From: a virus | DNA length: 24,754 nt | Reading direction: 5' to 3' (one strand) | Virus record (IMG/VR): IMGVR_UViG_3300042868_005963 | Coordinates: 1-24,754 of that record | Shown: positions 1 to 24,754 of the stretch, piece by piece | Numbering within the stretch: the first letter of the stretch is position 1 | How the letters are laid out: every line of letters starts with the position of its first letter | The notes under the pieces: model-generated | What the model was told of the DNA's origin: nothing | Seen by the model: the letters and a program-made list of their open reading frames with translations, nothing else | Databases searched by the model: none | Translations under genes and position numbers: made by a program

Positions 1-2
1 AA

Positions 3-1619
3 GCTGCTGTACAAGGCTTTAAGTCAGGTCTTGTTGGAGGATTTGGTGCGGCTGAAGGAAGCCCAGAACAACAAGCAATTTCTACAGGTATTAGTGGTGT
101 AACAGGATTAGTAGCAGCTCCAGCATTGCAATTAGGTGCTAGAGTTGTTAAAAATGTATCTCAACCTATTCTTAAGTCTATGTTTGCTGACCCAGATGTA
201 ACAGGGTTAGAAGCTGGTAGAAACTTAGTTAAAGAAGCATTAAAGTCTGACGTAGGTTCAGTAGATGAAGCTATTAATACAGTACTTCAAAATGCTGGCA
301 AACCATATACATTAGCTGATATTGGCCCTAATACTAGAGCTTATTTAGACGCTGTAAACCTTATTCCATCACCAGCAAAACAAACAGCCAAAAAGTTTTT
401 AGAGCAACGTGATAAAGGTATTTCAGCACGTTTAACTTCAGACTTACAAGAAGCATTTGGTACTACAGCATCATTCTTTGATGAGTTTAACGCTCTTAAA
501 GCAGCCAGAACTGATCTAGGTAAAAAGATGTATGCCAATGCTTTTAATAAACAAGTGCCAGTTAATAGAGAACTTACAGACTTATTAGGCCGTCCAAGCG
601 TACAACAAGCGTATGCAAGAGGTATTAATATTGCACAAGAAAAAGGTATTAAAGTTCCTAATGTAGTGGTAAATGCACAAGGCCAGTTAGTCACAGCAGA
701 TAATAAACTTGTACCTGCAGTAGATACAGAGTTTTTACATTACGTTAAAATGGGTTTAGATGATCTTGTATATACAGGTAAGTCACCATCTAGCGGTATT
801 GGTAATACACAACTAAACTCTATTAAAGACACTAGATCTCAATTCTTAAATTACATTGACAAAAATAACCCATCTTATAAGTCAGCACGTAATTATTGGG
901 CAGATGATACAGCTACTATGGATGCTATGCAGTCAGGTAGAACATTCTTAAAGTCTAACCCAGATCAATTAAAAGCTGATATTAAAAAGATGTCTACATC
1001 TGAAAAAGAAGCATTTAGACTTGGCGCTATGTCAGATCTTATTGAGCGTGTAGGTGGCCAGTCTACAGATACAGTTGTACCTATGACTGCTAACGTAGCA
1101 CGTAATATTCTTAAAGATCCTAAGCGTGTAGCTCTTATTAAAGCCACTTTCCCAGATAATGAATTAGGCCAAAACAAATTTAACCAGTTCATTAAAAACT
1201 TCCAAACAGAAATGGAAATGAAAGCTACATCTGGTCAGGTATTAACTGGATCACAAACAGCAGGCAGACAAGAAGCCGCTAAAGCAGTACGTGGCACTAT
1301 TGCTCAAGAAGCACCAAGTATTGATGCACAAAACTTAATATTTAATGCTCTTAAAATGGATGCTACACAAATGAATGAGCAGCAACTTAAGTCAACAGCT
1401 AACGAAGTAGTTAAGATATTGACTGAGACTGATCCTGCAAGACTGCAACAAATTGCTAGAGAACTTACTACACGCAGACCATCTGAAATTGTTTCAGACG
1501 TATTAACTAGAGGCGGAAGAGGCCTTATTAGTCCATATACAACAGGCGGTGTTGCTGGTAAGTTTGGAGCTACAACTCAACAAAGATACTTCCCAAGCCT
1601 ATTGGGTACTCCACAGTAA
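3..1619 (+). CDS. Large Ala/Gly-rich phage protein, 3' part only (ejection/internal virion-like)
   Basis: The frame is open from the first bases of the window, so the gene begins upstream; the first internal Met is at 126. I do not recognise a family. The visible N-terminal portion is rich in Gly, Ala and Val (about residues 1-45 of what is seen) and looks like a membrane-associating or flexible segment. The rest is hydrophilic, Lys/Gln/Thr-rich and predicted helical, ending in a Gly-rich, Tyr/Phe-containing tail. Large proteins of this texture next to lysis genes are often internal virion or DNA-ejection proteins; that role is inferred from composition and position. The next small gene follows after 6 bases. 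Confidence 0.7.
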   Translation, partial: AAVQGFKSGLVGGFGAAEGSPEQQAISTGISGVTGLVAAPALQLGARVVKNVSQPILKSMFADPDVTGLEAGRNLVKEALKSDVGSVDEAINTVLQNAGKPYTLADIGPNTRAYLDAVNLIPSPAKQTAKKFLEQRDKGISARLTSDLQEAFGTTASFFDEFNALKAARTDLGKKMYANAFNKQVPVNRELTDLLGRPSVQQAYARGINIAQEKGIKVPNVVVNAQGQLVTADNKLVPAVDTEFLHYVKMGLDDLVYTGKSPSSGIGNTQLNSIKDTRSQFLNYIDKNNPSYKSARNYWADDTATMDAMQSGRTFLKSNPDQLKADIKKMSTSEKEAFRLGAMSDLIERVGGQSTDTVVPMTANVARNILKDPKRVALIKATFPDNELGQNKFNQFIKNFQTEMEMKATSGQVLTGSQTAGRQEAAKAVRGTIAQEAPSIDAQNLIFNALKMDATQMNEQQLKSTANEVVKILTETDPARLQQIARELTTRRPSEIVSDVLTRGGRGLISPYTTGGVAGKFGATTQQRYFPSLLGTPQ

Positions 1620-1625
1620 AGGACT

Positions 1626-1787
1626 ATGATGGTTAAAACAGATGTAGAAGCACGTTTAAGTACGCATGAAGAAGTATGTGCATTACGTTATGAGCAAATA
1701 AACGCAAGACTCAAACGCCTAGAGCAAATACTTTTAGGCACAGCAGGTTTCGTTATCGTATTTTTGTTAACACACTTTACAAAATGA
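1626..1787 (+). CDS. Small XhlA-like coiled-coil membrane protein (53 aa)
   Basis: The gene encodes 53 residues starting at the first of two adjacent ATGs, behind an AAAGGA-like ribosome binding site that overlaps the end of the previous gene. Residues about 5-36 are amphipathic and charged (a coiled coil containing ARLKRLEQ), followed by one membrane segment at about 37-50 (GTAGFVIVFLLT) and a short basic tail. This order, helix then C-terminal membrane anchor, is that of XhlA-type haemolysin/holin-accessory proteins found in phage lysis cassettes. Its stop overlaps the next start as ATGA, so translation is likely coupled. The lysis role rests on architecture and neighbours, not on a sequence match I could compute. 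Confidence 0.6.
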   Translation: MMVKTDVEARLSTHEEVCALRYEQINARLKRLEQILLGTAGFVIVFLLTHFTK

Positions 1788-2143
1788 CATTTATTACAGA
1801 GCAAAATATAAGCAACCTTTATTCTGCTCTAATTGACATGCCAATATTTGATGAGTACAAGTTACCTCCCGCTTCACGAGTTGACTTTGTAATAGTGCAT
1901 GACGATACTATATGCGGACAATATGAGCCTCCAGAAGCTGGTGAACCTCATATCATTACTATATCTACTGCACGTCATTCTCATTTGTATCCTGTCTTAA
2001 TGACTTTATGCCATGAACTTATCCACATGTGCGTATATATAGACTCACCTAAAACCGAACAGTACGCCAGTCATAAAGGTTTATTTTTAAAACTACAAAA
2101 ACGTGTAGCCAAGATGTATGGCTTTGACCCTAAAGAATTATAA
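1784..2143 (+). CDS. SprT-like zinc metalloprotease (119 aa)
   Basis: This 119-residue protein carries the zincin motif HELIH at residues 77-81, inside a hydrophobic helix (LMTLCHELIHMCVY), with a further His at 97 (ASHKGLF) that could be the third zinc ligand. This layout (HExxH followed by a His about 16 residues on, in SHKG-F context) resembles the SprT/Spartan-like domain, which is a DNA-protein-crosslink protease in cellular proteins. The phage version is only the compact catalytic domain, with no zinc ribbon. It overlaps the XhlA-like gene by 4 bases and the holin-like frame downstream. Its substrate is unknown; virion maturation, host attack or lysis are all possible. Confidence 0.65.
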   Translation: MTFITEQNISNLYSALIDMPIFDEYKLPPASRVDFVIVHDDTICGQYEPPEAGEPHIITISTARHSHLYPVLMTLCHELIHMCVYIDSPKTEQYASHKGLFLKLQKRVAKMYGFDPKEL

Positions 2144-2525
2144 GGAGAATATCATAGACCCAATTACCATATTAGCAGCATTAGGGCCATTAGCAGTAGA
2201 CTTAGGTAAGTCTCTTATTACTCGCTTTATAGCACCTGATCAATTTAAACCAGCTACTATAGAACAGTATGCGCAAATGAAACAAATTGACTTAGAGTTC
2301 TTTAAAGTTATGAATGAAGCTGGTGGTGGTAATCCATCATACCCTTGGGTAGAAGCTATCATAAGACTTATGAGACCTGTTATAGGGCTGCTTGTGCTTT
2401 CTACATGGGTTATTATGCACCTTAATGGTACAGCAACACCTGAAGTAGATAACTTTGCTAGCGCTGTTGGCTTCTATCTATTCGGTGAACGCTCATTACT
2501 ACACATTAAAAAAAGTGCTAAATGA
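2118..2525 (+). CDS. Holin-like membrane protein, 3-TM gene-transfer-release type; start uncertain
   Basis: From the ATG at 2118 the protein has 135 residues. It has a hydrophobic N-terminal part (ITILAALGPLAVDLG), a polar middle, a strong membrane segment after MRPVIG (LLVLSTWVIMHL) and a third, weaker C-terminal segment (FASAVGFYLFGERSLLH). The RP-x-IG-LL feature and size resemble the holin family with three segments described for gene-transfer-agent release. The ATG at 2118 lies inside the protease gene with little Shine-Dalgarno sequence. A good AAGGAG at 2142-2147 instead points to a start near 2151-2163, where only ATC, ATA and ATT codons exist. The stop overlaps the next ATG (ATGA). 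Confidence 0.6.
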   Translation: MALTLKNYKENIIDPITILAALGPLAVDLGKSLITRFIAPDQFKPATIEQYAQMKQIDLEFFKVMNEAGGGNPSYPWVEAIIRLMRPVIGLLVLSTWVIMHLNGTATPEVDNFASAVGFYLFGERSLLHIKKSAK

Positions 2526-2680
2526 TATTCTTAAAGATACTTAACTTTATTGGGTTAAATATACTTAAACTTATTGTAGTAGGACTGCTATTTATAATCA
2601 TGGGTATTGCATTAGTATTTATTGTTCTTATGGACTATCTTACTATTTTTTTAAAGCATATTAATTCTTATGTTAATTGA
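2522..2680 (+). CDS. Small hydrophobic membrane protein (52 aa)
   Basis: This 52-residue ORF overlaps the holin-like gene by 4 bases (ATGA) and the following DUF5675 gene by 11 bases, which supports it as a genuine coupled gene. Nearly the whole protein is hydrophobic: a first amphipathic stretch (FLKILNFIGLNILK) and a membrane segment at about 18-38 (IVVGLLFIIMGIALVFIVL), ending in a short polar tail. Its position in the cassette suggests a second holin, antiholin or spanin-like component, but there is no lipobox and no diagnostic motif, so this is a guess from context. Confidence 0.5.
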   Translation: MIFLKILNFIGLNILKLIVVGLLFIIMGIALVFIVLMDYLTIFLKHINSYVN

Positions 2681-3059
2681 AGTTAAAAGGTTTGAATTTA
2701 AAGACACACATACGATAGGCAAGATGTATGTAGACGGTGTATATGAATGTTATACACTAGAAGATGTAGTCAGAAATGGCACTAAAGTGTTAGGTAAGAC
2801 TGCTATCCCTACCGGTGAATATAAACTCATTATAGACGCATCTGTACGTTTTAAACAGGACATGCCACACATACTTAACGTTCCTAACTTTACAGGTGTT
2901 CGTATTCATTCAGGCAACACTTCAGCAGATACAGATGGATGTATATTACTTGGCTCAACATGGGCAGGTAAAGACTTTATAGGTAACTCTAAAATAGCTT
3001 ATAAGAAGTTCTTTGACAAACTAAAGAAAGCTAAAACAGCCACTATTAAGATATGCTAG
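2670..3059 (+). CDS. DUF5675 family protein, possible peptidoglycan-acting enzyme
   Basis: This 129-residue protein matches DUF5675 as I know it: GKTAIPTGEY at about 42-51, then MPHILNVP and GVRIHSGN, and DTDGCILLG at about 87-95. The pairing of a His (80, in RIHSGN) with a Gly-Cys about ten residues later (Gly90-Cys91) resembles the active-site layout of L,D-transpeptidase-like (YkuD) enzymes. Together with its place among holin-like genes, this makes a lysin or other cell-wall role reasonable, but the family has no proven function that I can cite. It has no signal peptide, as expected for a holin-dependent cytoplasmic enzyme. Confidence 0.75.
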   Translation: MLIEVKRFEFKDTHTIGKMYVDGVYECYTLEDVVRNGTKVLGKTAIPTGEYKLIIDASVRFKQDMPHILNVPNFTGVRIHSGNTSADTDGCILLGSTWAGKDFIGNSKIAYKKFFDKLKKAKTATIKIC

Positions 3060-3166
3060 AGTATTTTATTTGTGATGTATTATGTTTTATAGATCATTTT
3101 AAGCTATTGATAATGGTAGTTATTTTATTATTAGTGTACAATAGGCAAAACAACCATCAAGGATAG
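3053..3166 (+). CDS. Possible tiny single-pass membrane protein (37 aa)
   Basis: This short ORF overlaps the end of the DUF5675 gene by 7 bases and ends 2 bases before the phosphoesterase start. It encodes a hydrophobic core (KLLIMVVILLLVY, about residues 17-29) followed by a polar NRQNNHQG tail. Filling the gap exactly between two genes, with typical coupling, argues for a real gene; the small size and Leu/Ile-rich AT composition argue for caution. The sequence just before its stop also contains the AAGGA ribosome binding site of the next gene. No function is assigned. Confidence 0.35.
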   Translation: MLEYFICDVLCFIDHFKLLIMVVILLLVYNRQNNHQG

Positions 3167-3168
3167 TT

Positions 3169-3876
3169 ATGTCTAAATATAAGTCGGTATTAGTAATATC
3201 TGATCTTCACATTCCTTATCATCATCCTGACGCATTTGCTTTTCTTAAAGCATTAAAAACTAAATACAAGTTTGACCATGTAGTTAATATAGGTGATGAG
3301 TTAGATCAACACGCTATATCTATGCACGAACATAACCCAGACTTATATTCTCCTGGACATGAATTAGAGCAAGCTAAAAAGCACGTAAAAGAATTAGAAA
3401 AAATATTTCCTAAGATGGTCTTAGTTCATTCTAACCATAGCTCTTTAGTTTATCGCAGAGCGTTAAAGTATGGACTTCCAAAGGCATATTTAAAACACTA
3501 TAACGAGTTTTTAGGGGTAGGAAAAGGCTGGGAGTGGGTGGATGACCACACAATAACATTAAGTGATAACTCTAGGTGTTTCTTTACTCACGGCCTCTCT
3601 GCAGACGTTTTAAAGGTAGCCCAGCAGTATGGAATGAATACAGTCCAGGGTCACTATCATACTAAATTCAGTATTGGATATTACAGTAACCCAGATGCAC
3701 TAATTTGGGGAATGCAAGTGGGTTGTTTAATACATCAAAAGTCTATGGCGTTTGACTATGCCAAAAACTTTAAGAGCAGGTTCATTGTAGGATGCGGTGT
3801 AATTATAAACGGACAACCTAAATTAATGCCTATGGTTCTTAACACAAACGGTAGGTGGATCGGAAAAATAGCATAG
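3169..3876 (+). CDS. Calcineurin-like metallophosphoesterase (235 aa)
   Basis: The motif series of the metallophosphoesterase superfamily is present in order: D-x-H in SDLHIP (Asp12, His14), GDELD at 42-46 (Asp43), SNHSS at 88-92 (Asn89, His90) in place of the usual GNH, THG at 140-142 (His141) and GHYH at 161-164 (His162, His164). These are the two-metal ligands and the catalytic His position. The length fits a stand-alone domain. The gene has a clear AAGGA ribosome binding site about 6 bases before the ATG. The substrate is not readable; phage members have been proposed to act on nucleic-acid or nucleotide phosphoesters. It lies after the lysis genes in the + strand group. Confidence 0.85.
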   Translation: MSKYKSVLVISDLHIPYHHPDAFAFLKALKTKYKFDHVVNIGDELDQHAISMHEHNPDLYSPGHELEQAKKHVKELEKIFPKMVLVHSNHSSLVYRRALKYGLPKAYLKHYNEFLGVGKGWEWVDDHTITLSDNSRCFFTHGLSADVLKVAQQYGMNTVQGHYHTKFSIGYYSNPDALIWGMQVGCLIHQKSMAFDYAKNFKSRFIVGCGVIINGQPKLMPMVLNTNGRWIGKIA

Positions 3877-3887
3877 AAAGGTTTATC

Positions 3888-4049
3888 ATGCAAATTCAGC
3901 CATTAATTGATCAATTGGTAGGAGATAAAATTGTAGAGGCTGAAGCGTATTTTGATGAGAATGTATTAGCTTTAACATTCGAGTCAGGTCTTTATGTAGA
4001 AATTACAGTTGACTCTGTACACTACGAACTCCCAGAACTAGATGACTAA
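3888..4049 (+). CDS. Small acidic protein of unknown function (53 aa)
   Basis: I place the start at the ATG at 3888 because a GAAAGG ribosome binding site precedes it by about 6 bases; an earlier in-frame ATG at 3855 lies inside the phosphoesterase gene and lacks one. The 53 residues are acidic (many Asp/Glu, ending PELDD) and predicted as an N-terminal helix followed by beta strands. No family is recognised. It may act with the phosphoesterase, whose gene ends 12 bases upstream. Confidence 0.5.
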   Translation: MQIQPLIDQLVGDKIVEAEAYFDENVLALTFESGLYVEITVDSVHYELPELDD

Positions 4050-4060
4050 AGGATAGAATT

Positions 4061-5023
4061 ATGAAAGTAATACGTGGACTTGTTGTGGATGACAATGGTA
4101 AGCCATTGCCAAACGTACCACAGCTCACTAAAAAAGATATTAAAGAGATGGCTCAACTTGCTGCATCTGGAGCATCTATGGCCTATCCTCCTATTGGTAT
4201 TCCATTAGGCGCTTATGAAATGTATCAAGGTTATGCCAACCAAGATCCTATTCAAGGTTTGTTAGGCGCTTTAACATCTGCTGGAGGAGTTGCAGGTACT
4301 GTGGCTAAAGCTCCAGGTGCTGCATTAAAGTATGCAGAAGGCCAACGTAAAATGTCACCTGTCAATATTAATATTGAAGCTACATCTCCGAATATATTAC
4401 AAAGAGCCAATGAAACACCAGCAGGACGTGCTTTATCTGATCTAAGATATAACACAGCTCAAGAAGCTGCTGCAGCTAAAGGCATGCAATATGCTAATGT
4501 ACCTCCATCTAAAATGCAAGGTGTATGGGTAGATCCAACAACAGGCGCAGAAGAATTTAATAGAGTATACAGTCAAAACTTAGGCCCTATAAATAGAATG
4601 AATATTCAGAAGTCTGGGCCATTATCACAATATGCTCAGTCAATGGGAGGTGACTTAGGACAAATTGGTATAGGAGCTGCACGCTTTACTAAAATACCTA
4701 TGAACTTAAACAAAGATGCAGCTACTGGTCTTCTTTATGAAAACGTAACATCAAAACAAATTATTGAAGCAGGTAAAAAATTAAACCCTAAAGAAATTGT
4801 AGTATCAGCAACGCCTAATGGTGGTATGTTGGTATTTGATCCTAAGATAGCATTTGATCCTAGTCGTGCAATAAAAGTTAAACAATTAGCAAGTGAATTA
4901 AAAGGTGTAGCTAAGAGTCCAAAATATGGACTCCTAGACTCTGCTTACTATGAGACAGATGCTATTGCTCAGGGCGCTTATATGAACCCTGTTGACGAGC
5001 TACTTCGTCTAAGAGGCTTTTAA
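4061..5023 (+). CDS. Unknown phage protein with Gly/Ala hydrophobic N-terminal region (320 aa)
   Basis: A GGATAG ribosome binding site precedes the ATG. The N-terminal third includes a hydrophobic, Gly/Ala/Pro-rich stretch (about residues 32-85, with AYPPIGIPLGAYEMYQGYA and LLGALTSAGGVAGTVA) that resembles membrane-interacting segments of ejection proteins. The remainder is mixed alpha/beta with no motif I recognise (VVSATPNGGMLVFDPKIAF is beta-rich). It is the last + gene before the strand switch and overlaps the converging gene below by 62 bases. A structural, injected or effector role is possible; none can be chosen from sequence. Confidence 0.6.
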   Translation: MKVIRGLVVDDNGKPLPNVPQLTKKDIKEMAQLAASGASMAYPPIGIPLGAYEMYQGYANQDPIQGLLGALTSAGGVAGTVAKAPGAALKYAEGQRKMSPVNINIEATSPNILQRANETPAGRALSDLRYNTAQEAAAAKGMQYANVPPSKMQGVWVDPTTGAEEFNRVYSQNLGPINRMNIQKSGPLSQYAQSMGGDLGQIGIGAARFTKIPMNLNKDAATGLLYENVTSKQIIEAGKKLNPKEIVVSATPNGGMLVFDPKIAFDPSRAIKVKQLASELKGVAKSPKYGLLDSAYYETDAIAQGAYMNPVDELLRLRGF

Positions 5024-5339
5024 GTCTTTTAGGATCAAACTCGTAGTCTTCGTAAAAGTTATTTAAAGCATAAGATAAAAATGCACCTTTGGCAGCAGCT
5101 AAAGGAGGATAATGAGCCTTTATATAAGGCTCACTACCATGCAATACATTTACATTTAATTCATCTAATGCTTCACAATAACACCACTCTATAAACCTGC
5201 ATGCCACTTCAATATACTTTGGCACTCTGTGGGTTTTGTAACGCTCTATCTGATCATCACTCAACCCTAGCCAGTCTATCAAGTCTTCCTCATCAAGATC
5301 CAGTCTTTGTTGCCATTCATTAAAGTTAAAGTAAGTCAT
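4962..5339 (-). CDS. Small putative HTH-like protein, last gene of leftward operon (125 aa)
   Basis: I choose the start at 5339 (MTYFNF) because a GAGGT ribosome binding site lies 5-6 bases upstream, overlapping the stop of the preceding gene; the longer frame starting at 5372 lacks one. Residues about 24-48 (WLGLSDDQIERYKTHRVP) resemble the end of an Xre-type helix-turn-helix, where a GLS turn is followed by a recognition helix and a VPK step, but the match is weak. The rest is predicted helical with several Trp and Tyr. The gene converges on and overlaps the end of the + strand gene by 62 bases. Function is unknown; a small regulator is one option. Confidence 0.6.
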   Translation of the reverse strand: MTYFNFNEWQQRLDLDEEDLIDWLGLSDDQIERYKTHRVPKYIEVACRFIEWCYCEALDELNVNVLHGSEPYIKAHYPPLAAAKGAFLSYALNNFYEDYEFDPKRLKSLLDEVARQQGSYKRPEQ

Positions 5340-5340
5340 A

Positions 5341-5787
5341 TTACACCTCACTTTCCTTCCATGTATTGCCATTAGCTATACACTTAACTCCAATACCTCC
5401 AGTAAGTGCATATTGTTTATATGGCTCTGGCTTATCAATTAATACGTAAGGCTTATTATATTTGCCAATATTAATATCAATATAAAAGGCTGTATTAAAA
5501 TAGTCAATTTGTGAATTTGACTCGTCATACCATTCGCCAACCAATTTTATAGTATCTAATACTTCATTCAAAAATTGTTTAGCTTTACCTTCATAATGAC
5601 TAGCAACATGATAAACATTCACTTGCTGATAATTGCTGCCAAAATTTATATCACCAGATACCACATTAACTACTAATGTTGAATGATATGAGTTTCTAGC
5701 TAATGTTGCTTTAATACCATATTTATTAAAAATAGGTTTTAATGCAGCATGTATTTTTGTTTTAGTTTCAGTATTAATGTAAGCCAT
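5341..5787 (-). CDS. Unknown phage protein, possibly LPD29-like (148 aa)
   Basis: The gene starts with TAATG coupling to the clamp gene (1-base overlap) behind a perfect AGGAGG. The N-terminal half (HAALKPIFNKYGIKATLARN, then a beta-strand pair VVNVVSGDINF) resembles small alpha/beta domains I associate with LPD29-type modules, in which a short helix is followed by strands and a surface of Ser/Tyr residues. The C-terminal half contains YFNTAFYIDINIGKYNKPY, a pattern I associate with T4-like and other phage unknowns. There are no catalytic motifs. Co-transcription with the sliding clamp suggests a role in DNA replication or its control. Confidence 0.6.
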   Translation of the reverse strand: MAYINTETKTKIHAALKPIFNKYGIKATLARNSYHSTLVVNVVSGDINFGSNYQQVNVYHVASHYEGKAKQFLNEVLDTIKLVGEWYDESNSQIDYFNTAFYIDINIGKYNKPYVLIDKPEPYKQYALTGGIGVKCIANGNTWKESEV

Positions 5788-6437
5788 TATGCAGCCTCCT
5801 TTACAGATACTTTAGGTTCGTCAAATATAAACTTTGGTGCGCCTGTAATAGATGACTCAACTCTTAATGGTGAAATAACACCAACACAGTCAGGGCAGTC
5901 AAGATCAACTAATGCTGGTTTGATACCATTTTGACTTAATGATGCTTTTTTATTTTTAACGCCAGAGATATATTCTGCGGCCTTATTAAAGTCATTAAGA
6001 TATGTAAAGTCATAATTACCAGCTTCATAAGATACTGACTCAGGAAATACTCTTCTAAAGTCAGGATACTTGCCTTCTATTGGACGTGCTTCTAACCTAA
6101 CTGCATCATTCACAACGTGTATTTTCTTAACCACATTGTTTTCAACTTCTAATGATATGCTAGCTGCACCTAATGTTGACTTAACTTTAAGTAAGGCATC
6201 AATAGTCTCAATAGGAATAACTACTCCTAATGTATCTCTACCGTGCTGTACTTCGTTATGATAGACTGCTGTACTTAATAGTCGGTGACCATCAGTTGCA
6301 ACAAAGATAGTGTTATATTTATTAAACTCAACGTAAACACCATTAAGGTAATATCTTACGTCTTTTTTAGCCACAAAAAGTTTAAGTGCTTTTAAGTGGC
6401 CAAGTTGTACTAATACTTCATATTTAAACGTTGTCAT
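5787..6437 (-). CDS. dnaN: Short DnaN-like sliding clamp (216 aa)
   Basis: The start at 6437 is set by AAAGGAG six bases upstream; the earlier ATG at 6455 has none. Residues about 25-55 contain VRYYLNGVYVEF and VATDGHRLLSTAVY, the signature of the middle domain of the bacterial DNA polymerase III beta clamp. VVIPIETIDALL follows, then EGKYPDFRRVFP at about 122-133, the other hallmark. A bacterial clamp has about 366 residues in three domains; here domain 1 is missing and the third is short. The product is a polymerase processivity ring, possibly of different stoichiometry. No polymerase gene is in the window. It is the first gene behind the promoter at 6501-6529. Confidence 0.82.
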   Translation of the reverse strand: MTTFKYEVLVQLGHLKALKLFVAKKDVRYYLNGVYVEFNKYNTIFVATDGHRLLSTAVYHNEVQHGRDTLGVVIPIETIDALLKVKSTLGAASISLEVENNVVKKIHVVNDAVRLEARPIEGKYPDFRRVFPESVSYEAGNYDFTYLNDFNKAAEYISGVKNKKASLSQNGIKPALVDLDCPDCVGVISPLRVESSITGAPKFIFDEPKVSVKEAA

Positions 6438-6500
6438 GCTGTTCTCCTTTAGCAAAATTTCTTGATCGCCTGCAAGTAGATATAAATTAACGATATGTGT

Positions 6501-6529
6501 ATGCTATATATTTGCTAGCATGATGTCAA
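6501..6529 (-). promoter_or_regulatory. Strong sigma70-type promoter for the clamp operon
   Basis: On the minus strand the sequence reads TTGACA (6529-6524), a 17-base spacer, then TAGCAT (6506-6501). The -35 is a perfect consensus and the -10 matches 4 of 6. A/T-rich tracts lie upstream and could act as an UP element. Transcription would start about 60 bases before the clamp gene at 6437. This would give the clamp and the two genes after it their own promoter inside the leftward operon. The spacer contains the palindrome TGCTAGCA. Confidence 0.7.
6511..6520. promoter_or_regulatory. Candidate operator TGCTAGCA in a promoter spacer
   Basis: The palindrome TGCTAGCA (6513-6520), preceded by TT in the + direction, lies between the -35 and -10 of the clamp promoter. 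The same ten bases TTTGCTAGCA recur at 10857-10866 in the spacer of the rightward early promoter. Shared placement in two promoters suggests a common DNA-binding protein; this is an inference from position. Confidence 0.4.
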
Positions 6530-6572
6530 CACTTTTTTGTAAATATTTTTAATTATTTTATAAGTCATTGTT

Positions 6573-6935
6573 TTACTTGAGTTTCCACCATGTATTTATA
6601 TAGCTTTTTAATGCTTCTGGGCCTTTATTTATGTAAATAAGTTTATCTTTTCCTACTTGATAAAAGTTATCTACTTCAGTTCTTTCATTATCACTATGCC
6701 CATATATAACTAAAACGGTAAAGTTTTCTTGAGCCGCCAATCCTTTTAATACTATTTTTTGACCCATTGACATAGGTTCATTGTGATGCTTCCACTCGCC
6801 TACCAAAAATTTTTTACCGTCTTTACATATAACCATATCTAGGTTTGTTGGCAATATATTTTTACCTGGGATCATTCCAGATAAAAAGCCAAAGTCTATA
6901 AACTTGGCATTACTATTGCGCATACCTAACGTCAT
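6573..6935 (-). CDS. PD-(D/E)XK nuclease-like protein (120 aa)
   Basis: The protein has a core compatible with the PD-(D/E)XK fold: Asp33 in NLDMVI, a strand with Glu47-x-Lys49 (LVGEWKHH), and Gln59 in a following helix (MGQKIVLKGLA), then a strand ending in a small turn (FTVLVIYG). This D...ExK...Q spacing is seen in Holliday-junction resolvase-like and phage endonuclease domains. It overlaps the upstream small gene by 4 bases (ATGA). The activity would be DNA cleavage in replication or recombination, consistent with the exonuclease and annealing protein encoded upstream. The short length and lack of database comparison keep this tentative. Confidence 0.6.
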   Translation of the reverse strand: MTLGMRNSNAKFIDFGFLSGMIPGKNILPTNLDMVICKDGKKFLVGEWKHHNEPMSMGQKIVLKGLAAQENFTVLVIYGHSDNERTEVDNFYQVGKDKLIYINKGPEALKSYINTWWKLK

Positions 6936-7078
6936 ACGCAGATGATCATATCCTTAGATACTGTGCAAACAGTTACAGTACCGTCTGGCCCAATAATAGT
7001 TTGACCAAAAGATTGTTCAGTCCAAATAATAGCTAATGCAGCTAATATAGTTACGACTATCCAATATGTTTTATTCAT
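6932..7078 (-). CDS. Tiny secreted or membrane-anchored protein (48 aa)
   Basis: This 48-codon gene fills the gap between two leftward genes, overlapping the one before by 8 bases and the one after by 4 (ATGA), which is strong evidence that it is real. Residues 1-26 form a classical signal-like segment: MNK, a hydrophobic run (WIVVTILAALAIIW), then TEQSFG-Q, where cleavage after SFG is plausible. The mature part is a short beta-type domain (IIGPDGTVTVCTV...MIICV) with two Cys that could form a disulfide outside the cytoplasm. No family name is known to me; envelope modification or superinfection exclusion are possibilities. Confidence 0.6.
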   Translation of the reverse strand: MNKTYWIVVTILAALAIIWTEQSFGQTIIGPDGTVTVCTVSKDMIICV

Positions 7079-7346
7079 CATCAAACCTTTGTAATTGAGC
7101 TTCAATTTCAGGAGGGTTTACAACTTCTTGATCTCTTAAAACTGAAATAAGTTTATTTTTGAACCATTCAGACTTTGCCAAGTCTTCTTCTACATTACCT
7201 TTAAATGGGTAACGTAAGTCATATTTCATCTTACTACCTTTAAGGTATCCAACAAACTCTTCTTTAGTTAAACGACTTTGAATAATATCTATGGTTTCTA
7301 GGCCTCCGATATTATAGTGTCTAGGGTGGTTTACGTTATCTGACAT
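7071..7346 (-). CDS. DUF3310 family protein (91 aa)
   Basis: The N-terminal part has the DUF3310 signature: VNHPRHYN near residues 5-12, then GGLETIDIIQSRL, FVGYLKGSKMKYDLRY and ED-LAKSEWF. The family is common in tailed phages, often near nucleotide metabolism or replication genes; its biochemical role is not established. The start follows AGGAGG by five bases. The C-terminal 30 residues are acidic and Gln-rich and may be specific to this phage. It is coupled to the next small gene by an overlap. Confidence 0.8.
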   Translation of the reverse strand: MSDNVNHPRHYNIGGLETIDIIQSRLTKEEFVGYLKGSKMKYDLRYPFKGNVEEDLAKSEWFKNKLISVLRDQEVVNPPEIEAQLQRFDDE

Positions 7347-7354
7347 ACTGCCTC

Positions 7355-7582
7355 CTATAAATAAAACAACATTGATGACTTCTTACGTGCCTTCATCAAA
7401 GACTGTTTATTAGTCAATGGTAATGGCAATTTAACAAGGCCCTGATCTTCTAACATCTTAGCCCTATATCTGGTAATGTGGCATTCATGATATATTTGTT
7501 TTCTTATAGCTCCAGGATGAGCTTCCATATATGCCTTTATATCTTCGGCTTTTTTTCTATCGTCTAGTACTGTATACATCAT
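7355..7582 (-). CDS. Small putative helix-turn-helix protein (75 aa)
   Basis: Residues about 11-50 (KAEDIKAYMEAHPG, IRKQIYHECHITRYRAKMLEDQGLV) look like a winged-helix or helix-turn-helix unit: helix, short turn, second helix starting with IRKQIYHE, recognition helix ITRYRAKMLEDQGL, then a strand. The C-terminus is Lys/Arg-rich. It overlaps the previous gene as ATGATG, with either of two Mets possible as start. DNA binding is an inference. It would be a candidate regulator for the early genes. Confidence 0.5.
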   Translation of the reverse strand: MMYTVLDDRKKAEDIKAYMEAHPGAIRKQIYHECHITRYRAKMLEDQGLVKLPLPLTNKQSLMKARKKSSMLFYL

Positions 7583-7785
7583 AACCTCGTTTGTTCAAAA
7601 CATTCTAAATGACTTTTAGCAAATATATTAGGTTTTATTTCTTCGTACAATTCACCTTGAATACATTTTAAATTCATGTGGTATTTTTTTGTAGTGCTGT
7701 TATATGTCATAACTGACCATGTAATTAAAGCTCCAATAATAGCGCCTACAAGTAAATAACCATTACCTTCGTATTTAGAGACCAT
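7579..7785 (-). CDS. Small single-pass membrane protein (68 aa)
   Basis: A GGAGG ribosome binding site precedes the ATG. A membrane segment spans about residues 10-27 (YLLVGAIIGALITWSVMTY), followed by a polar 40-residue domain with two Cys (Cys41 and Cys63). The N-terminal tail is short, so the polar domain may face the periplasm. No family is recognised. Confidence 0.55.
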   Translation of the reverse strand: MVSKYEGNGYLLVGAIIGALITWSVMTYNSTTKKYHMNLKCIQGELYEEIKPNIFAKSHLECFEQTRL

Positions 7786-8011
7786 TATTCGCCTCCACTA
7801 AGCGCTTTGAGTCGTACTTATTCATTGCCTTGTACTCTTCAAATTTATCGCCTCTAAACAATGGTGTTATTTTAATATGATGAGTTGACCCTTTTAAGTC
7901 ATTAAGATATGAAAGTTCTTTAGGATGAAATGACCACAAATAAGACTTTTTCAATTCACCTGTTTTAATATCAAATTCTTCATACAAGTATCCTGCCGGC
8001 TCTTTTTTCAT
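7775..8011 (-). CDS. Small hypothetical phage protein (78 aa)
   Basis: A GAGGT ribosome binding site lies about 5 bases before the ATG. The sequence starts KKEPAGYLYEEFD and ends in a Lys/Glu-rich helix. The pattern of an aromatic-rich strand (AGYLYEEFDIKTGELKKSYLW), then a His/Pro section and a strand ending in PLF, is one I associate with short unannotated proteins common in tailed phages. No function can be given. It overlaps the membrane-protein gene by 11 bases. Confidence 0.55.
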   Translation of the reverse strand: MKKEPAGYLYEEFDIKTGELKKSYLWSFHPKELSYLNDLKGSTHHIKITPLFRGDKFEEYKAMNKYDSKRLVEANNGL

Positions 8012-8018
8012 AATGACC

Positions 8019-8372
8019 TCAATAAAATATATGGTTACCTATTGCCACTTTAACTGGTTTATTATTAGCCCATGTAGGTTTAATATCTTTTCTATGAAAA
8101 TATATTGCTCCTTTTGTGGGATCTTTTACTTTTTTATGAAGCACATTATACGCCATGTTTAAATAAGGTTGCAACTGAAATTTTGATGCCAGCTCAACAT
8201 TCCCTATAAAAGAAAATTGTTTTGGCTTATGTAGTTCGTTACATACGTTTTTAGTACTTTGCGCTCTATTAAGTAATACGTACATGACGGCCGTTTGGCC
8301 AGATGTAGGCTCGCCTCGGCTTTCATGGTAGGCTGCCAAGGCAAGGCAAAATGCTGCTGTTTCTATTCCCAT
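8019..8372 (-). CDS. SleB-type cell wall hydrolase (117 aa)
   Basis: The N-terminal half matches the SleB-type hydrolase domain: CLALAAYHESRGEP, with Glu17 as the likely catalytic acid in the AYHESRGE motif, followed by GQTAVMYVLLNRA, VC and QFSF. Proteins of this family cleave peptidoglycan glycan strands (lytic transglycosylase-like). The typical domain is about 110-120 residues, so this is essentially a stand-alone catalytic domain with no binding module and no convincing signal peptide. It starts with TAATG coupling behind AAAGGAG. Its place in the leftward early operon, away from the holin-like genes at 1626-2680, is unusual. Confidence 0.8.
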   Translation of the reverse strand: MGIETAAFCLALAAYHESRGEPTSGQTAVMYVLLNRAQSTKNVCNELHKPKQFSFIGNVELASKFQLQPYLNMAYNVLHKKVKDPTKGAIYFHRKDIKPTWANNKPVKVAIGNHIFY

Positions 8373-8641
8373 TATGAGTCTCCTTTTAAAGCATAATACT
8401 CATCATGACCAAACTTATGAATGAGCATATTTTCTATATGGTGTCTATCATATCCGGATAATATAAGACATATATCAGCTACAGAATTTTTTTCCTTCAT
8501 AAGCCAATTGTAAGACACCTTCCTATTATGCGTATTAGTACCGCATATCTCTGTTATGGCCTGGATCATTACGGCCATTAATAATTTACCTTCCGGTGTT
8601 AGTATAAGTTCTGATCTTAGTGACTCCTTTACCTCTATCAT
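8372..8641 (-). CDS. Small hypothetical protein upstream of hydrolase (89 aa)
   Basis: An 89-residue, mainly helical protein with no recognised motif. It contains GKLLMAVMIQAITEICG and a later HHIENMLIHKFGHDEYY segment. It is translationally coupled to the hydrolase gene. Upstream of its ATG there is only a weak AAGAAAG ribosome binding site, and then about 200 bases that hold pqqA on the other strand. Confidence 0.55.
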   Translation of the reverse strand: MIEVKESLRSELILTPEGKLLMAVMIQAITEICGTNTHNRKVSYNWLMKEKNSVADICLILSGYDRHHIENMLIHKFGHDEYYALKGDS

Positions 8642-8663
8642 TTGCTTACTTTCTTTTAATGTT

Positions 8664-8693
8664 TTTACTGATAGCGAAAACTCACTTTATAGC
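8664..8693 (+). promoter_or_regulatory. Candidate promoter for pqqA
   Basis: TTTACT (8664-8669), an 18-base spacer and TATAGC (8688-8693) form a moderate sigma70-like promoter about 47 bases before the pqqA start; GATAAT at 8695-8700 is an alternative -10. A perfect palindrome GCAATATTGC (8707-8716) lies just downstream and could be an operator. This is a by-eye call; the -35 matches 4 of 6. Confidence 0.35.
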
Positions 8694-8739
8694 CGATAAT
8701 GAAATGGCAATATTGCATTAATTAACCGAGGATAATATT

Positions 8740-8811
8740 ATGTGGACAACTCCAGCAGCTACAGAAATGCGTTTTGGCTTTGAAGTCACAATGTATGTAA
8801 TGAATAAGTAA
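8740..8811 (+). CDS. pqqA: PqqA: PQQ precursor peptide (23 aa)
   Basis: A 23-codon ORF with a GAGGA ribosome binding site about 8 bases upstream. The peptide starts MWTTPAATEMR and continues GFEVTMY, with Glu15 and Tyr19 spaced as in cellular PqqA (E-x-x-x-Y). These are the two residues that PqqE joins and that become the PQQ ring system. The MW-x-x-P-A start and the R-x-G-x-EVT-x-Y core match PqqA of Klebsiella at the same positions, and I recall Methylophilaceae PqqA as still closer. PqqA is used up by PqqE with PqqD and later PqqB/C, none of which are in this window. It lies alone, antisense to the leftward operon, suggesting its own promoter. I am confident in the identity. Confidence 0.93.
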   Translation: MWTTPAATEMRFGFEVTMYVMNK

Positions 8812-8829
8812 TGTGTATAGTGTGTATGG

Positions 8830-8853
8830 GGATGCTCCTAAAAAGGAACATCC
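8830..8853. terminator. Stem-loop between pqqA and the SSB-tail gene
   Basis: GGATGCTCCT (8830-8839), loop AAAA, then AGGAACATCC (8844-8853) form a 10-base-pair stem with one mismatch. It follows pqqA by 18 bases and overlaps the last codons of the converging leftward gene at 8838. There is no good T-run on either side, so it may be a weak bidirectional terminator, an RNA-stabilising hairpin or a transcription roadblock for colliding polymerases. Confidence 0.45.
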
Positions 8854-9074
8854 TCTTCACCTTCTACTGAAGGGCCACTTGGAGCATACTCACCTTTTGG
8901 TGTAATTTTACCTGTATAAACAGGTCTTTTAGATCCTTCTTCTACTTCATTTTTAAACAATGCTAATGTATATTCTTTACCTTCTACATTAAGCATTAAT
9001 GAAATATATTTATTTCCTGTTTTACTTTCACGTAGCCAACCTGCAGCTTTGTTACTATTATCGTACTCAGCCAT
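8838..9074 (-). CDS. Small protein with SSB-like acidic C-terminal tail (78 aa)
   Basis: The C-terminus reads EGEEDVPF, closely resembling the acidic tip of bacterial single-strand DNA binding protein (DDDIPF in E. coli), which recruits replication and repair partners. The first 55 residues are a compact beta-rich domain (GWLRESKTGNKYISLMLNVE, YTLALFKN) of the small single-strand-binding/DUF736-like texture, joined by a Pro/Gly/Ser-rich linker. The neighbouring YqaJ exonuclease and annealing protein genes support a recombination role. Either it is the phage SSB itself or a protein that mimics the tail of the host SSB. AAGGAG precedes its ATG. Confidence 0.7.
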   Translation of the reverse strand: MAEYDNSNKAAGWLRESKTGNKYISLMLNVEGKEYTLALFKNEVEEGSKRPVYTGKITPKGEYAPSGPSVEGEEDVPF

Positions 9075-9077
9075 ACT

Positions 9078-9626
9078 TTACTCCTTAGTAAAAATTGGTT
9101 TCTTAGTCCAGCGTTTAGGCTCTATGTCATCTTCAACATATTTTATAAACTCCAGCGCTAATGGCGTATACCATTCAAGCCATGCCTTACTTCTGTCTAC
9201 TACCTGTATCTTTGTTTCATTTGGCGTCCATATATAAAAATACGCATGAGGCATCTGACATACTTCCATTTGCATTTGCATTTGAAAGTAATAACGTTCA
9301 GGGATCTCTTTATATATTTCCTGAGTGTAAGGACATTTGATCTCAACAACATTGCCATCATAATATCCATCCGGACTTGCGCCAAACGGTAATTTGTCAT
9401 GTAACACAAACTTATTGCCAGGCTCTACAATGTCATTAAATTCTTTTTCTAATGCAGATAATGCAATAGCCTCATGAATATTACCGTATTCAGTCATCTC
9501 ATTGCCTTCAAATGGAGGCTCACGTAAAGTCATTTGACGCCATAACTTTTGCCTTTCATATACTGCCGACCAGGCAATACTAGCCGTAATAACGTTATGA
9601 CGCCTATTATCACTTAAATGGCTCAT
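9078..9626 (-). CDS. YqaJ-type recombination exonuclease (182 aa)
   Basis: The protein shows the YqaJ/lambda-exonuclease-like PD-(D/E)XK pattern: a GN-x-HE element (Glu52, in YGNIHEAIAL), GASPDG (Asp86), a strand with Glu95-x-Lys97 (VVEIKCPY) and a Gln-rich helix (YYFQMQMQMEVCQ) supplying the downstream motif. The family digests double-stranded DNA ends 5' to 3' and delivers single strands to an annealing protein. The partner is the gene immediately upstream, which it overlaps by 4 bases (ATGA). The length is normal. Function would be phage recombination and replication in the cytoplasm. Confidence 0.88.
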   Translation of the reverse strand: MSHLSDNRRHNVITASIAWSAVYERQKLWRQMTLREPPFEGNEMTEYGNIHEAIALSALEKEFNDIVEPGNKFVLHDKLPFGASPDGYYDGNVVEIKCPYTQEIYKEIPERYYFQMQMQMEVCQMPHAYFYIWTPNETKIQVVDRSKAWLEWYTPLALEFIKYVEDDIEPKRWTKKPIFTKE

Positions 9627-10144
9627 GCAGACTTCTTAAGTTCGTTAGCAAACTCACGTACTTTTTCTTGTAGCTCTGGGCCAAATGTAAAAAATGCTTT
9701 TTTAAGTTCACCAGTTCTAGCCGCTTCTGTTAATGTATCTTTAGCAGCTCGCACTTGCTCTTCAGTTACTTCTTGGACTACTGGGTTATTTTGTTGATGA
9801 ATAGCATTCACTACTTCATTAGCAGAGGCAAATTCTGTACCGCCTAAACCTAATGCAGCTAAACATCTGCCAATAGCTGAAGTCTCACAGTTTTCTACAT
9901 AGGATGTTCCATTAATTTGTGATGCTTTACGGAACTCCTGTGCATGTCCTGTAGCAAATGTTTGTACTTGACCACCTTCTAAGTGAACACCTGCATAAGC
10001 CTTAACAATACATTGTTCATCATCAATTTTAATGATCTCGGTTGTTAAAAAATAATTAGGGAATTGCTCTCTAAATTCTTGTACACGTAATGCTACTGTT
10101 TTATATTCTTTACCACGAATGTTTACTACGCCTTGTTTACTCAT
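9623..10144 (-). CDS. Probable single-strand DNA annealing protein (ERF/Rad52-like) (173 aa)
   Basis: Residues about 80-113 contain SYVENCETSAIGRCLAALGL followed by EFASANEVVNAI, a core I associate with phage annealing proteins of the ERF/Rad52-like type: an ETSA-x-GR helix and a Gly-rich turn. The first 75 residues are beta-rich, with an ATGHAQEF element. The C-terminal third is a helical, Glu/Lys-rich tail. The paired exonuclease directly downstream is the usual partner. A different kind of DNA-binding protein cannot be excluded without a profile search. Its start overlaps the preceding tiny gene by 8 bases. Confidence 0.7.
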   Translation of the reverse strand: MSKQGVVNIRGKEYKTVALRVQEFREQFPNYFLTTEIIKIDDEQCIVKAYAGVHLEGGQVQTFATGHAQEFRKASQINGTSYVENCETSAIGRCLAALGLGGTEFASANEVVNAIHQQNNPVVQEVTEEQVRAAKDTLTEAARTGELKKAFFTFGPELQEKVREFANELKKSA

Positions 10145-10277
10145 CTGTACTCTCCTGCAATTGTTTTAATTGTAATTCTCTAATGTAATGTTCTTTTTGA
10201 TCTGCCTTATCATTTGACTCACGCAGATCTTCATTCATTAGTTGCAACTGTTCAATAATTTTTTCTAGCTCGTCCAT
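10137..10277 (-). CDS. Tiny coiled-coil protein (46 aa)
   Basis: A 46-codon ORF overlapping the annealing protein gene by 8 bases and the upstream small membrane-protein gene by 13. A GGAGGG ribosome binding site lies about 5 bases before its ATG. The whole product is a charged Leu-rich helix (MDELEKIIEQLQLMNEDLRE, then RELQLKQLQE), probably a short coiled coil. No family is recognised. The exact fit in the operon and good ribosome binding site support it. Confidence 0.55.
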   Translation of the reverse strand: MDELEKIIEQLQLMNEDLRESNDKADQKEHYIRELQLKQLQESTDE

Positions 10278-10474
10278 AATAACCCTCCGTAAATTAATAT
10301 GAGCAATAACACTACCACAATAAACCTATTTAATGCAACATCTTCATCTTCAAAATTTTCATCACGCTTATAGTCAACACCATAACGCTCCCTATAAGTC
10401 CTGGGAGTTTTAAAGTCCCATTGGTTATACCAGGTATAATGTTTGTCTTTATCCCATCCCCAGCTATCCATCAT
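10265..10474 (-). CDS. Small C-terminal-anchored membrane protein (69 aa)
   Basis: AGGAG lies six bases before the ATG. The N-terminal 48 residues are charged and rich in Trp/Tyr/Asp/Arg (WGWDKDKHYTWYNQWDF). A single membrane segment at about 51-66 (FIVVVLLLILIYGGLLW) ends the protein, so it is a tail-anchored type, with most of it facing the cytoplasm. No family is recognised. It overlaps the small genes on both sides. Confidence 0.55.
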   Translation of the reverse strand: MMDSWGWDKDKHYTWYNQWDFKTPRTYRERYGVDYKRDENFEDEDVALNRFIVVVLLLILIYGGLLWTS

Positions 10475-10577
10475 GCTTCTCCTGCTGTTCTAATTGATAT
10501 TGCTCTTCAAGTTCTTTTTGTCTCCAGAACTCTTGTTGATCTAAATACTCATCATAGTCTAACCATCTTTCGTCCAT
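10464..10577 (-). CDS. Tiny acidic coiled-coil protein (37 aa)
   Basis: A 37-codon ORF joined to the upstream gene by TAATG and overlapping the next gene by 11 bases. The product is Glu/Gln/Asp-rich and helical (WLDYDEYLDQQEF, KELEEQYQLEQQEK). Its 3' end carries the AGGAG ribosome binding site of the next gene. The tight fit in the operon is the main evidence; no function is assigned. Confidence 0.45.
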   Translation of the reverse strand: MDERWLDYDEYLDQQEFWRQKELEEQYQLEQQEKHDG

Positions 10578-10759
10578 TATTCACCTCCCTTGATATTTTG
10601 AATATCATTTTCAAAGTCAGCAAATATTTCATCTATTGTTAAAGTTCTATGAGGGCCAGTTCTATTAAAAAAGTTTTCAAATACATTTGGGTTGTTATTT
10701 GCCCATTCACCACATTTAGGTACTGGTTTTAAGTTAGGTAATTTTTTATTTGTATCCAT
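10577..10759 (-). CDS. First gene of leftward operon, unknown (60 aa)
   Basis: This 60-residue protein follows the divergent control region; an AGGAGAGA ribosome binding site lies just before its ATG. It has a Lys/Pro-rich start (NKKLPNLKPVPKCGEW) and an acidic end (IDEIFADFENDIQNIKGGE). No motif is recognised. As the first gene of an early operon it could be a host-takeover peptide, a common kind of gene at this position, but that is only positional inference. Confidence 0.55.
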   Translation of the reverse strand: MDTNKKLPNLKPVPKCGEWANNNPNVFENFFNRTGPHRTLTIDEIFADFENDIQNIKGGE

Positions 10760-10792
10760 TATTCTCTCCTAGTTAATAAAGACTACAAAACG

Positions 10793-10822
10793 AATATTGA
10801 TCTAATTGAAAATAGAAGTCAA
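10793..10822 (-). promoter_or_regulatory. Candidate leftward early promoter
   Basis: On the minus strand TTGACT (10822-10817), an 18-base spacer and AATATT (10798-10793) precede the 10759 start codon by about 35 bases. The -35 matches 5 of 6 and the -10 matches 4 of 6. It is the best promoter I see for the long leftward operon. It lies back to back with the rightward promoter at 10845-10873. Confidence 0.5.
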
Positions 10823-10866
10823 GCAATTTAGCAAAATATTTTTCTTGCTCTATTTTTTTGCTAGCA
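10821..10866. promoter_or_regulatory. Operator-like cluster of AGCAA/TTGCT elements with TGCTAGCA
   Basis: Between the two divergent promoters AGCAA occurs at 10822-10826 and 10830-10834, and TTGCT at 10845-10849 and 10858-10862; the last merges into the palindrome TGCTAGCA (10859-10866). TTTAGCAAAAT here is also found at 6448-6458 near the clamp gene start. Repeated half-sites around divergent promoters are typical of repressor or activator sites. The protein is not identified. Confidence 0.4.
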
Positions 10867-10873
10867 GTATACT
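10845..10873 (+). promoter_or_regulatory. Candidate rightward promoter for the replication genes
   Basis: TATACT (10868-10873, 5 of 6 with the -10 consensus) follows a weak TTGCTC (10845-10850) at a spacing of 17 bases. The spacer contains TGCTAGCA, as in the clamp promoter. The first gene starts at 10960 behind AAGGAG. The weak -35 suggests that an activator may be needed. Confidence 0.5.
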
Positions 10874-10959
10874 ACCGCTCTATGGATGATACAGTTGAAT
10901 TTTGTAGGAAAGGACGTGTATTATACCATATTTCAATGTGTTACGCTTAAGGAGAGTGT

Positions 10960-11568
10960 ATGAAAATAAGAAACTGGAGTAAATATCAACATTACCATGA
11001 CAGATGTCCGCCATGGATAAAAGTACATAGATCGCTATTAGATGACTTTGAGTGGCATAATTTAGATCCATTATCCGCAAAAATGCTTATTAATTTATGG
11101 TTGTTGGCCGCAGAGGATATTGATGGTAATTTACCATCCGTGGACACTATGGCTTTTAGACTTAGAATTGAAAAGCCTTTGTTAAACAAGTGTTTATCTT
11201 CACTCACACCATGGTTAGAAGAGCTAGATAGCAACGTGCTAGCAAACTTGGAGCAAAGTGGGGGTACAGAGACAGAGACAGAGACAGAGACAGATCCTGT
11301 GGAGCAAGTTTCTATAGAAGAAACTTTTGATAGGTTTTGGAAGTTATATCCGTCTATAAGAAAAGTAGCTAAACAAAAATGTTTTGATCGCTGGAAGGCT
11401 AAAAAGTATTATAAGATAGCTGATCAAATTATAGGTCATGTAGAAGCAATGAAACAAAGCAAGCAATGGAAGGATGGTTTCTCGCCAGCGCCCATAACTT
11501 ACATTCAGCAAATGCGTTGGTTAGATGACGTACAAGTTGAACGTAAACCTTGGGAAGGTGGAATATGA
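10960..11568 (+). CDS. Replication initiator/helicase loader-like protein (202 aa)
   Basis: Residues 1-90 look like a winged-helix DNA-binding domain of the replisome-organiser type: WIKVHRSLLDDFEW, then LINLWLLAAEDIDGNLP and a helix pair. An ETETETETD linker (about 103-111) separates it from a C-terminal domain with FWKLYPSIRKVAKQKCFDRW and SPAPITYIQQMRW. That C-terminal pattern is frequent in phage O/DnaT-like helicase loaders. The gene has an ideal AAGGAG ribosome binding site and overlaps the helicase gene by 4 bases, so initiator and helicase are co-translated. The product would melt or mark an origin and deliver the helicase. Confidence 0.75.
   Translation: MKIRNWSKYQHYHDRCPPWIKVHRSLLDDFEWHNLDPLSAKMLINLWLLAAEDIDGNLPSVDTMAFRLRIEKPLLNKCLSSLTPWLEELDSNVLANLEQSGGTETETETETDPVEQVSIEETFDRFWKLYPSIRKVAKQKCFDRWKAKKYYKIADQIIGHVEAMKQSKQWKDGFSPAPITYIQQMRWLDDVQVERKPWEGGI
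11266..11295 (+). repeat. Hexanucleotide microsatellite (ACAGAG)4 plus ACAGAT
   Basis: Four copies of ACAGAG, then ACAGAT, encode Thr-Glu repeats in the linker of the initiator-like protein. Being a multiple of three, gain or loss of units changes linker length without a frameshift. Confidence 0.9.
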
Positions 11569-12476
11569 ACATCAATGATGCAATTAATAAACTTACAGTC
11601 AGTCAACAAGAAGTAAATAACTTTTACAACGGAGAAACTTATGGTAACGAATTTAAAATTAAGAGTGCAGATATTTTTACTGATGATCTTATTAAATACT
11701 ACTCTACTGAGGTACATGCTGGTAAGACGCTTCCGTGGACTAAAACGCATGATAAGTTCCATGTTCGGGGTGGGGAAGTAACTTTGGTCACCGGCCCTAG
11801 CGGCCACGGCAAGTCAATGTGGCTTTCACAAGTCATATTACATCTTATGAAAACATCAATATGTTTGGTAAGCAGTTTAGAAATGAGGCCGGTACTTACT
11901 ATGGCACGCATGTTGGCCCAGGCGTTAGGATCACAAGAACCTACAGACGAATATATTGCTCGTTTTTGTGAGCGTGCAGCTAATAAACTCTATATTTACG
12001 ATCAGACTGGAGTAACTACATCTGAAGACATGATAGCTACATTGTATTGGGGTAAGCACGTGTTAGGTGTAGAAGTATTTGTTATCGACTCTCTTATGAA
12101 GATGGCTGATATAGCGGAAGATAATTACAACTCTCAAAAACTGTTTGCTGATCGTCTGGCTGTAGTGTGTAGAGATCTTAACATACATATTTTTTTAGTA
12201 GCACATACTAGAAAACTATCAGATGAAGAGCAGATACCTGACGCTACGGATATCATGGGCAGCTCGCATCTGCGTAACCTTTCAGATAATATTTTATGTT
12301 GCTGGCGCAACCGATATAAACAGCGTTTGCAAGAAGAGGGAAAAACACCTGAGGCTGACTTAAAAATTATTCCGGATGCAAAAATATTCGTCCAGAAGCA
12401 GCGTAATTTTCAGTTTGAGGGATCATTCAATTTCTGGTATGATCCAAAAGGTTTACGTTATAAGGAAAGTCCATGA
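11565..12476 (+). CDS. DnaB-like replicative helicase, ATPase domain (303 aa)
   Basis: The start at 11565 overlaps the previous stop (ATGA) with GGAAGG upstream; a GTG/TTG-type start at 11550 is less likely. The RecA-like core has Walker A GPSGHGKS (about 77-84), the SLEM element, Walker B VFVID (171-175), AHTRK with His214, and the DnaB-type region MGSSHLRNLSDNIL, followed by QKQRNFQFEG-x-F-x-FW. This is the C-terminal helicase domain of DnaB; the usual N-terminal domain is absent, as in T7/twinkle-like and other phage helicases. It unwinds DNA at the phage replication fork. No primase is in the window. Confidence 0.9.
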   Translation: MNINDAINKLTVSQQEVNNFYNGETYGNEFKIKSADIFTDDLIKYYSTEVHAGKTLPWTKTHDKFHVRGGEVTLVTGPSGHGKSMWLSQVILHLMKTSICLVSSLEMRPVLTMARMLAQALGSQEPTDEYIARFCERAANKLYIYDQTGVTTSEDMIATLYWGKHVLGVEVFVIDSLMKMADIAEDNYNSQKLFADRLAVVCRDLNIHIFLVAHTRKLSDEEQIPDATDIMGSSHLRNLSDNILCCWRNRYKQRLQEEGKTPEADLKIIPDAKIFVQKQRNFQFEGSFNFWYDPKGLRYKESP

Positions 12477-12658
12477 AAACAGCAAATGAATTTTTAAAAG
12501 AAATGCAAAAGGTATTTGGTGATGTTGAATATAGAGCTACATCTAATGAAGGTATAGTATTTAAAAGCAAAGGATGGGATAACAAATATGGCAAAGAGAA
12601 TGACAGTAAACGAAGTGAATTTCCAAGAGTTTATGGATATGGTCAAAAGCGAAATTAA
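12473..12658 (+). CDS. Small hypothetical protein overlapping helicase and NinB-like genes (61 aa)
   Basis: The ATG overlaps the helicase stop (ATGA). The 61 residues begin with an amphipathic helix (ANEFLKEMQKVFGDV) and end in a Lys/Arg/Tyr-rich tail. The last 71 bases overlap the next gene in another frame. Coupling to the helicase and continuous use of the frame support it, but the long overlap means that the C-terminal part may be under constraint from the other gene. No function is recognised. Confidence 0.5.
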   Translation: MKTANEFLKEMQKVFGDVEYRATSNEGIVFKSKGWDNKYGKENDSKRSEFPRVYGYGQKRN

Positions 12659-12962
12659 AACTAATGGCCATGTTGATATTAAATTAACTGACGGTGGTAA
12701 GAAGTTAAGAAGTAACTCACAGAATGATAAGTATTGGGCCATGTTAAAAGAGTTAGGTGACTACCTCGGATACCATGACTACGAACTTCATGAGCTATTA
12801 ACGTTTCAGAACCTCGCTGAAACTAAACTTGTAGCTGGCCGTCCTGTTACACACGTAAGATCAACTACTGATCTTGATACATACGAATTTTCTGACTACC
12901 TTGAAAAGGTTAGAAGGTTTGGAATTGAATATGGGTTTAGGTTTCCAAGTGATATATCGTAA
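12588..12962 (+). CDS. NinB-like recombination protein (124 aa)
   Basis: The sequence fits the NinB/YbcN pattern: a polar beta-rich first part (VDIKLTDGGKKLRSNSQN), then KYWAMLKELGDYLGY, HELLTFQNL and, near the C-terminus, STTDLDTYEFSDYLEKVRRFGIEYGFRFP. The last element, with a TT-x-L-x-T-x-EFS-x-Y helix and FP end, is the strongest. The lambda member (Orf/NinB) helps load recombinases on SSB-covered single strands. It lies between the helicase and an HNH-type gene, as ninB-region genes often do. The ATG at 12588 is used; 12600 is an alternative. Confidence 0.68.
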   Translation: MAKRMTVNEVNFQEFMDMVKSEIKTNGHVDIKLTDGGKKLRSNSQNDKYWAMLKELGDYLGYHDYELHELLTFQNLAETKLVAGRPVTHVRSTTDLDTYEFSDYLEKVRRFGIEYGFRFPSDIS

Positions 12963-13230
12963 CACTAAACTACTTAAACTTTTAAGAGAGATCCCATGTC
13001 AGTCATGCGGTGCTAGTGATGGTACTGTAGTCGCTGCACACCGTAACGAGGGCAAGGGCATGGGTCTCAAAAATTCGGATGCGCTCACTTGTAGTCTATG
13101 TTATCATTGTCACTACGAATTAGATGCTGGTAACAAACTTACTAAAGACCAAAAACGTGATATGTGGAATAGGGCCTATGTAAATACCATGCAATATTTG
13201 TGGGAACATGACATTATAGGAATTAAATAA
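12931..13230 (+). CDS. DUF1364/YbcO-like HNH nuclease candidate (99 aa)
   Basis: I set the start at 12931 (MGLGFQVIYR), since an earlier frame start at 12874 lies far inside the NinB-like gene. Key residues in this numbering are Cys23-x-x-Cys26 (IPCQSCGA), His37 in VVAAHRN, Cys57-x-x-Cys60 with His61 (CYHCHYELD) and Asp65. This C-x2-C...H...C-x2-CH-x3-D layout with about 100 residues is that of DUF1364 proteins such as YbcO, which have an HNH-type fold with structural zinc. It overlaps NinB by 32 bases, the same neighbour order as in lambdoid nin regions. Confidence 0.75.
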   Translation: MGLGFQVIYRNTKLLKLLREIPCQSCGASDGTVVAAHRNEGKGMGLKNSDALTCSLCYHCHYELDAGNKLTKDQKRDMWNRAYVNTMQYLWEHDIIGIK

Positions 13231-13421
13231 TGGGTAAAGGATCAGCACCAAGGCCATACAGCGTAGACCAGGATACTTTTAGCAATAACTGGGATAGCAT
13301 TTTTAAACGTAAACCACACGAAGGACAATTTGATGGCAGGGAAGTCACCGACACAGCTAACACTAGCAAAACTTCAGAAGGAAAATTACCCATTAGTTCA
13401 GGTAGTGGAGAAATGGAATAG
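13230..13421 (+). CDS. Small conserved-looking phage protein MGKGSAPRPYSVDQ type (63 aa)
   Basis: The start is TAATG-coupled to the HNH gene. The N-terminal 28 residues (KGSAPRPYSVDQDTFSNNWD and the following IFKRK) are of a kind I have seen in short unannotated proteins of many tailed phages. The C-terminal half is Ser/Thr/Glu-rich and probably disordered; its last 89 bases overlap the next gene in a different frame. No function is known. Confidence 0.65.
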   Translation: MGKGSAPRPYSVDQDTFSNNWDSIFKRKPHEGQFDGREVTDTANTSKTSEGKLPISSGSGEME

Positions 13422-13656
13422 CTGGGGGAGAGTTCGTGTAGACCTTTTCGGCTGCATTGACGTCCTTGCAATATCCGAAGATGGCAATACTGTAGCCATT
13501 CAAACGACAAGTTTAAGCAACGTCAGCGCAAGGATCAAAAAAATAAAAGATAGTACTGCCATTTGTCACATTAGAAAAGCTAACTGGACTGTGCTAGTTC
13601 ACGGATGGTACAAAAAAAATAACAGGTGGCATGTTAAGGAAGTTGATGTCTCATGA
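13333..13656 (+). CDS. VRR-NUC/PD-(D/E)XK-like protein with altered active site (107 aa)
   Basis: The start is the ATG at 13333, eight bases after AAGGA; the TTG just before it is less likely. The core is RVRVDLFGCIDVLAI (about 33-47), then strand TVAIQTTSLSN. This is a pattern of compact PD-(D/E)XK/VRR-NUC-like phage proteins in which Asp in DLFG/IDVLAI and the second acidic-x-Lys motif form the metal site. Here that second motif reads Gln-x-Thr (IQTTS) instead of Glu-x-Lys, so catalysis may be altered or the protein may bind DNA only. It overlaps the next gene by 4 bases. Confidence 0.6.
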   Translation: MAGKSPTQLTLAKLQKENYPLVQVVEKWNSWGRVRVDLFGCIDVLAISEDGNTVAIQTTSLSNVSARIKKIKDSTAICHIRKANWTVLVHGWYKKNNRWHVKEVDVS

Positions 13657-14027
13657 AAGTAACAGCGATACAAACAAAAGCCTATCGCATGAAGGATATG
13701 TTGTTAGATGTAATAAATGAAGACGAGGTTATTACATGTAAAGAAATAGCTAGACGTGTAGGCCTTAAGTTTAATGATATTAAATTTGTAGTAATTAAAC
13801 TTGTAGAGTGGGACTTGTTATGTGAGAAAAGAGGCGGCAAGTATCTTTTTTATCATAAACCTAAAAAACATTATCTCCAGGAGCTTTATCATCCAATGCC
13901 AAACTTTAAAGTTTTAAGTGTTTACAAACATACAGCAGATCAGGATAAACATAGTGTAAGAAACCCATATAGAGGCATTCAGTCTTTTAATGCTAGTATC
14001 CTAGGAATTCAACATGATCCGTATTGA
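13653..14027 (+). CDS. Winged-helix DNA-binding protein, putative regulator (124 aa)
   Basis: Residues about 11-70 (RMKDMLLDVINEDEVITCKE, IARRVGLKFNDIKFVVIKLVEWDLL, then CEKRGGKYLFYH) form a classic winged helix: helix 1, turn, IARRVGL helix, recognition helix, and a Gly-Gly wing. The C-terminal 50 residues are Tyr/His/Arg-rich. It is joined to its neighbours by ATGA and a 14-base overlap with the Q-like gene. A regulator of early or late promoters is the natural reading; it could be the protein that binds TGCTAGCA sites, but nothing shows this directly. Confidence 0.65.
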   Translation: MKVTAIQTKAYRMKDMLLDVINEDEVITCKEIARRVGLKFNDIKFVVIKLVEWDLLCEKRGGKYLFYHKPKKHYLQELYHPMPNFKVLSVYKHTADQDKHSVRNPYRGIQSFNASILGIQHDPY

Positions 14028-14343
14028 TAGACTTATGCAAATACTAGATGATTGGGCCTTATGGATGAAGTCGGATAATCACCGCCTGGGTTATCCATCT
14101 AAGTCAGTTGGTCTCTCGTCAGGAGGAGAATCAACGGTAGACTCGTTTGATGAGATGATAGACATACAAGACCTTTCTAACGTCCATGTAGTCGACTCAG
14201 TCATACACAGCCTTCCTGGTGAGCAGCAAGATGCCATATATCACCGCTATTTACATTCTAAAAAGCCTTTGGCCTATGAATACAAACTAGATCTAGCAAT
14301 GGACAACCTTTTAACCATAGTATCAAAAAGAATTAATGCCTAG
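14014..14343 (+). CDS. Late antiterminator Q-like protein (109 aa)
   Basis: An AGGAA ribosome binding site lies about 6 bases before the ATG. The protein resembles the small Q-type antiterminators of lambdoid phages: an N-terminal DDWALWMKSDN, LGYPSKSVGL, then VDSVIHSLPGEQQDAIYHRYL with a helix-turn-helix-like LAYEYKLDLAMDNLLTIVSKRIN end. Its position is the best support: immediately downstream are a strong promoter and a terminator, then the late genes, as at lambda Q-pR'-tR'. It would bind near that promoter and make RNA polymerase read through the terminator. Confidence 0.65.
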   Translation: MIRIDRLMQILDDWALWMKSDNHRLGYPSKSVGLSSGGESTVDSFDEMIDIQDLSNVHVVDSVIHSLPGEQQDAIYHRYLHSKKPLAYEYKLDLAMDNLLTIVSKRINA

Positions 14344-14347
14344 CATC

Positions 14348-14375
14348 TTGACAAAACGCATTTCCGTGGTAAAAT
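14348..14375 (+). promoter_or_regulatory. Strong late promoter (pR'-like)
   Basis: TTGACA (14348-14353), a 16-base spacer and TAAAAT (14370-14375) form a near-consensus sigma70 promoter, 5 bases after the stop of the Q-like gene. Transcription starting near 14382 would reach the terminator at 14424 after roughly 40 bases. Confidence 0.75.
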
Positions 14376-14423
14376 ATCACGCAATGGGATAATTACGCCC
14401 ATAAACTCCGTAACTCTCCTTAA

Positions 14424-14455
14424 ACCCTATCTTAACCGGTAGGGTTTTTTATTTT
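14424..14455 (+). terminator. Intrinsic terminator in the late leader (tR'-like)
   Basis: ACCCTATC, loop TTAACC, GGTAGGGT form an 8-base-pair stem with one T-G pair (14424-14445), followed by TTTTTATTTT. It is a good Rho-independent terminator placed between the late promoter and all late genes, so the late genes need readthrough. Confidence 0.85.
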
Positions 14456-14623
14456 ATGCGTCCCAAAATTTGCAGTACATGCGGCCAGCCGTATGATGAC
14501 ACCGGCTATGAACAATGTCCAGAGTGTCAATATGATCACACTTTTATCAGGATACCAAATGAAGAAACCAAGCACAAAGATGGGAAAAACCAAAAAAGTA
14601 TCAAAAGTAATGAAGGAGTTTAA
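14456..14623 (+). CDS. Small zinc-ribbon protein, first late gene (55 aa)
   Basis: The 55-residue product has two Cys pairs, Cys6-x2-Cys9 (ICSTCG) and Cys21-x2-Cys24 (QCPECQ), spaced as a zinc ribbon, then a polar Lys-rich tail. The ATG sits directly after the terminator T-run and has no clear Shine-Dalgarno sequence, so translation could be weak or leaderless-like. The 3' 65 bases overlap the next gene in another frame. The Cys pattern is strong support that the frame is real. Confidence 0.6.
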   Translation: MRPKICSTCGQPYDDTGYEQCPECQYDHTFIRIPNEETKHKDGKNQKSIKSNEGV

Positions 14624-14732
14624 AGCTGGTTCATTACATTCAGGTAAAGGTGGTAAAGTAGTAAAGTCCCCTAAACAAGCTATTGCTATTGCTTTATCAG
14701 AAGCTGGCATGGCTAAAAAGAAAGGTAAATAA
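14559..14732 (+). CDS. DUF6496-like small Lys-rich protein (57 aa)
   Basis: The start at 14559 (MKKPSTKMGK) is preceded by AGGATA; the earlier Met at 14493 is inside the zinc-ribbon gene. VSKVMKEFKAGSLHSGKGGK, then KSPKQAIAIALSEAG matches what I recall of DUF6496: a V-x-EFK-x-G-x-LHSG strand and a KQAIAIALSEA helix. It is highly basic. Proteins of this kind are frequent as small ORFs near phage head genes; role unknown, nucleic-acid binding likely. Confidence 0.7.
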   Translation: MKKPSTKMGKTKKVSKVMKEFKAGSLHSGKGGKVVKSPKQAIAIALSEAGMAKKKGK

Positions 14733-14734
14733 TT

Positions 14735-14866
14735 ATGCCAATGGTCGGAAAAATGAAATTTGCTTACACCGAAAAGGGTAAGAAAGAAGCTAAGTCTTAC
14801 GCTAAAAAAACAGGTAAAGCTATGGCAGCTAAGCCTATGAAAAAGGCAGCTAAACGTGGCAAATAA
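14735..14866 (+). CDS. Tiny Lys/Ala-rich basic protein (43 aa)
   Basis: A 43-codon gene 2 bases after the DUF6496-like gene. The product starts MPMVGKMKFAYTEKGKKEA and continues as a Lys/Ala-rich helix resembling a histone-tail-like peptide. Similar MPMVGK/YT-x-KG small proteins are present in other phages as I recall. It overlaps the next gene by 11 bases. DNA condensation or capsid interior are possible roles, unproven. Confidence 0.6.
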   Translation: MPMVGKMKFAYTEKGKKEAKSYAKKTGKAMAAKPMKKAAKRGK

Positions 14867-15008
14867 GCCAGGTCTTTATAGTAATATTTTAGCCAAAAAA
14901 GCTAGAATCAAGGCTGGCTCTGGGGAACGAATGAGAAAGCCAGGAACAAAAGGCGCACCGACTGCTAAAGCATTCAAAGAGTCAGCAAAAACAGCTAAAA
15001 AGAAATGA
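14856..15008 (+). CDS. Tiny basic protein with GTG start, KPGLY-x-NI type (50 aa)
   Basis: The GTG start at 14856 lies inside the preceding gene. The product reads ANKPGLYSNILAKKARIKAG, then SGERMRKPGTKGAPTAKAF. This KPGLY-x-NI ... GSGE-x-MRKPG-x-KGAPTA pattern is a frequent short phage family with no established function. It ends with ATGA coupling to the next gene. A standard ATG-only search would miss it. Confidence 0.7.
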   Translation: MANKPGLYSNILAKKARIKAGSGERMRKPGTKGAPTAKAFKESAKTAKKK

Positions 15009-15256
15009 TCAAAAAAGGTAAAGAAACATTCTCAGGTTATAATAAACCTAAGAGAACTCCGAGTCATCCTACTAAGTCACATGCAGTATTGGCTAAAGAG
15101 GGTGACACAGAGAAACTTATACGTTTTGGACAAAAAGGTGTAAGTGGCGATAAAACAAATACAGATAGAGCCAAGTCATTTAAAGCAAGGCACGCAAAGA
15201 ACATTGCCAAAGGAAAAATGTCCGCAGCATATTGGGCTAACAAAGTTAAGTGGTAA
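15005..15256 (+). CDS. Small basic phage protein, RHAKNIAKGKMSAAYWA type (83 aa)
   Basis: The 83-residue product contains THPTKSHAVLAKEG-like (TPSHPTKSHAVLAKEGDTEK), LIRFGQKGVSG and SFKARHAKNIAKGKMSAAYWA, then NKVKW at the end. I know this set of motifs from short unannotated genes near terminase in several tailed phages. It is basic and probably binds nucleic acid or a head protein. Its stop overlaps the GTG start of the glycosyltransferase by 7 bases. Confidence 0.75.
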   Translation: MIKKGKETFSGYNKPKRTPSHPTKSHAVLAKEGDTEKLIRFGQKGVSGDKTNTDRAKSFKARHAKNIAKGKMSAAYWANKVKW

Positions 15257-15957
15257 AGCTAGATATATATGTAGGATATGATGGCAAGGTAGAACCAATT
15301 GCTTATCATAACTTTTGCCAGTCAGTTATAGAAAAGTCATCTATACCGGTAAGTTTTACACCATTAGCATTAAATACCCTTAAAGACTACGAAGAAACAC
15401 ATAAAGACGGTAGTAACGCATTTATCTACTCACGCTTTCTAGTGCCATATCTAAATAACTTTAAAGGTATCGCACTATTTGTAGATGGCGATATGATATG
15501 CCGAACAGATATTGCACAGATCCTAGCAAACTTCGACAATGACGAAGCAGTTAAAGTTGTAAAGCATAACTACACAACAAAGCATCCAGTTAAATACTTA
15601 GGTGCAAAGAACGAAGACTATCCTAAAAAGAATTGGTCTAGCGTCATACTATGGAATTGTGGACATTGGTTAAACAAACAGTTAACGCCTAAGTTCATAC
15701 AAGAAAAGACAGGACAATACCTTCATAGGTTCGAGTGGTTAAAATACCCTGAAGAGCAAGTAGGTAAGCTAGATGAAACATGGAACTGGCTAGAAACAGA
15801 ATACGAATACAACGAGGATGCTAAGTTAGTGCATCACACATTAGGCACACCATGCTTTAAAGACTATCAGAATACAGACTATAGTCAAGAATGGTGGGAA
15901 ACATATCAACGGATGATCTATCCACTTAAAGGTAAAAACAGGGAAAGCGAGTTATAA
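15250..15957 (+). CDS. GT-A type glycosyltransferase (235 aa)
   Basis: The GTG start at 15250 overlaps the previous stop by 7 bases. The N-terminus LDIYVGYDGKVEPIAYHNFC is a nucleotide-sugar-binding start typical of GT8-like enzymes, and FVDGDMIC (Asp79-Gly80-Asp81) is the metal-binding DxD. Later SSVILWNCGHW and KYPEEQVGKL are acceptor and fold elements, and VHHTLGTPCF near the C-terminus may supply a His ligand for the metal, as in GT8. The enzyme transfers a sugar from a nucleotide donor. Its acceptor could be a virion protein or a host-surface glycan; placement between late small genes and terminase favours virion modification. Confidence 0.75.
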   Translation: MVKLDIYVGYDGKVEPIAYHNFCQSVIEKSSIPVSFTPLALNTLKDYEETHKDGSNAFIYSRFLVPYLNNFKGIALFVDGDMICRTDIAQILANFDNDEAVKVVKHNYTTKHPVKYLGAKNEDYPKKNWSSVILWNCGHWLNKQLTPKFIQEKTGQYLHRFEWLKYPEEQVGKLDETWNWLETEYEYNEDAKLVHHTLGTPCFKDYQNTDYSQEWWETYQRMIYPLKGKNRESEL

Positions 15958-15958
15958 C

Positions 15959-16333
15959 ATGGCAGATCTAGCTAAACAATTAAGACAATTACAAGACGCC
16001 CAAAGGCTAAGAGAATTGGCTAACCAATATGGTTACGGCCAAGTATCAGACCAAGATCTTAATTCATTAAGACAGGCATTGCCACAATTAGCAGGTCAAG
16101 CTATGGGACAAATGCCTTTAGCACAAATGCCTCAATATATGCCACCTACTATTCCACAAGGTATGACGCCAAATGATATGAATGCAATGAGACAAGCCGC
16201 TCCACAGCCAGGCGCTTCACAAGTATCACCATATATGCAAAACTTAACGAACCCAGGCCAAACAATGCAGCAAAACTACATTGATCCAGCTATCATAGAA
16301 CAAATGTACTATAGAGGGCTATTAAGCCGATAA
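15959..16333 (+). CDS. Gln/Met/Pro-rich late protein of unknown function (124 aa)
   Basis: The ATG lies one base after the glycosyltransferase stop. The first 45 residues are Gln/Leu/Arg helical (AKQLRQLQDAQRLRELANQY). The middle is low complexity with MPQYMPP and repeated Gln/Met/Pro, and the C-terminus (YIDPAIIEQMYYRGLLSR) is helical. It could be a virion or head-assembly protein. There is no homologous family that I recognise. Confidence 0.6.
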   Translation: MADLAKQLRQLQDAQRLRELANQYGYGQVSDQDLNSLRQALPQLAGQAMGQMPLAQMPQYMPPTIPQGMTPNDMNAMRQAAPQPGASQVSPYMQNLTNPGQTMQQNYIDPAIIEQMYYRGLLSR

Positions 16334-16369
16334 TTAAGAGGGCAACCAACCTAAGGGAGTTGCAAAACA

Positions 16370-16690
16370 ATGGATAACGAAGAACGCAAAAAACTAGCAG
16401 CAGAACGTAGCGCAGAAGTAAACAAGGGCAATACACATTCTAGTAAAAACAATAGGTTATGGGCGGAAACACTTAGACGTGCTGTCATTCAGTCAGATGC
16501 TGAACGCTTAAGACAAATAGCAGAGGCTTTATTAGACAAAGCAGCCTCCGGTGATGTATCCGCTATTAAAGAATTAGGTGATAGAATAGATGGTAAGTCA
16601 GTAGCAACTACAGAGTTGACTGGCGTAGATGGATCTAATTTACCTATAAGCATTGGAATAAGGTTTGTTGAACCAGAACCAAAACAATAG
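16370..16690 (+). CDS. terS: Terminase small subunit (106 aa)
   Basis: AGGGAG precedes the ATG. The product is helical and charged: KKLAAERSAEVNKGN, then RLWAETLRRAVIQSDAERLR, IAEALLDKAASGDVSAIKELGDRIDGK. That last block, a repeated-helix unit with GD-x-x-AIKELGDR-x-DG, is common in small terminase subunits related to the DUF5681/phage head-completion kind. The neighbour downstream is the large subunit, which it overlaps by 26 bases. It recognises the packaging site on phage DNA and regulates the large subunit. Confidence 0.82.
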   Translation: MDNEERKKLAAERSAEVNKGNTHSSKNNRLWAETLRRAVIQSDAERLRQIAEALLDKAASGDVSAIKELGDRIDGKSVATTELTGVDGSNLPISIGIRFVEPEPKQ

Positions 16691-17939
16691 AGAACCCATA
16701 GCAGACTTTCCTGCCAAGCTACAATTCTTATTTGAACCACATAGATACAAAGTAGCTTACGGTGGAAGAGGATCTGGCAAGTCATGGTCTATGGCCAGGG
16801 CATTATTAAGCCAGGCTACAGATAAACCATTACGTGTATTATGCGCACGAGAGATACAGCGTTCGATAAAGCAGTCGGTACATACCCTGCTCAACGATCA
16901 AATACAAGCATTAGGTCTAGGAGCTTTCTATGAAGTATTGGAAGCAGAGATACGTGGTCTTAACGGTAGTACGTTCAGTTTTACTGGGCTGGCTACTAAT
17001 ACTGTGGAGTCCATTAAGTCTTTTGAAGGATGTGATATCGTCTGGGTGGAAGAGGCACAAACAGTATCAAAGAAGTCGTGGGATATTTTAATACCTACGA
17101 TACGTAAACCAGACTCAGAGATATGGGTATCATTCAACCCTAATATAGATACAGATGACACATATACTCGTTTTATAATAGATCCTCCAGAAAATGCAAA
17201 GGTAGTTAAGGTCAATTTTGCCGACAACCCTTGGTTTCCTGAAGTGCTAGAGATAGAACGCCAACATAGTTTAAATACTAACCCAGACTATGCAAACATA
17301 TGGGAAGGTGAATGTAAAGCAGCCGTAGACGGTGCTATATATTCTAACGAGATAAGAGAAGCCCAAGAGGCAGGACGTGTTACTAACGTACCTTATGATC
17401 CTATGTTAAAGGTTCATGTGGTTATGGACTTAGGATGGAATGATAGCATGTCAGTTATCCTATGCCAAAAAGGTGTATCAGACTTAAGAGTTATTGGTTA
17501 CATAGAAGATGATCATAGAACACTAGATAGTTATTCAGCACAGTTAAAAGCATTACCGTATAGTTGGGGTACTATGTACTTACCACATGACGGACAGTCT
17601 AAAGACTTTAAGCATGGTATATCCGCAGAAGATATTATGCGTAAGTTTGGATGGGATGTCAGAATTGTACCTCGTATGGATATAGAAGCCGGCATCAAGA
17701 TAGCACGGATGAATTTCCATAGAGTTTATTTTGATAAGTCAGCTCATAGACTTGTTGACTGTTTAAAGCATTATCGCAGATCTATTAACTCTGCAACTAA
17801 CGAACCTGGTGCGCCATTGCATGATGAGTATTCTCATGGAGCAGACGCATTCAGATATTTATGTACCTCTGCAGATAGCATGAAGAATGAGTCATGGTCT
17901 AAAGAGAAGATACAGTATACACATAGAGGAATTGTTTGA
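16665..17939 (+). CDS. terL: Terminase large subunit (424 aa)
   Basis: Walker A GGRGSGKS (33-40) is followed by AREIQRSIKQS (62-72), Walker B DIVWVEE (124-130) and the coupling motif SFNP (156-159). The C-terminal nuclease has Asp255 (VMDLGWND), Asp309 (LPHDG) and Asp394 (HGADAFRY), the RNase H-like metal ligands. This is the Terminase_3/PBSX-type layout with normal length. There is no ATG before Walker A; translation must start at TTG 16665 or 16668 near AAGG. The enzyme pumps DNA into the prohead and cuts it. Confidence 0.95.
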   Translation: MLNQNQNNREPIADFPAKLQFLFEPHRYKVAYGGRGSGKSWSMARALLSQATDKPLRVLCAREIQRSIKQSVHTLLNDQIQALGLGAFYEVLEAEIRGLNGSTFSFTGLATNTVESIKSFEGCDIVWVEEAQTVSKKSWDILIPTIRKPDSEIWVSFNPNIDTDDTYTRFIIDPPENAKVVKVNFADNPWFPEVLEIERQHSLNTNPDYANIWEGECKAAVDGAIYSNEIREAQEAGRVTNVPYDPMLKVHVVMDLGWNDSMSVILCQKGVSDLRVIGYIEDDHRTLDSYSAQLKALPYSWGTMYLPHDGQSKDFKHGISAEDIMRKFGWDVRIVPRMDIEAGIKIARMNFHRVYFDKSAHRLVDCLKHYRRSINSATNEPGAPLHDEYSHGADAFRYLCTSADSMKNESWSKEKIQYTHRGIV

Positions 17940-19975
17940 TGAATATAGAAGACATGGAAATAATTGCACAGATAGAGGCGCAAGAGAATATATCCTATGG
18001 TGTAAATGATAGTGCATTGTCTAATGATAGAGCAGAAGCGATAGATTATTACCTAGGTCAACCCTTCGGAAATGAGGAGGAGGGACGTTCACAGGTTGTA
18101 TCGTATGACGTTCAAGATACTATTGAAGCAGCATTGCCACAATTATTAAAAGTCTTTGTAGCAGGTGACCAAGTAGTAAGGTTTGAGCCTAAAGGCCCAG
18201 AAGATCAAGACGCTGCTGATCAAGAAACTGACTATGTAAACCATGTAGTAATGGAAAAGAATGAAGGCTTCAAGATATTCTACGTATGGTTTAAAGACGC
18301 ATTACTATCTAAAAACGGATACGTTAAAGTTTATGCTGAAGACGAAGAAGAAGAAGAAGAGTACGAATACGAAGGGCTAACAGATGCCCAGCTTCAAATG
18401 TTGGCTTCAGATGAAAAGACAGAAGTATTAGAGCATGAGGCTTATCCTGATCCTAGTGTAGATATGAATGCACTCATGGATCAAACATTAGCAATGGGCC
18501 AAGATCCTGCTACTATTATTCAGCCTATGCTTCATGACGTTAAACTCAAGGTTACAGAAAAAAGCACAGAGATTGTTATTGAGAACGTAGCGCCAGAAAA
18601 CATGATGATATCTGTAGAAGTTAGTGGCCCTAACCTACAAGAGGCTAAGTTTGTTCAACATAGAGAAGTGATGCAGTTAGCTGACATTGCTGAGACGTTT
18701 GACAAGCCACTAGAATACATCAAGTCTATTATGTCAGACCTACGTGATACGTTTGAAGAAGAGTCTAATGCACGTGATATTTATGATGAAGAATATGATA
18801 GGGCTATTGAGTCACAAGAAGCACTCGTTAAAGACACATACATTAAGTTAGATGGTGAAAGATATAGAGTAGTCGTATTAGGTAACACAGTTCTTTATAA
18901 AGAGAAATGTGAGTATGTACCTTTTGCATGTATCACACCTATGATAATGCCACATAGACATATTGGTCGTTCTTATGCTGACTTGACTATGGACATTCAA
19001 CTCATTAAGTCTACCCTCATTCGTGGTCAGTTAGATAACATGTATCTAGCTAACAATGGTCGTTATGCAATATCTGACAGAGTAAACCTAGACGATATGT
19101 TGACAAGCCGCCCAGGTGGTATTGTGCGTGTAGAAGGTGACCCAGGTTCAGGCATTATGCCTTTATCACATCCGCCACTACCAGCATCATCATTCGGTAT
19201 GGTTGAATACATGGACTCTATGAAAGAGAAGAGAACAGGTATCACAGCATATAACCAAGGTTTAGATGCTAACAGTCTTAACAAGACAGCTACAGGCGTA
19301 GCACAAATTATGTCTGCTGCTCAACAGCGAGTTGAGTTGGTAGCACGTACATTTGCAGAGACAGGCGTTAAAGAGTTATTCAAGTTAGTACACAGGCTTG
19401 TAAGAACTACACTTACTAAACCTGATATTGTTCGTATGAGAAACAAATGGGTAGAAGTAGACCCAAGAGAATGGGAAGACCGTAAAGACTTATCTATATC
19501 TGTAGGCTTAGGTGCTGGTAATAAAGATCAACAGTTAGCACATTTAGCAACTATTCTACAAGCTCAAAAAGAAGCATTGGCTATTGGTATTACTTCACCA
19601 GAAAAGATCTACAACGCATTAGCTAAACTTACACAGAATGCAGGCTTTAAGAACCCTGAAGAGTTTTGGATTAACCCTGCTAATAATCCACAAGGTCAAG
19701 AGCCACCTAAAGAAGACCCTAATGATAAACTGATACAAGGTCAGTTGGCTATTGAGCAACAAAAAGCTCAGTCTGATATGCAATTGTCACAACAAAAAGC
19801 ACAAGCTCAGTTAGCACAAGAACAAGAACGTAGTAAGAATGACATCATCATTGAACGTGAAAAGATAATGGCACAAGCAGAACTAGAACGCTTCAAAGCT
19901 CAACTCAAAGCAGAAACAGACTTAGCTATCGCACAAATTAAAGCACAAGCAGGAGTACCTAATGGTTATTATTAA
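17939..19975 (+). CDS. Portal protein, P22-type (678 aa)
   Basis: The ATG at 17939 shares a base with the terminase stop and has AGAGGA eight bases upstream. The protein is long, acidic in the first third (DEEEEEEYEYEG at about 135-146), then has GRSYADLTMDIQLIKSTLIRGQLDN and the NKTATGVAQIMSAAQQRVEL element typical of P22-like portals, with a helical, Gln/Ala/Lys-rich C-terminal tail (about 590-678) that corresponds to the barrel and is probably a coiled coil. It forms the dodecameric DNA gate at one capsid vertex and contacts terminase, scaffold and tail. Confidence 0.9.
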   Translation: MNIEDMEIIAQIEAQENISYGVNDSALSNDRAEAIDYYLGQPFGNEEEGRSQVVSYDVQDTIEAALPQLLKVFVAGDQVVRFEPKGPEDQDAADQETDYVNHVVMEKNEGFKIFYVWFKDALLSKNGYVKVYAEDEEEEEEYEYEGLTDAQLQMLASDEKTEVLEHEAYPDPSVDMNALMDQTLAMGQDPATIIQPMLHDVKLKVTEKSTEIVIENVAPENMMISVEVSGPNLQEAKFVQHREVMQLADIAETFDKPLEYIKSIMSDLRDTFEEESNARDIYDEEYDRAIESQEALVKDTYIKLDGERYRVVVLGNTVLYKEKCEYVPFACITPMIMPHRHIGRSYADLTMDIQLIKSTLIRGQLDNMYLANNGRYAISDRVNLDDMLTSRPGGIVRVEGDPGSGIMPLSHPPLPASSFGMVEYMDSMKEKRTGITAYNQGLDANSLNKTATGVAQIMSAAQQRVELVARTFAETGVKELFKLVHRLVRTTLTKPDIVRMRNKWVEVDPREWEDRKDLSISVGLGAGNKDQQLAHLATILQAQKEALAIGITSPEKIYNALAKLTQNAGFKNPEEFWINPANNPQGQEPPKEDPNDKLIQGQLAIEQQKAQSDMQLSQQKAQAQLAQEQERSKNDIIIEREKIMAQAELERFKAQLKAETDLAIAQIKAQAGVPNGYY

Positions 19976-20150
19976 TTTTGAAATAAGTAAAGATGGTCAC
20001 ACATACAGAGATGCTATTCACTTACCTGAAGACCATAATTTATCTGAAGAACAAATAGAAGTTATCAAGCAACAACGCTTTGACAACTGGTATCAAATTA
20101 TTACCAATCCTCCAGTAGAGGAAGAACAATTAGTGGAGGTAACTGAATAA
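19962..20150 (+). CDS. Small hypothetical protein between portal and beta-repeat protein (62 aa)
   Basis: AGGAG lies about 6 bases before the ATG, inside the end of the portal gene, and the stop overlaps the next start by 1 base. The 62 residues are acidic, with a beta hairpin-like start (INFEISKDGHTYRDAIHL), a helix (LSEEQIEVIKQQRFDNWYQII) and a Glu/Val-rich end. No family is recognised. Confidence 0.65.
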   Translation: MVIINFEISKDGHTYRDAIHLPEDHNLSEEQIEVIKQQRFDNWYQIITNPPVEEEQLVEVTE

Positions 20151-22660
20151 TGGCAACTAGATATTGGGTAGGTGGGTCAGGTAACTGGGATGCAACATCT
20201 ACAGCAAATTGGTCAACATCTTCTGGTGGTGCAAGTGGTGCTTCTGCTCCTACATCTGCTGATGATGTTATCTTTGACGCAGCTTCTAATACAGGAACTG
20301 ACGCATTTACAGTAACAGTTACAGGTGATACTACAACTCCTGCTTTATGTAACGACTTTAGCACAGGTGGTGCTGGTGGTGCATTAGATGGCGCTATGAC
20401 ATTAGCATTTGGAAGTGCAGGTATTATGTCTTGTTTTGGAAGTATAACGCTTCCAGCTACAAATTTATCTGTAACAGGTTCTGGAACATCTGAAATACGT
20501 TTGTCAGCAACAACATCAGGTAAAACTATTACCACAAATGGTGTTTCATTATCTGCAGTAAATGCAATTAGAGCTCTAGGTATTGGTGGCGAATGGACAT
20601 TAGGTAGTGCATTAACAGCAGGAGCAATTTTATTTCAGTCTGGCACATTTAATACTGCAAATTATAATTTAACAATTGGAAGTTTACAAAGAACAGCTAA
20701 TACTGGAGCAACAGTTATTAATTTAGGTTCTTCAACCGTTACTTGTAGCTCAACTACAGCAATAAATTTTACAAATACTACTAGTTTAACTTTCAACGCT
20801 GGCACATCACAAATTAATAGTGGTGCTAATTCACCTGTATTTAATGGTGGTGGAATTACATTTTACAATGTATCATTTACAAGTGGTGCTGCTGGCACAA
20901 TTACTATTACAGGCGCTAATACTTATAACAATTTAACATTTACAAGTAGGTCTGCAACAGGTATTAAAAGTATTTCTATAGGTGATAATCAAACAGTATC
21001 AGGTACACTTACATTTGGAGCAGCAAATACAGCTATTAGACGTATGCATCTATTTTCAAGTACTATTGGCACACAAAGAACTATTACCTTAAACGGAACA
21101 CTTGCTACATTAGCAGACGTAGACTTTAGAGACATTGCAACTGCAGGAACTGTAGGCACTTGGACAGGTACAAGACTTGGTAATGCTTTAAACAACAGTG
21201 GCATTACTTTTGGGGCGGGTGTAGATAAATATTGGAACTTAGCTGCAGGTGGTAACTGGTCAGCAACTGGATGGGCTTTATCCTCAGGCGGTGCGGTTGA
21301 TGTAAACAACTTTCCATTATCTCAAGATACAGCAATTATAGAAAATACAGGTTTAAACACATCCGCTACTATTACTGTAGATGTTGCTTGGAATATAGGT
21401 ACTATAAACGCTTCTACTAGAAGTAATGCTTGGACTTTTGCAACAGGCTCTCAAACACCACAAATATATAAAAACTTTACTTTAAGTTCTGCTACTACTG
21501 TTACAGGCACAGGAATAATTTTCTTTTATGGTCAAGGTACAACACAAACAATAGATGTAAATACTGCATCTCTTACCCAACCTTTAACTATAAATGTCCC
21601 TACAGGAACATTAGTAATTGAAGAAAATACCACTACATCTGCTGGAGTTACTTTAACTGCTGGCACATTAGACCTTAGCAACAACACACTTACTTGTCTC
21701 ACATTCTCATCATCTAACTCTAATACTCGTGCTATAGCATTTGGTACAGGTAATATAACTGTGACTGGTAATGCTGCTACTGTTTGGACAACATCAACAG
21801 CTACTAATTTTACTGTAACTGGAACACCAGTAGTTAATTCTACTTACTCAGGTAGCACAGGAACTAGAACTATAACTCAATCATCTACAGGTTCAACAGA
21901 ATCAAATGTAGTAAGTTTTAACATAAATGCTGGTTCTGATTCTATATCAGGCACATTACTTTGTAAAAATTTAAATTTTACTGGCTTTTCAGGAACCATT
22001 GCTTCAAATAGTAGGTTTATTTATGGTAATTTAACTATACCTAGTGGAGTGACTGTTACAGCATCTACATCTGAATGGAGATTTTTAGCTACATCTGGCA
22101 CTCAACAAGTAACAACTAACGGAATTACTTTAGACTTTCCTATTACAGTAAATAGTCCTGGAGCAATTGTTCAGCTTCAAGATGATTTAATTATGGGTTC
22201 TACTCGCACATTTACTCTTACTGCTGGCACTTTAGATGTTAATGATAAAACATTAACTACTGGATTATTTTCATCTAGCAATAGCAATACTAGGTCAATT
22301 GACCTAGGAACTAATGGTAAGATTACAGTTAATGGTGGTGGTTGGACAGCAACAACGTCTACAGGCTTATCATTAACAGGTACTGGTACAATTGATATGA
22401 CACTTGGCACAGCTAAAACATTTGCAGGCGGGGGTGCAACATATCCATATACACTTAACCAAGGTGGAGCAGGAACACTTACAATTACAGGTGCAAATCA
22501 GTTTGCTGATATTAGCAATACATTAGAACCATGTACTATTACATTCCCTTCATCTACTACAACCTCTGTGCAAAACTTTACAGTATCAGGTACTTCTGGA
22601 AACTTAGTGACTCTAAACTCTAGCACTCCTGGCACTCAATTTACATTAGCAAAGGTCTAA
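20150..22660 (+). CDS. Ser/Thr-rich beta-repeat virion protein (836 aa)
   Basis: The start is TAATG-coupled. The N-terminus RYWVGGSGNWDATSTANWST and SADDVIFD is a module recognisable in many phage and bacterial surface proteins; a second copy of it (KYWNLAAGGNWSATGWALSS with DTAIIEN) begins near residue 360. The rest is a long series of strand-turn units rich in Ser, Thr, Gly and Asn, consistent with a beta-solenoid. Two similar units have TAGTLDLSNNTLT...FSSSNSNTRAI and TAGTLDVNDKTLT...FSSSNSNTRSI. A tail spike, capsid decoration or adhesin is likely. Its place after the portal rather than with tail genes is unusual. Confidence 0.75.
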   Translation: MATRYWVGGSGNWDATSTANWSTSSGGASGASAPTSADDVIFDAASNTGTDAFTVTVTGDTTTPALCNDFSTGGAGGALDGAMTLAFGSAGIMSCFGSITLPATNLSVTGSGTSEIRLSATTSGKTITTNGVSLSAVNAIRALGIGGEWTLGSALTAGAILFQSGTFNTANYNLTIGSLQRTANTGATVINLGSSTVTCSSTTAINFTNTTSLTFNAGTSQINSGANSPVFNGGGITFYNVSFTSGAAGTITITGANTYNNLTFTSRSATGIKSISIGDNQTVSGTLTFGAANTAIRRMHLFSSTIGTQRTITLNGTLATLADVDFRDIATAGTVGTWTGTRLGNALNNSGITFGAGVDKYWNLAAGGNWSATGWALSSGGAVDVNNFPLSQDTAIIENTGLNTSATITVDVAWNIGTINASTRSNAWTFATGSQTPQIYKNFTLSSATTVTGTGIIFFYGQGTTQTIDVNTASLTQPLTINVPTGTLVIEENTTTSAGVTLTAGTLDLSNNTLTCLTFSSSNSNTRAIAFGTGNITVTGNAATVWTTSTATNFTVTGTPVVNSTYSGSTGTRTITQSSTGSTESNVVSFNINAGSDSISGTLLCKNLNFTGFSGTIASNSRFIYGNLTIPSGVTVTASTSEWRFLATSGTQQVTTNGITLDFPITVNSPGAIVQLQDDLIMGSTRTFTLTAGTLDVNDKTLTTGLFSSSNSNTRSIDLGTNGKITVNGGGWTATTSTGLSLTGTGTIDMTLGTAKTFAGGGATYPYTLNQGGAGTLTITGANQFADISNTLEPCTITFPSSTTTSVQNFTVSGTSGNLVTLNSSTPGTQFTLAKV

Positions 22661-22661
22661 T

Positions 22662-22991
22662 ATGACAACCACAGTAAGTTATCTTAGCATACGAGATTCT
22701 AATGGCTTTCCAGATGGTGAGTTCGTAGCTAATAATAGTATAGATGAAGAGAATAATACTGGTTGGGTTATTAATGGCGTTGCATTAGACAACTTTGACA
22801 GACTTGCTGAAAATGGTGCTGTTAAGTATGGTATTGCAAGCCCAGCTACATCTGCTACAGATATATCAAGACTAGGTGGAGCAGGTGCAATAGAAGCAAA
22901 TATGATAGAATATAAAGCTCAATATACAGAACCTGTTAGCGGTCTTACTGCTAAAGGTCGTTGGATTAACAAAGCCAAAGGATACATTTAA
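22662..22991 (+). CDS. Small hypothetical virion-region protein (109 aa)
   Basis: The gene follows the beta-repeat gene after one base, with AAAGGT as ribosome binding site. The protein is acidic at first (DSNGFPDGEFVANNSIDEEN), then contains Gly/Ala-rich (SRLGGAGAIEANMIEYKAQY) and basic (KGRWINKAKGYI) parts. It may be a chaperone or partner of the large repeat protein. There is no motif I recognise. Confidence 0.6.
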   Translation: MTTTVSYLSIRDSNGFPDGEFVANNSIDEENNTGWVINGVALDNFDRLAENGAVKYGIASPATSATDISRLGGAGAIEANMIEYKAQYTEPVSGLTAKGRWINKAKGYI

Positions 22992-23261
22992 TTGAATAAG
23001 TCACTAGAAGAAGTTAAACGTGGTGAACAAGCAACACAGATATTAGATAACCCTCTATACAAAGAAGCTATGGATAAGGTACGTGAAAGTCTTATTGCTA
23101 GTATGGCTAACAGTCCATTAGGTGATGAGAAGACACACAACAAATTAGTTATCGCACTACAACTACTAAACCAAATAAACAAGCAACTTACTGACGTGAT
23201 GCACACAGGTAAGTTAGCAGCTATCCAAACGGACAGACCTAAGTTTAAAATATTTGGTTAG
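22992..23261 (+). CDS. Small helical head-region protein with TTG start (89 aa)
   Basis: The only useful start is TTG at 22992, directly after the previous stop, with AAAGGA about ten bases before it. The product is helical (ATQILDNPLYKEAMDKVRES, LIASMANSPLGDEKTHNKLV, IALQLLNQINKQL). This layout, with Gln-Ile-L-x-NPL-Y-x-EA and a later SPL-x-D element, appears in short unannotated proteins near portal and scaffold genes of other phages. A head-assembly role is likely from context. Confidence 0.65.
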   Translation: MNKSLEEVKRGEQATQILDNPLYKEAMDKVRESLIASMANSPLGDEKTHNKLVIALQLLNQINKQLTDVMHTGKLAAIQTDRPKFKIFG

Positions 23262-23305
23262 TTTCATTCAGAAGTAGTTTTCCAGTATTTTGAATGAAAA
23301 CCGTT

Positions 23306-23333
23306 TTGACAGGCAAAATGTGTAATATATTAC
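23306..23333 (+). promoter_or_regulatory. Candidate promoter before the scaffold gene
   Basis: TTGACA (23306-23311), a 16-base spacer and TATTAC (23328-23333, 4 of 6) form a promoter candidate. Its -10 is inside the perfect palindrome GTGTAATATATTACAC at 23320-23335. A 9-base inverted repeat TTTCATTCA/TGAATGAAA (23262-23270 and 23291-23299) lies just upstream. Confidence 0.55.
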
Positions 23334-23335
23334 AC
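23320..23335. promoter_or_regulatory. 16-base perfect palindrome, possible operator
   Basis: GTGTAATATATTACAC is a perfect palindrome overlapping the -10 region of the candidate promoter. A dimeric DNA-binding protein bound here would block or adjust the promoter. The binding protein is unknown. Confidence 0.5.
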
Positions 23336-23366
23336 AAAAAGAATTTAGGTAAGGACAAGCCTACTT

Positions 23367-23388
23367 AAGACTCTTCGGAGTCTTTTTT
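23367..23388 (+). terminator. Intrinsic terminator with TTCG tetraloop
   Basis: AAGACTC, loop TTCG, GAGTCTT, then a run of T's (six in all from 23383). The 7-base-pair stem with the very stable UUCG loop is a good Rho-independent terminator. It lies about 30 bases after the candidate transcription start and 28 bases before the scaffold ATG, so the scaffold and capsid genes lie downstream of it. Confidence 0.9.
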
Positions 23389-23415
23389 ATTGTCTAATTT
23401 CAAGGAAACAAAACT

Positions 23416-24399
23416 ATGAGTGACCAAGTCGCAGAACAGTCACCACAAAGTCGGTTAGAGACTATGCTTGGTGATAGTATTGAGTCAGATGTTAAACCAC
23501 CTGAACTTCAAGAAGAAGAAGAACAAACACCACTAGAGGCTGAAGCTGAAGCTACTGAAGAAGTAGAATCAGAAGAAGCAACAGAAGAACCAGATGAAGA
23601 GGTTGAGGAAGAAGAACAGTCGCAAGATGAAGTTCCAGCTATCCTTAAACTTAAAGTCAATGGTGAAGATGTTGAGAAGCCACTAGACGAAGTCGTAGCA
23701 TTAGCACAACAAGGCTTAGACTACACGCAAAAGACACAACAAGTAGCAGAACAACGTAAAGAGCTAGAAGCCTATGCTGAGAGTATAAAAGCTCAAGAGC
23801 AAGCCTTTCAAGAGCAAATGCAACTTAACAATGTCTTAATTGAAGATGTAGCAAAAATCACATCATTAGACCAACAATTAAACCAATATGCAAACGTGAA
23901 TTGGCAACAATTGTCTGATAATGACTTTGTGGAAGCACAAAAACTTTTCTTTACATACAACCAACTACAGCAAGAACGTAGTCAACTTGTTTCACAGTTT
24001 GAAGCCAAAAAGCAACAAGTCGTTCAGAAGCAAACGCAATTGATGTCTGAGAAGATAGCAAAAGGAAAAGAAATTCTAGCAAAAGAGATACCAAATTGGA
24101 GTCCTGAGACTAACCAAGCATTGTTATCTACTGGCAAGGATTATGGTTTTTCAGATGCAGAACTTAACTCAATTGTTGACCCTCGTCACGTAAAGGTATT
24201 GCATGACGCTATGCAATGGCGAAAACTTCAACAGAATTCTACTGTAAAGAAAAAAGTATCAAGTGCTAAACCAGTAGTGAAACCTGGTTCTAAAGATACT
24301 AAAGCGGAAGCTAACTCTAACCACCGTAACCTACGTGAGCAATTACGTAAGACAGGTAAGTCAGATGCAGCTCAAAAACTTATAGAAAACATGCTTTAA
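23416..24399 (+). CDS. Scaffolding protein (327 aa)
   Basis: AAGGAAA precedes the ATG by about 8 bases. The N-terminal 75 residues are strongly acidic (LQEEEEQTPLEAEAEATEEV), then a short domain VPAILKLKVNGEDVEKPLDE and long Gln-rich helices (coiled coil) with KGKEILAKEIPNW in the middle, and a basic C-terminus (Lys/Arg-rich, with LREQLRKTGKSDAAQKLIEN). An acidic, coiled-coil protein with a basic end directly before the major capsid gene is the standard profile of a capsid assembly scaffold. Confidence 0.85.
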   Translation: MSDQVAEQSPQSRLETMLGDSIESDVKPPELQEEEEQTPLEAEAEATEEVESEEATEEPDEEVEEEEQSQDEVPAILKLKVNGEDVEKPLDEVVALAQQGLDYTQKTQQVAEQRKELEAYAESIKAQEQAFQEQMQLNNVLIEDVAKITSLDQQLNQYANVNWQQLSDNDFVEAQKLFFTYNQLQQERSQLVSQFEAKKQQVVQKQTQLMSEKIAKGKEILAKEIPNWSPETNQALLSTGKDYGFSDAELNSIVDPRHVKVLHDAMQWRKLQQNSTVKKKVSSAKPVVKPGSKDTKAEANSNHRNLREQLRKTGKSDAAQKLIENML

Positions 24400-24419
24400 T
24401 TTAAAAGGAAACCATAATC

Positions 24420-24754
24420 ATGGCAGTATCAGCAACCAATAGTTATACCGGTAAAGGTATAGCAGAGTCATTTGAAGATATCATTTTTGATATTTCTCCA
24501 GAAGACACACCACTTTTGTCAATGGCAAAGAGGATGTCGGCCGGACAAACGTATCACCAATGGCAAACAGACGCATTACAAGCAGCAGCTACTAATGCAA
24601 ACGTTGAAGGTGATGACGCTTCATTCGCAACATTAGCAGCAACAACAGTATTAGGCAACTATACTCAAATTTCACGCAAAACAGTTCAAATTTCAAACAC
24701 ATATGACGTAGTACGTAAGTATGGTCGTAAGTCTGAAGTTGCTTACCAACTTAT
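24420..24754 (+). CDS. Major capsid protein, DUF5309/SU10-type, N-terminal part
   Basis: The frame runs off the window end after about 111 residues. AAAAGGAAA lies before the ATG. The N-terminal sequence (FDISPEDTPLLSMAKRMSAG, then TYHQWQTDALQAAATNANVE, and NYTQISRKTVQISNTYDVVR followed by GRKSEVAYQL) matches the DUF5309 family of major capsid proteins with the HK97 fold as I know it: DISP-x-(E/D)TP-LS near the start, a WQTD-x-L-x-AAA-NA element and GNYTQISRK. It builds the icosahedral shell. Confidence 0.92.
   Translation, partial: MAVSATNSYTGKGIAESFEDIIFDISPEDTPLLSMAKRMSAGQTYHQWQTDALQAAATNANVEGDDASFATLAATTVLGNYTQISRKTVQISNTYDVVRKYGRKSEVAYQL

Follow-up and report, generated by a model that had tools for sequence, protein, structure and literature searches.

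A stand-alone pqqA gene in a phage of a probable methylotroph, shared with several unrelated methylophage groups and probably feeding host PQQ synthesis

Cyanophages carry host-derived photosynthesis genes (psbA and others) that replace a fast-consumed component during infection and are under purifying selection. OM43 and Methylopumilus-type bacteria oxidise methanol, which in oceans and lakes amounts to a notable carbon flux, and the main PQQ enzymes of methylotrophs are XoxF and MxaF. In the synthesis of PQQ, PqqE cross-links a Glu and a Tyr of the PqqD-held precursor peptide PqqA, and PqqF/G, PqqB and PqqC finish the cofactor (PMC10906245). A phage pqqA was reported in 2020 from a T4-like population of Lake Baikal (VP_266), a predicted Methylophilaceae virus in which the gene stands beside a methanol dehydrogenase gene and was read as an auxiliary metabolic gene (AMG) for methanol oxidation; the same authors stated that Methylophilaceae phage P19250A carries none of their AMGs (PMC7678222). 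A 2026 reservoir survey includes viral pqqA as a bare list entry without analysis (PMC13188868). That phages can have pqqA was thus known already.

Here we describe pqqA in a 24.8-kb phage record (IMGVR_UViG_3300042868_005963; hereafter the window, meaning the whole stretch analysed), with matches to terminase, portal, helicase, exonuclease and an endolysin-like protein. In contrast to the T4-like VP_266 with its methanol dehydrogenase, pqqA stands by itself in the window and in almost all the copies that we found, which come from unrelated small phages. Like cyanophage psbA, pqqA would be a host-derived replacement of a fast-consumed component under purifying selection; psbA replaces a damaged protein, whereas the product of pqqA would be a peptide converted chemically to a cofactor. 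Judged against open-licence PMC papers (other reports may exist), what is new is how widely the gene occurs, its form as a stand-alone cassette, its fixed position antisense to its neighbours, the evidence for selection and the unrecognised copies in isolate genomes.

The gene occupies positions 8740–8811 on the plus strand (23 codons and a TAA stop) and translates to MWTTPAATEMRFGFEVTMYVMNK. A ribosome-binding site, GAGGA (8728–8732, plus strand), lies 7 nt before the ATG, so that the 23-codon ORF with a ribosome-binding site given in a preliminary description of this DNA is confirmed. That description had also identified the peptide as PqqA with Glu15 and Tyr19 at the family's spacing. Both curated profiles agree: the peptide scored 40.3 bits against Pfam PF08042 (cut-off 21.1, E = 3e-10) and 38.8 bits against the NCBIfam equivalog TIGR02107 (cut-off 20, E = 5.6e-10), and in the translation the PqqE cross-link pair, Glu15 (8782–8784) and Tyr19 (8794–8796), has the E-x3-Y spacing of PqqA. 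With 23 residues and an MWTTPA start, it fits the W-x-x-P leader and the 22–29-residue length of the family. The signature W..P...E.T.Y was found in one of the 117 ATG-initiated ORFs of 18–30 aa in the window, namely pqqA, and in none of 32,817 such ORFs from 200 shuffled windows. A chance ORF was rejected on these scores and on the absence of the signature from the shuffled windows. Judged by its sequence, ORF 8740–8811 of this phage is a true pqqA.

The gene lies on the plus strand, within the 196 nt that separate two minus-strand ORFs, in agreement with the earlier claim that it lies on the opposite strand. The ORF on its right (8838–9074, 78 aa, minus) has a distant homologue in MW202481 (tblastn, 44% over 39 aa) that is annotated as a single-stranded DNA-binding protein, and is followed by a RecE-like exonuclease gene (9078–9626, minus; phrog_434, E = 7.6e-21), which serves as the conserved right-hand landmark. 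The left neighbour (8372–8641, minus, 89 aa) had no family match, and beyond it lies a gene for a cell-wall hydrolase or endolysin-like protein (8019–8372, minus; phrog_938, E = 5.9e-16; 37% to P19250A_0041). The ‘early operon’ proposed previously suits the SSB-like ORF and the exonuclease on the right but not the endolysin-like gene on the left; since the minus-strand block is mixed, the term is only partly apt.

Among 50,697 phage records, megablast of the whole window returned one match, of 81 nt at 93.8% identity, to P19250A, which spans exactly the pqqA gene. Using tblastn against INPHARED, the window’s peptide was found at 100% identity in P19250A, contrary to the Baikal statement, at 96% in a spring-water contig, at 91% in MEP301 and Venkman, at 83% in MEP401/402 and at 73% over 22 aa in four Melnitz isolates. 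The peptides of the cultured small phages (P19250A, MEP301, MEP401/402 and Venkman) are thus 83–100% identical to the window’s over 23 residues, and each of the seven distinct pqqA-bearing phage genomes tested passed the PF08042 cut-off. No other true phage with pqqA was found by tblastn among the ~50,700 INPHARED records, and queries with Klebsiella-type and Methylorubrum-type PqqA added no further true phage from INPHARED. Matches to ‘Acinetobacter phage MD-2021a’ (CAKLQF020000010.1, with the pqq operon, fur and ppk, and CAKLQH020000055.1) were set aside; because the first of these contigs has fur, ppk and pqqBCDE, it is a bacterial chromosome mislabelled as phage.

Some of the pqqA-bearing methylophages have almost no DNA in common with each other, and several cultured ones place pqqA beside early recombination genes, as in the window. 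The phages most closely related to Venkman and to MEP301 infect SAR11 and are absent from the set of carriers, so the gene tracks the host and not the phage lineage. All the kinds of cultured methylotroph phage that we checked have pqqA, which suggests that viruses commonly feed the PQQ supply of their hosts; the methylophages counted are those surfacing in INPHARED, without MEP431–434, which like Venkman EXVC038S are present in the taxonomy. The gene is thus present in complete isolate genomes, and none of the records of P19250A, MEP301, MEP401/402, Venkman, Melnitz or the spring-water contig annotates it; nor do the publications describing MEP301, MEP401/402, Melnitz and Venkman mention it. 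The unannotated gene in P19250A (KX815270.1, 28082–28153, minus) encodes a peptide identical to the window’s. In Melnitz and the spring-water contig, an antisense ORF was called in its place; such hypothetical ORFs overlie pqqA at about 76137–76205 of MZ577097.1 (Melnitz) and at 2119–2187 of MW202481.1.

IMG/VR yielded more than 120 further viral copies. These were collected with degenerate DNA patterns, which bias counts; we therefore used two complementary patterns, and relatives of the terminase and polymerase for an unbiased estimate of frequency. A back-translation pattern for GFEVTMY matched at least 120 IMG/VR loci, and all 120 among the matches listed were complete PqqA ORFs. With the second pattern, which specified only the N-terminal part and left residues 15–23 free, every complete viral copy kept Glu15 and Tyr19, the single exception in the set being an ORF of only 13 residues.

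The preliminary description had expected pqqA in related phages, and it is indeed carried by contigs of the window’s lineage and by five other methylophage groups. Within the lineage, 19 contigs found via terminase are 20 kb or longer, and 16 of them have the gene. The three negatives (L320, L329 and L357) stop 3–7 kb upstream of terminase and do not reach the place of pqqA; where a contig extends 10 kb or more upstream of terminase, the gene was present in 15/15. In lineage contigs covering the region, pqqA is always antisense and beside the exonuclease gene. Across all viral loci where it was detected, the exonuclease lies to the right of pqqA and antisense to it (61/61); in some loci it is only ~27% identical, and the PqqA peptide there is still 91–100% identical. 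The left neighbour (8372–8641 type) is likewise to the left and antisense in all 18 loci where it was detected. Outside the window’s lineage, in contigs of at least 30 kb, pqqA was present in 5/9 of the P19250A type, 5/7 of the MEP301 type and 0/1 of the MEP402 type. A close relative of P19250A (97% terminase identity, colinear at ~81%) is without 154 bp (P19250A 28087–28240), comprising pqqA and 87 nt upstream; pqqA and its leader therefore behave as one removable cassette.

The 191 viral copies comprise 156 DNA versions and 65 peptides, and the window’s peptide is encoded in 26 ways among viruses. Third codon positions vary freely. From 146 distinct 72-nt viral sequences we obtained pN = 0.095, pS = 0.58 and pN/pS = 0.16, statistics for which the extraction pattern itself required W, P and GFE, as it did for the promoter statistics below. 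Because the pattern fixed these residues, the claim of residue conservation draws instead on reading of the pattern-listed ORFs and on the N-terminal-pattern set. These substitution patterns show that pqqA is under selection for the protein it encodes.

A Shine–Dalgarno-like word occurs at −16 to −5 in 157/157 non-redundant viral copies. The word BATAAT occurs at −80 to −30 in 55% of non-redundant viral copies compared to 18% in shuffles (maximum 24%). In the window, GATAAT (8695–8700, plus strand), 45 nt before the ATG and with no recognisable −35, is a tentative −10 box to which this enrichment across viral copies points; a generic sigma-70 scan returned no promoter upstream of the window’s pqqA. 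Viral leaders also tend to fold, with a mean z of −1.1 at −50 to −8 versus −0.2 at −100 to −58, and −0.8 in hosts. The hairpins and palindromes are sequence-diverse, lie between the −10 box and the ribosome-binding site (for example, ATATACAT/ATGTATAT in P19250A) and are weaker in the window; speculatively, they may protect or stabilise a very short mRNA or bind a regulator. Downstream of pqqA, a hairpin without a T-run (GGGGATGCTCCTAAAAAGGAACATCCTC, 8828–8855; RNA fold −22 kcal/mol, z = −3.0) overlaps the 3' end of the opposing ORF, and repeats resembling it follow many pqqA copies of the window’s lineage, making it a possible two-way terminator.

The host of the window’s phage is very probably a Methylophilaceae methylotroph. 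pqqA was present in 149 of 150 Methylophilaceae genomes, at 1–12 copies each, and the other pqq genes are typically single copy beside multiple pqqA (PMC4109929). Hosts thus show the same dosage logic as the phages, with pqqA multi-copy and the other pqq genes typically single. The window’s peptide is, letter for letter, the commonest one in our host set (69/125), which was picked by the PqqA C-terminus and includes some contigs that look viral; one of these, a bacterial MAG contig (L239, CAIYXB010000030.1), aligns to P19250A across the pqqA region and is probably phage DNA binned with its host. Window and Methylophilaceae peptides have in common the Glu/Tyr pair, the W-x-x-P leader and the GFEVTMY core. 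Unlike Methylophilaceae pqqA, the phage gene is isolated from other pqq genes, and viral copies mostly have their own leader and −10-like box. The presence of pqqB–E beside pqqA is usual, not defining. DNA similarity between phage and host usually covers the coding sequence and 10–20 nt upstream, including the ribosome-binding site, and then mostly stops.

We searched for further parts of the pathway in 41 pqqA-bearing phage records and found no pqqE or pqqC above cut-off, with host genomes as the positive control for the pqqC profile; the window has no PqqD match. A whole pqq operon on the phage was rejected on these results for pqqE and pqqC. Methanol dehydrogenase was also discarded as a partner gene, being present in just one of the 41 records (TIGR03075), and a XoxF motif search in the viral loci returned no match. 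As is asked of an auxiliary gene, pqqA lies in a bona fide phage genome, has a host homologue and is under selection at the protein level. Purifying selection, host specificity and the absence of other pqq genes strengthen the inference that it is an AMG.

We consider it likely that pqqA is a one-gene auxiliary metabolic cassette, which refills the one component that PQQ synthesis uses up, the host’s catalytic pqq enzymes meanwhile persisting. During infection a weak promoter of its own would drive transcription of the gene, and the mRNA would be translated; host PqqD/PqqE would cross-link Glu15 of the phage peptide to Tyr19, and host PqqF/G, PqqB and PqqC would complete PQQ. These enzymes, being catalytic, would turn over and outlast host shut-off, while PqqA would be spent at one peptide per PQQ molecule and would therefore be the sole part needing to be made again. 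By bringing this consumable only, the phage would keep the XoxF/MxaF methanol dehydrogenase loaded and energy flowing. Several points count against the cassette: pqqA is not universal outside the window’s lineage; in Acetobacter, pqqAB alone raised PQQ by only 29% compared to eight-fold for pqqABCDE (PMC7936290); and PQQ import is possible in many bacteria (PMC12124388).

Other readings of the same gene were weighed against PQQ supply. The peptide might act as a decoy that occupies PqqD/PqqE, lowers host PQQ and slows or redirects host metabolism, for which the conserved PqqD-binding leader and the 65 distinct phage peptides against 12 in hosts, unevenly sampled, could be cited. A decoy needs neither Glu15 nor Tyr19, yet both are invariant in complete viral copies even where the search left them free, and the window’s peptide matches the most frequent host PqqA of the sample in every residue; we regard a decoy as very unlikely. 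Selfish or neutral capture, in which host pqqA often strays into phages and persists without benefit, would account for the presence/absence polymorphism seen where the P19250A relative is without the 154-bp segment. It sits poorly with the low pN/pS, the invariant catalytic residues, the fixed position by diverged neighbours, the enriched −10 boxes and the occurrence in several unrelated phage groups, and seems to us highly improbable. PQQ supply could also be right with a benefit other than methanol oxidation, such as redox protection or another PQQ enzyme, given that the phage genome gives no hint as to which enzyme uses the PQQ and methanol dehydrogenase is confined to that one record. This version is unlikely, if less remote: the known phage hosts are methylotrophs, and no INPHARED phage of other PQQ users carries pqqA.

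Two further readings were weighed as well. Short phage sequences identical to the host are often att sites, and pqqA is small and multi-copy in hosts, which would suit an attP copy that rebuilds a host pqqA upon integration. No match to tyrosine integrase (PF00589) came from the window or from a further 16 records, which include seven isolate or complete genomes; the host similarity covers the coding sequence and ribosome-binding site and mostly ends there; and selection acts on amino acids and not on nucleotide identity. We rejected integration, which has barely any probability left, on the lack of an integrase match in the 17 records and on host identity not extending past the gene. Were the conserved feature an RNA element rather than the peptide, the hairpins enriched in the 5' leaders of viral copies would fit, whereas the window’s transcript from −10 box through ORF folds less stably than its shuffled versions (z = +1.4), third codon positions are free and the pqqA region has no Rfam match; for these reasons it was rejected as extremely improbable.

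Beyond the cassette itself, we lean slightly towards a wider reading, in which stand-alone pqqA is a signature gene of methylophages, present in at least five unrelated groups and missed for its length. It would imply that what limits phage growth on methanol is the supply of the consumed precursor rather than that of PQQ enzymes or methanol dehydrogenase, and that phages meet this limit in the same way as their hosts, which amplify only pqqA. If methylotroph phages routinely carry the PQQ precursor, viruses would directly tune methanol carbon flux, and a one-peptide gene would be a cheap means of doing so. A common auxiliary gene escapes gene callers that impose a minimum length, complete isolate genomes included, and AMG surveys are therefore blind to peptide-precursor genes.

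Several observations concern individual genomes. The record with a dehydrogenase (IMGVR_UViG_3300025120_009955, 72 kb) carries, besides pqqA, a PQQ alcohol/methanol dehydrogenase at 34049–35731 (628-aa frame, 608 bits) and resembles the Baikal viruses. A 52-kb contig (IMGVR_UViG_3300028027_000073) has two different pqqA copies, at 1936–2004 and 40826–40894, from either a real duplication or a chimeric assembly. In the window, a possible family-8 glycosyltransferase, scoring below cut-off, lies just upstream of the packaging genes (15250–15957, plus). A calcineurin-like phosphoesterase (3169–3876, plus), 77% identical to MEP301 gp11, is a second gene common to otherwise distant methylophages.
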